Position numbers and translations under genes: made by a program. A model generated the notes under the pieces. That model ran no database searches. It was given only the letters and a program-made list of their open reading frames with translations, and had not been told where the DNA came from. A DNA stretch of 64,000 nucleotides from Pseudidiomarina indica. Its GTDB lineage: Bacteria; Pseudomonadota; Gammaproteobacteria; Enterobacterales; Alteromonadaceae. Every line of letters begins with the position of its first letter. The first letter of the stretch is position 1. This document shows positions 1 through 64,000 of this stretch, in pieces. The stretch is from NCBI RefSeq assembly GCF_900104245.1, contig NZ_FMXN01000008.1, forward strand, positions 1 through 64,000. The letters run 5' to 3'.

Positions 1-252
<252 letters not shown>

Positions 253-369
253 TACAACACCGAAAGTGTTTTGGTTGTGTGACTGCAACATAAGTTCGAG
301 CTTTTACCGACGTGATGGTGAGAGTGGCATCGTTTTTATAATCAGTGCGTTGATATTGTTACCAGTTTT

Positions 370-487
370 TGCCTGGCGGCCATAGCGAAGTGGAACCACC
401 TGATCCTTTCCGAACTCAGTAGTGAAACGCTTCAGCGCCGATGGTAGTGTGGGGCCTCCCCATGCGAGAGTAGGACACTGCCAGGCT
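370..487 (+). rRNA. rrf: 5S ribosomal RNA
   Basis: A complete 5S gene starts with TGCCTGGCGGCCATAGCG and closes with the complementary CTGCCAGGCT, as in E. coli. The loop containing CCGAACTCAG and the segment AGCGCCGATGGTAGTGTGG are intact. It follows the 23S end after a 117-base spacer in which no tRNA is visible, and a strong intrinsic terminator comes next. Confidence 0.97.
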
Positions 488-498
488 TCAAATGCGAA

Positions 499-527
499 CC
501 CCGAGCTTCACCGCTCGGGGTTTTTTT
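499..527 (+). terminator. Intrinsic terminator of the rRNA operon
   Basis: An 8-bp perfect stem (CCCCGAGC / GCTCGGGG) with a 6-base loop is followed at once by seven T residues (521-527). It sits 12 bases after the 5S gene and should end rRNA transcription. Confidence 0.95.
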
Positions 528-652
528 GTGCCCGCTTTTTACCTTTCACTGTAAAGATTCGATAAAGTCGAAGCTAACTCACGAATTAATCCCATATCTC
601 AAGTTCTAAATTAAGCTACACTTCTTCTATCCCACGATGAAGGAGTGTTCGT

Positions 653-1210
653 ATGTTAAAAAATACCAGGTTCAGTTATGGCTGGATCAGTATTGCAATT
701 CATTGGATAACCGCTCTGTTAGTCGCCGGATTATTTATTCTTGGCTACTGGATGCTAACTCTCGGCTATTACGATAGTTGGTACCGATTGGGCCCTTGGT
801 GGCATAAATCGGTAGGGTTGACCTTATTAGCACTGACCGTCTTTCGCTTGATTTGGTCGCTTTTAACGCCGAAACCTAAAGCGCTTGGAACCCCATTAGA
901 AAAGGTGGGGGCAAGGTTAGGGCATGCACTGATTTATGGGTTGTTGTTCGTGACCATGGTGAGTGGCTACTTGATTTCTACCGCTGATGGGCGAGGCATC
1001 TCAGTATTTGATTGGTTTGAAGTTCCTGCTCTGATAACGGGAATACCCCAGCAGGAAGACATTGCAGGGGTTATCCATTGGTATGCAGCCTTGGCTCTGT
1101 TCATTGTTGCCGTTGGTCATGGCTTAGCTGCAATAAAACATCATGTGGTGAATCGTGATAGCACCTTAAGGCGCATGGTCCGTCCCCTCCCACAGCCGCA
1201 TGATGAGTAA
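653..1210 (+). CDS. yceJ: Cytochrome b561 family membrane protein (YceJ-like)
   Basis: A 185-residue integral membrane dihaem cytochrome b of the bacterial b561 family, expected to move electrons at the inner membrane, probably from the quinone pool. Four transmembrane helices can be seen. Candidate haem ligands are H17 (IHWITA), H51 (PWWHKS), and the histidines in GVIHWYAA (about 142) and AVGHGLAA (about 156). The start is preceded by AAGGAG. The yceI gene follows after 32 bases, the same pairing as yceJ-yceI of E. coli, so the two probably form one transcript. The physiological electron donor is not known from sequence. Confidence 0.9.
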   Translation: MLKNTRFSYGWISIAIHWITALLVAGLFILGYWMLTLGYYDSWYRLGPWWHKSVGLTLLALTVFRLIWSLLTPKPKALGTPLEKVGARLGHALIYGLLFVTMVSGYLISTADGRGISVFDWFEVPALITGIPQQEDIAGVIHWYAALALFIVAVGHGLAAIKHHVVNRDSTLRRMVRPLPQPHDE

Positions 1211-1242
1211 TTTTTATTCATTGTGAGTTTATTAGGAGATAG

Positions 1243-1821
1243 ATGATGAAAAAATTAGCTTTAGCAGCATTTATTACCGCCGCTACTTTAGGTGCCACTT
1301 CGGTACAAGCGGCAGACTACGTGATTGATACGAAAGATGCCCACGCTTTCGTTCAGTTTAAAGTAAACCATTTAGGTTTTAGCTGGTTGCTTGGTACCTT
1401 CAACGATTTTGAAGGAACCTTCAGCTATGATGAAGCCAACCCAAGTGCCGCCAAAGTCGATGTGACCATTCAAGTGGCCAGTATTGACAGTAACCACGCT
1501 GAGCGTGACAAGCACTTGCGTAATGCCGATTTCTTGAATGTGAAAAAGTACCCAGAAGCCAAGTTTGTTTCTACCAGCTACACCCCAAATGGTGATGGAA
1601 CGGGTGTGATGAAAGGTCAATTCACACTTCATGGCACCACCAATGAAATTGCCATTGATGTGAAAGAGATTGGCTCAGGTCAGGATCCGTGGGGGAACTT
1701 CCGGCGTGGATTTGAAGGGTCAGTAGTGATTACGCCAGCAGATTATGGCATGAACTATGACTTGGGTCCGGCGGCAGAAAACGTCGAAATCTTCTTATCG
1801 ATTGAAGGGATTCGTCAGTAA
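1243..1821 (+). CDS. yceI: YceI family periplasmic lipid-binding protein
   Basis: A 192-residue secreted protein. Residues 1-23 are a Sec signal peptide ending in SVQA before ADYVIDT. The mature part is the lipocalin-like YceI beta-barrel, with typical stretches such as HAFVQFKVNHLGFSW and LHGTTNEI. Family members bind long polyisoprenoids, often a quinone, in the barrel, which fits the cytochrome b561 partner just upstream. The start region is ATGATG behind AGGAG; either ATG is possible. The protein is full length with no oddity. Confidence 0.93.
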   Translation: MMKKLALAAFITAATLGATSVQAADYVIDTKDAHAFVQFKVNHLGFSWLLGTFNDFEGTFSYDEANPSAAKVDVTIQVASIDSNHAERDKHLRNADFLNVKKYPEAKFVSTSYTPNGDGTGVMKGQFTLHGTTNEIAIDVKEIGSGQDPWGNFRRGFEGSVVITPADYGMNYDLGPAAENVEIFLSIEGIRQ

Positions 1822-1850
1822 TTCTCCTGCCTTTAGAGATAGGCTTGCGG

Positions 1851-3005
1851 CTAGTGCCGCAAACCTTCTCGATAACAGGTCAACGCATTGGCCGTATCAC
1901 CTAATTTGTCGTATACCATGGCAAGATCAAACAACAGTTGGCGTGATGGCTGCTGTTCCACTGCTTTACGCAGCGCTCGCTGAGCCAAGGTAAAATCATT
2001 CGCTTCGATTGCCATCAACCCCAGCGCATGGAGCAAGAAGGCGTCATCTGGACGTTGTTTTAATTGTTCTTGCACGATGTGACGAAGCTCAGGTCCGGCA
2101 ACCAATAACTGATGCTCCAGTAAATAAGCAATATCCAGCTCGCCGCGTTTGAGTGCTCGTGCTGCAACTTTGTCCGCTGCAACGGTGGCATCAAATGTTT
2201 TAAGTGCTCGTAAATAAGCTCGCCGAATGACTGGATTACGCCGTTGATCACGGCTTAAGCCTTGCCAATAATCTTGTAGCAACGAAGCACCTAGCCGACC
2301 TGCATCCAGCATTAGATTGAAGTGCACTTCTTCTTGTAACAAGTCCCATTCAGCCGCACTGAATAGTTGCTGTTTTTCCGCACGTGGGAGCAGTTCTGCT
2401 AAATCATGATAACGGCGTGACGCACGCATGCCCTCAATGGCATGACGAAGTAAGCTTGGATGCTGCGGGTATTCGTGCAGTAGAGCTTTTAACTCGGGCC
2501 ACCGGCGCTCGACGGTATCTGAGCTTTCTTGTAACGCAAAAATCATTTCAGTCAGTGCCATTTGATCGGCCTGTTGACTGCGCGTTAGCCATTCACGTGC
2601 TTGTTTGATATCACCCTGTTGCTGTGTGGTATAGGCTGCCAATAGCGCGTCACTGGGTAAATGACGCAATTGCCAAGCACGTGCAATTGCACGTGAACTC
2701 GCTCCATAATCACCATGGTTTAAGTGCATTAAGGCTTCGTTCTGTGCCTGTTCAGCTTTTAGGTCACGACGGCGACCAAACCATTTAACACCCCATCGCG
2801 TACCACGTATCAGGCGCCCTAAGAAGCGCCCTACCACCCCAAGAATCAACAGAGCCACCACCAATAAAATCAGTGCGGCTACCAAACTGGTCTCGATAGT
2901 GTAATTGCCCACAGCGACGAGCACGTAGCCCGTGTTTCCTGACCACAAAGGCCCTACCAACAAACCAGCAATCAAGAGCACAATTATCGTGATAGCGGTT
3001 CTCAT
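1851..3005 (-). CDS. hemY: HemY, membrane-anchored TPR protein of the haem operon
   Basis: A 384-residue inner-membrane protein, the proteobacterial HemY of the hemCDXY operon; it is not the protoporphyrinogen oxidase that has the same name in Gram-positives. The N-terminus has two membrane helices (about residues 4-22 and 40-62), followed by a soluble helical part rich in TPR-like repeats, clearest at the C-terminus (about 300-384). It is thought to organise haem synthesis, though no catalytic role is proven. It starts 3 bases after the hemX stop and is the last gene of the run. Confidence 0.93.
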   Translation of the reverse strand: MRTAITIIVLLIAGLLVGPLWSGNTGYVLVAVGNYTIETSLVAALILLVVALLILGVVGRFLGRLIRGTRWGVKWFGRRRDLKAEQAQNEALMHLNHGDYGASSRAIARAWQLRHLPSDALLAAYTTQQQGDIKQAREWLTRSQQADQMALTEMIFALQESSDTVERRWPELKALLHEYPQHPSLLRHAIEGMRASRRYHDLAELLPRAEKQQLFSAAEWDLLQEEVHFNLMLDAGRLGASLLQDYWQGLSRDQRRNPVIRRAYLRALKTFDATVAADKVAARALKRGELDIAYLLEHQLLVAGPELRHIVQEQLKQRPDDAFLLHALGLMAIEANDFTLAQRALRKAVEQQPSRQLLFDLAMVYDKLGDTANALTCYREGLRH

Positions 3006-3008
3006 TGG

Positions 3009-4103
3009 TTAGCCCTCCTGTCCGAGTTGGCGAACCAGACGGTGGAGGTGCCCTTGCGCTTCTAATTGGGGCGGATAATCCGGGCGAAGTTGCCAGCTTC
3101 GTAACTCTTCAAGCTGCTGAATGGCCGCTGAGAAATCCGTATGAGAGGCCTGCTTGGCAACGTGTTGCAGCATAGTAATGGCTTCTGTTAGGTTGGCCTC
3201 ATAGGCTGCTTGTGAGTGTTGTAAAGCTGCCTGTTGCGCTAACTGCAGTTGCAACAGGGTACGTTGTTGTAACACGTTAAAGTAGGCTTGCTCGAGCATT
3301 GGAGCGACCGCCTGATCGTGACGCTGTACCTGAATGAACTGCTCGAATAATGTCGCCCCACTGCGTTTCAAATTATCGACCCAAGAGGCTGCGGTGGCAT
3401 TGCTATCGCCTACTTCTGTAGTAGCGGTCAGCGACTGTTGCCACTGTTGTTCTGCCAACTGAGCTCGCAGTCGAATCAACGCCATGCTGGCGGCTTCAAT
3501 TTGTTGCTGAGGCAATTGCTCGAGCCGGGCAATATCGCTGGTCAGCGCTTCGCGAACGGCATAATGTGCAGGGTTATCTAACGCAGCTAAATGAGATAAC
3601 GCCAGTTTTAATAAGCTAATGGCAGCGGCCACGTCATGTTCAATCCATAACTTCATGGCTGCGCGATCGGTCAGATTATAGGCTTCGAGAATACGCCAGT
3701 TAGACTCTTGTGAGAGATCTAAATTAGCGAGCTCGGCTTGTACAGATTGTACCATCAGCTGGGTGCTTTCAATTTCTTGCCGCTGATGTTGAAGCTGATT
3801 TCTCACTCCTTGCTCGAAGGTGACCGTGGCCTGATTCAATTGCTGCATGAGGCGGTTTTCCAGCGTTTTTAACTGCTGGTCGAGGCGTGCGATGGTGGCA
3901 GCAGTTTGTTGCTGATCGACCATCATCCGAGTTTGCATTTGTTGATGTTGTGGCCACCATTGGGTGTAACCAAACCAACCCGCTGTGGCCAGCAGCCCCA
4001 CCAACAGAAGGAGGCCTAACCAAAGGCCGGAACGCTTGTTATTGTTCGTTGTAGGCGCCGGAGCCGTGGTTGCGATGTCGGGAGTGTTGTCTGATTCGCT
4101 CAT
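3009..4103 (-). CDS. hemX: HemX, uroporphyrinogen-III C-methyltransferase family membrane protein
   Basis: A 364-residue protein with a short cytoplasmic Ser/Thr/Pro-rich N-terminus, one transmembrane helix (about 24-44, GLWLGLLLLVGLLATAGWF) and a long glutamine-rich coiled coil (about 55-130) ahead of a helical domain. It belongs to the HemX family, often annotated as a methyltransferase, but no SAM-binding motif is visible, so a structural role is more likely. An open frame extends upstream, but the ATG at 4103 is chosen because it forms an ATGA overlap with the hemD stop. Confidence 0.9.
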   Translation of the reverse strand: MSESDNTPDIATTAPAPTTNNNKRSGLWLGLLLLVGLLATAGWFGYTQWWPQHQQMQTRMMVDQQQTAATIARLDQQLKTLENRLMQQLNQATVTFEQGVRNQLQHQRQEIESTQLMVQSVQAELANLDLSQESNWRILEAYNLTDRAAMKLWIEHDVAAAISLLKLALSHLAALDNPAHYAVREALTSDIARLEQLPQQQIEAASMALIRLRAQLAEQQWQQSLTATTEVGDSNATAASWVDNLKRSGATLFEQFIQVQRHDQAVAPMLEQAYFNVLQQRTLLQLQLAQQAALQHSQAAYEANLTEAITMLQHVAKQASHTDFSAAIQQLEELRSWQLRPDYPPQLEAQGHLHRLVRQLGQEG

Positions 4104-4885
4104 AACAAGTCCTTGTGCTGTTCGACTAATTGCTGCCACGCATCTGCGATAGCAAACGGCGTTGCACTGTGGGCAACGACGACCTTTTGTTGCATGGCGG
4201 AAGGGAGTAGCTGTTTGAGCCGATCACTGGCAACAATCCAATAGCAACTGGCTAACCAGTCAAGATCGGTATTGGGTACGGCTGCTAAGAAGTAGCCCAG
4301 CTGTTCGGCACTTGTCACCACAATCCCGTTCACCTGGTCACGCCATTGTTGGTATTCCTGGGGCTGAACCACCGTAGGCTTGCGTTGATACACTTCTAAG
4401 AAGGTCACTTGAGCACCCCGTGCAGTGAGCGTTTCAGCCGCCAGATCTCGGCCTCCTTTGCCGCGCACTATCAGCCAGCGTTGGCCTTTCACCTTGGCCA
4501 GCTCAGGCAGCTGCAATAATGCTTCACTGTTGTGTTGTCGCCACGGGCAATTCACTGGGCGCCCAACAACGTTAGCAACGGCGGCGGCGCTGGTTGGCCC
4601 AACCGCGTACCAACGAGCAACGGGCATCGGCATTCCTGGCGCCCAATCGCGCGCTTGTTGAGCAAAGTGGTTAGCAGCGTTCACACTGACCATTAGGCCC
4701 GCATCCCATTGCTCCCGCAAAATACCAGCCAAGCTGTGGTTCGGATCGTCATAGCTATGGATCGTGACCATGCTCTTACTGCTGCAAGTGAGCTTGACAC
4801 CCTTTGCAGTGGCGCGTTGCATGAGTAAGTGAGTGATGTCACTCACTTGATTTTCGGGGCGTAACAGCAGTAAGTGATGGTTCAT
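4100..4885 (-). CDS. hemD: Uroporphyrinogen-III synthase
   Basis: A 261-residue enzyme that closes linear hydroxymethylbilane into uroporphyrinogen III, flipping ring D, in the cytoplasmic haem and sirohaem pathway. Sequence of this family is weakly conserved. The two-lobed fold is suggested by the N-terminal LLLRPENQ segment and by the [11 protein letters not shown] stretch near residue 190. Position is strong evidence: it overlaps hemC by ATGA at its start and hemX by ATGA at its end, the standard hemCDXY order. Confidence 0.93.
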
Positions 4886-5823
4886 GACTGTAACTCATTC
4901 TCCGCATAAACATCTTGTAAAATCTTCCCTGCTCCGCGAGCAAGTAAATAATCTGCTAACTCAGCGCCAAGCGCTTCGGCATCATCACGGTGCCCTTGGA
5001 TTTCACCTTCAACAATTTCACTCCCGTCTGGGCGCCCCACTAAGCCGCGTAAATGCAGTTGGTCACCATGCAGTTCAGCATAGGCGCCAATGGGGACCTG
5101 ACAACCACCTTGCAAGCGGCGGTTCATTGCCCGCTCTGCAAGCACACAGCTACGCGTATCAGGGCAGGTTAACGGAGCTAATAACGCTTTTGTTTCAGGG
5201 TCATCGCTACGACATTCAATGCCTAATACGCCTTGTCCGTTTGCCGGTAAGCAGCGTTCAACGTCGATGCGCTCTTTAATGCGGTCGGTCAGTTCGAGTC
5301 GAACTAACCCAGAAGCCGCCAAAATAATGGCATCAAACTCACCTTCATCGAGCTTGCGTAGGCGTGTTTGCACGTTCCCGCGTAAGTCTCGAATCACCAA
5401 GTGTGGGTAGTGCGCTAGTAATTGGCATTTACGGCGTAAGCTGCAGGTTCCAACCACTGCCCCTTCGGGTAAGTCATCAAGGCGTGCATAGTGGTTAGAA
5501 ACGAAAGCATCGCGGGGGTCTTCGCGCTCACAGATACCAAACAGTTCTAGCCCGGGAGGAAACTCAACCGGTAAATCTTTCATTGAGTGGACAGCTAGGT
5601 CGGCTTTGCCTTCCAACATGGCCACTTCAAGCTCTTTCACAAAAAGCCCTTTTCCCCCAATTTTTGCTAAGGGGGTATCCAGAATCACATCACCGCGAGT
5701 GCTCATGGGCAATAGCTCCACGGTTAAATCGTCATGCAACTGTTCCAATCGGGCTTTGATATGTTCTGCTTGCCACATAGCGAGCATGCTTTTACGAGTG
5801 GCGATGCGTAATGTTCTACTCAT
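4882..5823 (-). CDS. hemC: Porphobilinogen deaminase (hydroxymethylbilane synthase)
   Basis: A 313-residue enzyme that joins four porphobilinogens into hydroxymethylbilane. C241 in LQGGCQVP carries the dipyrromethane cofactor, and the catalytic Asp is D83 in HSMKDLP. Conserved RxGTRxS-like (RIATRKS), SLRRK and RGNVQTRL segments bind the cofactor and substrate. The reading frame continues upstream without the family's N-terminus; the ATG at 5823 ([10 protein letters not shown]) matches the usual start. It lies 13 bases after the cyaY stop, so frataxin and hemC are probably co-transcribed. Confidence 0.96.
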
Positions 5824-5836
5824 ATTTACAATGCCC

Positions 5837-6166
5837 TTATGATGCTTGTGGAGGAGCAAGACGGATGGGAGTTTCCGCTTGGCGGCTGGCTGCATCACTC
5901 AGCAGCGCCCAAAGCTCGCTGCCGGTGCGGTTATCAATCCACAGGCCGTCATGGTATTCAAAATGGTGGCCGTTAAATTTAGTGGCGACCCAAAGTTGAT
6001 GAAGGGGTGGCTGTTTATTGATGACCATTTTACTGCCGTTCGGAAACGTCAGTTCCAAGATGTCGCCGCCTGATTCACAGTCAATATCCACTTCACAAGC
6101 TTCAACTGCTTCTTCAATGGCCATAATGGTCGTTTCGGCAAGTTCGTGGTATTCGTGCTCTAGCAT
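5837..6166 (-). CDS. cyaY: CyaY, bacterial frataxin
   Basis: A 109-residue iron-binding frataxin that tunes iron-sulfur cluster assembly on IscS. The acidic first helix (EHEYHELAE...[12 protein letters not shown]) is the iron-binding face. The frataxin beta-sheet signature is present as [24 protein letters not shown] and [10 protein letters not shown]. The start at 6166 is chosen for its AGGAG ribosome site and fit to the family; the open frame extends much further upstream. In E. coli, cyaY and hemC are separated by cyaA and divergent; here cyaY directly leads the hem genes on the same strand. Confidence 0.95.
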
Positions 6167-6189
6167 GTTTACTCCTGATAATGACATTT

Positions 6190-6217
6190 GTGCGTCGCAA
6201 TGCGATGATAGACGCAC
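6190..6217. promoter_or_regulatory. Inverted repeat in the cyaY/lptM divergent intergenic region
   Basis: Arms GTGCGTC (6190-6196) and GACGCAC (6211-6217) are perfect complements around a 14-base centre that itself contains TCGCA/TGCGA. It lies 24 bases upstream of the cyaY start, between the divergent cyaY and lptM genes. It could be an operator or a leader hairpin; no regulator can be named. Confidence 0.4.
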
Positions 6218-6254
6218 TAACTCAAAATACGTAATAATTAGGTACAGTTTACCG

Positions 6255-6398
6255 ATGTTTAACTTGAAAGTAATGCGTCTTATCATTGTAGCAGGAACGC
6301 TTGGCTTTATCGCTGCTTGTGGCCAAAAAGGGCCGCTTGAAATGCCGCCTCCGGTGGAGCAAAACCAACCCGCTGCACCCGTAACCTCTAGTGAGTGA
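6255..6398 (+). CDS. lptM: LptM (YifL) small lipoprotein
   Basis: A 47-residue lipoprotein. A short hydrophobic signal is followed by a lipobox (GFIAAC) and then the family hallmark CGQKGPL and a proline-rich tail. LptM proteins help the outer-membrane LPS translocon LptD mature. The ATG at 6255 gives MFNLKVMRLI; the second Met at 6273 is also possible. The open frame reads further upstream but that part overlaps cyaY and is not lipoprotein-like. lysA follows within 2 bases, the common lptM-lysA-dapF order. Confidence 0.9.
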   Translation: MFNLKVMRLIIVAGTLGFIAACGQKGPLEMPPPVEQNQPAAPVTSSE

Positions 6399-6400
6399 TT

Positions 6401-7651
6401 ATGAGTTTTAACTACCACGATGGCGTTCTTTATGCAGAGCAATGCAGTGTTGCTGAATTAGCAGCTCAGTATGGAACGCCGCTGTACGTGTATTCACAGC
6501 AGCAGATCATGAATAACTGGCAGCAGTTTGCTACAGTATGGCCTGCTCCCCATCGTTTATGTTACGCCGTTAAAGCCAATAGTAATTTAGCGGTCTTGCA
6601 TCTGTTAGCCCAGCTTGGCGCAGGGTTTGATATTGTCTCCGGCGGTGAGCTGGCGCGTGTGATTGCAGCGGGCGGACGAGCCGATCGGGTGGTTTTCTCA
6701 GGGGTCGCAAAAAGTCGCGCTGAAATGGCCGAGGCGTTAGCGCATGGCATTTATTGCTTCAATGTGGAATCTGCGGCTGAGCTTGAACAGCTGAATGAGG
6801 TTGCTCGCGCTCATCAGGTGATGGCGCCGGTTTCGTTACGCGTCAATCCAGATGTGGATGCTCAAACCCACCCCTATATTTCCACCGGGTTAAAAACCAA
6901 TAAATTTGGTATCGCCATGAGCCAAGCACGCGATATTGCACGACGTGCACAGGAGTTACCTAATATCCAGTTGCAGGGCGTGGATTGCCATATTGGTTCA
7001 CAAATACTTACGGCAGCGCCGTTTTTAGATGCCGCCGATCGCATGTTGGCGTTGATTGCCGATTTGCGTCAAGACGGCATTGCCATTCAGCACTTGAACA
7101 TGGGTGGGGGCATTGGCATTTCTTATCAGCATGAACAACCACTCGATGTAAGCGCTTACTTACTTGAGTTGCAGCGCCGCGCTGAAGCGTTAGGGGGATT
7201 AACCCTAATGCTAGAACCGGGCCGCTCGATTGTTGGGAATGCTGGCTTATTGGTTACCCAAGTGGCCTATCATAAAGCCGGTGAAGACAAAGATTTCCTG
7301 TTGGTGGATGCGGGCATGAATGATTTAATGCGGCCCGCGCTTTATCAGGCGTATCACGAGATTATCCCAGTGCAGCAGAGTGCTGCATCACCGCTGTTGG
7401 TTGATGTGGTGGGTCCGGTTTGCGAAACCGGAGATTTCCTAGGGCTGGCTCGCCACTTATCTGCGTCTGCAGGGGATTTGCTTGCTGTAATGAATGCCGG
7501 CGCGTACGGATTTACCATGAGCTCCAATTACAATACTCGTCCACGTGCGGCAGAAGTGATGGTGATTGGCGACCAAGCGCACCTAATTCGGGAGCGAGAA
7601 ACAGTCAGCGACTTGTGGAAAGGGGAGCGGATTGTGGAGGTACCACGATGA
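6401..7651 (+). CDS. lysA: Diaminopimelate decarboxylase
   Basis: A 416-residue PLP enzyme that decarboxylates meso-diaminopimelate to L-lysine, the last step of lysine synthesis. K58 in CYAVKANSN forms the Schiff base. HIGSQ, the glycine loop [13 protein letters not shown] and CETGD (partner-subunit cysteine) follow in family order. The ATG at 6401 is chosen; a GTG two codons earlier is also in frame. The stop overlaps the dapF start (ATGA), which couples the last two steps of the pathway. Confidence 0.97.
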
Positions 7652-8469
7652 ACTTCTCGAAGATGCATGGTCTTGGCAATGACTTTATGGTGATCGATGC
7701 GGTCACCCAAAATATTTATGTGAACCCTGAGCAAATTCGTCACTGGGCCGATCGGAATCGTGGCGTTGGGTTTGACCAATTATTGTTGGTGGAACCTCCT
7801 TATGATCCCGACTTGGATTTTCATTATCGAATTTTTAATGCGGATGGTTCAGAGGTCGCTCAATGTGGCAACGGCGCCCGTTGTTTTGCCCTGTTTGTGA
7901 AACTGAAAGGGCTGAGCTCGAAGAATCACCTGCGGGTCAGTACGAAAGCCGGCAAAATGGTGCTTCATCACGAGCGGGATGGACGCATTACGGTTGAGAT
8001 GGGAATGCCGACCTTTCAGCCAGCAGAAATACCATTTAAGGCAAATAAAGAAGAACTCACCTATATTTTACGTGAGCAAGACCAAACCATCTTGGCGGGA
8101 GTCATGGGGATTGGTAATCCGCATTGTGTGATTGAAGTCGATAATATTGAGACCGCGCCGGTCGCTTCGTTAGGGCAAGCACTCGCGACCCATGAGCGTT
8201 TCCCGGAAGGGGTGAATGTCGGATTCATGCAAGTGATTGATGCTCACCGCGTGAAGTTACGTGTATACGAGCGTGGCGTGGGCGAAACCCAGGCTTGTGG
8301 GAGCGGCGCCTGTGCTGCTGCCGTGGTAGGAATGCGACAAGGTAAATTGGCCGATCAAGTATCCGTTGAACTGCCTGGCGGCACGCTGATGGTACGTTGG
8401 CAGCCAGGGCAAGCGGTGCGTATGACCGGCCCGGCGGAACATGTTTATGATGGATATATTAAACTATGA
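7648..8469 (+). CDS. dapF: Diaminopimelate epimerase
   Basis: A 273-residue cofactor-free racemase that converts LL- to meso-diaminopimelate for lysine and peptidoglycan. The two catalytic cysteines are in AQCGNGARC (C73) and [10 protein letters not shown] (about 217). The start [13 protein letters not shown] is the family N-terminus and overlaps the lysA stop by ATGA; the frame is open further upstream inside lysA but that is a shadow. The stop overlaps the next gene by ATGA. Confidence 0.97.
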
Positions 8470-9173
8470 CCAGTGAAGTAAAACCTCTTGCACCCCCGGT
8501 GGTGGATGATACCTTAATTACCGAGTACTTAATTGAAAACCCAGACTTTTTTGAACGTCACTCGCACCTATTGCAGCAGCTGAGCTTGCGCCATCAACAA
8601 CAAGGCACGGTGTCACTGGTCGAGCGGCAGCAGCAAGTATTGCGGCAGCGCATTATGCAACTCGAAGAAGAAATTACTGACTTAATGGTCACGGCACGTC
8701 GTAATGAGGAAATCTTCCAAGCATACAGCGATTTATACGTTGCTTTATTGGCGTGTGATGACTTGCCGAGTGTGATGGATGCGTTGCAGGATACCTTCGC
8801 AAGCCGATTGCAGATGCCCGCACTAACGTTGAAGTTTTTTGATAGTCCGATGGAGTTGGATGAGCAATTCACCTTTGCGGCGGACACCCATAAAATGTTG
8901 CTGAGTAAGCGCTTTCAAACCACCCAAGTCTACTTAGGTCGGCTGACGGCAGAAGAGAAAAAGTTACTGTTTCCAAACGAAGCAATCAACTCAGTTGCCT
9001 TGCTGCTGCTTGGCAAAAAAGGCGAGTTAGGAATGCTGGCGATTGGTAATCATGATGCAGGGCACTTTGAACCAGCCATGGATACATTGTTAATCCGCCA
9101 GTTACAAGCGTTGCTGAGTCGCATCTTACCGCCGTTGTTGCATCATCAAGCGCAACATCATGACCTTAGCTGA
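8466..9173 (+). CDS. DUF484 family protein (GAF-like)
   Basis: A 235-residue cytoplasmic protein of the DUF484 family, found between dapF and xerC in many gammaproteobacteria. The N-terminal helix ([16 protein letters not shown]) is the family signature. A coiled coil follows (about 50-80, glutamine-rich, [15 protein letters not shown]), then a GAF-like domain. No enzymatic residues are evident. It is coupled to both neighbours: ATGA overlap with dapF and a 14-base overlap with xerC, suggesting co-translation. The function is not established. Confidence 0.9.
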
Positions 9174-10065
9174 ATTACGTCAACCATTTCTCGACCATTT
9201 AGCCGGTGAGCGTGGCCTTGCCGAATTGACGCTCACCAGTTACGGCCGCATTTTGGCCGACGATATCAATGCCTTGGCTGGACTCCGTGTGGAGCAGCCA
9301 GAGCAGCTCACCTTGGCGGTACTGGAGCGCTTATTGGTGAGCTGGCGCAGCCGGGGTTTAGGGGATGCCTCGTTAGCGTTGCGGTTAGCGGCTTGGCGCA
9401 CCTTTTGTCAGTATCTGATTCGGGAGAATTGGCTTGACGACAATCCTGCAAGCCAGCTTAAAGCTCCGCGCAAAGCCAAACGCCTCCCTAAAAACCTTGA
9501 TGTTGATAGCATCACACAGTTGCTTCGTTTACCAGTTGATGACCCGCTAGCGATTCGTGACAGCGCGATGATGGAGCTATTGTATGGCAGTGGCTTACGG
9601 CTTGCTGAGTTAGTGGCATTGGATGTGGATGCCATTCATACTCGTCACCGCGAGTTGCGGGTGCTCGGGAAAGGCAATAAAACGCGCATTGTGCCGTACG
9701 GCCGTTTTGCCGCAGAAGCACTGGAGCGCTGGTTACCAATTCGAGCCCAGTGGTTGGGCGGCCGCTTGGATGAGCTGGCGTTATTTATTTCGCAGCGACA
9801 ACAGCGCATCCATCCGCGCACGGTCCAACAGCGGTTAAATTATTGGGGGCAGCAACAGGGATTAAAAGGCACCCTGCACCCACATAAACTTCGGCACTCC
9901 TTTGCTTCGCATATGTTAGAATCAAGCGGAGATTTACGCGCGGTGCAGGAGTTATTAGGGCACGCTAATTTAAGCACCACCCAAGTGTATACCCATCTTG
10001 ATTTTCAGCACCTCGCAAAGGTTTACGATGGTGCCCATCCCCGTGCCCGAAAAAAGAAAACGTAG
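9160..10065 (+). CDS. xerC: Tyrosine recombinase XerC
   Basis: A 301-residue site-specific recombinase that, with XerD, resolves chromosome dimers at dif. The N-terminal SAM-like core-binding domain covers about 1-90. The catalytic domain has the first Arg in GSGLRLAEL, HKLRHSFASH (His and second Arg), LLGHANLSTTQ (His) and the nucleophile Tyr in QVYTHLDF. The order dapF-DUF484-xerC-HAD-uvrD identifies it as XerC and not XerD. Confidence 0.96.
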   Translation: MTLAELRQPFLDHLAGERGLAELTLTSYGRILADDINALAGLRVEQPEQLTLAVLERLLVSWRSRGLGDASLALRLAAWRTFCQYLIRENWLDDNPASQLKAPRKAKRLPKNLDVDSITQLLRLPVDDPLAIRDSAMMELLYGSGLRLAELVALDVDAIHTRHRELRVLGKGNKTRIVPYGRFAAEALERWLPIRAQWLGGRLDELALFISQRQQRIHPRTVQQRLNYWGQQQGLKGTLHPHKLRHSFASHMLESSGDLRAVQELLGHANLSTTQVYTHLDFQHLAKVYDGAHPRARKKKT

Positions 10066-10073
10066 GAAAATTC

Positions 10074-10799
10074 ATGCATTTTTATCGCCGATTACACCCA
10101 GTTCAAGCCATTAGCTTTGATCTGGATGATACGCTTTATAACAATATTCCCGTCATGCAACGGGCTGAACAAGCCATGCGTGACTATGTTGCGCAAGAGT
10201 TCCCACAAACCGCCGTGTGGCAGACAGCAGATTGGTTAGCCCACCGTCAGCAACTATTATTGGAACGGCCCGAGCTGGGTAGTCATATGACGCACTTACG
10301 TCAGTATTCGTTGGCTGCAGGGTTGCACCATTTTGGTGTCAATGAAGATGAGATTGAGGCTGGGGTAACAGCAGCATTTAATCATTTTATGACGTTTCGT
10401 AACGCTATCGAAGTGCCGAAGTCGGTTCACCAAGCTTTGCGCCAACTGGCCGATGCTTATCCTGTGATTGCGGTGAGTAATGGCAACGTTGATGTTGCAG
10501 AGATTGGCCTTGCTCCTTATTTTGTGGGCGTTTTTCAGCCCACCGCAGAACGCCGTGGCAAACCCTACCTTGATTTGTTTTTAGCGGCGCAGCAAGCGCT
10601 GCCAACAGTGGCTCCAGCAGCTTGGTTGCATGTGGGCGATAGCCCTCAAGCCGATATTTTAGGTGCCCATCGGGCGGGCTGGCAAAGTGCTTGGTTTACT
10701 GGAGGCTTGGGCCGTCCAGAGCAGTTACAGATATTGCCAACCTTGGCTTATGATGAGTTAGAGCAACTCGTTGCTTATCTTCTCGCGGCCCGCGGGTAA
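10074..10799 (+). CDS. yigB: HAD-superfamily phosphatase (YigB-like)
   Basis: A 241-residue HAD hydrolase. Motif I is SFDLDDTLYN (about 15-24, nucleophile and acid Asp), motif II is the Ser/Asn of IAVSNGN, motif III is the Lys in GKPYLDLF, and motif IV is HVGDSPQADI. E. coli YigB at this position dephosphorylates FMN in flavin synthesis, so the same activity is probable but substrate choice cannot be read from sequence. It starts 8 bases after xerC. Confidence 0.88.
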   Translation: MHFYRRLHPVQAISFDLDDTLYNNIPVMQRAEQAMRDYVAQEFPQTAVWQTADWLAHRQQLLLERPELGSHMTHLRQYSLAAGLHHFGVNEDEIEAGVTAAFNHFMTFRNAIEVPKSVHQALRQLADAYPVIAVSNGNVDVAEIGLAPYFVGVFQPTAERRGKPYLDLFLAAQQALPTVAPAAWLHVGDSPQADILGAHRAGWQSAWFTGGLGRPEQLQILPTLAYDELEQLVAYLLAARG

Positions 10800-10815
10800 C
10801 TGGTTGCATATACAG
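10800..10815 (+). promoter_or_regulatory. LexA (SOS) box of uvrD
   Basis: CTGGTTGCATATACAG fits the CTGT-N8-ACAG LexA operator with one mismatch (CTGG) and sits 48 bases before uvrD. E. coli uvrD carries a LexA box in the same place. The site begins on the last base of the yigB stop codon. Confidence 0.75.
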
Positions 10816-10862
10816 TAGTCTGGAATTAAACTGATCCTTTTGGCATGGCTTGGAACACACGA

Positions 10863-13061
10863 ATGATGCACGAACACCCTTTACTGACCCAATTGAATGA
10901 AAAACAACGTGATGCTGTGAGTGCTACTGGACGTCACTTGTTGGTATTGGCGGGGGCGGGAAGCGGTAAAACCCGCGTCTTAGTGCATCGTATCGCTTGG
11001 CTCATTCAAACCCAAGGCGTGTCTCCCCACAGTATTTTAGCGGTGACGTTTACCAACAAGGCTGCCGCAGAAATGCGAGGGCGGGTTGAACAATTGCTGG
11101 GGAGCTCGGTGCGAGCTATGTGGATGGGAACCTTCCACGGGCTGGCGCATCGGTTGTTACGAGCGCACTACATGGATGTGGGGTTACCGCAGAACTTTCA
11201 AATTCTGGATAGTGACGATCAGCAACGGCTGATCAAGCGCATGATTCGTAGCCTGAATCTTGATGAAAAACGTTGGCCACCGAAACAAGCTCAGTGGTTT
11301 ATCAACCATAAAAAAGACGAAGGATTACGCCCCCATCATTTGGATGGCTACGATATCAATGAGCGCACCTTCAAAGAAATTTATGAAGCCTATCAAGTCG
11401 CTTGTGATCGTGCGGGGTTGGTCGACTTTGCCGAATTGCTGTTGCGCGCTCATGAATTATTGCGTGATAACAAAGCTGTACGAGAGCATTATCAGCGACG
11501 TTTTCGTCATATTTTAGTGGATGAGTTTCAAGACACGAATACCATTCAATACAGCTGGATTAAATTACTTTCTGGCGTTGGCCAAGACCAAGAATACCCT
11601 AGTTATGTCACCATCGTGGGCGATGATGACCAATCCATTTATGGCTGGCGCGGCGCCCGGGTCGAAAATATTCAACAGTTTTTGCAGGATTACCCGCAGG
11701 CTCTTACCGTTCGGTTGGAGCAAAATTACCGTTCTACAAATACCATCTTAACCGCTGCCAATGAGGTGATTGCGAATAACCAAGGGCGCTTAGGAAAAGA
11801 ACTTTGGACCGACGGTAGCATCGGTGAGCCTATTGATCTCTATGTGGCTTACAACGAAATGGACGAAGCACGCTTTATTGCGGGGCAAATTGAGCAATGG
11901 CATGAGCAAGGCAATGCCCTGCAAGATGTCGCGGTGCTGTACCGCAGTAACGCCCAGTCGCGAGTGCTAGAAGAAGCTCTATTGCATGCCCGAATCCCCT
12001 ATCGAATTTATGGGGGCTTGCGCTTCTTTGATCGACAAGAAGTCAAAGATGCGTTGGCATATTTGCGTTTGGTGGCGAGCCGTCAAGATGATGCTGCGTT
12101 TGAACGTATTATTAATACCCCAACGCGGGGGATTGGTGATCGGACGTTAGGGATTATTCGGGATGGCGGGCGCGAGCGCGGTGTTCCTTTATGGGATGCG
12201 GCGAAACAATTGGTGCAGGAGAAAATACTTACCGGTCGCGCCGGTAATGCGGTGGCGGCATTCACCGATTTAATTGACCAGCTTGAAGATAGCATGGGCG
12301 ATTTGCCATTAGGACGCCAGGTCGATCTTGCCATTAAAAATTCCGGACTAATGGCAATGTATCAAGCGGAAAAAGGCGATAAAGCAGAAACGCGAGTGGA
12401 GAACTTGCAAGAGTTGGTGTCGGCCTGTGATAACTTCAACCAGCTAGATGATGTGATTTTAGAAGATGTCTCGCCACTGCAAGCGTTCTTGGCCCACGCG
12501 GCCTTGGAATCGGGAGAAGAGCAAGCCGAAGAGCATCAAGATGCGGTGCAACTAATGACGCTCCACAGCGCCAAGGGGCTCGAGTTTCCCTTGGTATTTA
12601 TGTGCGGCGTTGAAGAAGGCCTGTTTCCCTCCCAGCAATCACTCACCGAAAGTGGGCGCTTAGAAGAAGAGCGACGGCTGTGCTACGTTGGCATGACCCG
12701 AGCGATGCAAAAGTTGGTGATCACTTACGCTGAGTCACGCCGAATTTATGGTCAAGAGAAGTTCAGTGCCGTGAGTCGGTTTGTTGGTGAGATTCCACCT
12801 AATATGCTCCATCACGTTCGTTCTCAGTCACGGACCAGTCATCATTCCCATGCGCTTGGACGTTTCCATACCGGGGCAAGTCATGAGGCGTTTACCCAAA
12901 CCGGGTACAGTTTGGGGCAACGGGTGCGGCACAGTAAGTTTGGTGAAGGAACTGTCATTAACTATGAGGGCAGTGGCCCACAGAGCCGGGTCCAAGTGAA
13001 CTTTGACGCTGTGGGCAGTAAGTGGCTCGCCGTGGATTATGCGCGTTTAGAACGGTGCTGA
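10863..13061 (+). CDS. uvrD: DNA helicase II (UvrD)
   Basis: A 732-residue SF1A 3'-5' helicase for nucleotide excision and mismatch repair. Walker A is AGAGSGKTRVLVHR, motif Ia is AVTFTNKAAAEMRGR, Walker B is LVDEFQDTN, motif III is VGDDDQSIYGWRGA, motif IV is LEQNYRST, and motifs V-VI include LMTLHSAKGLEF and EERRLCYVGMTRA. The C-terminal RNA-polymerase-binding Tudor-like segment is present (GQRVRHSKFGEGTV). The start at 10863 aligns with the E. coli N-terminus; an earlier ATG at 10845 lacks a ribosome site. A LexA box lies upstream. Confidence 0.96.
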   Translation: MMHEHPLLTQLNEKQRDAVSATGRHLLVLAGAGSGKTRVLVHRIAWLIQTQGVSPHSILAVTFTNKAAAEMRGRVEQLLGSSVRAMWMGTFHGLAHRLLRAHYMDVGLPQNFQILDSDDQQRLIKRMIRSLNLDEKRWPPKQAQWFINHKKDEGLRPHHLDGYDINERTFKEIYEAYQVACDRAGLVDFAELLLRAHELLRDNKAVREHYQRRFRHILVDEFQDTNTIQYSWIKLLSGVGQDQEYPSYVTIVGDDDQSIYGWRGARVENIQQFLQDYPQALTVRLEQNYRSTNTILTAANEVIANNQGRLGKELWTDGSIGEPIDLYVAYNEMDEARFIAGQIEQWHEQGNALQDVAVLYRSNAQSRVLEEALLHARIPYRIYGGLRFFDRQEVKDALAYLRLVASRQDDAAFERIINTPTRGIGDRTLGIIRDGGRERGVPLWDAAKQLVQEKILTGRAGNAVAAFTDLIDQLEDSMGDLPLGRQVDLAIKNSGLMAMYQAEKGDKAETRVENLQELVSACDNFNQLDDVILEDVSPLQAFLAHAALESGEEQAEEHQDAVQLMTLHSAKGLEFPLVFMCGVEEGLFPSQQSLTESGRLEEERRLCYVGMTRAMQKLVITYAESRRIYGQEKFSAVSRFVGEIPPNMLHHVRSQSRTSHHSHALGRFHTGASHEAFTQTGYSLGQRVRHSKFGEGTVINYEGSGPQSRVQVNFDAVGSKWLAVDYARLERC

Positions 13062-13936
13062 TGGAGCAACGTATCCACACTGTAAATGGCTAAGGCCGTC
13101 CAGATCATGGCAAAGGTAATAAGTTTGTCAGCGGTCAGTGACTCGCCGTACATGAATACCGCCAAGACAAACATAAGCGACGGGCCAATATATTGAAAGA
13201 AACCTAAGGTGGAATAGCGGATGCGCTGTGCGGCTGCGGTAAAACACAGCAATGGGGCTGTTGTCACCACGCCAGCTGCCACTAACAGCAAGCTTAATTG
13301 CCAGCCGTTCGCGATAAGGTTAAAGCTTTGCGCTTCGGCAAAAAAGCCGTAATAGATCAGGACAATGGGTAGCAAGATCAGTGTTTCCAGCCATAAACCG
13401 GTCACCGAATCGACCGGCAAGCGCTTCCGAATCGCCCCATAAATGGCGAAACTACAGGCTAAGGTGAGGGCAATCCACGGGATGGAACCGAACGAAATAA
13501 TTTGAATGAGCACCCCAGTGAAAGCGAGCAAAATGGCAAGTAACTGCATTTTTCGCATGCGTTCAGAAAAAAACAGCATGCCAATTGCGACATTGAGTAA
13601 GGGGTTAATGTAATACCCCAAACTGGCGTCTAAAATATGATTATTGTTCACCGCCCAAATGAATAAGAACCAATTCCCACCCAATAAGAAGGTTGCCAGC
13701 GTGAGTCGGAGCATGTACGTCCGATTCATTAATACCGGTTTAATGCGGTCAAAACGTCCCAGCATGAGAATGAGCGCCAAAACCAGCACAAATGACCAAA
13801 CAATTCGATGTCCCAAAATTTCGAGGGCAGGAATTTGTTGCAGCCATTTAAAATAAATTGGGGCAATCCCCCACATGGTATAGGCAGCAATTGCAAACAT
13901 CACACCATGTCGGCTGTGCAAGGAAGGGTTGCTCAT
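13037..13936 (-). CDS. rarD: RarD family EamA-type membrane transporter
   Basis: A 299-residue, about ten-helix drug/metabolite transporter superfamily protein. The N-terminus (GVMFAIAAYTMWGIAPIYFK) and the GYYINPLLNV segment are typical of RarD. Substrate is not known. Its 3' end overlaps the 3' end of uvrD by 25 bases in convergent orientation, so the two genes share coding DNA. Confidence 0.92.
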   Translation of the reverse strand: MSNPSLHSRHGVMFAIAAYTMWGIAPIYFKWLQQIPALEILGHRIVWSFVLVLALILMLGRFDRIKPVLMNRTYMLRLTLATFLLGGNWFLFIWAVNNNHILDASLGYYINPLLNVAIGMLFFSERMRKMQLLAILLAFTGVLIQIISFGSIPWIALTLACSFAIYGAIRKRLPVDSVTGLWLETLILLPIVLIYYGFFAEAQSFNLIANGWQLSLLLVAAGVVTTAPLLCFTAAAQRIRYSTLGFFQYIGPSLMFVLAVFMYGESLTADKLITFAMIWTALAIYSVDTLLHQHRSKRA

Positions 13937-14082
13937 GAATTGGATCCTAACAGTTTAATTTGTACGAATAACCACCAGTTACCACGAAACAAAGGGAGAT
14001 TTACCATTGCTCAGTGGAGCTTCGCACGCGGGATGCATACAATAGTGAATCTACCAGTCAGTCGTCAATTGGAGACGTAATT

Positions 14083-15900
14083 TTGTCGGAATCATCCCTG
14101 TCGAAAGTTCTTGCTGAGGTGTTTGGTTATACCTCTTTCCGCGAAGGCCAATTACAGGTCATCGAGGCAGTGATGCAACAACGAGACGCGCTTGTCCTGA
14201 TGCCGACGGGTGGTGGTAAATCCTTGTGTTACCAGTTGCCGGCATTAGTGGGCGAAGGTCTTACGGTTGTTATCTCACCTTTAATCAGTTTAATGCAAGA
14301 CCAAGTTGAAGCCTTGCAAGCCATGGGCATTGCGGCCGCTGCGCTCAATAATGGGATCAGTCCAGAAGCGAGTCAGCTGATCAGCACGCAATTAAATCAG
14401 CATCAAATTCGGTTGTTGTATGTGAGCCCAGAACGCGCCTTGCAGCCTTATTTTATGCGCCAATTGCAACAATGGCCGGTGCGGTTAATTGCCATTGACG
14501 AAGCTCACTGTATTTCTCAATGGGGGCATGATTTCCGCCCCGAATATGGGCAGTTGGGCCAATTACGTGAAGCCTTGCCACAGGTTCCTTTTATGGCACT
14601 CACGGCCACAGCCGATGCCGCCACCGAAGCAGACATTATTTCCCGCTTAAAGCTGCATGATCCGGTGGTTTATAAAGGGTCGTTTGATCGACCGAATATC
14701 CGCTACGTGGTCGAAGAAAAATATAAGCCATTTAAACAAGTCACCGATTATATCAAAAGACAACGTGGTGCATCAGGAATCGTTTACTGTGGTAGCCGCA
14801 AAAAAGTAGAAGAACTGGCTGAGAAGCTCAGTCGAGAAGGCATTCGGGCTGCTGGTTACCACGCAGGTATGGAACACGATTGGCGGCAGGATGTGTTACG
14901 TCGATTTGTGCGTGATGACTTGGATGTGGTAGTGGCGACGGTCGCTTTTGGGATGGGGATTAACAAGCCCAACGTACGTTTCGTGGTGCATTTTGATGTC
15001 CCGCGAAGTGTGGAAGGTTATTACCAAGAAACCGGACGAGCGGGGCGTGATGGGTTGGCAGCAGAAGCATTGTTGTTGTACGACCCGGGCGATGTAGCTT
15101 GGATCAAGTCCGTCATTTTCGAGCACCCAGATGAAGAGCGGCGGCGAATTGAGCTGCATAAGTTTGCTGCCATGCAAGCACTGGGAGAAGCTCAAACCTG
15201 TCGGCGCTTGGTATTGCTGAATTACTTCAATGAACATCGCAATGAACCCTGTGGCAACTGTGATATTTGTTTGGATCCGCCGCGCCAGTATGACGGGACC
15301 GTGGATGCCCAAAAAGTGCTGTCCTGCATTTATCGAGTGGGGCAGCGATATGGGGTTACACACATCATCGATGTGTTACGGGGAAGTAAATCCCAACGGT
15401 TGGTTGAATTAGGCCACGATAAATTATCCACCTTTGGCATTGGGGCCGATCAAAGCCATGAATACTGGCTGGGAGTGGTGCGGCAGCTGATTCACCGTGG
15501 TTACGTGGTACAAAATATTCAGCAATACAGTGTCCTGCAATTAACGGAAGCTGCACGTCCCATTTTGCGGGGAGAAATTGCATTACAGTTAGCTCAACCT
15601 CGTATTAATCTTGCCGTTTCAAAACCTCGAGTGGCGGATCGAGGCGACTACGACAAAGTGCTATTCCGTCGCTTGCGGGCGCTGCGTAAAGCCATTGCGG
15701 ATGCTGAAGAGGTGCCGCCTTTTGTGGTATTCAACGATACCAGTTTGGTCGAAATGGCCGTGCATTACCCCACCGATGACGAGGCCATGCTCGCCATTAC
15801 CGGCGTTGGTCAAAAGAAACTGGAGCGCTACGGCCAGGAGTTTATTGCGGCGATTGTTGCTTACCTAGACGCAGAAGAAGAGCCCATCCTGAATTTATAA
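14083..15900 (+). CDS. recQ: ATP-dependent DNA helicase RecQ
   Basis: A 605-residue SF2 helicase of the RecF recombination pathway. FREGQ and MPTGGGKSLCYQLP (Walker A), DEAHCISQWGHDFRPEY (DEAH box and aromatic loop), LTATAD and QETGRAGRDG (motif VI) are all present. A four-cysteine zinc site (C-RRL... CGNCDIC), a winged helix and a C-terminal HRDC domain (about 525-605) follow. The TTG at 14083 is chosen because GGAG lies 7 bases upstream and the length then matches E. coli (609); a GTG at 14014 in frame has no such support. Confidence 0.94.
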   Translation: MSESSLSKVLAEVFGYTSFREGQLQVIEAVMQQRDALVLMPTGGGKSLCYQLPALVGEGLTVVISPLISLMQDQVEALQAMGIAAAALNNGISPEASQLISTQLNQHQIRLLYVSPERALQPYFMRQLQQWPVRLIAIDEAHCISQWGHDFRPEYGQLGQLREALPQVPFMALTATADAATEADIISRLKLHDPVVYKGSFDRPNIRYVVEEKYKPFKQVTDYIKRQRGASGIVYCGSRKKVEELAEKLSREGIRAAGYHAGMEHDWRQDVLRRFVRDDLDVVVATVAFGMGINKPNVRFVVHFDVPRSVEGYYQETGRAGRDGLAAEALLLYDPGDVAWIKSVIFEHPDEERRRIELHKFAAMQALGEAQTCRRLVLLNYFNEHRNEPCGNCDICLDPPRQYDGTVDAQKVLSCIYRVGQRYGVTHIIDVLRGSKSQRLVELGHDKLSTFGIGADQSHEYWLGVVRQLIHRGYVVQNIQQYSVLQLTEAARPILRGEIALQLAQPRINLAVSKPRVADRGDYDKVLFRRLRALRKAIADAEEVPPFVVFNDTSLVEMAVHYPTDDEAMLAITGVGQKKLERYGQEFIAAIVAYLDAEEEPILNL

Positions 15901-16017
15901 TTTGAAGCAGTTGCTGGTCATGCTTGAAATGACCGAAAAAGATGCAAAGTCATGGAAATCATGTCAGTCTATCGTTGAAATGATTGAGTCACGCGCTGTG
16001 ACAAGGAAGAATGAACG

Positions 16018-17001
16018 ATGACTGATGAGAACCATTGGCGAGTCATTCGCCTTACCGAGTTTACCCGCCCCTCTGCCCCTGCAACCACGTTGCTGCAGCA
16101 ATGGTATCACCATATTCGTAACATCTTTATTCAAGCAGATGAAGCGTCGCTTGAGGAGGAGTCGGAAAGCTTACCTGGCTATCGCGACTTTTCGGTCGCT
16201 CCTGCCGCCCAGGCCCTTGATGAAGCCTTTGCTGATTGGTTATCAAAACCGACCCCAGGCGTTAAATTTTTGGTGGGGCCGCCACACAGTGGGCTTGCGT
16301 CGATTGCTTCAGTGTGGGCCGCCGAACGCGATTGGTCCTGCCTGACAGCTCCCGATAGAAAACAAATAGAAGAGGCCGCAATTGATTCGTGGTGGGAGCC
16401 GCAAGCAGCCGAGCAATGGGTGATTCCTGATTTGTCGAGTTATTGGCAACGGCGGGTGAACGGGTTGTCATTTATCCGTGCTCTTTTACCTCGAATATTA
16501 CAGGGGAGCCTAGGTCAAGGCTTGGTCGTTTGCGATAGCTGGAGCTTCATCTTTCTACAACACACCTCGCTGCTGCATTTATCTCATATTTATTGTTTCG
16601 CTGCGGCGGATGCGCCGCTACTCCGTCAACTCGGTATTCGAGCCCCAACCAAGCAACTGAAAAGCTTAGCAGCACAAGCATTGGGTAATCCCGGTGTCGC
16701 ACTGGCGTTGTGGACTGCCATGCGGGAAGGTCACCACGAGCCACCGTGCGTTCCTATCGGCAGCGATGATAGCACTGCCTTTGTGTTGTATAGCCTGTTG
16801 TTGCATCACGGGTTATCTCGCGATGACTTGCAGGACGTGTTACCGAATTTAACGGTGACCCAAATTGATGGTCAGTTATTGCTCTTGGAACAGGCGCAGA
16901 TTGTGCATCGTGAACAACAACAATGGCAGGTGTCCGTGCACGGGTATTTGACTGCGCGTGACTTTTTGAAAAGTCGCGGGTTTGATGTCGACGCATTCTA
17001 G
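16018..17001 (+). CDS. Uncharacterised AAA+-like protein with degenerate P-loop, next to mscS
   Basis: A 327-residue protein I do not recognise. It has no signal peptide or membrane helix. The order of elements suggests an ORC/STAND-like AAA+ fold: a P-loop position LVGPPHSGLAS (about 85-95) in which the Walker A Lys is replaced by Leu, a Walker B-like LVVCDSW (about 175), a lid-like QALGNPGVALAL stretch (about 222-233) and a C-terminal winged-helix-like region (about 255-327). Without the Lys, ATP hydrolysis is doubtful. It starts behind AAGGAAG, and mscS follows after 20 bases with its own AGGAGG, so they are likely co-transcribed. The fold call is inference. Confidence 0.65.
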   Translation: MTDENHWRVIRLTEFTRPSAPATTLLQQWYHHIRNIFIQADEASLEEESESLPGYRDFSVAPAAQALDEAFADWLSKPTPGVKFLVGPPHSGLASIASVWAAERDWSCLTAPDRKQIEEAAIDSWWEPQAAEQWVIPDLSSYWQRRVNGLSFIRALLPRILQGSLGQGLVVCDSWSFIFLQHTSLLHLSHIYCFAAADAPLLRQLGIRAPTKQLKSLAAQALGNPGVALALWTAMREGHHEPPCVPIGSDDSTAFVLYSLLLHHGLSRDDLQDVLPNLTVTQIDGQLLLLEQAQIVHREQQQWQVSVHGYLTARDFLKSRGFDVDAF

Positions 17002-17021
17002 TGACAAATTAGGAGGCCGCC

Positions 17022-17837
17022 ATGGAAGCTGAAAAATTACTTGGGTTGTTTAAAACCCTGACGCAAGACATTGTGATTGAAATTGTTGTCGTCATTACCT
17101 CCGCAGTCCTGATTGTGTGGCTGAGCCAACGTGTGCTCCCTTGGTTAGCGAACCATTTGTATGGTCGGCAACGCTTGCTGTTGTTAGCTCTGATCCCCAC
17201 TACCCGCATTCTGATTTTCTTGCTTGCCTTGGCGTGGGTGGTCCCTTTGGTGATTGAAACGACCATGCAAAACATGATCGCCATCTTGGGTGCTGCGGGT
17301 GTGGCCATTGGCTTTGCCATGAAGGATTACGTCAGCAGTCTGATTGCGGGCATTGTCGCTGTGTATGAGTTGCCCTACCGCCCAGGTGATTGGATAGAAG
17401 TGGATGGCCAGTATGGCGAAGTAACACACATTGGGATGCGAACGGTTGAGATCGTCACAGCGAATGGTGACTTTGTCTTCGTCCCCCATCTGAAAATTTG
17501 GGACCATCTTATTGTGAATGCGAATCGTGGGAAGCCGAGCTTGCTGTGTGTGATCGACTTTTATTTGGCCGCGGATCATGACCCCTACCTGGTGCAGCAA
17601 GTTCTCTACGACGTTGCCTTAACCAGCCCATATTTGCAGCTCAGTGAACCCATTGCGGTGGTCGTTGCGGAGCAGCCTTGGGGAACCCATTACCAGCTAA
17701 AAGCTAATCCAATTGATCCCCGCCAGCAGTTTTTATTTAAATCGGATGTGACGGCACGCGGCAAAACATGCCTACGTGCCTTATCAGTGCCGTTTGCTAA
17801 CTTGCCACCAGACTGCGTTGTTGAGGTATCCCCATAG
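17022..17837 (+). CDS. MscS family mechanosensitive channel
   Basis: A 271-residue membrane protein of the MscS family. Two to three N-terminal helices (about 15-35, 45-70, 75-95) are followed by the pore-lining helix and the beta domain: AAGVAIGFAMKDYVSSLIAGI, then YRPGDWIEVDGQYGEVTHIGMRTVEIVT. It has fewer helices than large MscK-type channels. AGGAGG precedes the start. It pairs with the upstream AAA+-like gene, and its 3' end overlaps the convergent acyltransferase gene by 41 bases. Confidence 0.92.
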   Translation: MEAEKLLGLFKTLTQDIVIEIVVVITSAVLIVWLSQRVLPWLANHLYGRQRLLLLALIPTTRILIFLLALAWVVPLVIETTMQNMIAILGAAGVAIGFAMKDYVSSLIAGIVAVYELPYRPGDWIEVDGQYGEVTHIGMRTVEIVTANGDFVFVPHLKIWDHLIVNANRGKPSLLCVIDFYLAADHDPYLVQQVLYDVALTSPYLQLSEPIAVVVAEQPWGTHYQLKANPIDPRQQFLFKSDVTARGKTCLRALSVPFANLPPDCVVEVSP

Positions 17838-18843
17838 ACAAAATATAGGGGAGTTCTGCTTGCTGGCGCTCGGCAAAGGTGGTTTTACTGTCCAAGCCTT
17901 GCCAATTCATGGCAATGAGGGCTTGGGCAACGGCGCCGCCTAACCCTGCCCCAGGACCCAGTAAAATAATATGATCAGGGGCAAACTCTTTCACCGCCAC
18001 CTGAATGGCGCGGGTGAAATGATAGGTTTGGGTGACTTGATGGTCCAAGGTGTATTGCTGCAATGCCGCCGTATTGACCGCTTGCGGTGTCCAAATATGA
18101 CCCCGCCCATCAATTAAGGGAATGCTGGGGGGATGAAACAGGTGCGCTGGCCAAAGTTGCTGAGCTTGATCTGCAGCGTTGGTCATCATGGCAGTGTGGA
18201 AGGCAGCGTGGCCCGGTAAAATCATGGGGAACCGATCATCCACTCGCGGGAGTGCGGCTACCGCTGCCTGACAGGCTTCGGTGGTACCCGCGAGTACCGC
18301 ATAGCCCCCGTAGTGGATGGACAGGTACAGCTCCCCTTCATGGCGGGCTAATTGTTCTGCCACCGCAGCTTCATAGCCGGGATGAGGTCGCCATTCACTA
18401 TCCACCAAGGGGTAAATAAATTGTGCTCCGGCTCCTGCTGCTGTGAGCTCTGCCATGGAAGTCACCAACCGAGTAGTTGTGGCAATATCCCAGCAACCTG
18501 CGCACGCCATGGTGGTATACCAACCCATGGAGTTTCCAGTGAGCGCCACAATGTCGAATTGCTCCTGATTGATCGCTAAGTAGTCTAGATAGCCACCCGC
18601 ATAAATTAATGCCGCTGCATTCGTGGCATGTTGGTGCAGGGTGCTTTTATAGTGCGGTGCCTGATCCAATTCGGTAACGGTTGGTAGCTTAAGAGCGGCA
18701 CGGGTTTGATCGATTTGTGCCAGCGCATGCTTGGCAGCGGTGTGATTGGCACCGATGTTTGCAATAATCGAGCCTAACTCAGGGCGGTTGTAGGTACCCC
18801 GTCCTGGGCAAACAACTAACGCAGTCCGGCGAGTCGTCGTCAT
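17797..18843 (-). CDS. FabD-fold acyltransferase lacking the malonate-binding Arg
   Basis: A 348-residue protein with the acyl-CoA:ACP transacylase fold. The nucleophile elbow is GNSMG (S105), and the catalytic His is in GHAAFHTAMM (H216 or H212). In E. coli FabD the Arg that holds the malonyl carboxylate lies 25 residues after the Ser; at that spacing here (RLVTSMAEL) residue 130 is Met. The usual annotation is malonyltransferase, but loss of the Arg argues for a different acyl group. It starts directly after the stop of the fused E1 gene, so the two are an operon. It is longer than FabD (about 310). Confidence 0.75.
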   Translation of the reverse strand: MTTTRRTALVVCPGRGTYNRPELGSIIANIGANHTAAKHALAQIDQTRAALKLPTVTELDQAPHYKSTLHQHATNAAALIYAGGYLDYLAINQEQFDIVALTGNSMGWYTTMACAGCWDIATTTRLVTSMAELTAAGAGAQFIYPLVDSEWRPHPGYEAAVAEQLARHEGELYLSIHYGGYAVLAGTTEACQAAVAALPRVDDRFPMILPGHAAFHTAMMTNAADQAQQLWPAHLFHPPSIPLIDGRGHIWTPQAVNTAALQQYTLDHQVTQTYHFTRAIQVAVKEFAPDHIILLGPGAGLGGAVAQALIAMNWQGLDSKTTFAERQQAELPYILSMGIPQQRSLVAS

Positions 18844-21039
18844 TTATTTTGCCTCCAAGAGTTGCTGGGCTGCCGCGACAATTTGTTCCATGGATGGCAA
18901 GACATGATAAGCAGCCTGACCTAACGGAATGAAACTATCTTCAGCGTTCAGCCGGGCGATTTGGAAGCGGCCCGGTTGCTGTTCATGCAAGACCGTAAAC
19001 AGCTCTTCGCTGAGTGAACCGCGGCGTCGGCATTCGTCGACAATAAGGATGCGCTGACAGCCGTCGAGCGCCGCTAGAAGTGGTTCGATATGCAAGGGCA
19101 CTAAGCAGCGTAAATCAATCACGCGTACTTGATATCCTTGCGCGGCAAGCTGAGCTTCGGCTTGGCGACTGAGGTAATAGCCATTGCCATAAGAAATAAT
19201 GGCTAAATCCGTCCCGGTCCCATGCACGCTCGGTTCACCAAGCGCAGGGGTTGGCTCATCCACCACGGGATACTCTGCCAACCATAAGCCATCACCCGGT
19301 TCGTGTAAGTCGCGGGTCATGTACAGTGCGATGGGCTCCAAGACGATCACAACCCGCTGCTCGCGGGCGGCAAGCTCAACGGCTTGGCGCATGAGTAACA
19401 CCCCATCTCGGCCATTCGATGGGCAGACGACAATCACCCCTGGAATATCTCGAAATACCGCAAAGGAGTTGTCGTTATGGAAGTGTCCCCCAAAGCCACG
19501 TTGGTAGGCTAAGCCTGCAATACGAATCACCATGGGGTTGGTGTATTGCCCATTTGAGAAGAAGGATAAGGTGGCGGCTTCCCCTCTGATTTGGTCTTCA
19601 GCATTATGCACATACGCTAAGAACTGAATTTCAGGAATGGGGATTAACCCTTGCTGTGCCATCCCGATCGCCAAGCCCAGAATACTTTGCTCATCCAGTA
19701 AGGTGTTGATGACTCGATTGGGGCCAAAGGCTTCAAATAAGTGTTGCGTAACGTGGTAAACCCCACCTTTTTTACCGATATCCTCGCCACAGAGAACTGT
19801 ATTTGGATATTGCGCCATGAGATCATGCAGCGCTAAGTTAATCAGCTTGGCTAAGTGCTGGGGCTTGCCCGCATTGTGTTTATCCCACGCGAATAATTGC
19901 GTTCGCTCGCTCCCTTGCACCGGCGGAGGCAAGGCGATATCCCGCGCTGGCGGCACAATGGATGCCATCACCTGTTCGGCCGTTTCCAACTTGGGTCGCT
20001 GTGCCGCTTGCTCGGCAATGCGAGCAATGCGTTGTTGTTGCTGCTGAATATATTGGCTCAAGCTGTGGTGGGTAAATATCCCGCGGGCGATGAGTGCCGC
20101 ACAACTCAATTGCAGTGGGTCTCGGAGTGCGTCTGCAGCGATGGCCTCTTTGCTGCGATAAGCTACTTCAGCGTCAGCACCCGCATGACCAAATAAGCGG
20201 ACCGTACGTAAATGCAATACGGCCGGGCGGCGGCGCTGTCGCACATAGTCGGCAGCAGCACAGGCAACGGCATAGGTTTCTTCAAGATTGCTGCCGTCTG
20301 CGGTGAAGTATTTGAGCTCGGGACGTTGGCTGAGTTGTTGCTGTATCCACCCCGTTGGGGTGTGGGTAGAAATACCTAACCCATTATCTTCACAAACCAG
20401 CAGCAGCGGCATGGGGGCACTTTGATAGGCTGCCCAACAGGCGGCATTAATGGCACCAACCGCGGTCGAGTGGTTGGCCGAAGCATCACCGAAACTACAG
20501 ACGGCAATCGCATCATGGGGCCAGGTGCCGGCTTGGCCGATGCGTTCCGATAAACCAATGGCATAGGCGGTGCCCATTGCTTTGGGCAAATGGGAAGCAA
20601 TGGTGCTGGTTTGTGGTGGAATATTTAACTGCAAACTGCCGAGTACTTTGTGTCGCCCTGCTGAAATAGGGTCATCCGCCGATGCAGCAAAGCTGAGGAG
20701 AAGATCGTACAGTGGGGTGGAACCCGGTAATTGCTTTGCCCGCTGAATAAAAAATGCCCCGCTGCGGTAATGCAGGAAGGCGGGGTCAGTAACGCGGAGT
20801 GCTTTCGCAATTGCAGCATTGGCTTCGTGGCCCGAGCTGCCGATGGTATAGAAGCTTTGCCCCTGCGCCTGCATTAAACGCGACTGGAGATCGAGCAAAC
20901 GACTCCACAACTGAGATTCAAAGACATCAAATAATTCAATATCGTTCAGCACGCCGACAGCAGGGGGTGCTGTCGGGAGCTGTTGGGCTTCAATGTGTTG
21001 GATAAACTCCGCGAGCCACGGGTGCATTGCAGCAGCCAT
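18844..21039 (-). CDS. Fused alpha/beta 2-oxoacid dehydrogenase E1 (thiamine-diphosphate enzyme)
   Basis: A 731-residue fusion. The N-terminal half (about 30-350) is an E1-alpha TPP domain with GSSGHEAN, GDASANHSTAVGAINAAC (TPP/Mg site) and LVCEDNGLGIS. The C-terminal half (about 385-731) is E1-beta with GEDIGKKGGVYHVT, LDEQSILGLAIGMA and a transketolase C-terminal domain (VIDLRCLVPL). Such enzymes decarboxylate branched-chain or other 2-oxoacids and pass the acyl group to a lipoyl E2. No E2 or E3 gene is nearby; instead an acyltransferase gene abuts it and a glutaryl-CoA dehydrogenase gene precedes it by 27 bases. Confidence 0.85.
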   Translation of the reverse strand: MAAAMHPWLAEFIQHIEAQQLPTAPPAVGVLNDIELFDVFESQLWSRLLDLQSRLMQAQGQSFYTIGSSGHEANAAIAKALRVTDPAFLHYRSGAFFIQRAKQLPGSTPLYDLLLSFAASADDPISAGRHKVLGSLQLNIPPQTSTIASHLPKAMGTAYAIGLSERIGQAGTWPHDAIAVCSFGDASANHSTAVGAINAACWAAYQSAPMPLLLVCEDNGLGISTHTPTGWIQQQLSQRPELKYFTADGSNLEETYAVACAAADYVRQRRRPAVLHLRTVRLFGHAGADAEVAYRSKEAIAADALRDPLQLSCAALIARGIFTHHSLSQYIQQQQQRIARIAEQAAQRPKLETAEQVMASIVPPARDIALPPPVQGSERTQLFAWDKHNAGKPQHLAKLINLALHDLMAQYPNTVLCGEDIGKKGGVYHVTQHLFEAFGPNRVINTLLDEQSILGLAIGMAQQGLIPIPEIQFLAYVHNAEDQIRGEAATLSFFSNGQYTNPMVIRIAGLAYQRGFGGHFHNDNSFAVFRDIPGVIVVCPSNGRDGVLLMRQAVELAAREQRVVIVLEPIALYMTRDLHEPGDGLWLAEYPVVDEPTPALGEPSVHGTGTDLAIISYGNGYYLSRQAEAQLAAQGYQVRVIDLRCLVPLHIEPLLAALDGCQRILIVDECRRRGSLSEELFTVLHEQQPGRFQIARLNAEDSFIPLGQAAYHVLPSMEQIVAAAQQLLEAK

Positions 21040-21066
21040 TGGAAGACCTCCTGCGCGTTGGCGTGA

Positions 21067-22242
21067 TTAACTAAACGCCTGGAGGCCGGTTTGTGCGCGC
21101 CCTAAAATCAATGCGTGCACATCATGCGTGCCTTCATAGGTATTCACCGCTTCAAGGTTCATCACATGGCGAATCACATGGAATTCGTCGGCGATGCCGT
21201 TGCCGCCGTGCATATCACGAGCGATACGGGCAATGTCCAACGCCTTTCCGCACGAGTTGCGCTTAATGAGCGAAATCGTTTCTGGGGGAAGTTGCTCGTT
21301 ATCCATGAGGCGGCCTGCTTGCAAGCATGACAGCAACCCGATAGAAATTTCCGTTTGCATGTCTGCCAACTTCTTCTGAATGAGCTGAGTGGCAGCCAGC
21401 GGGCGATTAAATTGGTGGCGATCCAAAGTGTATTGACGCGCTGCATGCCAGCAGAACTCCGCCGCACCGAGTGCCCCCCACGCAATGCCGTAACGGGCTT
21501 TATTTAAGCATCCAAACGGACCTTTCAAGCCACTGACGTTGGGGAGCAAGGCTGTTTCCGGAACTTCAACATTATCCATGACAATTTCACCTGTAATGGA
21601 CGCACGGAGTGAGAATTTACCTTCGATTTTGGGAGCGGATAAGCCCGGAGTGCCTTTTTCTAACACGAACCCACGAATTTCACCGTCTAACTTTGCCCAC
21701 ACGACGAATACATCGGCAATAGGAGAGTTGGTGATCCACATTTTCGTGCCGTTAAGAACGTAACCATTGGCAGTTTTCTTGGCGGTGGTGCGCATGCTCG
21801 CAGGATCAGAGCCTGCATCGGGCTCGGTCAGGCCAAAACAGCCGACCCATTCGCCACTGGCAAGTTTGGGCAAATACTTCATGCGTTGTTCTTCGGTGCC
21901 GTAGGCATAGATGGGGTGCATGACCAAGCTCGATTGCACGCTCATCGCACTGCGATAACCACTATCAACTCGTTCAACTTCCCGAGCAATCAGGCCGTAG
22001 CAGACGTAACTAACCTCAGCACAGCCATATTTTTCAGGAAGAGTGGCACCGAGTAACCCGAGCTGCCCCAATTCGGTCATGATTTCTCGGTCAAAGTGTT
22101 CCTCTCGGTTGGCCATGAGAATACGTGGCATGAGTTTTTCTTGGCAATATTGGTGTGCCGTATCACGAATCATGCGCTCTTCTTCAGTGAGCATGGATGA
22201 AAATTGGAAAGGGTCTTGCCAATCGAAAGGGTAACGAGCCAT
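21067..22242 (-). CDS. gcdH: Glutaryl-CoA dehydrogenase (acyl-CoA dehydrogenase family)
   Basis: A 391-residue flavoenzyme that oxidises and decarboxylates glutaryl-CoA to crotonyl-CoA in lysine/tryptophan breakdown. The catalytic base is E370 in [17 protein letters not shown], the glutaryl-CoA dehydrogenase version of the C-terminus. [16 protein letters not shown] contains the substrate-carboxylate region, and [15 protein letters not shown] is the acyl-CoA dehydrogenase signature. It may share a transcript with the E1 and acyltransferase genes downstream. Confidence 0.92.
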
Positions 22243-22366
22243 GGGAAATCCTCCGTATTTAATTCAATCGCGGATAACGCATTGTGCAAACGAGGGTACC
22301 ACTTTACATCGGAATAACATAAAGTTAAATCAAATAAAAATTAACATTCCGTTCGTTTGCGCCGGA

Positions 22367-22561
22367 TTAATCAGCAACCAGCACCATGCATTCAATGGGA
22401 CAAACCGGGATACAAGCCGGCTCATCATAATAGCCCACGCACTCGGTGCATTTGTTGGGATCGACTTGGTAATGCTCGCGCCCCATGCTAATGGCTTCAT
22501 TGGGGCACTCTGGCACACACATATCGCAATTGATGCAATCACTCTCAATGACTACTGGCAT
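22367..22561 (-). CDS. yfhL: YfhL-type 2[4Fe-4S] ferredoxin
   Basis: A 64-residue ferredoxin. The first cluster motif is CINCDMCVPECP, and the second begins CTECVGYYDEPAC with the six-to-eight-residue insertion typical of the Alvin/YfhL type and ends PVCPIEC. It overlaps the 3' end of trhP by 17 bases, which strongly suggests that it supplies electrons or cluster to TrhP, an inference from coupling. It is followed by a 124-base gap before gcdH on the same strand. Confidence 0.95.
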   Translation of the reverse strand: MPVVIESDCINCDMCVPECPNEAISMGREHYQVDPNKCTECVGYYDEPACIPVCPIECMVLVAD

Positions 22562-23879
22562 CGGTTACCTCCACGACAGGGATAGGGGTTGGTGTTGTGA
22601 CTTGCTTAATCAGCATGCTGACAGCCGCTTCGGCAGCGGTTAATGCAACTGGAAGTTGCACCTGAACTTGACGTCCCGCCCCTGCGGCACGGGTCAGAGG
22701 CTGCTTGCTGGCATCGAACATTGTGTCGAGCTGAAAGGTGATATTGCCCGATGGCTTCATCAGGATTAATTGATCCCCCACCGCAAAGGCATTTTTCACG
22801 TCAACCCACGCTAGGGTGCCATCTTGCTGCAGAATTTCGCCAACGAACAGTTGTTCACCTTGGCTATGACTGGTGTCGTAATTTTGAGTTTCATTGGGCA
22901 CATGGCGGCGTAAAAAGCCTTCCGTGAATCCGCGGTTTGCCATGCCTTCCAATTCGGTTAATAACGCTGGGTTAAAGGGCTTGCCGGACACTGCATCATC
23001 GATAGCTTGGCGATACACTTGGGCAGTTCGCGCAACGTAGTAGGGCGATTTTGTTCGGCCTTCAATTTTCAATGAATGAACGCCGATCCGTGTTAATGCT
23101 TCGACGTGCTGAATTCCCCTTAAATCTTTGGAGTTCATGATGTAGGTGCCGTGCAAATCTTCATCCATCAACATATATTCACCCGGCCGTTGCGGCTCCG
23201 TGAGGAGCACCGGGGTATCAATGGGGTTGAATTGACCGACTTCATCTTCGGCTGCGGCATGAACTTGATAGGGCCAACGACAGGAGTTGGTGCAGGCACC
23301 TTGGTTCGGATCGCGCTTATTAAAGTAGCCAGAGAGTAAACAGCGTCCTGAATAGGCCATGCAAAGTGCGCCGTGCACGAATACTTCCAATTCCATATCA
23401 GGGCAATGCTCCCGTATTTCCGCAATTTCACGGACTTCTAATTCACGGGATAAGATGACGCGCTCAATGCCTTGCTGCTGCCAAAATTTAACCGCAGCCC
23501 AGTTGACGGTATTCGCCTGCACGCTTAAGTGCAGAACTTGTTCGGGAAAGTGAGTGCGTAGCAACATCACAATGCCCGGATCAGACACAATCAAAGCGTC
23601 GGGTTGCAGCGCAACCACTGGCTTCATGTCTTCAACAAAGGTGCGTAACTTCGCGTTATGAGGAGCGATATTGACGACCACATAAAATTTCTTACCCAAC
23701 GCGTGAGCTTCGGCGATGCCTTGCGCTAAACGGGGTAAATCAAATTCGTTATTACGAACACGCAAGCTGTAACGCGGTTGGCCTGCATAAACGGCGTCTG
23801 CCCCGTAGGCAAAAGCAAGTCGCATGGCTTTTAAGCTGCCCGCAGGGCTGAGTAATTCTGGTTGGGGTAGTGACGACAT
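22545..23879 (-). CDS. trhP: tRNA 5-hydroxyuridine synthesis protein TrhP (peptidase U32 family, YegQ)
   Basis: A 444-residue U32-family protein. In E. coli, TrhP makes 5-hydroxyuridine at wobble position 34 of tRNAs by an oxygen-independent route that uses prephenate. The N-terminus ELLSPAGSLKAMRLAFAYGADAVYAG and the segment VFVHGALCMAYSGRC with further cysteines (NQGACTNSCRWPY) are family marks and suggest an Fe-S cluster. The start at 23879 follows GAAGGTG; the frame is open 10 codons further up. A canonical FNR box lies 78-91 bases upstream. Confidence 0.93.
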   Translation of the reverse strand: MSSLPQPELLSPAGSLKAMRLAFAYGADAVYAGQPRYSLRVRNNEFDLPRLAQGIAEAHALGKKFYVVVNIAPHNAKLRTFVEDMKPVVALQPDALIVSDPGIVMLLRTHFPEQVLHLSVQANTVNWAAVKFWQQQGIERVILSRELEVREIAEIREHCPDMELEVFVHGALCMAYSGRCLLSGYFNKRDPNQGACTNSCRWPYQVHAAAEDEVGQFNPIDTPVLLTEPQRPGEYMLMDEDLHGTYIMNSKDLRGIQHVEALTRIGVHSLKIEGRTKSPYYVARTAQVYRQAIDDAVSGKPFNPALLTELEGMANRGFTEGFLRRHVPNETQNYDTSHSQGEQLFVGEILQQDGTLAWVDVKNAFAVGDQLILMKPSGNITFQLDTMFDASKQPLTRAAGAGRQVQVQLPVALTAAEAAVSMLIKQVTTPTPIPVVEVTDASSH

Positions 23880-23930
23880 AACACCTTCATGCATACTGCA
23901 ATCATGCAAAGCAAATTAACGGTCGGGTAG

Positions 23931-23970
23931 TTTATACCGTGACCGTTAAAGGGGTGTTGATGCGGATCAA
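23931..23970 (-). promoter_or_regulatory. FNR-dependent promoter of trhP-yfhL
   Basis: TTGAT-GCGG-ATCAA at 23957-23970 is a perfect FNR box. On the minus strand a TATAAA -10 element lies at 23931-23936, which puts the box centre about 40 bases before the expected transcription start, the class II activator position. The box overlaps the narL stop codon by 4 bases. Confidence 0.75.
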
Positions 23971-24626
23971 GATTTATCCGTGTGCTGCTCGTGGTTGACC
24001 ATCCATACAGCGGCTTCAACACGGGAGCGCAACCCTAACTTTTTCAGTAAGTGTTTGACATGAACTTTGACCGTGCCATCAGAAATATCGAGCTCACGAG
24101 CAATGAGCTTATTACTCATTCCTTTTGCGATCAGCTCAAGAATCTCACGCTCCCGATTGGTGAGGGTATCTAACTTGCTAGAGGTGGGTGCGGAGGGGCG
24201 GCGTAAGGCGGTGGCGAGAACTTCGGTAATGGCTTCACTTAAGACCATTTTGCCATCAATGGCGCGGATAATTTGCTCCATCAATAACTCAGGATCCATG
24301 TCTTTCAACAAGTAGCCATCTGCCCCATGAGTAATCGCAGCCACAATATCTTCATCGGCATCTGACACAGTGAGCATCACGATCCGTGATGTGACGCCTT
24401 GATCACGCATGCGTTTGAGCGTTTCAATGCCGTCCATGCCTTGCATGTTGAGATCAAGAATAATGAGATCCGGGTCAAGTTCTGCTGCTTGGACGAGAGC
24501 ATCGGCACCATTGCTGCATTCGGCAATGACGGCTAAATCGTCTTCCATCGAAATTAGCTGTTTTAACCCCTTCCGTAATAACGGATGGTCGTCGACAAGC
24601 ATAATGGTCGCTGGATTGTCAGACAT
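23967..24626 (-). CDS. narL: Nitrate/nitrite response regulator NarL
   Basis: A 219-residue response regulator. The receiver domain has the acid pair D12/D13 (LVDDHPL), phospho-acceptor D58 (IILDLNMQGMDG), Thr in VMLTVSD and Lys in GYLLKD. The C-terminal LuxR-type HTH (about 150-210) contains LTNREREILELIAKGMSNKLIA. It should control nitrate-responsive genes in answer to NarX, whose gene is 1.5 kb away on the same strand with narK inserted between in the opposite direction. Confidence 0.94.
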   Translation of the reverse strand: MSDNPATIMLVDDHPLLRKGLKQLISMEDDLAVIAECSNGADALVQAAELDPDLIILDLNMQGMDGIETLKRMRDQGVTSRIVMLTVSDADEDIVAAITHGADGYLLKDMDPELLMEQIIRAIDGKMVLSEAITEVLATALRRPSAPTSSKLDTLTNREREILELIAKGMSNKLIARELDISDGTVKVHVKHLLKKLGLRSRVEAAVWMVNHEQHTDKS

Positions 24627-24680
24627 AAAGAACTCCTTGTTTCATCGGTTTCTTGCGTTCGCGCAGAATGTTTTAACATA

Positions 24681-24695
24681 CATTGTGACACAATG
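24681..24695. promoter_or_regulatory. 15-bp perfect palindrome upstream of narL
   Basis: CATTGTGACACAATG is a perfect palindrome about an A centre, 55 bases upstream of narL and 151 before narK. TGTGAC recurs right after it, so the site also holds a direct repeat. It is not an FNR or NarL consensus; the half site TGTGA recalls CRP but the spacing is wrong. The binding protein is unknown. Confidence 0.4.
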
Positions 24696-24846
24696 TGACG
24701 AAACAAGGTAAATCATCACGCAATCTATCCCTTTTGGGGTAATTGTTCTTGCCACTTCTGCTTTAGTGATTATCCCTCCCGCTGAATTGTCGTACTTACT
24801 GGATTGGCGCATAGTGGTCAGTATCCAGACCAGTAAGGGGTGAATT

Positions 24847-26154
24847 GTGAATACGATGCGCGCGTCATCAACGGTTGATAAGGCAACTGCAGTCAATTTG
24901 ATTGTGGGCATGACGCTGTGGATGAGCCTTAGTGTGCTGGTCGTGCAATTATTTACCGTTGAAGCAGGCTTTAGCTTTGCTCAGCTCTATCGCCTCTTGG
25001 CCATTTCAGGACTCAGTGCAACAGGTTGGCACTTTTTGTTCTTTTGGTTGGGTGAACGAGCGATGCAAGCGCGTTTTATCCATCTCAGTACGTTCGCGCT
25101 GCTCATTCCTGCCGGAGCAATGATCGGCTTGTTAAATCATCCTCCGTTATCGTATACCGCTCTGCAATGGCTTGCTGTGGCTTGTGGTTTTGGTGGTGCT
25201 CAGTTCATTGCATTTGCCCAAACCGACAGAATTGATCACAGCGCACTGGGGTGGACGCTCGCTGTGAACGTTGGGATTGCAGGGGTTGGGATTGTTGTCG
25301 CCCAAGCGGCATTGCCATTGCTTTCAAGCTTTAGTTGGGGCGGCGCCCAAGCATGGGTCACCATGCACGGGAGCGGTGATATTGTCGGAGTTATTGCTCC
25401 TGGCACCTCCTTGTACTTAGCGAACCATGGCTGGCTGGTGGTAGGTGTCTTGATTTTGGCCGCTATTGCTTGGCGTTACACGTCAATGCCTCAAGCGACG
25501 CAGCAACAAACGAAGATGCGAAAACCAACCTCACGCTATCGCGCTATTTTACGGAATAAACATACCTGGGTGATGACCTTGCTCTACCTCATGGCATTTG
25601 GTTCTTTCATCGGGTTTGCGATTACCTTTCCGCTGAGTTTACAAACATTTAGCACAAGTTATGCCCCAAGTGCCCTCACTTATGCGTGGATTGGTCCGTT
25701 ACTGGGCGTATTAGCTCGACCATTGGGCGGCTGGCTAGCCGATGCCTTTGGAGGGGCTAAGGTCACACTGTGGTGTGCTGGAGTATTGACGGTGAGTTGT
25801 GTGATTGCTGGTGTGATTACTTACCAAGCCAGTCACAGTGAGTTACCAGAGCAGTGGTTCTTAGGTTATTTGCTGACATTTTTAGTGATTTTCATGGCAA
25901 CCGGCGCAGGCAGTAGTGCGATATTTCGTAGTGCCAGTGTGGTCATCCCGTTTGAACTGCTGGCCCTGGCGCTACGCTGGCTGACTGCTGTCGCTACCGC
26001 GGGAGCTGCGTATATTCCAGCGTTGTGGTACGTGAACAGCAGCTTAGCGACACCGGCTTATGCATTATTTGGCTTCGCCGTATTCTATTTGCTTTGCATG
26101 GGCTTGGTTGCCAGCATGTATTTGCGTACCCGAAGCGAGTTTTATAACCCCTAA
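24847..26154 (+). CDS. narK: Divergent NarK-type nitrate/nitrite transporter (MFS)
   Basis: A 435-residue, twelve-helix major facilitator protein. The ARPLGGWLADAFGG loop carries the Arg expected in NarK. The two nitrate signatures are altered: the helix 5 motif reads NVGIAGVGIVVAQ, with Gly where NarK has the signature Asn, and the helix 11 motif reads ATGAGSSAIFR, again without the Asn. The assignment rests on this pattern and on the narL/narX neighbours. A GTG start at 24847 is preferred because AAGGGG lies 7 bases upstream; ATG at 24856 is an alternative. Its stop is 1 base from the convergent narX stop. Confidence 0.78.
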   Translation: MNTMRASSTVDKATAVNLIVGMTLWMSLSVLVVQLFTVEAGFSFAQLYRLLAISGLSATGWHFLFFWLGERAMQARFIHLSTFALLIPAGAMIGLLNHPPLSYTALQWLAVACGFGGAQFIAFAQTDRIDHSALGWTLAVNVGIAGVGIVVAQAALPLLSSFSWGGAQAWVTMHGSGDIVGVIAPGTSLYLANHGWLVVGVLILAAIAWRYTSMPQATQQQTKMRKPTSRYRAILRNKHTWVMTLLYLMAFGSFIGFAITFPLSLQTFSTSYAPSALTYAWIGPLLGVLARPLGGWLADAFGGAKVTLWCAGVLTVSCVIAGVITYQASHSELPEQWFLGYLLTFLVIFMATGAGSSAIFRSASVVIPFELLALALRWLTAVATAGAAYIPALWYVNSSLATPAYALFGFAVFYLLCMGLVASMYLRTRSEFYNP

Positions 26155-26155
26155 G

Positions 26156-27955
26156 TTATACTGTGGTTGGCTGGCGCTCCAGAATGTATTGCGGGGTAAA
26201 TTCGAAATACACCCCGGTACCCCCTACATCACGCCGTTGAATTTTAATCTGCCCCCCTAGATGCCGACTCCGCTCCTGCATAATGGCAAGACCATAGTGG
26301 TTCAGCTTTTCAGCATTATCAGGGATTCCAATGCCGTTATCTTCAATGCTTAAATGAATCACTTCTTCCGCATCTTGGGATAACTGCACCACCACGTCGG
26401 TGCCCTGACTGTGATGAATCGTATTCTGACAAGCTTCGCGAATAATTTGCAGTAAGTGGATCTCTTCGTGCGGTGCTAAGGGGGTGTTTTCTAGCCGATA
26501 ATCTAAGCGAAAGGAAATTTCAGACTGATTGTTAAACTGTTGCATGGTGGTTTGTAAGGCATGTAACAGCCCTGCGCCATCAACTTTCAAGCGGAAGGTG
26601 GTGAGTAATTCGCGCAGTTGGCGGTAAGCGGCGTTTAAGCCTTCATGAAGTTCATGAGCCACGTCCTCAATGACTTCTTGGTTGTTTTTGGCGATAGCTT
26701 TGTTCAGTCGCGTGACTTGAATTTTTAAATAGGACAAGGCTTGCGCTAATGAGTCATGCAACTCGCGCGCAATCACAGTTCGCTCCTGAATAAGCGCTAA
26801 TCGTCGTACTTGTTCTTCTTCTTGCTTCAAGCTCAAGGCAATGGCAAGCTGATCAGCCACTGACTGGATGAGTTGCTGCTGCACATCAGTAAGCTGTTCT
26901 GTGTGTGGGCAGCGCGCGACTATCACCCCGTAATTGTGGTGTTCTCGAGTGATTGAAAAACGATAAATTCGTTTACCGAACTCGATGGACACGCCGGCAC
27001 AAGCATTCACACATTGGCTGCAATCGATGCCTTCACAGGGGTCAAACGTTGCCCCGACGGGCTGCACCTGTAAATAGGGCTTATTTCCTGCTTCGGTAAT
27101 CAAACATAATTCAATGTCTTCAACTTCTGCGGCACGTTTTAAGCCATTCACAATGGTGGTGAAATCATGATAACCCGGTGAATGTTCAATGATGGTCCGC
27201 GCGGTTTCATACAGAAATTGCAGTCGAATATTCGATTTTTGAATGGCCTGAGTTTGTTCGGCAACCCGTTTTTCTAAGTTACCGTACATGTGGCCAATGG
27301 CCTCATTCATTTTATTTAAGGTGCCGGCTAGCACTCCCAGTTCATCGCGCATTGGATGTTTAACGCGGGCGGTGAAGTCACCTTGACCAATTCTGCGAGC
27401 CGCTTGGGTTAGCACTTCTAGTGGGTACCGTACGCGGGTGCGCAACCAATAAAATATGACCAAAGCCAAGCCAATACTACTGAATAAGCTCACTACTTGA
27501 ATGGAGCGAATGGAGCGAATCCGTGATTCCGCGTCTTGCTGAATTGCTGTGACCACTTGGTTGATATGGGCAATTTGCGGTTGAATGGCCAGCATTAAAT
27601 TTTCCTGCGGAATTTGCCCATCCCCTACTTGTTGTTGGAATGCTAGCCATTGGGTTTTGGAACGCTGAAATTGTTGGGCTAATTCGCTTTGTTCATGTTG
27701 AAAACGTTTAAACACATGGTGATTCCAACTGGCCGTTAACTGTTCGGCAACCGCGTCCGCTTCAGCGGGGGCATACATGACCTGCAGGGTGTATTGATAC
27801 GCTTGGTAACGCAACGAGCCCGCCATGTTAATGGCTAAGGCGTCATGATCGGCTTTCTCTGAAAGCCAATATGACGCCAGCAACGTGATGATCGTTAACC
27901 CGACCATGGCGCTGAGGGCGATACCAATTCGTGTAACAATAGAGAAATTATTCAT
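26156..27955 (-). CDS. narX: Nitrate/nitrite sensor histidine kinase NarX
   Basis: A 599-residue inner-membrane sensor. Helix 1 (about 8-30) is followed by the periplasmic P-box (DALAINMAGSLRYQAY, about 38-53), which binds nitrate. Helix 2 (about 150-170) leads to a HAMP domain, a GAF-like module with a cysteine cluster C307-x4-C312-x2-C315-x3-C319, the HisKA_3 phospho-acceptor H400 (ARELHDSLAQAL) and an ATPase domain with DNGIGIP. It should phosphorylate NarL. The gene is separated from narL by the opposite-strand narK. Confidence 0.93.
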   Translation of the reverse strand: MNNFSIVTRIGIALSAMVGLTIITLLASYWLSEKADHDALAINMAGSLRYQAYQYTLQVMYAPAEADAVAEQLTASWNHHVFKRFQHEQSELAQQFQRSKTQWLAFQQQVGDGQIPQENLMLAIQPQIAHINQVVTAIQQDAESRIRSIRSIQVVSLFSSIGLALVIFYWLRTRVRYPLEVLTQAARRIGQGDFTARVKHPMRDELGVLAGTLNKMNEAIGHMYGNLEKRVAEQTQAIQKSNIRLQFLYETARTIIEHSPGYHDFTTIVNGLKRAAEVEDIELCLITEAGNKPYLQVQPVGATFDPCEGIDCSQCVNACAGVSIEFGKRIYRFSITREHHNYGVIVARCPHTEQLTDVQQQLIQSVADQLAIALSLKQEEEQVRRLALIQERTVIARELHDSLAQALSYLKIQVTRLNKAIAKNNQEVIEDVAHELHEGLNAAYRQLRELLTTFRLKVDGAGLLHALQTTMQQFNNQSEISFRLDYRLENTPLAPHEEIHLLQIIREACQNTIHHSQGTDVVVQLSQDAEEVIHLSIEDNGIGIPDNAEKLNHYGLAIMQERSRHLGGQIKIQRRDVGGTGVYFEFTPQYILERQPTTV

Positions 27956-28039
27956 CGTGACCTGACTACTAGAGTCATTGCTGTAACTTCGTTATAGTTT
28001 AATCCGAATTTAAGCAAGATGCGAACAAAGGAAGAAGTT

Positions 28040-28678
28040 ATGGACCATGAGTTTTGGCATGAACGGTGGCAGCGGGGTGAAATTGGTTTCCATCGAGCGC
28101 AGGTTCATCCTATTTTAACGGCGCAAATTGCTCATTTAGTCGCACCACCAGCAACGGTATTTGTGCCGTTGAGTGGCAAAACGCTGGATATGAAATGGCT
28201 CCTTGATGAGGGGTATCAGGTGGTGGGAGTGGAATTGAGTGCGGCTGCCATCGAGGCGTTTATGGAAGAGCATCAGTTAGCCTACACCTGCACTCAGCAG
28301 GGCCCATTCCAGGTCTATCAGGCGCCGGGCATCACCCTCTACCAAGGTGATTTCTTCGAGCTTCAACCCGTTCATTTAGAAGCCTGTCATGCGTGGTATG
28401 ATCGGGCTGCACTGGTCGCACTCCCCGTAGCGATGCGACAAGAATACAACCAACACTTACAGCAAATATTACCTCCCTCGGCCAAGGGGTTATTGATTAC
28501 GGTTGAGTATCCAGAGGGATATTGGAAAGGTCCTCCCTTTGCGATTTGGGAGGCAGAAGTTCGCACTGCATACGAAGACCGTTATCAGGTTCATTCTCTG
28601 CCATCACAGCCAGGCTTTATTGAAGGTGGCGATAGTCAGGTGCTCGAACACAGTTATCTGCTAGAGCCCAAGGCATAA
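28040..28678 (+). CDS. tpm: Thiopurine S-methyltransferase family protein
   Basis: A 212-residue SAM-dependent methyltransferase. The N-terminus DHEFWHERWQRGEIGFH and the SAM loop VFVPLSGKTLDMKWL are family signatures; WYDRAALVALP is also typical. Bacterial members methylate thiopurines and can act on selenium or tellurium oxyanions, but the natural substrate is unclear. The ATG at 28040 behind GGAAG is chosen over one at 28019. It lies between narX and norB on the opposite strand. Confidence 0.9.
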   Translation: MDHEFWHERWQRGEIGFHRAQVHPILTAQIAHLVAPPATVFVPLSGKTLDMKWLLDEGYQVVGVELSAAAIEAFMEEHQLAYTCTQQGPFQVYQAPGITLYQGDFFELQPVHLEACHAWYDRAALVALPVAMRQEYNQHLQQILPPSAKGLLITVEYPEGYWKGPPFAIWEAEVRTAYEDRYQVHSLPSQPGFIEGGDSQVLEHSYLLEPKA

Positions 28679-28710
28679 AAAAAGCCCGAGATAGAAGAAC
28701 TATCTCGGGC
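28677..28710 (-). terminator. Intrinsic terminator of norB
   Basis: On the minus strand a 10-bp stem (GCCCGAGATA / TATCTCGGGC, 7-base loop) is followed by seven T (28677-28683), 14 bases after the norB stop. The T run overlaps the end of tpm. Confidence 0.88.
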
Positions 28711-28724
28711 GGTACTGCGAACGG

Positions 28725-30995
28725 TTATTTCACCGGAACAACATCAGCGACAGGTTGCTGTTGTTTTCCGAGGAGCCCCATGACCACTTGGTGGGCAACT
28801 GCCAGTCCACCAATAATGAAGACCACGTCACCAATGGTACGAATCCAGCGTAGTGTTTGCAGAATCGGTTGCTGCATAAACTCTTCACTGCGGGCATACC
28901 AAAGGCCTTCTGATGCCGAGGCGAAGAACTGGATGAAACCGACTGGCAGCAAGCTGGTGAACAACATCAGGCAGAGGCCAATGTTGAGCCACCAGAATGA
29001 GGTTTTCATGATTTTTTCGTTGAATGCAAATTGCGGGCGTAAGTACCGCAAAATCAGCAATACGAAACCAATGGCGAGGAACCCATACACGCCAAACAAT
29101 GCTGCGTGGGCGTGAGTTGGGGTCGTGTTCAACCCTTGGATGTAGTACAGCGCAATGGGGGGGTTAATCATGAAACCAAGCACGCCAGCACCGAGGAAGT
29201 TCCAGAATGCTACGGCAACAAAGCAGAGTAATGGCCATTTCACCCGTTCCATCCAAGCCGCTTTATGCTGCAGACTCCAGTTTTCCCATGCTTCATAGCC
29301 CAACACAATGAGTGGAACAACTTCAAGGGCTGAGAAGGTGGCACCAACGGCCATGACAGGAGTTGTTGTGCCTGAGAAATATAAGTGATGGAAGGTACCA
29401 GGAACCCCACCCAGCAAGAACAGCGAGGCTGATGCAAGCGAAGCAGTGGTTGCCATTCGGCGTGAAACGAGACCCATGCTGTGGAAAATAAAGGCCAATG
29501 CTGTGGTTGCAAAAACTTCGAAGAATCCTTCAACCCATAAATGGACAATCCACCAACGCCAGTACTCCATAATAGAGATATGGGTGCGTTCACCATAGAA
29601 GAATCCTGCGCCATAGAAGAGACCAATGGCCACGATGGAGGCGGTTAATAGGGCTAACAGGTTTTTGTCCCCAGGTTGTTTTAAGGCGCCAACAACGGTA
29701 CGGAGCATTAAGACCAACCAGAAGGCAATGCCAGCAAATTTACCAATTTGCCAGATACGACCTAAATCCACATATTCATACCCTTGGTGACCCCACCAGA
29801 AGTTCAGATGCTCTGGCATGATTTGCGCAATGGCTAAGTAGTTTCCGATGAAGGAGCCGGCCACCACAACCACCAATGCCCAGAATAAGATATCGACCCC
29901 AAGCTTTTGATACTTAGGATCTTTACCACCATTAATAATGGGCCCTAAGAATAAACCAGCAGCTAAGAATCCGGTCGCGATCCAGAATAAAGCGGCCTGA
30001 ATATGCCAAGTTCTCACCAGCGAGTAAGGGAACCACTCAGACACATTAATGCCATAGAAATGTTGTCCTTCAACGGTGTAGTGAGCAGTAAATCCACCCA
30101 GGAAAATTTGGAAAATAAACAACGCCATCACTAAGAACAGATACTTTCCGAGCGCTCGTTGTGACGGGGTTAACTTGACCAAACTAATCGGGTCTTTAGC
30201 AGGTGCTTGAGGTTCTTCTTCATCGTGTTTGCGTAAGAATGCCCACCCCCAAATAAGACCACCAATCCCTGCAACTAACAGGATAATTGAAATGAGCGAC
30301 CAAATAATGTTTTCGGCCGAAGGGGTGTTATCGATCAGCGGTTCATGAGGCCAGTTATTGGTGTAAGTAACATCAGAATCAGGCCGTTCTGTTGCTGCTG
30401 CCCACGCGGTCCAGAAAAAGAAATGAGTCATCACCTCACGCCGCTCTGCGCTGGGTAAGGTGTTTTCTTTCATCGCGTAACTTTGGCGAGTTGTTGTTAA
30501 GGATAAGTCATCGCTAAACAAGCGGTCATAGTAGGCAGCGGTTTGCGATATGGCTGCCGCTCGAACGTCATCAATGACTAAGCGATTATTCGCGGCATCA
30601 TAGGTTGGGTTGCGGTAGGTCTGCTTGAGTTCAAACCGCAATGCGTTTTGTAATTCAGGCGTTAGTTTTTCATAAGGGACACCATAAGTTTGTTGTGCCT
30701 TAATATCCAGCCATGCCACCAGTTCACGGTGTAGCCAATCAGCCGTCCAGTCTGGCGCTTGGTAGGCGCCGTGCCCCCAAATTGAGCCAAGTTGCATGCC
30801 GCCCACAGATTGCCATGCCGTTTGCCCGTCCAGTATGGATGTTTCTGTCATCAGTACTTGGCCTGATTCGGTCACAACTTGTGCAGGAATGGGTGGAGCC
30901 TTGCGGTAAACCTCGGTGCCGAAGTATCCGAGAATGCCGAAGGTAATGGCAAGAATGATGATCAGTGTCCACCACAGCTTTTTATAACCTGCCAT
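28725..30995 (-). CDS. norB: Quinol-dependent nitric oxide reductase (qNOR)
   Basis: A 756-residue single-subunit NO reductase that reduces two NO to N2O with electrons from quinol at the inner membrane. The length and N-terminal extension (periplasmic domain, about 35-230, between helix 1 and the core) mark it as qNOR, not the cytochrome c type. Haem and iron ligands are seen in RTWHIQAALFW, WRWWIVHLWVEGFFE (His and Glu), GTFHHLYFSG (FeB His pair) and THAHAALFG. A GGAGG site precedes the start. Upstream are a sigma-54 promoter and three NorR sites, so NO itself should induce it. Confidence 0.96.
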   Translation of the reverse strand: MAGYKKLWWTLIIILAITFGILGYFGTEVYRKAPPIPAQVVTESGQVLMTETSILDGQTAWQSVGGMQLGSIWGHGAYQAPDWTADWLHRELVAWLDIKAQQTYGVPYEKLTPELQNALRFELKQTYRNPTYDAANNRLVIDDVRAAAISQTAAYYDRLFSDDLSLTTTRQSYAMKENTLPSAERREVMTHFFFWTAWAAATERPDSDVTYTNNWPHEPLIDNTPSAENIIWSLISIILLVAGIGGLIWGWAFLRKHDEEEPQAPAKDPISLVKLTPSQRALGKYLFLVMALFIFQIFLGGFTAHYTVEGQHFYGINVSEWFPYSLVRTWHIQAALFWIATGFLAAGLFLGPIINGGKDPKYQKLGVDILFWALVVVVAGSFIGNYLAIAQIMPEHLNFWWGHQGYEYVDLGRIWQIGKFAGIAFWLVLMLRTVVGALKQPGDKNLLALLTASIVAIGLFYGAGFFYGERTHISIMEYWRWWIVHLWVEGFFEVFATTALAFIFHSMGLVSRRMATTASLASASLFLLGGVPGTFHHLYFSGTTTPVMAVGATFSALEVVPLIVLGYEAWENWSLQHKAAWMERVKWPLLCFVAVAFWNFLGAGVLGFMINPPIALYYIQGLNTTPTHAHAALFGVYGFLAIGFVLLILRYLRPQFAFNEKIMKTSFWWLNIGLCLMLFTSLLPVGFIQFFASASEGLWYARSEEFMQQPILQTLRWIRTIGDVVFIIGGLAVAHQVVMGLLGKQQQPVADVVPVK

Positions 30996-31097
30996 TTGGC
31001 ACCTCCGTTGGTAAGTATTGGTGTTTCATTTTTTATGTTCTCCCGTAAGCAGATAGACGCTTTTTAAACAATGAATTAGCGCACCCATGAGCAACTA

Positions 31098-31113
31098 AGC
31101 AATTCACATGCCA
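31098..31113 (-). promoter_or_regulatory. Sigma-54 promoter of norB
   Basis: Read on the minus strand this is TGGCAT-GTGAA-TTGCT, matching TGGCAC-N5-TTGCW with one change and with the GG and GC at the right distance. It lies 103 bases before the norB start. The nearest NorR site is 41 bases upstream. Confidence 0.82.
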
Positions 31114-31154
31114 ACACTTAACCAATTGAGATTAAAGGATTATTTATTTTTAAT

Positions 31155-31211
31155 GGTTAAAATGACCCTGCTTGATAAGGGTTGATTTTACCCTGCTTGG
31201 TGCAAACAACC
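31155..31211 (-). promoter_or_regulatory. Three NorR enhancer sites upstream of norB
   Basis: Three perfect GGT-N7-ACC elements are at 31155-31167, 31180-31192 and 31199-31211 (start-to-start 25 and 19 bases). GGT-N7-ACC is the core known for NorR, and NorR normally needs three sites to build its active hexamer. The norR gene is 8 kb away in this window. Confidence 0.82.
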
Positions 31212-31284
31212 GTGGCCGTAGAGAAAGGAACCACGCTTCAGCAACACGGATTTTCAGCGATGGTCGATACCGTGCGTAAGATCC

Positions 31285-31325
31285 TTGCGTTGGATCAAGG
31301 AAGTGCTAGGGAAGAGGTCTATGCT
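31285..31325 (+). promoter_or_regulatory. Probable FNR-type promoter of nrdGD
   Basis: TTGCG-TTGG-ATCAA (31285-31298) has a perfect right half and a weak left half of the FNR box (8 of 10). TATGCT at 31320-31325 could be the -10 element; the spacing puts the box near -41. Confidence 0.5.
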
Positions 31326-31379
31326 AAAACACAATATCTAGTGCTTGATAGCTAATCACACACAATATATAGGTGTTTT

Positions 31380-31868
31380 ATGCTTCGATTTAGTGCAGAG
31401 CAAGTGGTTTTTCAAGAGGTTCCAGGTGAGGTATCACTCGCCTTTACGATAACGGGCTGCCCGGTGGGGTGCAAAGGGTGTCATAGCGCCGACAGCTGGC
31501 CAGCAGACCGTGGTGAATTACTGACGCCTGACTACTTGAGCCAACGTTTGAAGCACTATCACCCCTTACTCAGCTGTGTGTTGATGTTAGGTGGGGAATG
31601 GCAGCCTGCGGCCTTGATTGAGCTGCTTAAGGTGGCACGTGATGCGGGCCTCAATACCTGTCTTTACACCGGATACGAAGATGTTTCTGAGGCAATCAAA
31701 CAGCATTTGACCTATCTGAAAACCGGCCCTTGGATTGCCGAGCTCGGCGGATTAACCAGCCCCACAACCAACCAGAAATTTTATGACTTACGCACCCAAA
31801 CCCTACTCAACCATCGCTTTTTAAGCGGTGACCTTATCGCTTGTACCGATATCATAGGAGATTCATGA
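31380..31868 (+). CDS. nrdG: Anaerobic ribonucleotide reductase activating protein NrdG
   Basis: A 162-residue radical-SAM activase that installs the glycyl radical on NrdD. The cluster motif is C27-x3-C31-x2-C34 (ITGCPVGCKGCH). LMLGGEWQ and the following segment bind SAM. The gene precedes nrdD and overlaps it by ATGA; E. coli has the reverse order (nrdD first). Needed for dNTP supply without oxygen. Confidence 0.94.
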   Translation: MLRFSAEQVVFQEVPGEVSLAFTITGCPVGCKGCHSADSWPADRGELLTPDYLSQRLKHYHPLLSCVLMLGGEWQPAALIELLKVARDAGLNTCLYTGYEDVSEAIKQHLTYLKTGPWIAELGGLTSPTTNQKFYDLRTQTLLNHRFLSGDLIACTDIIGDS

Positions 31869-33703
31869 TGATACGCTTACACCCCGACCAAGTGGATGCA
31901 AAACTAAACTTCATTCACGATTATTTAGCGGCACCCAATGCGGCGGATGGCTCCAAAATGGATGCCAATGCAAACGTGACCCAGAAAAATATTGCCACCC
32001 TTGAAGCTGAATTAATGAAAGATTTTTTTGTGCAAATTAATCGGCAGCAAGTGAGCAATAAAATCACGGAGCTTTTTGGTGCTGAACTCGGCCAAGAATA
32101 CGTTCGGCAAATAGAGAATCACGAAATCTATGTGCATGATGAAACGAGCTTAAAACCGTACTGCGTCTCCGTCACCATGTACCCATTTTTACGGGATGGG
32201 CTGACAAAGCTCGGGGGAGAATCCCAAGCACCCAAGCACTTAGAGAGTTTTTGTGGCACCTTCGTTAACTTTGTTTTTGCGGTGAGCTCACAGTTTGCTG
32301 GCGCGGTTGCAACGGTCGAGTTTTTAACCTATTTCGATTACTACGCGCGGCGCGATTATGGGGATGACTATTTAACCACCCACCGTCATCAAATTGCGAA
32401 TCATCTACAGCATGTAGTGTACGCCTTGAACCAGCCTGCAGCAGCACGAGGCTATCAAAGTGTCTTCTGGAATATTTCCATTTATGACCAGCATTACTTC
32501 AGCAGTATGTTTGGTGATTTTGTGTTCCCTGACTTTACCAAGCCAAGTTGGGATTCGGTGAGTGCGCTGCAGCAGTTTTTTCTACAGTGGTTCAATGAAG
32601 AACGTAAGAAAACAATTTTAACGTTTCCGGTGGTGACCGTGGCCATGTTAACCGACCAAGGGCAATGCAAAGATCAAAGCTTTGCGCGCCAAATGGCGGA
32701 GGAACTGGCACAAGGTAATTCATTCTTTGTGTATTTGTCGCCCAATGCTGATTCGTTAGCCTCATGCTGCCGCCTACGTAATGAAATTGCCGACCATACC
32801 TTTTCGTACACCTTAGGTGCAGGGGGCGTTGCCACCGGTTCAATTAATGTCATTACCATCAATATGAATCGCTTAGTGCAAGATGGTCGTGATTTGCGAA
32901 CCGAAGTGGAAAAAGTCCACCGTTACCAAGTTGCCTACCGCCGGATCATGGAAGAATACTTAGCCGCCGGTCTGCTAACAGTTTATGACGCAGGTTTTAT
33001 TAGCCTCGACAAACAGTTTTTGACCATTGGCATTAATGGCATGGTGGAGGCGGCTGAGTCCCAAGGGATTCGAGCCAGTAATAACCCCGAGTACATTCAG
33101 TTTGTGCAGGACCATCTGAAAGTTATTTATGATGCCAATAAAGAAGCGAAAAAAGCCTATGGCTACCTCTTCAATACGGAGTTTGTGCCAGCAGAAAACT
33201 TAGGCGTAAAAAATGCGAAGTGGGATCGTGAGGACGGCTATTTTGTACCTCGGGATTGTTACAACTCGTATTTTTATGTGGTGGAAGATGAGCAGACCAA
33301 CGTTCTTGATAAGTTTATGCTGCACGGTCAAGAGTTGATTGAGTATTTAGATGGCGGTTCCGCGCTGCATTTAAACTTGGATGAAAAGCTTTCAGCCGAT
33401 GGCTATTTGGCCCTATTAAACATTGCGGCCACCACAGGTTGTAACTATTTTTGCGTGAACGTAAAAATTACGATCTGTAACGACTGTGAGCATATCGATA
33501 AACGCACCCTGAGTGCCTGTTCAAGCTGTGGCTCGACAGATATCGATTACGGCACGCGCGTGATTGGATATTTAAAGCGGGTATCTGCGTTCAGTGCGGG
33601 GCGTCGTAAAGAGCATGCAGCTCGTCACTACCATCGACAGCAACCGACTCAGCAAGATGCCAGTGCGGGAGCGCAGACTCGAGTACTACAGCAGGTGAGT
33701 TAA
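31865..33703 (+). CDS. nrdD: Anaerobic (class III) ribonucleoside-triphosphate reductase NrdD, short form
   Basis: A 612-residue glycyl-radical enzyme that makes dNTPs from NTPs without oxygen. The radical Gly is in RVIGYLKR near the C-terminus, and a zinc ribbon precedes it (CNDC...CSSC). A cysteine pair SCCRLRNE lies in the barrel. The protein begins almost directly with the catalytic core: the roughly 90-residue N-terminal ATP-cone of E. coli NrdD (712 aa) is absent, so allosteric on/off control by dATP should be missing or different. The start at 31865 overlaps the nrdG stop. Confidence 0.94.
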   Translation: MMIRLHPDQVDAKLNFIHDYLAAPNAADGSKMDANANVTQKNIATLEAELMKDFFVQINRQQVSNKITELFGAELGQEYVRQIENHEIYVHDETSLKPYCVSVTMYPFLRDGLTKLGGESQAPKHLESFCGTFVNFVFAVSSQFAGAVATVEFLTYFDYYARRDYGDDYLTTHRHQIANHLQHVVYALNQPAAARGYQSVFWNISIYDQHYFSSMFGDFVFPDFTKPSWDSVSALQQFFLQWFNEERKKTILTFPVVTVAMLTDQGQCKDQSFARQMAEELAQGNSFFVYLSPNADSLASCCRLRNEIADHTFSYTLGAGGVATGSINVITINMNRLVQDGRDLRTEVEKVHRYQVAYRRIMEEYLAAGLLTVYDAGFISLDKQFLTIGINGMVEAAESQGIRASNNPEYIQFVQDHLKVIYDANKEAKKAYGYLFNTEFVPAENLGVKNAKWDREDGYFVPRDCYNSYFYVVEDEQTNVLDKFMLHGQELIEYLDGGSALHLNLDEKLSADGYLALLNIAATTGCNYFCVNVKITICNDCEHIDKRTLSACSSCGSTDIDYGTRVIGYLKRVSAFSAGRRKEHAARHYHRQQPTQQDASAGAQTRVLQQVS

Positions 33704-33712
33704 CACCTGCTG
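33689..33712. terminator. Hairpin between convergent nrdD and hemN
   Basis: Arms CAGCAGGTG and CACCTGCTG (9 bp, 6-base loop) overlap the nrdD stop codon. No T run follows on either strand, so it is at best a weak or Rho-assisted terminator. Confidence 0.4.
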
Positions 33713-33734
33713 TCGCCTGCCACTGTTGTCGTGC

Positions 33735-35114
33735 TTAAACCACTTTGGAATAACGCGGGGCAGTGGCAGCGTCATCGAGGTAGGCATCAAAGCATGCGCA
33801 AATACTTCGCACCCAAAGCCGACCGAGCTCAGTCACGGTAATGTGAGTTTTTGAGATATTGACCAGGTCATCGTCAACGAACGGGGCTAATTTCCGTTGT
33901 GCGGTTGCGAAATACTCCCAGAAGTCATCCATGCCCCATTGGTTTTTAAAGGCCTCGATATCCAGCTCAAAATGGCAAATGATTTGTGAAATCAGGGCTG
34001 CTCGGAGGCGATCATCTGCGCTTAATTCGAAGCCTTTGATAATGGGTAATCGCCCTTCATCCAATAACCGGTAATAGGTGGGAAGCTCTTTATTGTTTTG
34101 CCACAGAACCCCATCAATTTGGCTGATGGACGAAGCGCCGATACCCAAAAGCGCATCTTGGCCATGGGTGGTGTAGCCTTGGAAATTACGTTGTAGCTTG
34201 CCCTGCTGCTGCGCTTGCGCAAGTGTGTCATCGGTTTTCGCAAAATGGTCCATGCCAATAAATTGATAGCCAGCAGCAGTAAAGCGAGTAATGCCCAACT
34301 GTAGCAGTTCAAGTTTAATGGGGGCTGATGGAAGGCTGTCATCCGCAATTTTTCGCTGCCCGGCAAACCGTGAAGGTAAATGGGCATAACTAAATAATGA
34401 GATGCGATCGGGGTTCAACGCGATGACCTGATCAATCGATGCTTTAAAGGTTTCCGGGCGTTGGTATGGCAAGCCATAAATAAGATCGAGGTTGATCGAA
34501 TGGAAACCAAGTTCACGACTTAATGCCACTTGGTGCTTGATTAATTCCGTGTCTTGGACTCGGTTGATGGCAATCTGAACTTGACTGTCAAAATCCTGGA
34601 CGCCATAGCTGACACGGTTAAATCCTAATTTACGTAAGTGACGAAGCTTCTCGTCACTGCAACTGCGTGGGTCAATTTCAATACTCCACTCGGCATTCTC
34701 GGTGAATTGGAAGTGCTCGTGGAGTAAATTGTCTAACCGTGTCAACTGGGCTTCAGTTAAAAATGTGGGGGTTCCTCCGCCCATATGCACCGATTCAAAT
34801 CGGCGATTACCCAGCAGTGGACGATACATGGCCATTTCTTTGGCTAAATAATCGAGGTAGATATCCGCTTTATGCTGATGTCGGGTAATGACTTTGTTGC
34901 AACCACAGTAGTAGCAAAGCTTATGACAGAAAGGTAAATGGATATATAAGCTGAGTTTTTGTGATGCTTGCTGGAGTGTACGCTCCATGGTGCTCAAAGG
35001 AAACTTCGCTTGTAACGCCAACGCCGTCGGATACGACGTATAGCGCGGACCATTAATATTGTATTTGTCGATAAGCTCTTGGCTCCAGACAACTTGCTGT
35101 GCTTGATGAGTCAT
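33735..35114 (-). CDS. hemN: Oxygen-independent coproporphyrinogen-III oxidase (dehydrogenase) HemN
   Basis: A 459-residue radical-SAM enzyme that converts coproporphyrinogen III to protoporphyrinogen IX in anaerobic haem synthesis. The cluster motif is C63-x3-C67-x2-C70-x-C72 (FCHKLCYYCGC), which has the extra Cys of true HemN. GPRYTSYPT at the N-terminus and MGGGTPTFL (SAM site) are also typical. An FNR box sits 52 bases upstream inside the end of ubiT. Confidence 0.96.
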   Translation of the reverse strand: MTHQAQQVVWSQELIDKYNINGPRYTSYPTALALQAKFPLSTMERTLQQASQKLSLYIHLPFCHKLCYYCGCNKVITRHQHKADIYLDYLAKEMAMYRPLLGNRRFESVHMGGGTPTFLTEAQLTRLDNLLHEHFQFTENAEWSIEIDPRSCSDEKLRHLRKLGFNRVSYGVQDFDSQVQIAINRVQDTELIKHQVALSRELGFHSINLDLIYGLPYQRPETFKASIDQVIALNPDRISLFSYAHLPSRFAGQRKIADDSLPSAPIKLELLQLGITRFTAAGYQFIGMDHFAKTDDTLAQAQQQGKLQRNFQGYTTHGQDALLGIGASSISQIDGVLWQNNKELPTYYRLLDEGRLPIIKGFELSADDRLRAALISQIICHFELDIEAFKNQWGMDDFWEYFATAQRKLAPFVDDDLVNISKTHITVTELGRLWVRSICACFDAYLDDAATAPRYSKVV

Positions 35115-35165
35115 TTGAACCCCCCAATGGGATGGCGATCAGAAATACGAATGGCCGCAGTTTAG

Positions 35166-35179
35166 CTGATAGAGATCAA
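35166..35179 (-). promoter_or_regulatory. FNR box of hemN
   Basis: CTGAT-AGAG-ATCAA matches the FNR consensus in 9 of 10 positions. A TATTTC -10-like element (minus strand, 35142-35147) lies downstream. The same 16-base string CTGATAGAGATCAAAA recurs upstream of fnr. Confidence 0.72.
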
Positions 35180-35691
35180 AAATTTGATACACCAGAAGGG
35201 GTATGGAGCCCCTGCGCCACGCGTTTAGTGGTATCAATTGCGAAGCGCGGTAGCCGACCTTCAAGCTCCACGGTATCGAGCAGGTTTTTGACTGCGAGAC
35301 CGAGTTCAGTGTCTCCGGTGAGTAACAATTTCCGCCGGAAAAACAAGGTATCTGGATCGCACTCACCACTAATCAGCATTAATAATGCAGCGCTATCTCC
35401 GCGCATGGTGACTGCTGCTTGTTGAGGCCGCATGGAAACCCGTAAACGAGGTTCGGATGATGTGTTATCTGCGGTTACCGCAAATATCAGACTCAAGTCA
35501 GGAATGCTGATTTTGACCCAGCGTTGATGCAAAAACTCAAATTGCTGGCGCTGTCGTTCAGGCTTAAAAAAATGGTTTAATGTTTGCCCCATCAACTGTT
35601 CTAACAAGGGTTTAGGGGTAAAGTGCAACACCCGATTCAAACCCACTGCTAGCTGATTCCAATGATCTACTACTTTAGTGATAACCATCAT
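35176..35691 (-). CDS. ubiT: UbiT, SCP2-domain lipid carrier for anaerobic ubiquinone synthesis
   Basis: A 171-residue protein with an SCP2 lipid-binding domain (about 45-145), the YhbT/UbiT family. UbiT works with UbiU and UbiV in the oxygen-independent hydroxylation steps of ubiquinone synthesis and is thought to carry the lipid intermediates. It is divergent from ubiU-ubiV, the usual layout. It has a TATAAT -10 element and a probable FNR site upstream. Confidence 0.92.
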   Translation of the reverse strand: MMVITKVVDHWNQLAVGLNRVLHFTPKPLLEQLMGQTLNHFFKPERQRQQFEFLHQRWVKISIPDLSLIFAVTADNTSSEPRLRVSMRPQQAAVTMRGDSAALLMLISGECDPDTLFFRRKLLLTGDTELGLAVKNLLDTVELEGRLPRFAIDTTKRVAQGLHTPSGVSNF

Positions 35692-35727
35692 TTGCCGCCT
35701 ATTTTTTTCCCGTAAATTTTTCCCCGA

Positions 35728-35770
35728 ATTATAATGTTCATTATGAATGCATGTTAATGAACAGGATCAA
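35728..35770 (-). promoter_or_regulatory. Divergent ubiT/ubiU promoter with FNR-like site and inverted repeat
   Basis: On the minus strand TTGAT-CCTG-TTCAT (35757-35770, 8 of 10 to FNR) is centred about 42 bases before the start expected from the perfect TATAAT at 35728-35733. On the plus strand TATAAT also reads at 35730-35735, so one ATTATAAT block can serve both genes. GTTCATTA (35736-35743) and TAATGAAC (35755-35762) form an 8-bp inverted repeat that overlaps the box. Confidence 0.6.
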
Positions 35771-35775
35771 TAATT

Positions 35776-36771
35776 ATGGAACTTCTGTGTCCCGCTGGGA
35801 GTATGCCAGCGCTAAAGGCCGCTATTGAACAGGGGGCAGATGCGGTATATGTCGGGCTGAAGGACGAAACCAATGCGCGTCACTTTGCCGGCTTGAACTT
35901 GGATGAAGCCAGTTTAAAAGAGGCTGTACGGTATGTGCACCAGCAGCAGCGGAAGCTCCATGTGGCGATTAACACGTTTGCCCATGCGGATACGTTCCAA
36001 GTATGGCAAAACGCGGTTGACGTGGCTGTGCGTGCAGGTGCCGATGTATTGATTTTAGCTGACATTGCTATGCTGGCGTATGCCGCAGAACGTTACCCAC
36101 AGGTGGAGGTTCATTTGTCGGTACAGGCATCGGCAACCAATGCCGCCGCGATTGAGTTTTATCAGCAGTTTGGGGTGAAGCGAGTGGTTCTGCCGCGAGT
36201 GTTATCCATGAATCAAGTCCGTTCATTGGCACGCAGTACGTCGGTTGACCTTGAAGTCTTTGCCTTTGGGAGCTTGTGCATTATGGCCGAAGGGCGTTGC
36301 TATTTAAGCTCGTATTTGACCGGCGAATCCCCGAATACCGTTGGCGCCTGTTCGCCCGCCAAGTTCGTGCGTTGGGATGAAGGGGACGAGGGGACATTAG
36401 AGTCTCGACTAAACAATATTTTGATCGACCGTTTTGCACCCGAGGAAACAGCGGGGTATCCCACCCTTTGCAAGGGCCGTTTTCAGGTGGGGAATGATAC
36501 CTACCATGCGCTGGAGGAGCCAACCAGCCTCAATACGTTAAGTTTGTTGCCTGAGCTTTATCAAGAAGGGATTGCCTCGTTAAAAATTGAAGGGCGGCAA
36601 CGGAGCCCTGCGTACGTGAGCCAAATTACCCGTGTCTGGCGTCAAGCGATTGATTCCGTAATGGCTGACGCCTCCCGTTTTCAGGTTCAGCAAGAGTGGG
36701 ACCGTGTGCTCGCAGATTTGTCAGAAGGCCGCCAGACAACCTTAGGCGCCTATCACCGTAAGTGGAAATAA
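35776..36771 (+). CDS. ubiU: UbiU, U32-family protein of anaerobic ubiquinone hydroxylation
   Basis: A 331-residue U32 protein. UbiU and UbiV form a complex with two [4Fe-4S] clusters that hydroxylates the ubiquinone ring with prephenate as oxygen donor. The cluster cysteines of E. coli UbiU (169, 176, 193, 232) are all matched here by C168, C175, C192 and C232. The N-terminus MELLCPAGSMPALKAAI and the LKIEGRQRSPAYV segment are family signatures. ubiV follows directly. Confidence 0.96.
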   Translation: MELLCPAGSMPALKAAIEQGADAVYVGLKDETNARHFAGLNLDEASLKEAVRYVHQQQRKLHVAINTFAHADTFQVWQNAVDVAVRAGADVLILADIAMLAYAAERYPQVEVHLSVQASATNAAAIEFYQQFGVKRVVLPRVLSMNQVRSLARSTSVDLEVFAFGSLCIMAEGRCYLSSYLTGESPNTVGACSPAKFVRWDEGDEGTLESRLNNILIDRFAPEETAGYPTLCKGRFQVGNDTYHALEEPTSLNTLSLLPELYQEGIASLKIEGRQRSPAYVSQITRVWRQAIDSVMADASRFQVQQEWDRVLADLSEGRQTTLGAYHRKWK

Positions 36772-36773
36772 TG

Positions 36774-37652
36774 ATGAAATTTTCATTAGGAGCAATTCAG
36801 TACTTTTGGCCACGAGACGTGGTCATGAACTTTTATCAACAGGCGGCCGAATCCTCTGTGGATATCGTGTACTTAGGGGAGACGGTTTGCAGCAAACGGC
36901 GTGAGCTGAAATTTGATGATTACCTTGCCATTGCCCATAGTTTGCGTGAAGCGGGTAAGCAGGTATGCTTATCCACCATGACCTTACTGGAAGCCCCATC
37001 GGAGTTACGAGAGTTACGCCGTTACTGTGACCAAGGTGAGTTTTTAATTGAGGCGAATGATGTGGGGGCGATTGCCTACCTGCAGGAACATAAACTGCCC
37101 TTTGTTGCTGGTTCCGCCATTAGCTGCTACAACCAATACACGTTGCGGCATTTAATGAATAGGGGCATGAATCGGTGGGTGATGCCCGTTGAGCTCTCCC
37201 GCGAGTGGCTCACGCAATTGCTGCAACAACCGCTAGTAAAAGATGTCCGTGATTGCCTTGAAGTGGAAGTGTTTGCCTTTGGGCACATGCCATTAGCTTG
37301 GTCAGGTCGATGCTTTACGGCACGGTCTGAAAATCGCCCCAAAGATCAGTGCGAACTGGTGTGCATTCAATACCCAGAAGGGCGCCCGGTAAGCAGCCAG
37401 GAAGGCCAGCAAGTGTTTGTTTTGAATGGGATTCAGACCCAGTCAGGTAGCCGATACAACCTGATTAATCAGCTCCCTTCAATGCAAGGCATTGTTGATG
37501 TCGTGCGGTTAAGTCCGCAGCTAATGGGAACCTTTGATTGGTTAGAAAAATTCCGTGCGAATAGGTTCGGACAAGCCCCCCAGCCATTGGCGAAAAATGA
37601 CAGTAATGGGTATTGGCTGGCCCTTGCTGGACTCGTGCAACAGCTTGATTAA
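36774..37652 (+). CDS. ubiV: UbiV, U32-family partner of UbiU
   Basis: A 292-residue partner of UbiU. C39 (GETVCSKRRE), the Cys of WSGRCFTARS and the pair in DQCELVC match the four cluster ligands of E. coli UbiV. The start at 36774 (MKFSLGAIQYFWP) is chosen because it keeps the family numbering; the ATG just before at 36771 overlaps the ubiU stop (TAATG) and may be the true start. Confidence 0.95.
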   Translation: MKFSLGAIQYFWPRDVVMNFYQQAAESSVDIVYLGETVCSKRRELKFDDYLAIAHSLREAGKQVCLSTMTLLEAPSELRELRRYCDQGEFLIEANDVGAIAYLQEHKLPFVAGSAISCYNQYTLRHLMNRGMNRWVMPVELSREWLTQLLQQPLVKDVRDCLEVEVFAFGHMPLAWSGRCFTARSENRPKDQCELVCIQYPEGRPVSSQEGQQVFVLNGIQTQSGSRYNLINQLPSMQGIVDVVRLSPQLMGTFDWLEKFRANRFGQAPQPLAKNDSNGYWLALAGLVQQLD

Positions 37653-37673
37653 CGCCCCAACCAAGGAGCACTC

Positions 37674-38882
37674 ATGATGCAGATTACTGATTTACAAGTC
37701 GAGCAGCGGATGTGGCCGCTGCTACGACAAGCGTTCCGCCCCCTATTTTTGTTAGGCGCAAGTTTTAGTGCGATTGCGATGGCGCTGTGGATCACCGTTT
37801 TAGGTGGTCATTTGAATTTGCCGGTGTATGGCCAAGTGATGTTTTGGCATGCCCACGAAATGTTGTTTGGTTTTGTTGCTGCCATCGTGGTCGGCTTTTT
37901 GTTGACGGCAGTTCAGAACTGGACGGGATTACGGGCAACGCACGGGAAAACCTTAGGGATTCTGATGGTCGTGTGGTTAGCCGCACGGCTGTTGATGTTA
38001 TTTGGGGCGGCAGCACCCGTGTGGCTGGTAGTAGCGGTCGATCTGCTGTTTTTACCCTTAGCAGCAGTGTTGTTCGCCATCCCCCTGATTAAAGTACAGC
38101 AACAGCGCAATCTCTTTTTTGTGCCGGTGTTATTTCTCCTGACTTTCTGTAATGGTTTGATGCATTACGGGTTGTTGACGAACCGGTTTGATATGCAGCA
38201 ATTAGGAAGTTACAACGCCGTCTGGCTGATTACCTTATTGATGGTGATTGTTGGTGGCCGCGTGCTGCCGATGTTTACCGCCAATGGCACCATGACCCCG
38301 AAAGTGCAGCCGATTGTGTGGTTGGATCTTTTGGCGTTAGGAAGTTTGTGGCTGATATTTATTTTAAATATCACCTTAATCAGCAGTCAGTTACCTGCTG
38401 GGGTGATGGGGGCCTTATATGCATTTGCTGCTCTCACGTTGGCGTGGCGCTGCGGGCGTTGGCGGATTTGGGTAACGTGGCGGGTGCCGTTGTTATGGTC
38501 GCTGCATCTTGCCTATTGGATGATTCCGTTCGGACTAGCATTGTTCGCCCTGCGAGAATTTGGGGTTACCAGCATCACCACCTCGACGGCATTGCATGCA
38601 CTGACTGCCGGGGCGATGGGAAATATGATTCTGGCGATGCTGGCGCGGGTTTCTTTGGGGCATAGTGGCCGTCCATTGCAACCGAAACCGATCATGTCTG
38701 CGGCATTTATGTTGGTCATCCTGGCCGCCCTGACACGGGTTCTCTTACTTTGGTTATTCCCAGCGATGACCATGATTGGCTTAATCATTGCAGCAGGTGC
38801 TTGGATTGTGGCTTATGCCATTTATGTGGTGGTTTATTTACCGATTCTGACCACGCCACGACCCGATGGTCGGCCGGGCTAA
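37674..38882 (+). CDS. nnrS: NnrS, haem-copper membrane protein of NO stress
   Basis: A 402-residue, about twelve-helix membrane protein of the NnrS family, which binds haem and copper and lowers the damage caused by NO in anaerobic cells. Family marks include FWHAHEMLFGF near residue 60 and the later MLARVSLGHSGRPL. It follows ubiV by 21 bases on the same strand and may share its transcript. Its 3' end overlaps the convergent DUF454 gene by 4 bases. Confidence 0.93.
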   Translation: MMQITDLQVEQRMWPLLRQAFRPLFLLGASFSAIAMALWITVLGGHLNLPVYGQVMFWHAHEMLFGFVAAIVVGFLLTAVQNWTGLRATHGKTLGILMVVWLAARLLMLFGAAAPVWLVVAVDLLFLPLAAVLFAIPLIKVQQQRNLFFVPVLFLLTFCNGLMHYGLLTNRFDMQQLGSYNAVWLITLLMVIVGGRVLPMFTANGTMTPKVQPIVWLDLLALGSLWLIFILNITLISSQLPAGVMGALYAFAALTLAWRCGRWRIWVTWRVPLLWSLHLAYWMIPFGLALFALREFGVTSITTSTALHALTAGAMGNMILAMLARVSLGHSGRPLQPKPIMSAAFMLVILAALTRVLLLWLFPAMTMIGLIIAAGAWIVAYAIYVVVYLPILTTPRPDGRPG

Positions 38883-39274
38883 CTTTCTGTTGACGGGGTG
38901 ACTGGCTCGGCCTCAGGCCGTAGCCAGAGCCACGTGGCAACCATCAGCATGATACCAATGACGGTGACCTTTAATAGGATTGGAACCGGGCTTAAACTTA
39001 ACATGGTGGCACTGCCACACATCATCACCGAGGCGATCACTTTCGGACGGCGCCGAACCACACCGTGTTGACGCCAAGCGATAATTTGAGGGCCATACTT
39101 CGGATGAGACAGTAACTTCTCTTCAAGGATCGGCCATCCTTTTCCACCTGCCCATGCCGCCACTAAGAGAAACGGAACGGTTGGCATAATGGGGAGTAAT
39201 AGCCCAATAATACCCAAAATGATTGCTAGAATTGCAATCGAGCGCCACACAAAAATGCGCAATATGACCGCCAT
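38879..39274 (-). CDS. ybaN: DUF454 (YbaN) family membrane protein
   Basis: A 131-residue inner-membrane protein with three or four helices. The motif GLLLPIMPTVPFLLVAAW is the DUF454 signature, as is RHPKYGP-like SHPKYGPQI with a following basic loop. No function is known for the family. It starts 7 bases after the norR stop and probably shares its transcript. Confidence 0.88.
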   Translation of the reverse strand: MAVILRIFVWRSIAILAIILGIIGLLLPIMPTVPFLLVAAWAGGKGWPILEEKLLSHPKYGPQIIAWRQHGVVRRRPKVIASVMMCGSATMLSLSPVPILLKVTVIGIMLMVATWLWLRPEAEPVTPSTES

Positions 39275-39281
39275 AAAATCC

Positions 39282-40835
39282 TTACTTTAGCCCCAATCGA
39301 GATGCTAGTTTATGAAGGTTACTCGGATCCATATCAAGGAGGCGAGCAGCTTGTGCCCAATTGTAACCGCTTTTTGTGAGTGCTTGCAAAATGAATTGTC
39401 GCTGTAATTCATCGATTGCATCACGCAGGCTCATGGTTCCCAATGCCATGTATGGCGCTGGTTCTACCGTCGATTGCTCAGGGAGCGTTGGTTGGGTTGC
39501 TGTTATCGGTAAATCGAGTAGAGCCGCATCAATGGTCACAATATCATTGCGATGCGCGCCACGGCTGAGTGCTTTAATGGCGGCACGGCTAATTGTGTGC
39601 TCCAACTCTCGAACGTTGCCGGGCCAATCATAACGGTGGAGCGCTTGTTCGGCGGCAGGAGAAAGCCGCAGTGCGCGTACACCTATTCGAGTCCGATTGA
39701 GTTCAAGAAAGTGACCTGCCAACAAGGCGATGTCGTCGTCCCGCTCTCGTAAAGGCGGAATAGGTAATGGATACACGGACAGTCGATGGTATAAATCCGC
39801 TCGAAAATCACCGGTTTTAACCTGTTGCTGAAGATCACGGTTGGTTGCGGCGACAATTCGAACATTCACCCGATGGGAGCGATCACTGCCTAGCCGCTGA
39901 ATTTCACCATTTTGCAAAACGCGAAGTAATTTAGCTTGGATGGAAAGTGGCAACTCGCCTACTTCATCTAAAAAAATCGTCCCCCCATCGGCACTATCAA
40001 AGCGCCCTGCTCGCTCTTGGCTGGCACCTGAGAAGGCGCCGCGAGTGTGTCCAAAGAGTTCACTCTCGGCAAGGGTTTCGGGGAGCGCGGCACAATTGAC
40101 ATAAATTAATGGCTGTTGGCTGCGTGTCGATTGCTGGTGCAATTGGCGCGCAAACAGCTCTTTCCCAACACCGGTTTCCCCCAGCAACAATACCGGTAAA
40201 TCGGATTGTGCGACAACGGCAAGCTCTTGCATGACATTCATTAAGCGAGAACTGCGACCAATAATGTCATGGTTTTCATGAATTGAGTTGGAATAGCGTT
40301 GTTGGTTATCGCGAGGTTGATTTCTGAGCGCACGGACATGCTCTTCAATCATGCTCATGCGGACCGCCGCTTCGACCAACAGGCTGGCTCGTTGCAAGGC
40401 GTGCATGGTGTGCTCATCAAAGGTGCCCGGCGTGAGTGCATCCAAGGTAAGGACGCCCCAAATTTGACCTTCAATATACAGGCTGATCCCCATGCAATCG
40501 TGCACGGCAAGCATTCCATCTGGGCTTTCTTCAATCAAGCCGTCGTAGGGGTCAGGAAGAGGGCTATCGGGTTCAAAGCGAATAGCTTCTCGAGCAGCGG
40601 TAATCGCTGCTAACCTTGGGTGTTGCGCGATCAGGTAGCGGCGACCAAGAGCTTCTCGCGCCAGTCCAACACTGGCAATAGGGCGTAACATCTCTTGCTC
40701 ACGTTTTAAGATCACGACCGCACCGCAATGAAAGTGAGTGCGTAATGTTTTCACGACTTTTTCAAGTCGAATGGCCGCAGGTAAATCTGTGACCAAATCG
40801 GCAATGAGGGTTTCTAAGAGCGAAACATCGTGCAT
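39282..40835 (-). CDS. norR: NO-responsive sigma-54 activator NorR
   Basis: A 517-residue enhancer-binding protein. The N-terminal GAF domain holds the non-haem iron that binds NO; candidate ligands D95/D98, H112, C114 and D132 match the E. coli set. The AAA+ domain has Walker A GETGVGKE (219-226) and Walker B TIFLDE. The sigma-54 contact loop reads GAFSGA (266-271), not the standard GAFTGA. The C-terminal Fis-type HTH reads NWAQAARLLDMDPSNLHKLA. The start at 40835 is the family N-terminus; NorR sites begin one base upstream. Confidence 0.95.
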   Translation of the reverse strand: MHDVSLLETLIADLVTDLPAAIRLEKVVKTLRTHFHCGAVVILKREQEMLRPIASVGLAREALGRRYLIAQHPRLAAITAAREAIRFEPDSPLPDPYDGLIEESPDGMLAVHDCMGISLYIEGQIWGVLTLDALTPGTFDEHTMHALQRASLLVEAAVRMSMIEEHVRALRNQPRDNQQRYSNSIHENHDIIGRSSRLMNVMQELAVVAQSDLPVLLLGETGVGKELFARQLHQQSTRSQQPLIYVNCAALPETLAESELFGHTRGAFSGASQERAGRFDSADGGTIFLDEVGELPLSIQAKLLRVLQNGEIQRLGSDRSHRVNVRIVAATNRDLQQQVKTGDFRADLYHRLSVYPLPIPPLRERDDDIALLAGHFLELNRTRIGVRALRLSPAAEQALHRYDWPGNVRELEHTISRAAIKALSRGAHRNDIVTIDAALLDLPITATQPTLPEQSTVEPAPYMALGTMSLRDAIDELQRQFILQALTKSGYNWAQAARLLDMDPSNLHKLASRLGLK

Positions 40836-40893
40836 GGTATAAATCACCGTATTGGGGCCCAAATGACCCAGCCAATAGAGGGTTTAATATACC
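40836..40893. promoter_or_regulatory. NorR site cluster between norR and the hemerythrin gene
   Basis: GGT-N7-ACC elements are at 40836-40848 (perfect), 40856-40868 (GGC-N7-ACC, one mismatch) and 40881-40893 (perfect), spaced 20 and 25 bases start to start. The first touches the norR start codon and the last covers a likely norR -10 (TATATT on the minus strand, 40886-40891), so NorR should also repress its own gene. Confidence 0.78.
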
Positions 40894-40908
40894 ATCCCGT
40901 TTAAAATC

Positions 40909-40922
40909 TCGATATAAATCAA
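40909..40922 (-). promoter_or_regulatory. FNR-like box of norR
   Basis: TCGAT-ATAA-ATCAA matches the FNR consensus in 9 of 10 positions. It is about 37 bases before the start expected from the minus-strand -10 element at 40886-40891, suitable for activating norR. It also lies within the 41-base gap between the NorR sites and the sigma-54 promoter on the other strand. Confidence 0.55.
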
Positions 40923-40934
40923 AGTGGGTAGTCT

Positions 40935-40950
40935 TGGCACTCTTCTTGCA
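40935..40950 (+). promoter_or_regulatory. Sigma-54 promoter of the hemerythrin gene
   Basis: TGGCAC-TCTTC-TTGCA is a perfect -24/-12 consensus, 65 bases before the start codon. The nearest NorR site ends 41 bases upstream, the same distance as at norB. Confidence 0.9.
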
Positions 40951-41015
40951 ATCCCTCTGGGGTAGGCCGCGGGATTGTCCCGCCTGAATCCCAAGTTGTT
41001 GAGAGGAGCGTTGCA

Positions 41016-41555
41016 ATGACAACACCAGTGAACCATGAACAAGTATTAGCTGTTTTCCAAGCCATGCCTGCCAAAGATCTTGTGCAATTCATTATTGAGA
41101 ATTTTCATGAAAAGCATCGAGTGCAATTACCTGAGCTCATGGTCTTAGCGCGGAAAATTGAAGAAGTTCATTTTGATCACAGCGCGTGCCCCAGTGGATT
41201 AAGTGAGCTGTTACAAGTGGTTTATCAAGAATTAGAAAGCCATATGTTAAAAGAAGAGCAAATCTTATTCCCGATGCTCGCAGGAGGAATTTATCCACAA
41301 GGCCCTATTGCTGTCATGGAGGAAGAGCATGAGCAGCATGAGCAGTTGATTTCGCAGCTGCTGGCGCTCACAAATCAATGCTGCCCACCCACAGATGCCT
41401 GTGGTAGTTGGGTTATGTTGTATCGCCAATTGGCTGAATTTATTGCGGATTTAAACCAGCATATCGTTGTTGAAAACTCGGTGTTATTTAAGCAACCGGA
41501 AACAGTTACCGCTGGGCATCATGGCAACGGCCACTGCTGTGGCGGTTGCCAGTGA
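41016..41555 (+). CDS. Hemerythrin-domain protein, RIC/YtfE-like, with Cys-rich C-terminal tail
   Basis: A 179-residue di-iron hemerythrin protein. Candidate ligands are H31/H34, H76 with E80/E81, H105/H108, and H149 with E153, the pattern of YtfE-type repair proteins that restore Fe-S clusters after NO or oxidative stress. Unlike YtfE (about 220 aa) it has no N-terminal ScdA_N/DUF542 domain with its Cys pair. Instead the protein ends in HHGNGHCCGGCQ, a His/Cys tail that may bind metal. The NorR-controlled sigma-54 promoter upstream supports a role in NO stress. GGAG precedes the start. Confidence 0.85.
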   Translation: MTTPVNHEQVLAVFQAMPAKDLVQFIIENFHEKHRVQLPELMVLARKIEEVHFDHSACPSGLSELLQVVYQELESHMLKEEQILFPMLAGGIYPQGPIAVMEEEHEQHEQLISQLLALTNQCCPPTDACGSWVMLYRQLAEFIADLNQHIVVENSVLFKQPETVTAGHHGNGHCCGGCQ

Positions 41556-41566
41556 TTGGGGGAATA

Positions 41567-42271
41567 CTACTGAGCCATTTCGCGTAAGCGGAGTGGCTCG
41601 ATAATCTCAACCAGTTTGTTTTGGACTTCGATGACCCCTTCTTGCTGCAGGTTCGATAGAATGCGGCTGATGGTTTCGACGGATAGCCCTAGATAGTTGC
41701 CAATATCGGCCCGTGTCATGGTAAGACGATAAGAACGGCTCGATAGACCTCGCTCCTTGAAGCGTTCTGCTAAGGTGACTAAGAAGTGTGCAACCCGTTG
41801 TTGCGCTGTGCGATTGTTCAGGGTGCCGAGAAGTTGTTTGCTGGTGAAAATCTCACCGCTCATCAGGCGCCATAATTGACGACGTAACCCCGGCATTTGC
41901 TCGGCTAATTCATCCAGCGCAGTGATTGGAATTTCACACAACATACTGGTCTCAAGGGCCTGCGTATAGCTGCGGTGCTCATTTTCTGAAAGTCCATCAA
42001 AGCCAATAACATCACCGGGTAGGTGAAAATCAATAATTTGCTCTACCCCATTGTCGTCAATGGTATAGGATTTCAGCGAGCCGCTCCGCACCGCATATAA
42101 AAACTTGAGGGGTGCCCCTGCATGAACCAAAATATCGCGTTTTTGAATCGGCTTATGCCGCTGAATGATGGTATCCAGTCGAGCCATGCCTTCTTGATCA
42201 AGCTGATAAGGCAAACACAGCGCTGCCATACTGCAATTTTGACAATGAATGTGTGAGGTCATGTTTGTCAT
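41567..42271 (-). CDS. fnr: FNR-type oxygen-sensing transcription regulator
   Basis: A 234-residue CRP/FNR-family regulator. The [4Fe-4S] ligands are C10, C13, C19 (HCQNCSMAALC) and C112. The cyclic-nucleotide-like domain and dimer helix follow, and the HTH recognition helix has the FNR-specific VETISR. It switches on anaerobic genes when oxygen is absent. The start at 42271 has an AGGAAA site; the in-frame ATG at 42262 is possible. An FNR box lies 10 bases upstream, which suggests autoregulation. Confidence 0.95.
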   Translation of the reverse strand: MTNMTSHIHCQNCSMAALCLPYQLDQEGMARLDTIIQRHKPIQKRDILVHAGAPLKFLYAVRSGSLKSYTIDDNGVEQIIDFHLPGDVIGFDGLSENEHRSYTQALETSMLCEIPITALDELAEQMPGLRRQLWRLMSGEIFTSKQLLGTLNNRTAQQRVAHFLVTLAERFKERGLSSRSYRLTMTRADIGNYLGLSVETISRILSNLQQEGVIEVQNKLVEIIEPLRLREMAQ

Positions 42272-42280
42272 GAGGATTTC

Positions 42281-42294
42281 CTGATAGAGATCAA
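42281..42294 (-). promoter_or_regulatory. FNR box upstream of fnr
   Basis: CTGAT-AGAG-ATCAA, identical to the box at hemN. It is only 10-23 bases before the fnr start codon, too close for activation, so repression of fnr by its own product is more likely. Confidence 0.65.
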
Positions 42295-42447
42295 AACTAA
42301 AGGCGTATGAATGCAGTATACGCAGTTCATATGACAAATTAAGTTGAGCTGAAGGAGTACCCCCTCAATAACCCGTAAGTGGTAGTTGATATTTTTGATC
42401 ATTCCCACGAACCCCTATAAAATGCGCCTTCTCTAAAGGAGTTTTAT

Positions 42448-43005
42448 GTGGACGCATTCCTAACCTCAACGGCGACGGTAGCTATTGCGGAAATCGGTGA
42501 TAAAACACAATTTCTGAGTTTACTGCTTGCTGCACGTTATCGCCATAAGTGGTCCATCATTGCCGGCATTTTTGTCGCGACACTATTGAACCATCTTGTT
42601 TCAGCTTGGTTTGGCCAGTGGTTGATGACCGTGATCCCCCCTCATATTGCGACCTATTTGGTTGCCGCTTGTTTTATTGTGGTCGGCTTGTGGGTGTTAT
42701 TCCCCGATAAAATCGATGACAACGAAGGGAAGACGGTGCGCCGCTATGGGACATTTGTCGCGACACTTGTTCTGTTTTTTGTGGCTGAGATTGGTGATAA
42801 AACACAAATTGCCACGGTGGTGCTTGGTGCCCAGTATAATCAAGTGATTGCAGTTACGTTAGGTACAACGTTAGGAATGATGCTAGCAAACGTTCCGGTC
42901 GTGCTGCTGGGGGAGCGTATCATGAAAGTGTTCCCATTATCATGGGCGCGCTATGCAGCTGCGATGATATTTATTACCCTCGGGGTACTGGCACTCATCA
43001 CGTAA
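42448..43005 (+). CDS. UPF0016 (GDT1/TMEM165 family) cation transporter
   Basis: A 185-residue, six-helix membrane protein with the two family motifs AEIGDKTQ (about 14-21 and 118-125), one in each three-helix repeat. Members move Mn2+ or Ca2+; bacterial ones mainly export Mn2+. The start is GTG at 42448 behind AAAGGA; the overlapping ATG two bases earlier is out of frame. A TTGATC-N17-TAAAAT promoter lies upstream. The scsC-like gene follows after 12 bases. A damaged second copy is found 1.1 kb downstream. Confidence 0.92.
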   Translation: MDAFLTSTATVAIAEIGDKTQFLSLLLAARYRHKWSIIAGIFVATLLNHLVSAWFGQWLMTVIPPHIATYLVAACFIVVGLWVLFPDKIDDNEGKTVRRYGTFVATLVLFFVAEIGDKTQIATVVLGAQYNQVIAVTLGTTLGMMLANVPVVLLGERIMKVFPLSWARYAAAMIFITLGVLALIT

Positions 43006-43017
43006 GGAATGAAGTAA

Positions 43018-43758
43018 ATGATTAGCAGGTTAATGAGTGGGCTCTTGATCGTGATGGCGTTATGGAATGCCCCTTTATTTGGTCAAGACAAAGCCGATTA
43101 TCAAACCGAGTTGGAGGAATTGAATCAGCTCTTGGAAGAATATCCAGCTTTGATCCCCAATGTGCTGTCGAGTGTGAAAGAGTTCTTCCGCCAGCGTAAT
43201 GAACATCTCGCACTTATGCAAAAACATGAAGGTTGGCTGTTCAACAATGACCGCACTCATCCTTGGTATGGTGCCGAGAATGGCTCCTTACCTGTCGTGG
43301 TGATCACCGATTACGACTGCCCTTATTGCAAACGTTTAGAGCCCCATTTGCAACGCTTGGTGGCAGAGTTCCCGCAAGTGAAAGTCATTAACGTGATGGT
43401 TCCGATTCGCCAGCAAAATGTGCAAGGCGGGCGTCTGAATCCAGCCAATTACGCGTTAAACGTGTGGCAGAACCAACCGAATCAATTTGCGGAAGTCCAT
43501 CAGTTACTGTATGAGCAAAATGGCCTACATACAGCGCAATCACTGGAGAAAATCGCGCGCCAGACCGGCACCCGATCACAGCTCACCAGTGCTCGTGCAA
43601 CCGCCTCGGTGATTGAGCAAAACCATCGGGTATTCAATGATTTCCAACTCCGTGGTACCCCCGCAATCATCATGGGGCCACTGGTTATTCCTGGCTATGT
43701 TGATTATGACGACCTCAAAGCGGCCGTCACGAATTTGTTGGCAAACCAAACGCCTTAA
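43018..43758 (+). CDS. ScsC-like periplasmic thiol oxidoreductase, copy A
   Basis: A 246-residue secreted DsbA-fold protein. A signal peptide (about 1-22) is followed by a helical dimerisation-type N-terminal segment (about 25-75), then the thioredoxin core with active site CPYC (TDYDCPYCKRLEPH) and the cis-Pro loop RGTPAII. The N-terminal helix is typical of ScsC and Com1-like proteins. It is closely related along its whole length to the scsC of the operon at 48132-48860. It is probably co-transcribed with the UPF0016 transporter. Confidence 0.9.
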   Translation: MISRLMSGLLIVMALWNAPLFGQDKADYQTELEELNQLLEEYPALIPNVLSSVKEFFRQRNEHLALMQKHEGWLFNNDRTHPWYGAENGSLPVVVITDYDCPYCKRLEPHLQRLVAEFPQVKVINVMVPIRQQNVQGGRLNPANYALNVWQNQPNQFAEVHQLLYEQNGLHTAQSLEKIARQTGTRSQLTSARATASVIEQNHRVFNDFQLRGTPAIIMGPLVIPGYVDYDDLKAAVTNLLANQTP

Positions 43759-44106
43759 TTATGCAATGTGGGGAAATTGCTTTATCGAAGTCACAACCTA
43801 CATGTGAACTAACAATAAAGTTTGTACACTAATTGCGGGGCTAGTTTTACGAAAATCTACAATCTCATTGAAATTTATGGTGTTTTGGTGATTGTTAGGT
43901 CACGCTATCAATAAAGTCTTTATGACATTTTTTTCGAAAATCAGCGGTATTGAACTCGGTTGGGCAAAACAAATCAAAGTATGTGACAAAGTATTTTTTG
44001 TCTTTTCGTAAATCTCCAGTCCAGTTTATTTCTGTGGTAGTTCTCTTTAACACATAGGAAAACAGTCGATCATTTAGGAGCTTGACCAAATTCTCGCACA
44101 CAGAGC
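43759..44106. other. AT-rich intergenic stretch without an assignable gene
   Basis: This 348-base stretch is visibly richer in A and T than its neighbours. A 68-codon open frame runs on the minus strand (43895-44101, GTG start), but the protein resembles nothing I know and its start runs up against the UPF0016 fragment. I see no terminal repeats or transposase. It looks like foreign or decayed DNA. Confidence 0.5.
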
Positions 44107-44406
44107 CTATTTCCTGATAACGACGAGCATGATGAAGTGCGCAAGTACGGCGCTTTCATTGCCACCACCGTCTTGTTCTTTATTGCTGAAATTGGTGACA
44201 AAACACAGGTGGCCACCATTGTGCTTGGTGCGCAGTACACCAGTGTTGTTGCAGTAACTTTAGGTACCACGCTTGGCATGATGGTCGCAAACGTGCCGGT
44301 GGTGTTACTCGGTGGTAAGTTAATGCAAAAGTTACCGCTCGATTTGGCTCGTTATATCGCCTCGGCGGTGTTTATCATACTGGGTGTTGTCGCGTTGCTT
44401 TGGTAA
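44107..44406 (+). pseudogene. UPF0016 transporter fragment, 5'-truncated copy B
   Basis: Homology to the intact gene at 42448 begins abruptly at LFPD (codon at 44107) and continues to the stop, giving only the second half: one AEIGDKTQ motif and three helices, about 99 residues. The first repeat and any normal start are gone. Amino acids are highly conserved with copy A but the DNA differs at many third positions, so this is an old paralogue, not a fresh duplication. It could still be translated from GTG 44137 (89 residues), but a lone half repeat is unlikely to transport. Confidence 0.8.
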
Positions 44407-44519
44407 GGAACGTTTGGCAAAACGTGGGCAATGGTAAAAAACTTAGCGATGATCACAAAACTGCACAGAAAGTAATCTATAGTTGATCGCACATACACGA
44501 AGCCAAGTGGAGGTGTGCG

Positions 44520-45062
44520 ATGCCCCGTCTTGAAGATAAAGTTGCCATTATTACCGGCGGTGCCGCAGGCATTGGTCTTGCTACCGTTCATGAACAAACC
44601 ACCGAGCACTTCGATCGGGTGATGGCCGTGAACGTGCGTGGCGTTTTCCTTGGCATGAAGTATGCGTTGCCGCACATGTTAAAAGCGAAATCAGGTAGTA
44701 TTATCAATATGTCGTCTGTTGCTGGCTTGGATGGCTTTGGCAATCTGAGCCCCTATGTGGCGTCAAAGCATGCGGTGGTTGGTCTAACTAAGTCGGCGGC
44801 ACTCGAGGCCGCGTCATCTGGTGTACGTGTGAATTCGGTGCATCCATCGCCGATTCATACGCGCATGATGCGAGCGATTGAGGAGAGTATGAATCCTAGC
44901 CACGCTAAAGAAGTGCAAAGTCAATTTGAACAAAATATTCCAATGCAGCATTATGGTGAGCCGATAGACGTTGCGAACTTAGTGTTGTTTTTGGCGTCTG
45001 ATGACAGTAGTTTTATTACGGGTTGCCAATATCGCGTCGACGGCGGCATGGGCGCCAGTTGA
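44520..45062 (+). pseudogene. Short-chain dehydrogenase/reductase with internal deletion
   Basis: A 180-codon frame that keeps the SDR N-terminus (KVAIITGGAAGIGLAT) and the C-terminal half, with Ser in INMSSVAG and YVASK. About 70 residues are missing at the join near 44585 (ATV then HEQTTEHFDRV): the rest of the cofactor fold including the NNAG motif and the loop that chooses NAD or NADP. The join is in frame, so no stop codon marks it. Classical SDR length is about 250. Probably inactive. Confidence 0.8.
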
Positions 45063-45106
45063 AAAGCAAGAGCGATATTAGCTTTTAGATATTAGTAACG
45101 AGGGTT

Positions 45107-45481
45107 ATGTTGAGATTTGGTGCTGACAAAAAACGAGCTTACACCGCCTTAATGGCGGTATTTTGCGTGCTGTTTTTATGTTGGGGCCAACAAAGTAGCT
45201 GGGTAACAGCAAGCTGTCCGCAATCGCAGCACCATAACCAAGCAAGCACGACTAGTGCTGGTGATATCGATAACACGGTTGTGGTGGCTGAATGCGATAG
45301 TTCGTCGCAGTTATTGCAGCAAGCGCACCTGAATATTTTAGATGGTGGCGCCGCCGTATCGTTGTTTGTCGGCATCACTTTACTAATTATTATCCGTCAC
45401 TTCTTTGTTGGTTATGCGCAGGCGCCGCCCAGCTATCGGCGACGTCGTCGCCACCTTCTATTTTGTGTATTCAATGAATAA
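45107..45481 (+). CDS. Small membrane protein at the head of the scs cluster (ScsA-like by position)
   Basis: A 124-residue protein with a hydrophobic N-terminal helix (about 12-32), a periplasmic stretch with cysteines and histidines (ASCPQSQHHN, AECDSS), a second helix (about 80-100) and a very basic tail (YRRRRRH). GAGGGT precedes the ATG. I do not recognise the family. It occupies the place of scsA in scsABCD copper-tolerance operons and its Cys/His content would suit metal binding, but this is inference from position. Confidence 0.6.
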   Translation: MLRFGADKKRAYTALMAVFCVLFLCWGQQSSWVTASCPQSQHHNQASTTSAGDIDNTVVVAECDSSSQLLQQAHLNILDGGAAVSLFVGITLLIIIRHFFVGYAQAPPSYRRRRRHLLFCVFNE

Positions 45482-45556
45482 CACAGAAGCCTATTAACTC
45501 TGTGTGCACATAGTTGATATGTGCGATAAGTATTACTGAATACATGAGATAACTTT

Positions 45557-47629
45557 ATGAAGAACATTTCAAAAATCTGGTTGGCTGCGATGCTGCTGTG
45601 GCTGCTAAGTGCAAGCGCCCAAGCCCAAGTTGCGACGGACTGGATTCAACTTGAAGAGCACCCACCGGTTCAGGTGCGATTGCTGGTGCCGGGGAAAACT
45701 GACCCTGAACAGCGGCAAGTTTCAGCCTTGTTGCAGGTCAAGCTTGCTGATAATTGGAAAACCTATTGGCGAACGCCCGGTGAAGGTGGTGTACCGCCGC
45801 AACTGGCATGGCAAGCTGATTCTACTAATATCACTGATGTTTCTTGGCGCTTTCCAGTACCTGAGCGTTTTGACGTACAAGGTATTGAAACGGTGGGTTA
45901 CCAAGGTGATATCAATTTCCCGCTGCAAATTAGTGTGGCAGATTGGCAACAGCCCGTTCGCTTAGAAGGGCTACTGACCTTAGCCAGCTGTACCAATATC
46001 TGCGTGATTTCCGACTTTCCACTCGCTCTTAACTTCACCCCAAGTGAGTTGAATGCGGACATGGATGCGCTATTTGCCTATGAGCAAGCGCAAAGTGCGT
46101 TGCCGCATCGTGACCACCCGCAACTGACTGTGTCTGACTTGGTTTGGTCGGCGTCACAGCAGCAGTTAGCCGTAACGGTAACGAATACTGAGCAATGGCA
46201 GCAGCCACGTATTTTCGTAGATAGTCTGCGTGAGGATTATGCCGACCTCACCATTGAGTTATTAGAGCAGCAGCAACAAGGCAATGAGTTGACCGCTCGG
46301 TTTGCAATTTCGCATTGGTTGGAACAGCCAGAGTTAGCTGGCGAGACACTTCAGGTGACCATAGCGGATGAACTAATTCGTGCAGAAATGAGCGCTCAAG
46401 CTATTGCTGGTAACGTGCAGCCATCAACAGTATCCGCAAGCTGGTGGATGATGCTGCCGCTGGCGTTACTTGGCGGCCTTATTCTCAACATTATGCCATG
46501 CGTACTGCCAGTACTTGGCTTAAAGCTGCAATCGGTGATTGTTGCCGAGCGCGAGCGTGGTCAGGTACGTCGTCAATTTATTGCTTCAGCACTTGGCATC
46601 ATCACCTCGTTCGTCATTCTGGCGATCATGCTGATGCTATTGAAGCTCGGTGGACATGCCATTGGTTGGGGTATTCAGTTCCAGAACCCGTATTTTATCG
46701 GGGGCATGGCGCTGGTGATTGGCCTCTTTGCTCTCTCAGTGAGTGGCTTATGGACGATTCAACTACCGCAAGGCATGCAGCAGTGGGTAGCAACCCGTGG
46801 CGATCAATCAACGCTGGGTCATTTCATTCAAGGCATGTTTGCGACTTTGCTAGCAACGCCTTGTACCGCGCCGTTCTTAGGAACAGCCGTCGCTTTTGCC
46901 CTAGCGGCATCGAACCTTCAGTTACTGCTTATTTTTGTGGCGTTAGGTGTCGGTATGGCATTGCCTTGGCTGGCCGTTGCTGTATGGCCTAGTGTGGCGA
47001 TGAAACTCCCGAAACCCGGGCCATGGTTAAAATGGGTCAACCGGATTTTCGCGTTGTTATTGTTGCTTACCACGGCGTGGTTGATTAGTTTGCTCAGTAA
47101 CCATGTCAGCGCTGACGTATTCGCATTCATTGTTGCCGCATTTGTTTTATTGGCGCTGGTATTAGCCTACCGTCGGTTTGGGCGAGCGGGCGTGATTGGT
47201 GCTATTGCGGGCACAGTGCTGCTAAGTGGCATCGGCTTGCTAGTAGGTAGTTGGACAAGTAGTCCGAAACAGCTTGAAGAACATGCTTGGCAGCAACTGC
47301 AACCAAGCGTCATTGCCAGTGCCGTTGCGCAAGGCAAAGTGGTGTTTGTAGATGTTACTGCGGATTGGTGTGTGACCTGTAAAGCTAATAAAATTGGTGT
47401 GTTGTTGCAAGAGCCGGTGGCAAGCGCCTTGCGCGCTGATGATATCGTGCTTATGCAGGGGGATTGGACGCGGCCAAGTGACCAAATCACCGATTATTTG
47501 CGTAGCTACAACCGTTATGGCGTTCCATTTAATCAGGTTTATGGACCCGGTGCGCCGAATGGCATTGCGTTACCCGTGATACTGACGGATGACGCGGTAC
47601 TTGAAGCAATCAAGCAGGCACGTCAATGA
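45557..47629 (+). CDS. scsB: ScsB, DsbD-like transmembrane thiol reductant carrier
   Basis: A 690-residue protein. A signal peptide (to about 23) leads to a large periplasmic domain with a Cys pair (SCTNICVISDFP), then an eight-helix DsbD-like core with reactive cysteines in MPCVLP and ATPCTAPF, and a C-terminal periplasmic thioredoxin domain with TADWCVTCK. It moves electrons from cytoplasmic thioredoxin to periplasmic partners such as ScsC. The stop overlaps the scsD start by ATGA. The large N-terminal domain separates it from plain DsbD. Confidence 0.9.
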   Translation: MKNISKIWLAAMLLWLLSASAQAQVATDWIQLEEHPPVQVRLLVPGKTDPEQRQVSALLQVKLADNWKTYWRTPGEGGVPPQLAWQADSTNITDVSWRFPVPERFDVQGIETVGYQGDINFPLQISVADWQQPVRLEGLLTLASCTNICVISDFPLALNFTPSELNADMDALFAYEQAQSALPHRDHPQLTVSDLVWSASQQQLAVTVTNTEQWQQPRIFVDSLREDYADLTIELLEQQQQGNELTARFAISHWLEQPELAGETLQVTIADELIRAEMSAQAIAGNVQPSTVSASWWMMLPLALLGGLILNIMPCVLPVLGLKLQSVIVAERERGQVRRQFIASALGIITSFVILAIMLMLLKLGGHAIGWGIQFQNPYFIGGMALVIGLFALSVSGLWTIQLPQGMQQWVATRGDQSTLGHFIQGMFATLLATPCTAPFLGTAVAFALAASNLQLLLIFVALGVGMALPWLAVAVWPSVAMKLPKPGPWLKWVNRIFALLLLLTTAWLISLLSNHVSADVFAFIVAAFVLLALVLAYRRFGRAGVIGAIAGTVLLSGIGLLVGSWTSSPKQLEEHAWQQLQPSVIASAVAQGKVVFVDVTADWCVTCKANKIGVLLQEPVASALRADDIVLMQGDWTRPSDQITDYLRSYNRYGVPFNQVYGPGAPNGIALPVILTDDAVLEAIKQARQ

Positions 47630-48135
47630 AATTCTTAAAGCAATTAGCCATTTACCTCGCTATTTTTATTGCCATTAGTTTCGCGGTGGATAGCTGGCGC
47701 AGTCGTGGTTTGCCGTCAGGCCCAATTGATGCACTGTCGGTGGTTACTATCGACTCGCAACAGCATGATGTTCTTGCGCGCAGTCATGAACAACCCGTCC
47801 TATTGTACTTTTGGGCAACCTGGTGCCCGATATGTGATTGGGTTTCGCCATCCATTAATTGGCTTGCCGATGATCATGAAGTGATGAGTATCGCGATTCG
47901 TTCTGGCAACGATGCCCGGGTAACAAGCTACTTGCAGCACCACGATTATCGATTTGCGACCGTCAATGATAATACGGGTGAATTAGCACGTCGTTGGCAA
48001 ATCAACGCGACTCCAACGGTCGTGATTGTTGCCGACGGCGAGATTGTTTCGTATACCACCGGCGCATCAACGCCGGTTGGTTTATGGTTGCGTCTGAAGT
48101 GGGCGCAATTGATGCAAAAATTGGAGAAGTTATGA
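47626..48135 (+). CDS. scsD: ScsD, TlpA-like membrane-anchored thioredoxin
   Basis: A 169-residue protein with an N-terminal membrane anchor (about 5-22) and a TlpA/ResA-type thioredoxin domain, active site WATWCPICDW and cis-Pro in NATPTVVI. In Salmonella, ScsD belongs to the copper-sensitivity suppressor set. It overlaps scsB and scsC by ATGA at each end, so all three are translated together. Confidence 0.9.
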   Translation: MKFLKQLAIYLAIFIAISFAVDSWRSRGLPSGPIDALSVVTIDSQQHDVLARSHEQPVLLYFWATWCPICDWVSPSINWLADDHEVMSIAIRSGNDARVTSYLQHHDYRFATVNDNTGELARRWQINATPTVVIVADGEIVSYTTGASTPVGLWLRLKWAQLMQKLEKL

Positions 48136-48860
48136 AGTACCTTTTAAGCACAGTAGTTTCGTTATTGTTTGTTGTTAGCGTGGCAGCGAGCGCGCAACAA
48201 GCGGCAAATCAACCCCAGCGACTTGAGCAAATTAACGAATTGCTGAAGCAGAACCCAGAAGTTATTCCGAGCGTGTTAAATAGCTTGCAGCAATACATTG
48301 CAAGCAAAAAAACTGCCGAGCAAGCGCAGCGTGATCATGGTAAGTGGTTACTTGATAACGATGATGCGCACCCGTGGTTTGGGGCTGAAAACGGCTCTGT
48401 TCCGGTTATTGTCTTTACAGATTATGACTGCCCATATTGCAAACGTTTAGAGCCTCATTTGCAAAAACTAGTGGAAGAGTTTCCACAAGTGAAAGTGATT
48501 AATGTGTTGGTACCGTTGCGTCAGCAGAGTGTACAGGGGGGCAACTTGAACCCAGCAAACTTTGCCTTGAATGTATGGCAGAATCAGCGTGAGCAGTTTG
48601 CTGAAGTGCATGAACTACTCTATAAAAAGAACGGTCTGCATACCGGTAAATCGCTCGAACAAATTGCGCGTAAAACCGGAACCCGCTCGCAATTAGATAG
48701 CCCGAAGGCGACGCCAACCATTATTGAGCGTAACTATCGGGTATTCTCTGATTTTCAATTGCGTGGAACGCCGGCAATTATGGTTGGCGGACAAACCATT
48801 CCAGGTTACGTTGAATATGCTGAGTTGAAACAAGTTGTTCAACAAGCCGTCGCGCATTAA
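48132..48860 (+). CDS. scsC: ScsC, periplasmic thiol oxidoreductase, copy B
   Basis: A 242-residue secreted DsbA-fold protein with a signal peptide ending near ASAQQ, an N-terminal helical region and active site CPYC (TDYDCPYCKRLEPH), with the cis-Pro loop RGTPAIM. ScsB should keep it reduced so it can act as an isomerase or copper-protective thiol. It starts by ATGA overlap with scsD; the longer open frame upstream is inside scsD and not used. Most residues are shared with copy A at 43018. Confidence 0.92.
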   Translation: MKYLLSTVVSLLFVVSVAASAQQAANQPQRLEQINELLKQNPEVIPSVLNSLQQYIASKKTAEQAQRDHGKWLLDNDDAHPWFGAENGSVPVIVFTDYDCPYCKRLEPHLQKLVEEFPQVKVINVLVPLRQQSVQGGNLNPANFALNVWQNQREQFAEVHELLYKKNGLHTGKSLEQIARKTGTRSQLDSPKATPTIIERNYRVFSDFQLRGTPAIMVGGQTIPGYVEYAELKQVVQQAVAH

Positions 48861-48902
48861 TGTGAAGTAATCAATGTTACAGAAACTCGCAATAGTTCTA
48901 CT

Positions 48903-48931
48903 GGCGCCCTTGCTGATATGGCAAGGGCGCC
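48903..48931. terminator. 11-bp perfect hairpin between convergent scsC and yhiN
   Basis: GGCGCCCTTGC and GCAAGGGCGCC pair perfectly around a 7-base loop, 43 bases after scsC. There is no T run on either side, so the terminator role is uncertain; its placement between convergent genes fits a bidirectional transcription barrier. Confidence 0.5.
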
Positions 48932-48981
48932 AAGTTATAGGCACACGCCATTCGAGAAATCTAAGCTTAAAGCGACACAAC

Positions 48982-50172
48982 CTACAAGCTTTCCCCACAG
49001 GCCCAGCCACTGGACCACGCCCATTGAAAGTTATAGCCACCGAGCCAGCCGGTGACATCCAGCACTTCCCCAATAAAGTAAAGCCCCGGCTGCAAGGTGC
49101 TGGCCATGGTTTTGGAATTGACTTCTCGGGTATCGACACCCCCTAAGGTAACTTCTGCCGTACGATAACCTTCGGTGCCATTGGGCTTGATGGTCCAATT
49201 TTCTAAAGTGTCTGCAATGGTTTGGAATAAAGCGTTATTGCAGTCAGCTAAGTTTTTATCGGGCCACTGATATTGCTCACACAACGTGAGAGCGAGTCGC
49301 TTCGGCAGCCATTCTTGCAGGACCGAACGAAGACTCATCCGAGGGCGCTGTTGGCGCAGTTCAAGCAAGCTGGTAAAGATGGACTCTTGCGGCAACAGAT
49401 TGATTTGAATGGTTTCACCGGGATACCAATACGAAGAAATCTGGAGCATTGCGGGCCCGGATAATCCACGATGAGTGAAGAGCATGGCTTCTTTGAATTG
49501 ATTCCGCTGGTTGCTTGCAATCACATCCACGGCCAACCCAGATAACTCTGTAAAGCGTTGTTTATCAGTGTCATGCAAGGTAAAAGGCACCAAGCCAGCG
49601 CGGACCGACACAATGCGATGACCAAATTGCTCGGCGAGTTGATAGCCGAGAGGGGTCGCACCTAATTTCGGCATGGAGAGCCCCCCACAAGCAACCACCA
49701 GTTGCTGTGCTCGCAAGACGCCCTGATTGGTGACGACGGTATAGCTATTAGCGTCGTAGTCAACGGCAGTGATTTCGGTTCGTAGTTGAACCTGGGCACC
49801 TGCGCGGCGACACTCGGTTAGGAGCATGCTGACGATATCTTTGGCACTGTGATCACAAAACAGCTGCCCCAAGGTTTTTTCATGGTAAGCAATGCCATGA
49901 CGGTTCACTAGGTCGATAAAATCCCATTGGGTATAGCGGCTCAGTGCAGACTTACAGAAATGGGGGTTTTCTGACAGATAATTTTCAGGGCTGGTGTATA
50001 GGTTCGTGAAATTACAGCGGCCACCGCCGGAAATTAAAATCTTTTTACCGGCTTGCTTCGCATGATCGATCACCAATACGCGCCGCCCACGCTGAGCGGC
50101 AGTTGCTGCACAAAGAAGGCCGGCAGCGCCGGCCCCAATAATAATCACGTCATGGTTGACTGCTACAGACAC
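48982..50172 (-). CDS. yhiN: NAD(P)/FAD-dependent oxidoreductase, HI0933/YhiN family
   Basis: A 396-residue flavoprotein. The FAD site is IIIGAGAAGLLCAATAAQRG with VLVIDHA, followed by the family signature KKILISGGGRCNFTN. The C-terminal TLGGVDTREVN and GLYFIGEVLDVTGWLGGYN are also typical of the HI0933 family. The reaction is unknown. It begins 4 bases after the peroxiredoxin stop. Confidence 0.92.
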   Translation of the reverse strand: MSVAVNHDVIIIGAGAAGLLCAATAAQRGRRVLVIDHAKQAGKKILISGGGRCNFTNLYTSPENYLSENPHFCKSALSRYTQWDFIDLVNRHGIAYHEKTLGQLFCDHSAKDIVSMLLTECRRAGAQVQLRTEITAVDYDANSYTVVTNQGVLRAQQLVVACGGLSMPKLGATPLGYQLAEQFGHRIVSVRAGLVPFTLHDTDKQRFTELSGLAVDVIASNQRNQFKEAMLFTHRGLSGPAMLQISSYWYPGETIQINLLPQESIFTSLLELRQQRPRMSLRSVLQEWLPKRLALTLCEQYQWPDKNLADCNNALFQTIADTLENWTIKPNGTEGYRTAEVTLGGVDTREVNSKTMASTLQPGLYFIGEVLDVTGWLGGYNFQWAWSSGWACGESL

Positions 50173-50176
50173 AGAA

Positions 50177-50659
50177 TTACCCTTGTAATGCTTCTAGGAC
50201 GTGCTCTGCGCTACTGACACCGTAGGTTTTTTCATCTTCCACGAATAGGTGGGTGACCACGCCATCTTGAATCACCATGGCGTAACGTTCTGCACGCAGG
50301 CCACCAAAAGAGCCGGTTGCTTTCGTTAACCCGAGTGTTTCATGGTAGGACGCATCACCGTCGGATAAGAACATGACCACGTGATTCGGGTCTTGTGCTT
50401 GTTGCCACGCGCGCATAACAAACGCATCGTTGACAGCGACGCAAGCGATGGTCTCAACACCTAATTGACGTAGTTTATCGGCGTGTTGAATAAAGCTGGG
50501 TAAATGTTGTTCCGAACAGGTTGGGGTAAAGGCGCCGGGTATCGCAAATAAAATGTGGGTTCCTTTAGCAAAGAGTTCGGTGGGATTAATTTGTTGTAGA
50601 CCGACATCACCGAGTGTTGTGAGTGTGCCTGCAGGTAAGTGAGCATTAACTTGAATCAT
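50177..50659 (-). CDS. Peroxiredoxin, Prx5/AhpC-TSA redoxin type
   Basis: A 160-residue peroxiredoxin that reduces hydroperoxides. The peroxidatic Cys is in GAFTPTCSEQHLP, the Prx5 motif PxxxTxxC, with the conserved Arg further on. No fused glutaredoxin domain follows, so reduction needs an external thiol partner. The start at 50659 has a GGAG site. Confidence 0.93.
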   Translation of the reverse strand: MIQVNAHLPAGTLTTLGDVGLQQINPTELFAKGTHILFAIPGAFTPTCSEQHLPSFIQHADKLRQLGVETIACVAVNDAFVMRAWQQAQDPNHVVMFLSDGDASYHETLGLTKATGSFGGLRAERYAMVIQDGVVTHLFVEDEKTYGVSSAEHVLEALQG

Positions 50660-50663
50660 GGCG

Positions 50664-51332
50664 TTACTCCGAAAGATAAATATCAAAGCGGTGTTTTTTA
50701 CTCACCACTTGGGTGTGCGGGGTGACTCCCCCTAAAAAGCCAGCATGTTGTGGGCGCTTGACCACCACACGTTGACGCGCAATGCGCCGAGCCGGAACGA
50801 ATAAATCGTCAGCATCCGCATCCGATCCCACCAACTGGTGGAACATTTGCATATCTTTTTTGACCGCGGCTTTCGCTTTGCGCTCACTGCTGGGATACAT
50901 CGGATCTAAATACACGACATCAAAACTCTTGGCATCGAGTGCAGTGAGCTGATCCGGTGGCAATAAGTATAGCCGTGTTTGCCAGTCTGGTTGGTGTTGG
51001 TATAAACGTGCCAGCGCATCCGCTAACAGCTCGCGTACAACAGGGTGGCGCTCGTTTAAGGCCACTTGAGCACCGAGTTGAGCCAAAATAAATGCATCAC
51101 GGGCAAGGCCTGCCGTGCCATCCAGAATGGTTTCATGATTGGCTTTACCGAGCCCACAAGCCCGGGCAATGGCTTCGTCTTTAATGCGTGCATGAGCCGC
51201 CCGAAAAGCATTTTTCCCCGCTAGGAAATCAATTCTTAAGGGGGTCATTTGCGGCTGGCTGAGCCAACGAAGGTGCAAGCCATGTTCGTCACGCTCAAGG
51301 GCGAAATCAGGATGCTCCGACAAAGCGTTCAT
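50664..51332 (-). CDS. rsmJ: 16S rRNA (guanine-1516-N2)-methyltransferase RsmJ
   Basis: A 222-residue SAM-dependent methyltransferase that modifies G1516 of 16S rRNA. ILDGTAGLARDAFILA is the SAM-binding loop and VVYLDPMYPSSERK is the catalytic motif (DPMYP), characteristic of RsmJ. The start at 51332 makes an ATGA overlap with elaA; the open frame upstream is only the other strand phase of elaA. Confidence 0.93.
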   Translation of the reverse strand: MNALSEHPDFALERDEHGLHLRWLSQPQMTPLRIDFLAGKNAFRAAHARIKDEAIARACGLGKANHETILDGTAGLARDAFILAQLGAQVALNERHPVVRELLADALARLYQHQPDWQTRLYLLPPDQLTALDAKSFDVVYLDPMYPSSERKAKAAVKKDMQMFHQLVGSDADADDLFVPARRIARQRVVVKRPQHAGFLGGVTPHTQVVSKKHRFDIYLSE

Positions 51333-51775
51333 GGCTGTCGTTCCATGTCGATGTGGGGAATACCGTCTTCCAAGTATTCGTCGCTGATATCGGTGAAACC
51401 AAAGCTGGCATAGAAGTCGTGCAAATACATTTGGGCACTGATACGAATGGGAGCATTGGGGCTGTGCGTTTGGCACAAGGCAATTGCACGCTGCATCAGC
51501 TCTCGTCCAAGCCCAGTTCCCCGTGCAGAGTGGGCGCTAAGAACTCGTCCAATGCGGCTGAAGCCAGAGGTGCTTGTGCCTAAAAAAATTCGTGCGTAGG
51601 CAACAAGCTCGAGGCCTTGGGTTGCCCATAAATGAATTGCTTGGTGGTCAGCGCCATCAATTTCTGGATAAGGACATTGCTGTTCCACCACGAACACGTT
51701 CACTCGTTGTTGCAAAATGGCATACAGCTCGTGCAGTGATAACTCGTCAAAGGTTTTTTGCTGCCACTGAATCAT
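51329..51775 (-). CDS. elaA: ElaA-type GNAT N-acetyltransferase
   Basis: A 148-residue GNAT-fold protein. The N-terminus LHELYAILQQRVNVFVVEQQCPYPEIDG is the ElaA signature, and RGTGLGRELM binds the acetyl-CoA pyrophosphate. Substrate unknown. It overlaps dam and rsmJ by ATGA at both ends, an example of tight packing in this run. Confidence 0.92.
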   Translation of the reverse strand: MIQWQQKTFDELSLHELYAILQQRVNVFVVEQQCPYPEIDGADHQAIHLWATQGLELVAYARIFLGTSTSGFSRIGRVLSAHSARGTGLGRELMQRAIALCQTHSPNAPIRISAQMYLHDFYASFGFTDISDEYLEDGIPHIDMERQP

Positions 51776-52638
51776 GGTGCTTGTTTCCGAATACGCGTTG
51801 TTAGGGGCACCACATTATCGACAGCGCGGGAATAGAGCGCTAATAGCTCAGCAACTTTGCTACGCCCTTCTGCATTGGGGCTGATAAACCGTGATACCTG
51901 CAGTTTGTTGAGCTGCGCACGGCGATATAAAAGCCGTGTGAAATCAGTGTCATGGTTACTAATCAGCACTGGAATGCCCCGTTTATAGGCCGCCAGTTCT
52001 GCTCGCCGCGCTAATTCTGATTGGTCATCTAAAGAAAAGCCCCCGCTCGCATAATGGGTAAAGTTTGCCGTTAAACTGAGGGGTGCATAAGGCGGATCAC
52101 AGTAAATCACATCGCCTTTTCGAGCGCGTCGAAACACGTGCTCAAAGCTCATGCAGGTAAACACGGCGCGTTGGGCTTTTTCGGCAAAAAACTCAAGCTC
52201 CGCCTGAGGGAAGTAAGGCCGCAAATATTGACCGAAGGGCACATTAAATTGCCCTGATAAGTTATAACGGCATAAACCGTTATAGCCATGCCGATTGAGG
52301 TACAGAAATAGCAATGAACGTTCGTACGAGTCTTGGCTCTGATTAAATTGCTGCCGCAGATGGTAATAGGCATCTGCCGTATTGGTGGACGCGGTAAATA
52401 GCTGTCGGGCATCTTCGATAAAACGCTTGGGGCGGCGTTTTACAAATTTAAACAGCGTGATCAAATCAGGATTCACATCATTGAGCAGATACTTGGGGTA
52501 ATCCGTGTTCAAAAACACCGAACCTGCGCCCACAAAGGGTTCAATGAGTTTATTCCCATGCGGGAGCATGGCAGTAATTGGTTCGATGAGATTGTATTTT
52601 CCACCGGCCCATTTTAGAAAGGCGCGCTGTTTCGTCAT
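51772..52638 (-). CDS. dam: DNA adenine methyltransferase Dam
   Basis: A 288-residue N6-adenine methyltransferase, alpha class, for GATC sites. The N-terminal FLKWAGGKYNL binds SAM, FIEPFVGAGSVFLN-like LIEPFVGAGSVFLN is motif I, and VIYCDPPYAPLS is the catalytic DPPY motif. It follows aroB closely, the aroK-aroB-dam order of gammaproteobacteria, here without damX. Used in mismatch repair and replication timing. Confidence 0.95.
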   Translation of the reverse strand: MTKQRAFLKWAGGKYNLIEPITAMLPHGNKLIEPFVGAGSVFLNTDYPKYLLNDVNPDLITLFKFVKRRPKRFIEDARQLFTASTNTADAYYHLRQQFNQSQDSYERSLLFLYLNRHGYNGLCRYNLSGQFNVPFGQYLRPYFPQAELEFFAEKAQRAVFTCMSFEHVFRRARKGDVIYCDPPYAPLSLTANFTHYASGGFSLDDQSELARRAELAAYKRGIPVLISNHDTDFTRLLYRRAQLNKLQVSRFISPNAEGRSKVAELLALYSRAVDNVVPLTTRIRKQAP

Positions 52639-52656
52639 GCGTTCAGCTCTTTAATT

Positions 52657-53754
52657 TTAACGAGTCATGGGGTTGGCGCAGCTCATGCTGACAATGGCTT
52701 GGCGAATTGCCTGCCAGTCAGACCACGGCTCTAATTGGGCATGCCCGATTGCCGTTGGAACAACGAAGCGTACCGTACCTGCTTGTACTTTTTTATCACG
52801 TTGCATGAGAGTCTGCCAACGTTCAAATGACATTTCTGGTGCTCGGGTTGGCAATTGAAACTGCTGCAATAGTTGTTCAATCCGTTGCTGCTCCTCGGCA
52901 GCGAGTCGTCCTTGTTGCATCATTAAAGTAGCAGCAATCATGATGCCCGCTGCAACTGCCTCGCCATGTTTCCAACGAGGACTGAACTCGGCTTCAATGG
53001 CGTGACCAAAGGTGTGCCCAAGATTAAGCAACGCGCGAGTGGACTGTTCACGCTCATCGGCTGCAACGATTGCTGCTTTAATCGCACAGCTTCGCTGAAT
53101 GGCAGTTTGGAGCGCTTGCGGGTCACGCGCCATCAGAGCCGGCGCCTGTTGCTCTAACCAAGTAAAAAAATCCCGATCGGCAATAATGCCGTACTTGATG
53201 ATTTCAGCAAGACCGCACACATAGTCCCGCTGTGGTAGCGATGCTAAGCACGTCGTATCAATCAGCACCGCACGGGGTTGATAAAAGGCCCCAATCAAGT
53301 TTTTACCCCCCGGGTGATTGATTGCAGTTTTGCCTCCCACGGATGAGTCCACTTGTGCGAGGAGCGTTGTGGGGATCTGATAAAATGCCACTCCGCGCTG
53401 ATAGGTTGCGGCAACAAAGCCAGCTAAATCACCGACCACGCCTCCGCCTAGGGCAAGCACCGCACAATCACGATTAAAGCTGTGTTGGATAAGCGTATCG
53501 AGCACGGCCGCATAGGTATCGATGCCTTTTGCTTGTTCACTATCAGCAATGCAATGGGTTACCACGGTGTGGTGCTGCAGCGCTTGGCGTACTCTGTCGC
53601 CATACAACGCATCAACGGTCGCGTTGGTGACAAGAAGTAGCTGTTGGGGCAATTGCTGAAAGAGCGGTGTCCGGTGGAGCAGCTCAGGGCCGATATCGAT
53701 CGGATAGCTGCGCTCATGGAGTCCCACTATTAGTTGTTGCGTGGTATGTGTCAT
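52657..53754 (-). CDS. aroB: 3-dehydroquinate synthase
   Basis: A 365-residue NAD- and metal-dependent enzyme, second step of the shikimate pathway. The NAD loop GGGVVGDLAGFVAATYQRG is present, with metal ligands Glu in CGLAEIIKYG and the histidines in NLGHTFGHAIE and RWKHGEAVA. It lies 36 bases after aroK. Confidence 0.97.
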   Translation of the reverse strand: MTHTTQQLIVGLHERSYPIDIGPELLHRTPLFQQLPQQLLLVTNATVDALYGDRVRQALQHHTVVTHCIADSEQAKGIDTYAAVLDTLIQHSFNRDCAVLALGGGVVGDLAGFVAATYQRGVAFYQIPTTLLAQVDSSVGGKTAINHPGGKNLIGAFYQPRAVLIDTTCLASLPQRDYVCGLAEIIKYGIIADRDFFTWLEQQAPALMARDPQALQTAIQRSCAIKAAIVAADEREQSTRALLNLGHTFGHAIEAEFSPRWKHGEAVAAGIMIAATLMMQQGRLAAEEQQRIEQLLQQFQLPTRAPEMSFERWQTLMQRDKKVQAGTVRFVVPTAIGHAQLEPWSDWQAIRQAIVSMSCANPMTR

Positions 53755-53790
53755 GAGCGCCTCCCCAAGCAGTGACTATTGTGAATCGTT

Positions 53791-54309
53791 TTACCGATCT
53801 ACCTGTTCAATAATCTGATCAATCACCACTTTGGTGCTTTGATCATCAGTACGGATAATAATATCAGCAATTTCTTCATAGAGGGGATTGCGTATTGCTG
53901 CGAGATTTTCCAATACCGCGCGGGGGTCATCTGCGTCAGCAATTAATGGACGACGCTTATCACGCTGGGTCCGTGCCAACTGCTTTTCGATGGTGGTTTG
54001 TAAATACACCACCACGCCCCGTGCAGAGAGACGATTACGGCTCTCTTTGCTCATGATTGAGCCGCCCCCAGTTGCAAGTACAATACCAGTGTTTTCGGTT
54101 AGCTCCTCGATAACCTTTTCTTCGCGTGTGCGAAAACCTTCCTCGCCTTCGAGCTCAAAGACCCAAGCAATATCCGCGCCGGTACGGCGTTCAATTTCTT
54201 GGTCAGAGTCAAAAAATTCGAGGTGGAGTTGGCGGGCTAATTGACGCCCGATAGTGCTTTTGCCGGCCCCCATAGGACCTATTAAGAAAATGTTACGTTT
54301 TTCAGCCAT
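53791..54309 (-). CDS. aroK: Shikimate kinase I
   Basis: A 172-residue kinase that phosphorylates shikimate. Walker A is [28 protein letters not shown] binds shikimate (DSD) and ATGGGS is the glycine-rich substrate loop. RDKRRPLI is the lid Arg. Placed directly downstream of the pil genes, as in many gammaproteobacteria. Confidence 0.97.
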
Positions 54310-54435
54310 AATTGATGTGTTACTTCACTTGATATAACTTGCTGTGCCTCACGAAACTCGGAGTGTCTCAAGACCTTCCTTTACCCAATTAAAAAGATGC
54401 GGGATTATCGCAAGACATGCCCCTATTAGCAAGGT

Positions 54436-56061
54436 TTAAGGGTCGTTGCTTACAATTCTCGGGGTCACGAAGATCAGCAGCTCTCGTTTTTCGGCAACTT
54501 TAACGTCATTACGGAATAGCACCCCGACATAAGGAATGTCACCCAGCCCCGGAACCTTGGCAATATCATTCAATATTTGTTGCTGATAAATTCCTCCTAG
54601 AACAATGGTTTCCCCATTTTCGACCAATACTTGGGTATTAATTTCTTGGGTGTCGATAGAAACTGCGGGGCCGGTGGGCGTGGTAACCGTTTCACCGCGA
54701 GTGTTTTGCGTAATAACTAAGTCGAGAATAATCCGATTGTCGGGAGTGATTTGTGGCGTTACGGTCAGTCCTAGCACTGCTTTTTTGAATTGGACCGAGG
54801 TTGCGCCCAACGAACCACTTTCAACGTAGGGAATTTCGGTACCTTGTTCAATGTAAGCTTGCTTCTGATTGGCTGTGGTGATTCTTGGGTTGGCAATAAT
54901 TTCCCCTTTATTTTCACGTTCGAGAGCACTTAATTCTAAACTCAACAACCGATCGTCAATAAAGCGCGCTACTTGTAACCCTAGGGTTGCCGCAGGTGTG
55001 GCCACGGGCAAATTCAGTGTGAAGTCTCCACTCACCCGCCGGGTCGAGTCGCCGTTGGCGTCACTCAGCCCCCATTGAATTCCTAATTCATCACTGATGT
55101 TGTCACGTACAGTCACCATGTGGGCTTCAATAATCACTTGTTTAATGGGAATGTCGAGTACGGCCACTAACTCTTTTGCGGCAGCCAAATGATGGGGAGT
55201 GTCACGGATTAACAAGGTGTTTGTACGCTGATCAATCGCGACAGTACCGCGGCTTGACAGCATATCTGAACGTTCAGTTCGTAAAATCTGGGCCAATTCT
55301 TCGGCTTTGGCATAGTTGATTTGAATGTAATCACTCACCAGTGGGCTCAATTCCAGTTTGTGATGTTGCCGTGCCAGTTCGTCAGCTTCAAGTTGTGCCA
55401 TTTCCGCTGCGGGCGCAATGACTAGAATGTTGTGGTCGAGGCGCTTGGCCAGCCCTTGCACCTGCAGAATGGTGTTGAGTGCAAGGTCCCAAGGGACGTC
55501 GTCTAAACGTAGCGATATATGTCCTTGCACACTGTCACTCGCAACTAAGTTGAGTTGTCGCTCATCAGCGAGTAGCTGAAGGAGTTCCCGAACCGGAATG
55601 GTTTGGAAATTAAACGAAACCAGTGACTCAGCAAGGGTGGGTAACGGGGTTTCCTCAGGGGGCGGTGGGGAGGTTTCGTCAGCAGAAAACTCCATTTGTA
55701 GAAGCTCGCCATAGCGCTGGAAGTGGGCCTGAGTGGCCCGTGTGGTCTGCACACGCAGTAAGGTTCCAGAGTGCTGTTGCTGCCATTCAATATGAGCTAA
55801 CAGCGGGTGAGAAGGAAGGGTCGAGGAAGGCACCGGTAATGCTTCGGTCGATGGTAACAAAAACTCATGCAGTACACTCGCCTGCTGCCCCGGATGAATG
55901 TGAAAGCGAATGGGGTGGGCAAAATGTGCTTGCACGCGGACAATGTGGTCAGGGCTCGGTGCCAAATGATATTGCAGCAGCCGATTGGTGGGCAGCAAAG
56001 CGGCATGGCTGGTTGTCATAAATAGCAGCATGAGGCAGAGATTACACACCAAGGTTTTCAT
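54436..56061 (-). CDS. pilQ: Type IV pilus secretin PilQ (short form)
   Basis: A 541-residue outer-membrane secretin through which the pilus passes. After a signal peptide (to about 20) comes a short divergent domain, an STN/N0 domain (about 150-220, VSFNFQTIPVRELLQLLADERQLN), an N1 domain (about 245-310) and the secretin core (about 330-541) with VPGLGDIPYVGVLFR and ELLIFVTPRIV. PilQ proteins are commonly about 700 residues with peptidoglycan-binding AMIN domains; these are short or missing here. Shares the TAATG junction with the gene upstream. Confidence 0.9.
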   Translation of the reverse strand: MKTLVCNLCLMLLFMTTSHAALLPTNRLLQYHLAPSPDHIVRVQAHFAHPIRFHIHPGQQASVLHEFLLPSTEALPVPSSTLPSHPLLAHIEWQQQHSGTLLRVQTTRATQAHFQRYGELLQMEFSADETSPPPPEETPLPTLAESLVSFNFQTIPVRELLQLLADERQLNLVASDSVQGHISLRLDDVPWDLALNTILQVQGLAKRLDHNILVIAPAAEMAQLEADELARQHHKLELSPLVSDYIQINYAKAEELAQILRTERSDMLSSRGTVAIDQRTNTLLIRDTPHHLAAAKELVAVLDIPIKQVIIEAHMVTVRDNISDELGIQWGLSDANGDSTRRVSGDFTLNLPVATPAATLGLQVARFIDDRLLSLELSALERENKGEIIANPRITTANQKQAYIEQGTEIPYVESGSLGATSVQFKKAVLGLTVTPQITPDNRIILDLVITQNTRGETVTTPTGPAVSIDTQEINTQVLVENGETIVLGGIYQQQILNDIAKVPGLGDIPYVGVLFRNDVKVAEKRELLIFVTPRIVSNDP

Positions 56062-56945
56062 TAAGTTTTTTCTCCAGTGATGGGCGTCAGTGGTAGGTGA
56101 AGCTCACGACTGCTCCAACAGTTGGGGGTGGTTTCAATCCATTCACGTAAGCGCAATTCTTGGGCGGTAATACGAACCACTTCGGCATGCGCAACGAATT
56201 GCCCTCGCTGCAGGGTGAATAATTGCCCGTGTGTTGTGGTCACCACGGCGGTTGGTGGCTCCTGGTGAGATTGCCAGTGGCCGACAAATTGAATGGGCCA
56301 AGGTGCCAACGATGATGCCAATGCTGGCAGGGAAGGAAAATTTGGTTCTTGGCACGGCGTGGACGGCAATGAGGCTGCCAGCGAGGAGAGCTCTCGAAAG
56401 GGATCGGCATTGGCTGCGATGGTCGGTATTACAAAGGGGGAATCCAACGCGTGCTGAGTCGCTTCAAAGTGAGCGATCAGGCGCAATTGCAATTGGTTTT
56501 CTCGTGCAGAAATTTGCAGCGAAGTCAGTCGCATGGCAGGCAGTCGCTCCGCAAGTTCGGTGGTGAATTGTTGCAACGACAGATAGCTTCCCTCCAGTTC
56601 CAATCGTACTGTTCGTTGATTTGCCGGTGCCGGTAACCATTCAAATTGCCGCAAGATGACGGCGGGAGCAACCGCTAACTCACTGACGGTATCAACAATG
56701 AATTCAGTGGTGGGTAGGGTGAACGTTGTCTGTGGTTGGGGCGGCTGTTCCGTTAGCAATGCCGGCGTGGGTGTCACGGTTGTTATGCGGGTCGTTCCCT
56801 GCCAATACACAGTGGCCCCCAGTACCGTCACGGTTAGCATGAGGTAAACCAAGAGACGCCATGGCCACGGCCACCACGGGAAATCGCGTACATCAAGCTG
56901 GGTGATGGAGGTCATGGGGGAGGAATCCATGGCTAATTGTTGCAT
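56061..56945 (-). CDS. Apparent PilO-PilP fusion protein
   Basis: A 294-residue protein. The first half has one transmembrane helix (about 30-50) and a ferredoxin-like part (LRQFEWLPAPANQRTVRLELEGSYLSLQQFTTELAERLP) as in PilO. The second half, after a linker starting at DPFRELSSL, looks like PilP: that DPF motif and a small beta domain (VVTTTHGQLFTLQRGQ, VVRITAQELRLREWI). In most species PilO and PilP are separate genes. No lipobox is seen for the PilP part, unlike PilP lipoproteins. Start uncertain: Mets at 56945, 56930 and 56915; none has a clear ribosome site. Confidence 0.7.
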   Translation of the reverse strand: MQQLAMDSSPMTSITQLDVRDFPWWPWPWRLLVYLMLTVTVLGATVYWQGTTRITTVTPTPALLTEQPPQPQTTFTLPTTEFIVDTVSELAVAPAVILRQFEWLPAPANQRTVRLELEGSYLSLQQFTTELAERLPAMRLTSLQISARENQLQLRLIAHFEATQHALDSPFVIPTIAANADPFRELSSLAASLPSTPCQEPNFPSLPALASSLAPWPIQFVGHWQSHQEPPTAVVTTTHGQLFTLQRGQFVAHAEVVRITAQELRLREWIETTPNCWSSRELHLPLTPITGEKT

Positions 56946-57387
56946 GTACGGTGAAGGTGTACGGGGTAATTGCGGTTGCGGTGGTGTGGGTTAACTGGTG
57001 TAGCTGGGCCTGCTCTATCCACGGAACCGTTTGCAGCTGTTGCAGAAAATTCACTACCGACTGGTGGCTGTTGGCGACCCCGTCAATGGTTAATTGCGGA
57101 TGTTGATAATCGATATGATTCAGTTGGGTGTGAGTGCCTACCAACTCCGGCAGCATTTGTAATAAAGCCACAGCATACGTAGGGGATGGTGTAGCGAGTG
57201 ACACTGTTGCAGCGGGCTCCATGGACACTGGGTGAGGCTGGGCAAAAGCGACATGCCACCCCTGCACAATGACCAAATAGCTGAGCATCAGTGCCCCCCC
57301 AATTGCAGCTGCGGCATGAACCAAGCACTGCCGATATGCTTGCCGCCGTTGTTGAGCTCGCCATGGCAGTAAGTTAATGGGTCGCAT
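56893..57387 (-). CDS. pilN: Type IV pilus inner-membrane protein PilN
   Basis: A 164-residue protein. The N-terminus INLLPWRAQQRR is the PilN hallmark that docks into PilM, followed by one helix (about 22-42) and a periplasmic PilN domain (QLTIDGVANSHQSVVNFLQQL). It overlaps pilM by 14 bases and the PilOP gene by up to 53, depending on that start. Confidence 0.9.
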   Translation of the reverse strand: MRPINLLPWRAQQRRQAYRQCLVHAAAAIGGALMLSYLVIVQGWHVAFAQPHPVSMEPAATVSLATPSPTYAVALLQMLPELVGTHTQLNHIDYQHPQLTIDGVANSHQSVVNFLQQLQTVPWIEQAQLHQLTHTTATAITPYTFTVHATISHGFLPHDLHHPA

Positions 57388-58297
57388 CAGCTAGCTCCCG
57401 AATGGCCAAGCCGAAGGCCTCAACAAAGTCAGCGCCTTGGGGAACGAAAGGTTGCAGTGCTGGCGCTATCGGTAGCAGTTGCAATGGGTTCACCGCATAG
57501 TATTCCTTGGCGCCAAATACCGACTGGAGCGCCTCTTTTGATGCGCCACGCTGAATGACCAAGACGCCGCCATCATCGGCTTGAGCAATGCTTTGCAGCA
57601 GGCCCGCTGGGAATTCGCTGGTTGCTGCATGATGCTGGTGTTGGCCGCTATCGAGTAGGGTTTTACCTTGAATGCGCCACCAACGTAGGGTGGCGGGAGT
57701 CGCGTCAAGAATCAGCAGTTGCGGCATTGAATGTTGCCATTGGGGTTGTATTCTGGGTGCGAGGAACGCGCAAGCGCGAATCATCGCATGTTGGTCAAGC
57801 TCGATGGCATGCAGTCGATAACCTGCTTGCGTTAACCCCTGCAGGCGAGGTTCAACCACTGCGGCGGGTGCCGCGGTTAATTCGGCCCAGTGCGGTTGAG
57901 AGCTTCCTAATGGGGGCTGAATGGGCTGAAAATCAAGATAAAAGTCGCCCAGTGGGGCCCCTAGTAATATAGGGGCGTCACGTTCGAGCTGAGCCATAAT
58001 ACCGTCATCATCGGCGGGTGTTAAACAAGCGAAACGCTTGTGCTGTACCGTGGTGGAAGCAAGGGCTAATGTCGCATGGTAGCGGCCCCGAGGGCGCTGT
58101 AGCCGCCGCACTGTTGTACTGAATTGTGAGGCATGAAGAATATCGCCCTGCCATAATGAGGAGGGAAGCTCACAGGCTGCCGCCCCAACAATTCGAAGGC
58201 CTGCGGCAGCGTGAATGCATGCCACCCAACAAAACTGGGTGGGACTGATGGTAATTCCCACCCCCATTGGTCGGCGTCGTGTGAGCAAGCGTTCCAT
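57374..58297 (-). CDS. pilM: Divergent PilM-like actin-fold pilus protein
   Basis: A 307-residue protein in the pilM position. Only weak similarity can be seen: GVGITISPTQFCWV near the start is a degraded form of the GIDIGTSSVK ATP motif, and LLILDATPATLRWW resembles the phosphate-2 region. It is shorter than usual PilM (about 350) and the nucleotide site may not work. Identity rests on order with pilN-pilOP-pilQ and on divergence from mrcA. Confidence 0.75.
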   Translation of the reverse strand: MERLLTRRRPMGVGITISPTQFCWVACIHAAAGLRIVGAAACELPSSLWQGDILHASQFSTTVRRLQRPRGRYHATLALASTTVQHKRFACLTPADDDGIMAQLERDAPILLGAPLGDFYLDFQPIQPPLGSSQPHWAELTAAPAAVVEPRLQGLTQAGYRLHAIELDQHAMIRACAFLAPRIQPQWQHSMPQLLILDATPATLRWWRIQGKTLLDSGQHQHHAATSEFPAGLLQSIAQADDGGVLVIQRGASKEALQSVFGAKEYYAVNPLQLLPIAPALQPFVPQGADFVEAFGLAIRELADATH

Positions 58298-58382
58298 GCT
58301 GCTTTCCTCTCCTTTCCTGGTGAATGGCCTTGGCTAATAAGTAAGCATTATGCAAAGCCCCTGGCTGAGCTTGAAATAAACG

Positions 58383-58411
58383 TTACGTTTCCGAACGTAA
58401 GTTTCTATAAT
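58383..58411 (+). promoter_or_regulatory. mrcA promoter region with 7-bp inverted repeat
   Basis: TTACGTT-TCCG-AACGTAA (58383-58400) is a perfect dyad. TATAAT at 58406-58411 gives a -10 element; the matching -35 position falls inside the dyad and is poor (TTACGT), as expected for a promoter that needs a bound activator or is blocked by a repressor. It could equally serve pilM on the other strand. Confidence 0.5.
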
Positions 58412-58472
58412 AAGTTTCATTCGTGTGCAAATTGGCTATTTGAACAAGACGGATTAAGAAAGGGGATTTTCG

Positions 58473-60935
58473 TTGAAAATTTTAAAGTGGGTGCTAGGTG
58501 TTACTGTCGCCTTGTTGGTGGTTGGTTCAGTGACAGTTGTAGGGCTCTATTACTACTGGAAGGACGACTTACCGAGCGTTGCGGAGCTACGCGAAGTACG
58601 TTTGCAGACACCGATGCAGGTATATTCGGCGGATGGTGAGTTGATTGCACAGTTTGGTGAAATTCGGCGAATACCGCTTAAATTAGAAGAGATTCCGCAG
58701 CCGCTTATCAACGCTTTCTTAGCAACCGAAGATCAACGTTTTTATCATCATTTTGGCATTGATCCGATTGGGGTCGGCCGTGCCTTTTTCTTATTAATTG
58801 CCACCGGTGAAATCCAAGGGGGCGGGAGTACAATTACCCAGCAGCTGGCGCGGAACGTTTACCTGAGCTTTGAGCAAACTTGGACACGTAAAATCAAAGA
58901 AGCCTTTATTGCGCTGCGAATGGAACGAGAGTTGACCAAGGATGAAATTCTAGAGCTTTACTTGAATAAAATTGCCTTTGGCCAACGGGCGCACGGTGTG
59001 GGTGCTGCCGCTCAAGTGTACTACGGTAAGGATATCCAGGACTTAAGCTTGGCGCAGATGGCGATGATTGCAGGATTACCCAAAGCGCCATCGACCATGA
59101 ACCCAATCACCAACCCAGAACGTGCTCGGGAACGTCGGGCGGTGGTGTTAGGCCGGATGTTCGCTGAAAATGTGATTAACGAGCGCGAATATCGTGATGC
59201 CTTAGCGGAGCCAATTGAAACTCGCCTGCATGGTGCTGAAGTAACCATGCAAGCGCCTTATTTGGCAGAAATGGTACGGGCCGAAGTGGTGGCCCGTTAT
59301 GGTGAAGACTTCGCTTACAACTCTGGCTTGAAAGTGTACACCACGGTGAGCGGAAAACAGCAACGCGCGGCGCAGAAAGCGGTTCAAGAAAACTTGCATC
59401 AATATGATGAGCGCCACGGTTACCGAGGTGCAGAGGCCGTGCTGTGGCAACCTAATGAAACCCCTTGGCCCATGGACCAAATCATTGATTATCTTGGTCA
59501 ACAAAGCAGTATTGGCATGACGGTCCCGGCAGTGGTGATGCGTGTTACCGAACAGACCGCGGTGGTATTAACTGCCAGTGGCCAACCTCATGAAATACCA
59601 TGGGAAGGCTTAGCTTGGGCGCGGGCGTACATGCATGCCGATCGGCAAGGTCCGGCACCAAAAGTGGCGGGTGATGTGGTGCAAGCGGGGCAACTGGTGC
59701 GTATTCGCACAACCGAGAATGGGCTGCGGTTAGCACAGATTCCAGAACCCAGTGCGGCGGTCATTGCCTTGCGTCCACACGATGGCAGCATGGCGGCTGT
59801 AGTGGGGGGTTATAGCTTTGCGATTAGCCAATATAACCGTGCAATTCAGGCGAAACGTCAATCGGGTTCAAATATTAAGCCATTTATTTATTCTGCCGCT
59901 TTAGAGAATGGTTTCACCTTGGCAACCTTGGTGAATGATGCCCCGATTAACCAATGGAACCCTGGCAGTGGTATTGCTTGGCGCCCGCGAAACTCCCCAG
60001 ATGTGTATGAAGGGCCCATTCGAGTACGCCAAGGACTGGCCAAATCGAAAAACGTTGTGTCGGTACGATTGTTGCGTGCCATTGGCATTGATACCACCGT
60101 TGATTACTTAACTCGGTTCGGTTTTAACATCGATGAGTTACCCCGTAATGAGTCATTATCGTTAGGGTCCGCCTCCATGACGCCGCTGGAAGTTGCGCGT
60201 GGTTATGCCGTGTTTGCAAACGGTGGCTATTTGATTGACCCGTACTTTATTGATCGCGTGGTTGATGACAATGACCAAGTGATTTATCAAGCCCAGCCTG
60301 CTGTCGCTTGTGTGCCTTGTGAAGATGGGACACGCGAAGTGGTGCAGGCACCGCAAGTGATTACGGAGCAAAATGCGTACCTGATCACTGAAGCGTTGAA
60401 TTCAGCCGTGTGGGGCGGTGGCAGTTGGCAGCACCGTACGGGGTGGAACGGGACTGCTTGGCGTATTCAACGTTCCAAGCAGATTATTGATTTGGCGGGG
60501 CGTAATATTGTTGGCAAAACCGGAACCACCAATGACATCAAAGATGCTTGGTTCTCGGGGTATGTCAGCGGGTTGGTGAGTACTACCTGGATTGGTTTCG
60601 ATAACTTGGAGCGCGCTTTGGGCAGCACCACGTTCAATGAAAATCTGCCGCGTGAAGAGCAGCCCATTACGGGTGCTGAAGGTGGCGCTAAAACGGCGCT
60701 GCCAATGTGGATAGATTTTATGGCGGTGGCACTTGAAGAAGCAACGATTGAGCCTTTTCAAGTACCCCCGGGGTTAGTGATGGCACGGATTGATTTGGAA
60801 ACCGGTAAGCTAAGCCGTAACAATGATCACACGTCACGGTTTGAATACTTCTTGCCGGGGACAGCGCCAACAGAATACGTTGACTCCAAGCCATCTAATC
60901 GCAATATCTTTAGCGACGACGATTCAATCTTCTAA
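58473..60935 (+). CDS. mrcA: Penicillin-binding protein 1A
   Basis: An 820-residue bifunctional murein synthase. Membrane anchor at about 7-28. The glycosyltransferase domain has ATEDQRFYHHFG (catalytic Glu), GGSTITQQLARN and ELYLNKIAFG. An OB-like insertion (about 315-430) follows. The transpeptidase domain has RQSGSNIKP (SxxK Ser), the SxN motif SKN and VGKTGTTND (KTG). The start is TTG at 58473 with AAAGGGG 7-8 bases upstream. It is divergent from the pil genes, the classical arrangement. Confidence 0.96.
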   Translation: MKILKWVLGVTVALLVVGSVTVVGLYYYWKDDLPSVAELREVRLQTPMQVYSADGELIAQFGEIRRIPLKLEEIPQPLINAFLATEDQRFYHHFGIDPIGVGRAFFLLIATGEIQGGGSTITQQLARNVYLSFEQTWTRKIKEAFIALRMERELTKDEILELYLNKIAFGQRAHGVGAAAQVYYGKDIQDLSLAQMAMIAGLPKAPSTMNPITNPERARERRAVVLGRMFAENVINEREYRDALAEPIETRLHGAEVTMQAPYLAEMVRAEVVARYGEDFAYNSGLKVYTTVSGKQQRAAQKAVQENLHQYDERHGYRGAEAVLWQPNETPWPMDQIIDYLGQQSSIGMTVPAVVMRVTEQTAVVLTASGQPHEIPWEGLAWARAYMHADRQGPAPKVAGDVVQAGQLVRIRTTENGLRLAQIPEPSAAVIALRPHDGSMAAVVGGYSFAISQYNRAIQAKRQSGSNIKPFIYSAALENGFTLATLVNDAPINQWNPGSGIAWRPRNSPDVYEGPIRVRQGLAKSKNVVSVRLLRAIGIDTTVDYLTRFGFNIDELPRNESLSLGSASMTPLEVARGYAVFANGGYLIDPYFIDRVVDDNDQVIYQAQPAVACVPCEDGTREVVQAPQVITEQNAYLITEALNSAVWGGGSWQHRTGWNGTAWRIQRSKQIIDLAGRNIVGKTGTTNDIKDAWFSGYVSGLVSTTWIGFDNLERALGSTTFNENLPREEQPITGAEGGAKTALPMWIDFMAVALEEATIEPFQVPPGLVMARIDLETGKLSRNNDHTSRFEYFLPGTAPTEYVDSKPSNRNIFSDDDSIF

Positions 60936-63382
60936 CCTTTGTGCCGGTTGCTGAGGTGACTCAGCAACTGGTTCAAGTCCGATTGAACACCACCTGCGGT
61001 AACTTCCTTGCCAGCACCAGGGCCACTAATGACCAGTGGCATTTCATGATACCAATCGGTGTAAATCACGAAAATGTTTTCCCCTGGAATCAGATTCGCC
61101 AACATGTCGCCAGCCGGAATAAATTCAATCCCAACACGGGCTTCTACACTGTCATCGGGTTGCACCGCAAAGCTAGCCAATAAGCGAGGTACTTTGCCTT
61201 GCTGTTGTGCTTCCAGATAAAGTTGCTGCATTGGTTCATCCAGTTCCGGCAAGCGTTGCATGAATTCCTCGTAAGAAATTCCGCGCAATTGTTCCGGCAG
61301 CAGGCTTTCGACCTGAATATCTTGCCAATCCAGCGTGAGGCCGATTTCTCGGGCAAGAATCAGCAGTTTGCGAATAATATCCTGACCGGTTAAATCCGCC
61401 CGTGGATCAGGTTCGGTTAAGCCCCGTTGTTTGGCTTCACGGACCAAATCACTGAACTTCACCTCTTCGTTAAAGTTCTCAAACAACCAACTCATGGTGC
61501 CTGAAAAAATTCCCGAAATACTGCGAATGGTGTCACCGGAATTAATAAGGTCGTTAATGGTGTAATTTAACGGTAAGCCCGCGCCAACGGTGGTGTTGTA
61601 ATACCACTCCCGCTCGTATTCGCGCTGAATCGTCCGAATTTCGTGGTACTGAGACTCCCGTGACGCCCCAGCGCGCTTATTGGCGCTAATAATATGCACG
61701 CCGTTCGCAAAGAAGCTGGGGTACAGTTGGGCGACTTCTGCGGAGTCGGTGAGATCCAGCATAACCAGCTCGTCACACCCAGCATTTGGCAACTCAGGAA
61801 TGAGTTGACTGAGTTCATAAGGGCGAGCAAAGGTATCAAAGCTTGCCTCCCAGTCATCCAATTCTAAACCGTGATAATCCAACCACATGCGCGTGGAGTT
61901 TAAAATGCCGAGAATGCGCACGTCCATTTGTTCGTTAATACGCTCTTGCAAGCGACGATACAAGGCCAGCCAAGCACTCCCAATGTTGCCACGGCCAACC
62001 ACCAATACGCCTAAGCTGCGACGATAATTAAACAGCTGACTATGGAGTCGGTTCAGTAAACGGTTGTCGAGCTTTTGCTCAAGAATCGCAATCACTGCGT
62101 TGTTATCGGGTGAAAACGCCAAACGACGCAGGTTCTGTGCGCTTAATTCTGTTTTAAAGGTGCTGTATTGGGTGGTTTCTTGAATTCGATTCCCCACCAA
62201 GGCAATCATGGAATAGCCTTGCATTTGCACGACTTGATCGGTTTTATCGACCTGCTCCAACCAGCGCTCCAAATACTCCAAATGGTTTTGGTGGTAGGCG
62301 TAGTAAGCGTGGTGTTGAGCAATTTCGTTCCAACTGATAAGTGGCACCAGTTCGAGCTCTTCAAACTGCTGCACTAGCTGGGCATCACTTAAATTAATGC
62401 GGAACAACACCACATCTGCGAGTGAAGTAAGCACCTTGCCTTTGGGCTCGGTGTCATCGTATTGACCAATGCGCGTTTGCTGATTTTCCACTTTCAGGCT
62501 GGAGCGCACCGCAATGACCATGCGTTCGCGATTCACCGGCTGGAAGGTCCGGGGGTGTAGTACTGGGCTGCCTAAGCGGGCCAATTCTTCGGCCTCATGC
62601 CAATCGAGCAGCGGCAAGCTGACCACTCGCTCAACTTTGCGTGGGTCGGCAGAATACACACCGGCAACATCTTTCCAGATTGTCACTTGCTTGGCATCAA
62701 CTAAGCTGCCGATCAACGTGGCGGAGTAGTCACTTCCGTTACGGCCTAAAATCAATGAGCGTCCGGTTGGGTCGGAGCAAATAAAGCCGGTGACAATAAA
62801 GCGGGTACCAGGATGAGGGGCAATCCGGTTTAATAAACCAGCCCGCGATACCGGCACTCGAATATGGGGTTCTGGGGCATCATCGGCAATCAGAAAATCG
62901 CGCGCATCAATGGCAGCTGCTTGAATCCCTTGTTGTTGCAACAAGGCGGCCAATAAACGCGCACTCCACAGCTCGCCATAAGAAAGCAGCTCAGGGCGGT
63001 GAGTAATGACTTCGTCCCCGCGTAACCAACCCCACCACCGCGCAAAATCGTGCGACGATTGCGCTAATAGTTGCTCTTGCAGATCACCGTTTAGTAGTTC
63101 GGTAATAAGACCCTGTTGGTACTTTTGTAACTGTCGGAGCAGCACTTCAGCAATGCCGAGATCATCCGCTTGCGCATCGATGATGGCTAGAATCCGGTTG
63201 GTGGTATCGCCGGCAGCAGACACCACGACTAAATCGCTGGCGCCGGCATATTCCGTCACGATACGTGCAACACGGCGGTAGCAGTACGCATCAGCCAAGC
63301 TGCTGCCACCAAATTTATGAACTTGCACCGTATCGGCAACTGCTTGAATTTGTTCGGGGGTGACTTGAACCTCAACCGTCAT
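60932..63382 (-). CDS. metL: Bifunctional aspartate kinase II / homoserine dehydrogenase II
   Basis: An 816-residue fusion for the aspartate pathway toward methionine. The kinase (about 18-300) has VHKFGGSSLAD and LGRNGSDYSATL. Regulatory ACT-like segments follow (about 310-455). The homoserine dehydrogenase part (about 460-816) begins with the NAD loop VVGRGNIGSAW and contains VGAGLPLNYTINDLINSGD. Assigned as metL and not thrA because it is divergent from metJ. Its end overlaps the mrcA end by 4 bases. Confidence 0.94.
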   Translation of the reverse strand: MTVEVQVTPEQIQAVADTVQVHKFGGSSLADAYCYRRVARIVTEYAGASDLVVVSAAGDTTNRILAIIDAQADDLGIAEVLLRQLQKYQQGLITELLNGDLQEQLLAQSSHDFARWWGWLRGDEVITHRPELLSYGELWSARLLAALLQQQGIQAAAIDARDFLIADDAPEPHIRVPVSRAGLLNRIAPHPGTRFIVTGFICSDPTGRSLILGRNGSDYSATLIGSLVDAKQVTIWKDVAGVYSADPRKVERVVSLPLLDWHEAEELARLGSPVLHPRTFQPVNRERMVIAVRSSLKVENQQTRIGQYDDTEPKGKVLTSLADVVLFRINLSDAQLVQQFEELELVPLISWNEIAQHHAYYAYHQNHLEYLERWLEQVDKTDQVVQMQGYSMIALVGNRIQETTQYSTFKTELSAQNLRRLAFSPDNNAVIAILEQKLDNRLLNRLHSQLFNYRRSLGVLVVGRGNIGSAWLALYRRLQERINEQMDVRILGILNSTRMWLDYHGLELDDWEASFDTFARPYELSQLIPELPNAGCDELVMLDLTDSAEVAQLYPSFFANGVHIISANKRAGASRESQYHEIRTIQREYEREWYYNTTVGAGLPLNYTINDLINSGDTIRSISGIFSGTMSWLFENFNEEVKFSDLVREAKQRGLTEPDPRADLTGQDIIRKLLILAREIGLTLDWQDIQVESLLPEQLRGISYEEFMQRLPELDEPMQQLYLEAQQQGKVPRLLASFAVQPDDSVEARVGIEFIPAGDMLANLIPGENIFVIYTDWYHEMPLVISGPGAGKEVTAGGVQSDLNQLLSHLSNRHKG

Positions 63383-63428
63383 GATGCGTCTGCGTTCTCC
63401 TGCGAGATGATTCGGTAAAATAGGGTTG

Positions 63429-63456
63429 ATTATACGGTGCCTTAATAGCGTGTTAA
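63429..63456 (-). promoter_or_regulatory. metL promoter
   Basis: On the minus strand TTAACA (63451-63456), a 16-base spacer and a perfect TATAAT (63429-63434) lie 47 bases before the metL start. Confidence 0.65.
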
Positions 63457-63485
63457 AGCTTCATAAAGCAAAGGTTAGCATAAAA

Positions 63486-63509
63486 AGCCGTATAGACCCC
63501 TATGCGTAT
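63486..63509. promoter_or_regulatory. Tandem met-box-like operator between metL and metJ
   Basis: Three abutting 8-mers AGCCGTAT, AGACCCCT and ATGCGTAT match the MetJ box AGACGTCT in 6, 6 and 5 of 8 positions. MetJ binds such contiguous repeats cooperatively. They end 5 bases before the metJ -35 element and are 30 bases upstream of the metL -35. Confidence 0.55.
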
Positions 63510-63513
63510 AAAG

Positions 63514-63541
63514 TTGACTGAATTAAATTCGCCAGTACAAT
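63514..63541 (+). promoter_or_regulatory. metJ promoter
   Basis: TTGACT (63514-63519), a 16-base spacer and TACAAT (63536-63541) make a good sigma-70 promoter 50 bases before the metJ start. Confidence 0.72.
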
Positions 63542-63590
63542 TCAATACATTACGTAAGGTCTTTGGGATCTTTCTATTAAGGAGTACATG

Positions 63591-63920
63591 ATGGAATGGA
63601 ACGGAGAGTACATTTATCCGTATGTTGAACATGGGAAAAAAAGTGAGCACGTTAAGAAAATAACCGTCTCAATTCCTACACGTGTCCTCAAAGTGTTAAC
63701 CGACGAGCGTACTCGGCGGCAAGTAAAAAATTTGCGCCATGCCACCAATAGTGAGTTGTTGTGCGAAGCATTCCTGCACGCATTCACGGGGCAACCGTTG
63801 CCAACCGATGATGATTTACGCAAAGATAATCCTCATCAAGTGCCGGCTGCGGTTCGTGAAGAGCTGACCCGTCGAGGGTTGCCTATCCCTGAATGTTGCA
63901 GCGAAGACCCCCTCGAATAA
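63591..63920 (+). CDS. metJ: Methionine repressor MetJ
   Basis: A 109-residue ribbon-helix-helix repressor that uses S-adenosylmethionine as corepressor to control methionine genes. The DNA-contacting strand [20 protein letters not shown] and the helix [20 protein letters not shown] are nearly the same as in E. coli. The start at 63591 is preferred over the ATG three bases earlier because it lies 6 bases after AAGGAG and matches E. coli MetJ. Confidence 0.96.
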
Positions 63921-63930
63921 TCAGCTGATT

Positions 63931-63953
63931 GCTGTAGCCATTCAGGCTACAGC
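63931..63953. terminator. Hairpin downstream of metJ
   Basis: GCTGTAGCC and GGCTACAGC form a 9-bp stem with a 5-base loop, 10 bases after the metJ stop. No T run follows, so termination here is only probable. Confidence 0.5.
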
Positions 63954-64000
63954 AAGTACTCCAACGCCGTTTCGTCACAATTGTCTTTGCGCGGACACAA

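Follow-up and report, generated by a model that had tools for sequence, protein, structure and literature searches.

The trhP gene in the window (the whole 64-kb stretch of DNA analyzed here) carries a predicted FNR site that is well placed and evolutionarily kept. At low oxygen FNR very probably activates the trhP-yfhL pair from this site, with tRNA U34 hydroxylation then passing from TrhO to TrhP. The evidence below shows where the site lies and how it is spaced, that it is conserved, that the box co-occurs with trhO, and which genes are involved.

The FNR dyad and the genes around it

The dyad TTGATCCGCATCAA lies between narL and trhP at 23957–23970 on the minus strand, which is the trhP coding strand (TTGATGCGGATCAA in forward-strand letters), and it matches TTGATN4ATCAA with no mismatches; the perfect FNR box that the initial annotation had claimed in front of a trhP-yfhL pair is thus confirmed, and the pair itself is genuine. 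It is the sole exact match in the window; seven matches are present when one mismatch is allowed, as compared with 3.08 ± 1.89 in shuffled sequences. The dyad and the narL stop codon have bases in common. A plus-strand gene was rejected as the target of the dyad, since the plus side runs antisense into narL.

Gene identities are those for which the NCBIfam cut-offs were passed. The trhP gene (22545–23879, minus strand) scores 706.6 bits against NF011996 (cut-off 534) and is set apart from UbiU, against which it reaches 180.9 bits with a cut-off of 440; judged by these scores, its product is a prephenate-dependent tRNA U34 hydroxylase. A yfhL-type 4Fe-4S ferredoxin gene (22367–22561, minus strand; NF033683, 94.4 bits, cut-off 86) starts within the 3′ end of trhP. 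Such a ferredoxin gene is the next one after trhP at all 22 loci of the genus and at 44 of the 80 other loci with enough flanking sequence, and its product presumably serves TrhP. Immediately upstream of the box is narL (23967–24626, minus strand; NF007935, 334.2 bits, cut-off 250). The same genome encodes TrhO (G000:C6; NF001133, 336.2 bits, cut-off 170).

The likely regulator is encoded 18 kb from trhP by fnr (41567–42271, minus strand, start codon inferred; NF008365, 314.7 bits, cut-off 228), and the protein has the four cysteines and an ETISR helix. DNR- and NnrR-like regulators read dyads much like those of FNR, and genes for denitrification are present in the window (norB-, norR- and nar-like, identified by eye), so a nitric oxide-sensing member of the CRP/FNR family might use the site instead. 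However, when the window FNR is used as query its own genome gives a single match at E ≤ 1e−20, a threshold that distant members may escape, and use of the site by such a regulator is very unlikely.

The 2.2-Mb genome contains 18 exact dyads and no copy of a reversed control pattern. Twelve of them fall within reading frames of 120 amino acids or more and six do not. The latter are the trhP box, those before ompW-, MauG- and nsrR-like genes (none of which reached the equivalog cut-offs), and those before a PAS-like and a GNAT-like frame that were identified by eye. Another dyad (L306), inside a frame, is 336 bp before ccoN, which passed its cut-off; ccoN, ompW, peroxidase and NO-response genes are usual FNR targets. 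Two one-mismatch boxes of the same sequence lie elsewhere in the window, CTGATAGAGATCAA at 35166–35179 on the plus strand, 52 bp before hemN, and TTGATCTCTATCAG at 42281–42294 on the minus strand, about 10 bp before the inferred fnr start; it is likely from their positions that FNR controls hemN and that fnr is autoregulated. At least ten of the 18 exact dyads are inside reading frames and are probably there by chance, and the same might be supposed of the trhP box. At the density found in this genome, however, an exact box would be expected in a given 140 bp only about 0.1% of the time, and the relatives and decoys described below contradict a chance origin, which is hardly credible and was rejected.

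Promoter geometry

A −10 element, TAAACT, lies at 23929–23934 on the minus strand, and its 22-bp gap to the box is kept in relatives. It predicts a transcription start near 23922 and would put the dyad center at −41.5, which is the activating position of class II sites. The initial annotation had put the box about 40 bases before the start, in class II position, and this agrees with the predicted −41.5, but the TATAAA that it took as the −10 (23931–23936, minus strand), 20 bp from the box and giving a center at −39.5, is off by 2 bp; the register was shifted because gaps of 22 and 21 bp are those kept in relatives. Of the 21 scored loci of the genus, 13 have a −10 element of at least 4 bits at gap 22 and 8 have one at gap 21, so that all 21 have one or the other, and at other gaps between 10 and 35 bp elements of this strength occur only at 34 (two) and 35 (one). 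Outside the genus they peak at gap 22 as well (7 of 40 boxes, with four at gap 21 and two at gap 23), and a clear −10 at gaps 21–23 accompanies only 13 of these 40. A simple sigma-70 scan of 23600–24300 found no promoter; this was not counted against the site, since the promoter would be activator-dependent and without a −35 element.

The −10 region is surrounded by an inverted repeat, TTAACGGTC / GACCGTTAA (23916–23949, minus strand), with 9-bp arms, a predicted folding energy of −18.9 kcal/mol and a z of −4.5. TATAAA sits in the terminal loop of this stable hairpin, a feature absent from the initial annotation, and the hairpin could possibly form in the narL or the trhP transcript. Its core, GGTATAARNTACC, is a partial palindrome that spans the −10 and is present in 9 of the 22 genus loci, including L018–L025. 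These features are what might be expected if FNR or another dyad-acting factor at the −10 repressed trhP, or if the hairpin and not the box were the conserved element. Both ideas are highly improbable: −41.5 is an activating position, and the outer arms were not seen in any of the genus relatives inspected by eye, whereas the box and the −10 were. The hairpin as the conserved element was rejected on the latter ground. The GGTATAARNTACC palindrome, which in the window is enclosed by a 9-bp inverted repeat, could be read as an operator, as a hairpin or as simple inheritance.

Conservation within the genus

A full trhP gene is present in 22 of 26 genomes of the genus, and the box, with at most one mismatch, precedes it in all 22 (30–200 bp before the conserved PEL codon of trhP). 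The four exceptions are G018, which has a fragment, G020, which has a ubiU match only, and G001 and G014, which have neither gene. At E ≤ 1e−20 no fnr match was obtained in G001, while the fnr of G014 is divergent (55% identity), and this coincidence was counted in favor of FNR as the regulator. G010, G016 and G023 have trhP and no ubiU match, so the two U32 genes have been lost separately.

The genes upstream of the box are of at least four kinds: narL, a ThDP-enzyme-like gene, a divergent moaA-like gene and a divergent thiopurine-methyltransferase-like gene (all except narL identified by eye). The retention of the box next to at least four different genes indicates that its presence in the genus is not due to chance. 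In several relatives of one subgroup the box lies within the end of the upstream gene, so part of the conservation there could be coding. The variety of neighbors also bears on whether trhP might be expressed mainly by read-through from narL, as part of the nitrate regulon, with the box incidental or fine-tuning. In the window narL is directly upstream on the same strand, and a simple scan found no terminator-like site between the two genes. But the box is also retained behind other upstream neighbors, some of them divergent, and at one narL locus (L034) a strong hairpin, recognized by eye, separates narL from the box; read-through as the main route is very unlikely.

Seven of the 22 genus loci (L027–L029, L031–L033 and L038) have a NarL-like 7-2-7 dyad (for example TACCCCTTTAGGGATA) about 120–150 bp before the trhP PEL codon, most or all of them with the divergent moaA-like neighbor; a hairpin is an alternative reading of these repeats. 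No NarL-type 7-2-7 site was found at the trhP locus of the window.

All 26 genomes have a trhO homolog. FNR control of trhO in the genus was rejected, as none of the 26 trhO promoters has an FNR box with at most one mismatch within 200 bp.

Distribution of the box in Gammaproteobacteria

The wider survey covered 279 gammaproteobacterial trhP loci, 22 from the genus and the rest from draws at the family, order and class levels; they are a fetched subset of the trhP genes drawn, and the 53 class-draw loci are all of that draw except two already included. A second batch, picked by genus once the first results were known, over-sampled some box-rich groups, and counts per genus and per family are given below for this reason. 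The stretch searched was 15–300 bp at first and was narrowed to 30–200 bp once the first scan had been made; two boxes at loci from genomes without trhO (2 of 37 such loci, at −201 and −253) dropped out in this way. That first scan, of 157 loci over 15–300 bp, gave 61 boxes against 0–6 for decoys; it left out 15 loci that failed the start pattern, and tblastn later placed all 279.

The strict box (at most one mismatch) is present at 96 of the 279 loci and the exact dyad at 33, while 19 scrambled dyads of the same composition gave a mean of 2.6 and a maximum of 8 over the same loci, with at most one exact match. The initial annotation had named the presence of the box in relatives as a check, and the box is indeed found at all 22 loci of the genus, at 72 of 107 in the family, and at 24 loci in six other families, seven families in all. 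The genus-level pattern thus holds; its scope is much wider than the genus, and about half of the loci in trhO-bearing genomes are without the box. When the half-degenerate TTG[CT]GN4ATCAA is counted too, the family figure is 90 of 107. The TTGCGN4ATCAA form occurs upstream of trhP at 22 loci (L155, L157–L159, L161, L162, L168 and others), all in trhO-bearing genomes, and other orders of the first half at no more than two; 14 of the 22 have no strict box.

Loci of named species have the strict box in 33 of 80 cases, with 12/12 in Pseudidiomarina, 7/8 in records named Idiomarina, 4/4 each in Marinomonas and Pectobacterium, 2/3 each in Erwinia and Colwellia, 1/3 in Shewanella and 1/1 in Marinicella. 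None was found before trhP in Buttiauxella (0/6), Acinetobacter (0/7) or E. coli K-12, the last of which was fetched separately from the 80, and the class-level draw gave no box in its 53 loci (7 from genomes with trhO and 46 from genomes without). The absence of the box from E. coli K-12 and from many trhO-bearing loci means that FNR control of trhP is not general.

Association of the box with trhO

The box is found at 96 of 189 loci from genomes that have trhO and at none of 90 from genomes that do not. The direction is the same by genus (32/70 vs. 0/83, with the box in at least half of the loci of a genus), by family (7/21 vs. 0/58, with the box at any locus), and outside the window's own family (24/83 vs. 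0/89), and it becomes 114/189 vs. 0/90 when half-degenerate sites (TTGCG, TTGTG) are counted with strict ones. Among order-draw genomes outside the family that do have fnr, the box occurs in 24 of 76 with trhO and in none of 35 without; since the contrast persists there, missing FNR cannot account for the link. Neither can the base rate, as decoys are low in both groups (means of 1.8 in 167 trhO-bearing loci outside the genus and 0.7 in 90 loci without trhO). The 93 of 189 trhO-bearing loci without a strict box include 12/12 of family f11, 11/12 of family f6 and 7/7 of the class draw. The idea of a dual-enzyme logic, with TrhO set against TrhP, is supported by this co-occurrence. Independent contrasts on TrhP trees differ in at most five cases, all in the expected direction, and the smallest p is 0.06; the coupling is strong in counts and unproven on the tree.

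For the order and family draws trhO was called with the E. coli protein at E ≤ 1e−25, and for the class draw with the protein of the window species at E ≤ 1e−25; in the genus the threshold was E ≤ 0.001, with all best matches below 1e−37. A more distant TrhO could escape these thresholds. The class draw of 150 genomes has trhP in 55 (E ≤ 1e−80), trhO in 55 (E ≤ 1e−25) and both in nine, as compared with about 20 expected from the product, so most owners in that draw have only one of the two genes.

Relation to known systems

FNR-type control is familiar from HemN and HemF and from the class III and class I ribonucleotide reductases, where an oxygen-independent enzyme replaces an oxygen-dependent one. 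These swaps are alike in their oxygen chemistry and differ in that they do not concern RNA modification. By its predicted site trhP would join these FNR-controlled anaerobic isoenzymes, with tRNA modification as an unusual output.

The closest parallel is ubiTUV, the oxygen-independent ubiquinone genes, whose control by FNR is established in E. coli (PMC10470549) and whose FNR motifs have been surveyed across Pseudomonadota (PMC11707229). There, too, FNR sites precede genes for U32-family Fe-S proteins that replace oxygen-dependent hydroxylases, but the product is a quinone and not a tRNA base, and the E. coli sites were tested by mutation. The accessible portions of these two papers do not name trhP together with FNR. 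The dual TrhP/TrhO pathway was described in E. coli (Sakai 2019, PMC6599085) with the same two enzymes, one of them oxygen-dependent; in contrast to the window, no FNR box precedes trhP in E. coli K-12, and "FNR" is absent from the main text of that paper. IscR activates trhO in E. coli (PMC8561392), which likewise puts one member of the hydroxylase pair under an Fe-S regulator, though it is the other gene and another regulator. In a regulon reconstruction from 2010, the genes assigned to DNR in alphaproteobacteria include a U32 peptidase whose neighbor encodes a lipid carrier (PMC2908626), and this neighbor suggests that it is probably ubiU or ubiV; another U32 peptidase, assigned to NnrR and adjacent to a sterol-binding protein (PMC6710368), looks like the same kind. 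The initial annotation was not aware of any description of FNR control of trhP, and we likewise found no statement of it in the literature searched, the coverage of which left subscription journals mostly outside.

Proposed mechanism and its consequences

FNR holds a [4Fe-4S] cluster and binds DNA only at low oxygen, and TrhP also bears a [4Fe-4S] cluster (PMC11138216). TrhO needs oxygen and TrhP does not (PMC6599085), in agreement with the initial annotation. When oxygen is scarce, [4Fe-4S]-FNR would bind TTGATCCGCATCAA at −41.5 and switch on trhP-yfhL at a class II promoter. TrhP, as an oxygen-independent Fe-S enzyme, would then replace the oxygen-using TrhO in the 5-hydroxylation of wobble uridine 34. 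That FNR binds and activates here, that expression responds to oxygen, that trhP and yfhL share a transcript and that tRNA is affected are predictions from sequence. The cells thus probably exchange one tRNA-modifying enzyme for the other when oxygen is exhausted. In this sample the box occurs only where trhO is present, plausibly because TrhP can be confined to low oxygen there without loss of the modification in air.

In E. coli the Leu3 and Pro3 tRNAs are preferred by TrhP and mainly the remaining four by TrhO (PMC6599085). A broader and more tentative proposal, which we consider possible but less likely to be right than wrong, builds on this difference in preference: oxygen would determine the chemistry at the wobble base, with TrhP restricted by FNR to low oxygen in TrhO lineages, so that the set of xo5U tRNAs, and with it the reading of G-ending codons, would shift with oxygen as an oxygen-responsive decoding program; trhP FNR sites may have arisen or survived only where TrhO was available. 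With FNR control of trhP as proposed here, a tRNA-modifying enzyme would join the genes under direct oxygen control by FNR, and there would be a reason why many bacteria have two seemingly redundant hydroxylases. It would also become testable whether the pattern of tRNA modification, and hence codon reading, varies with oxygen.
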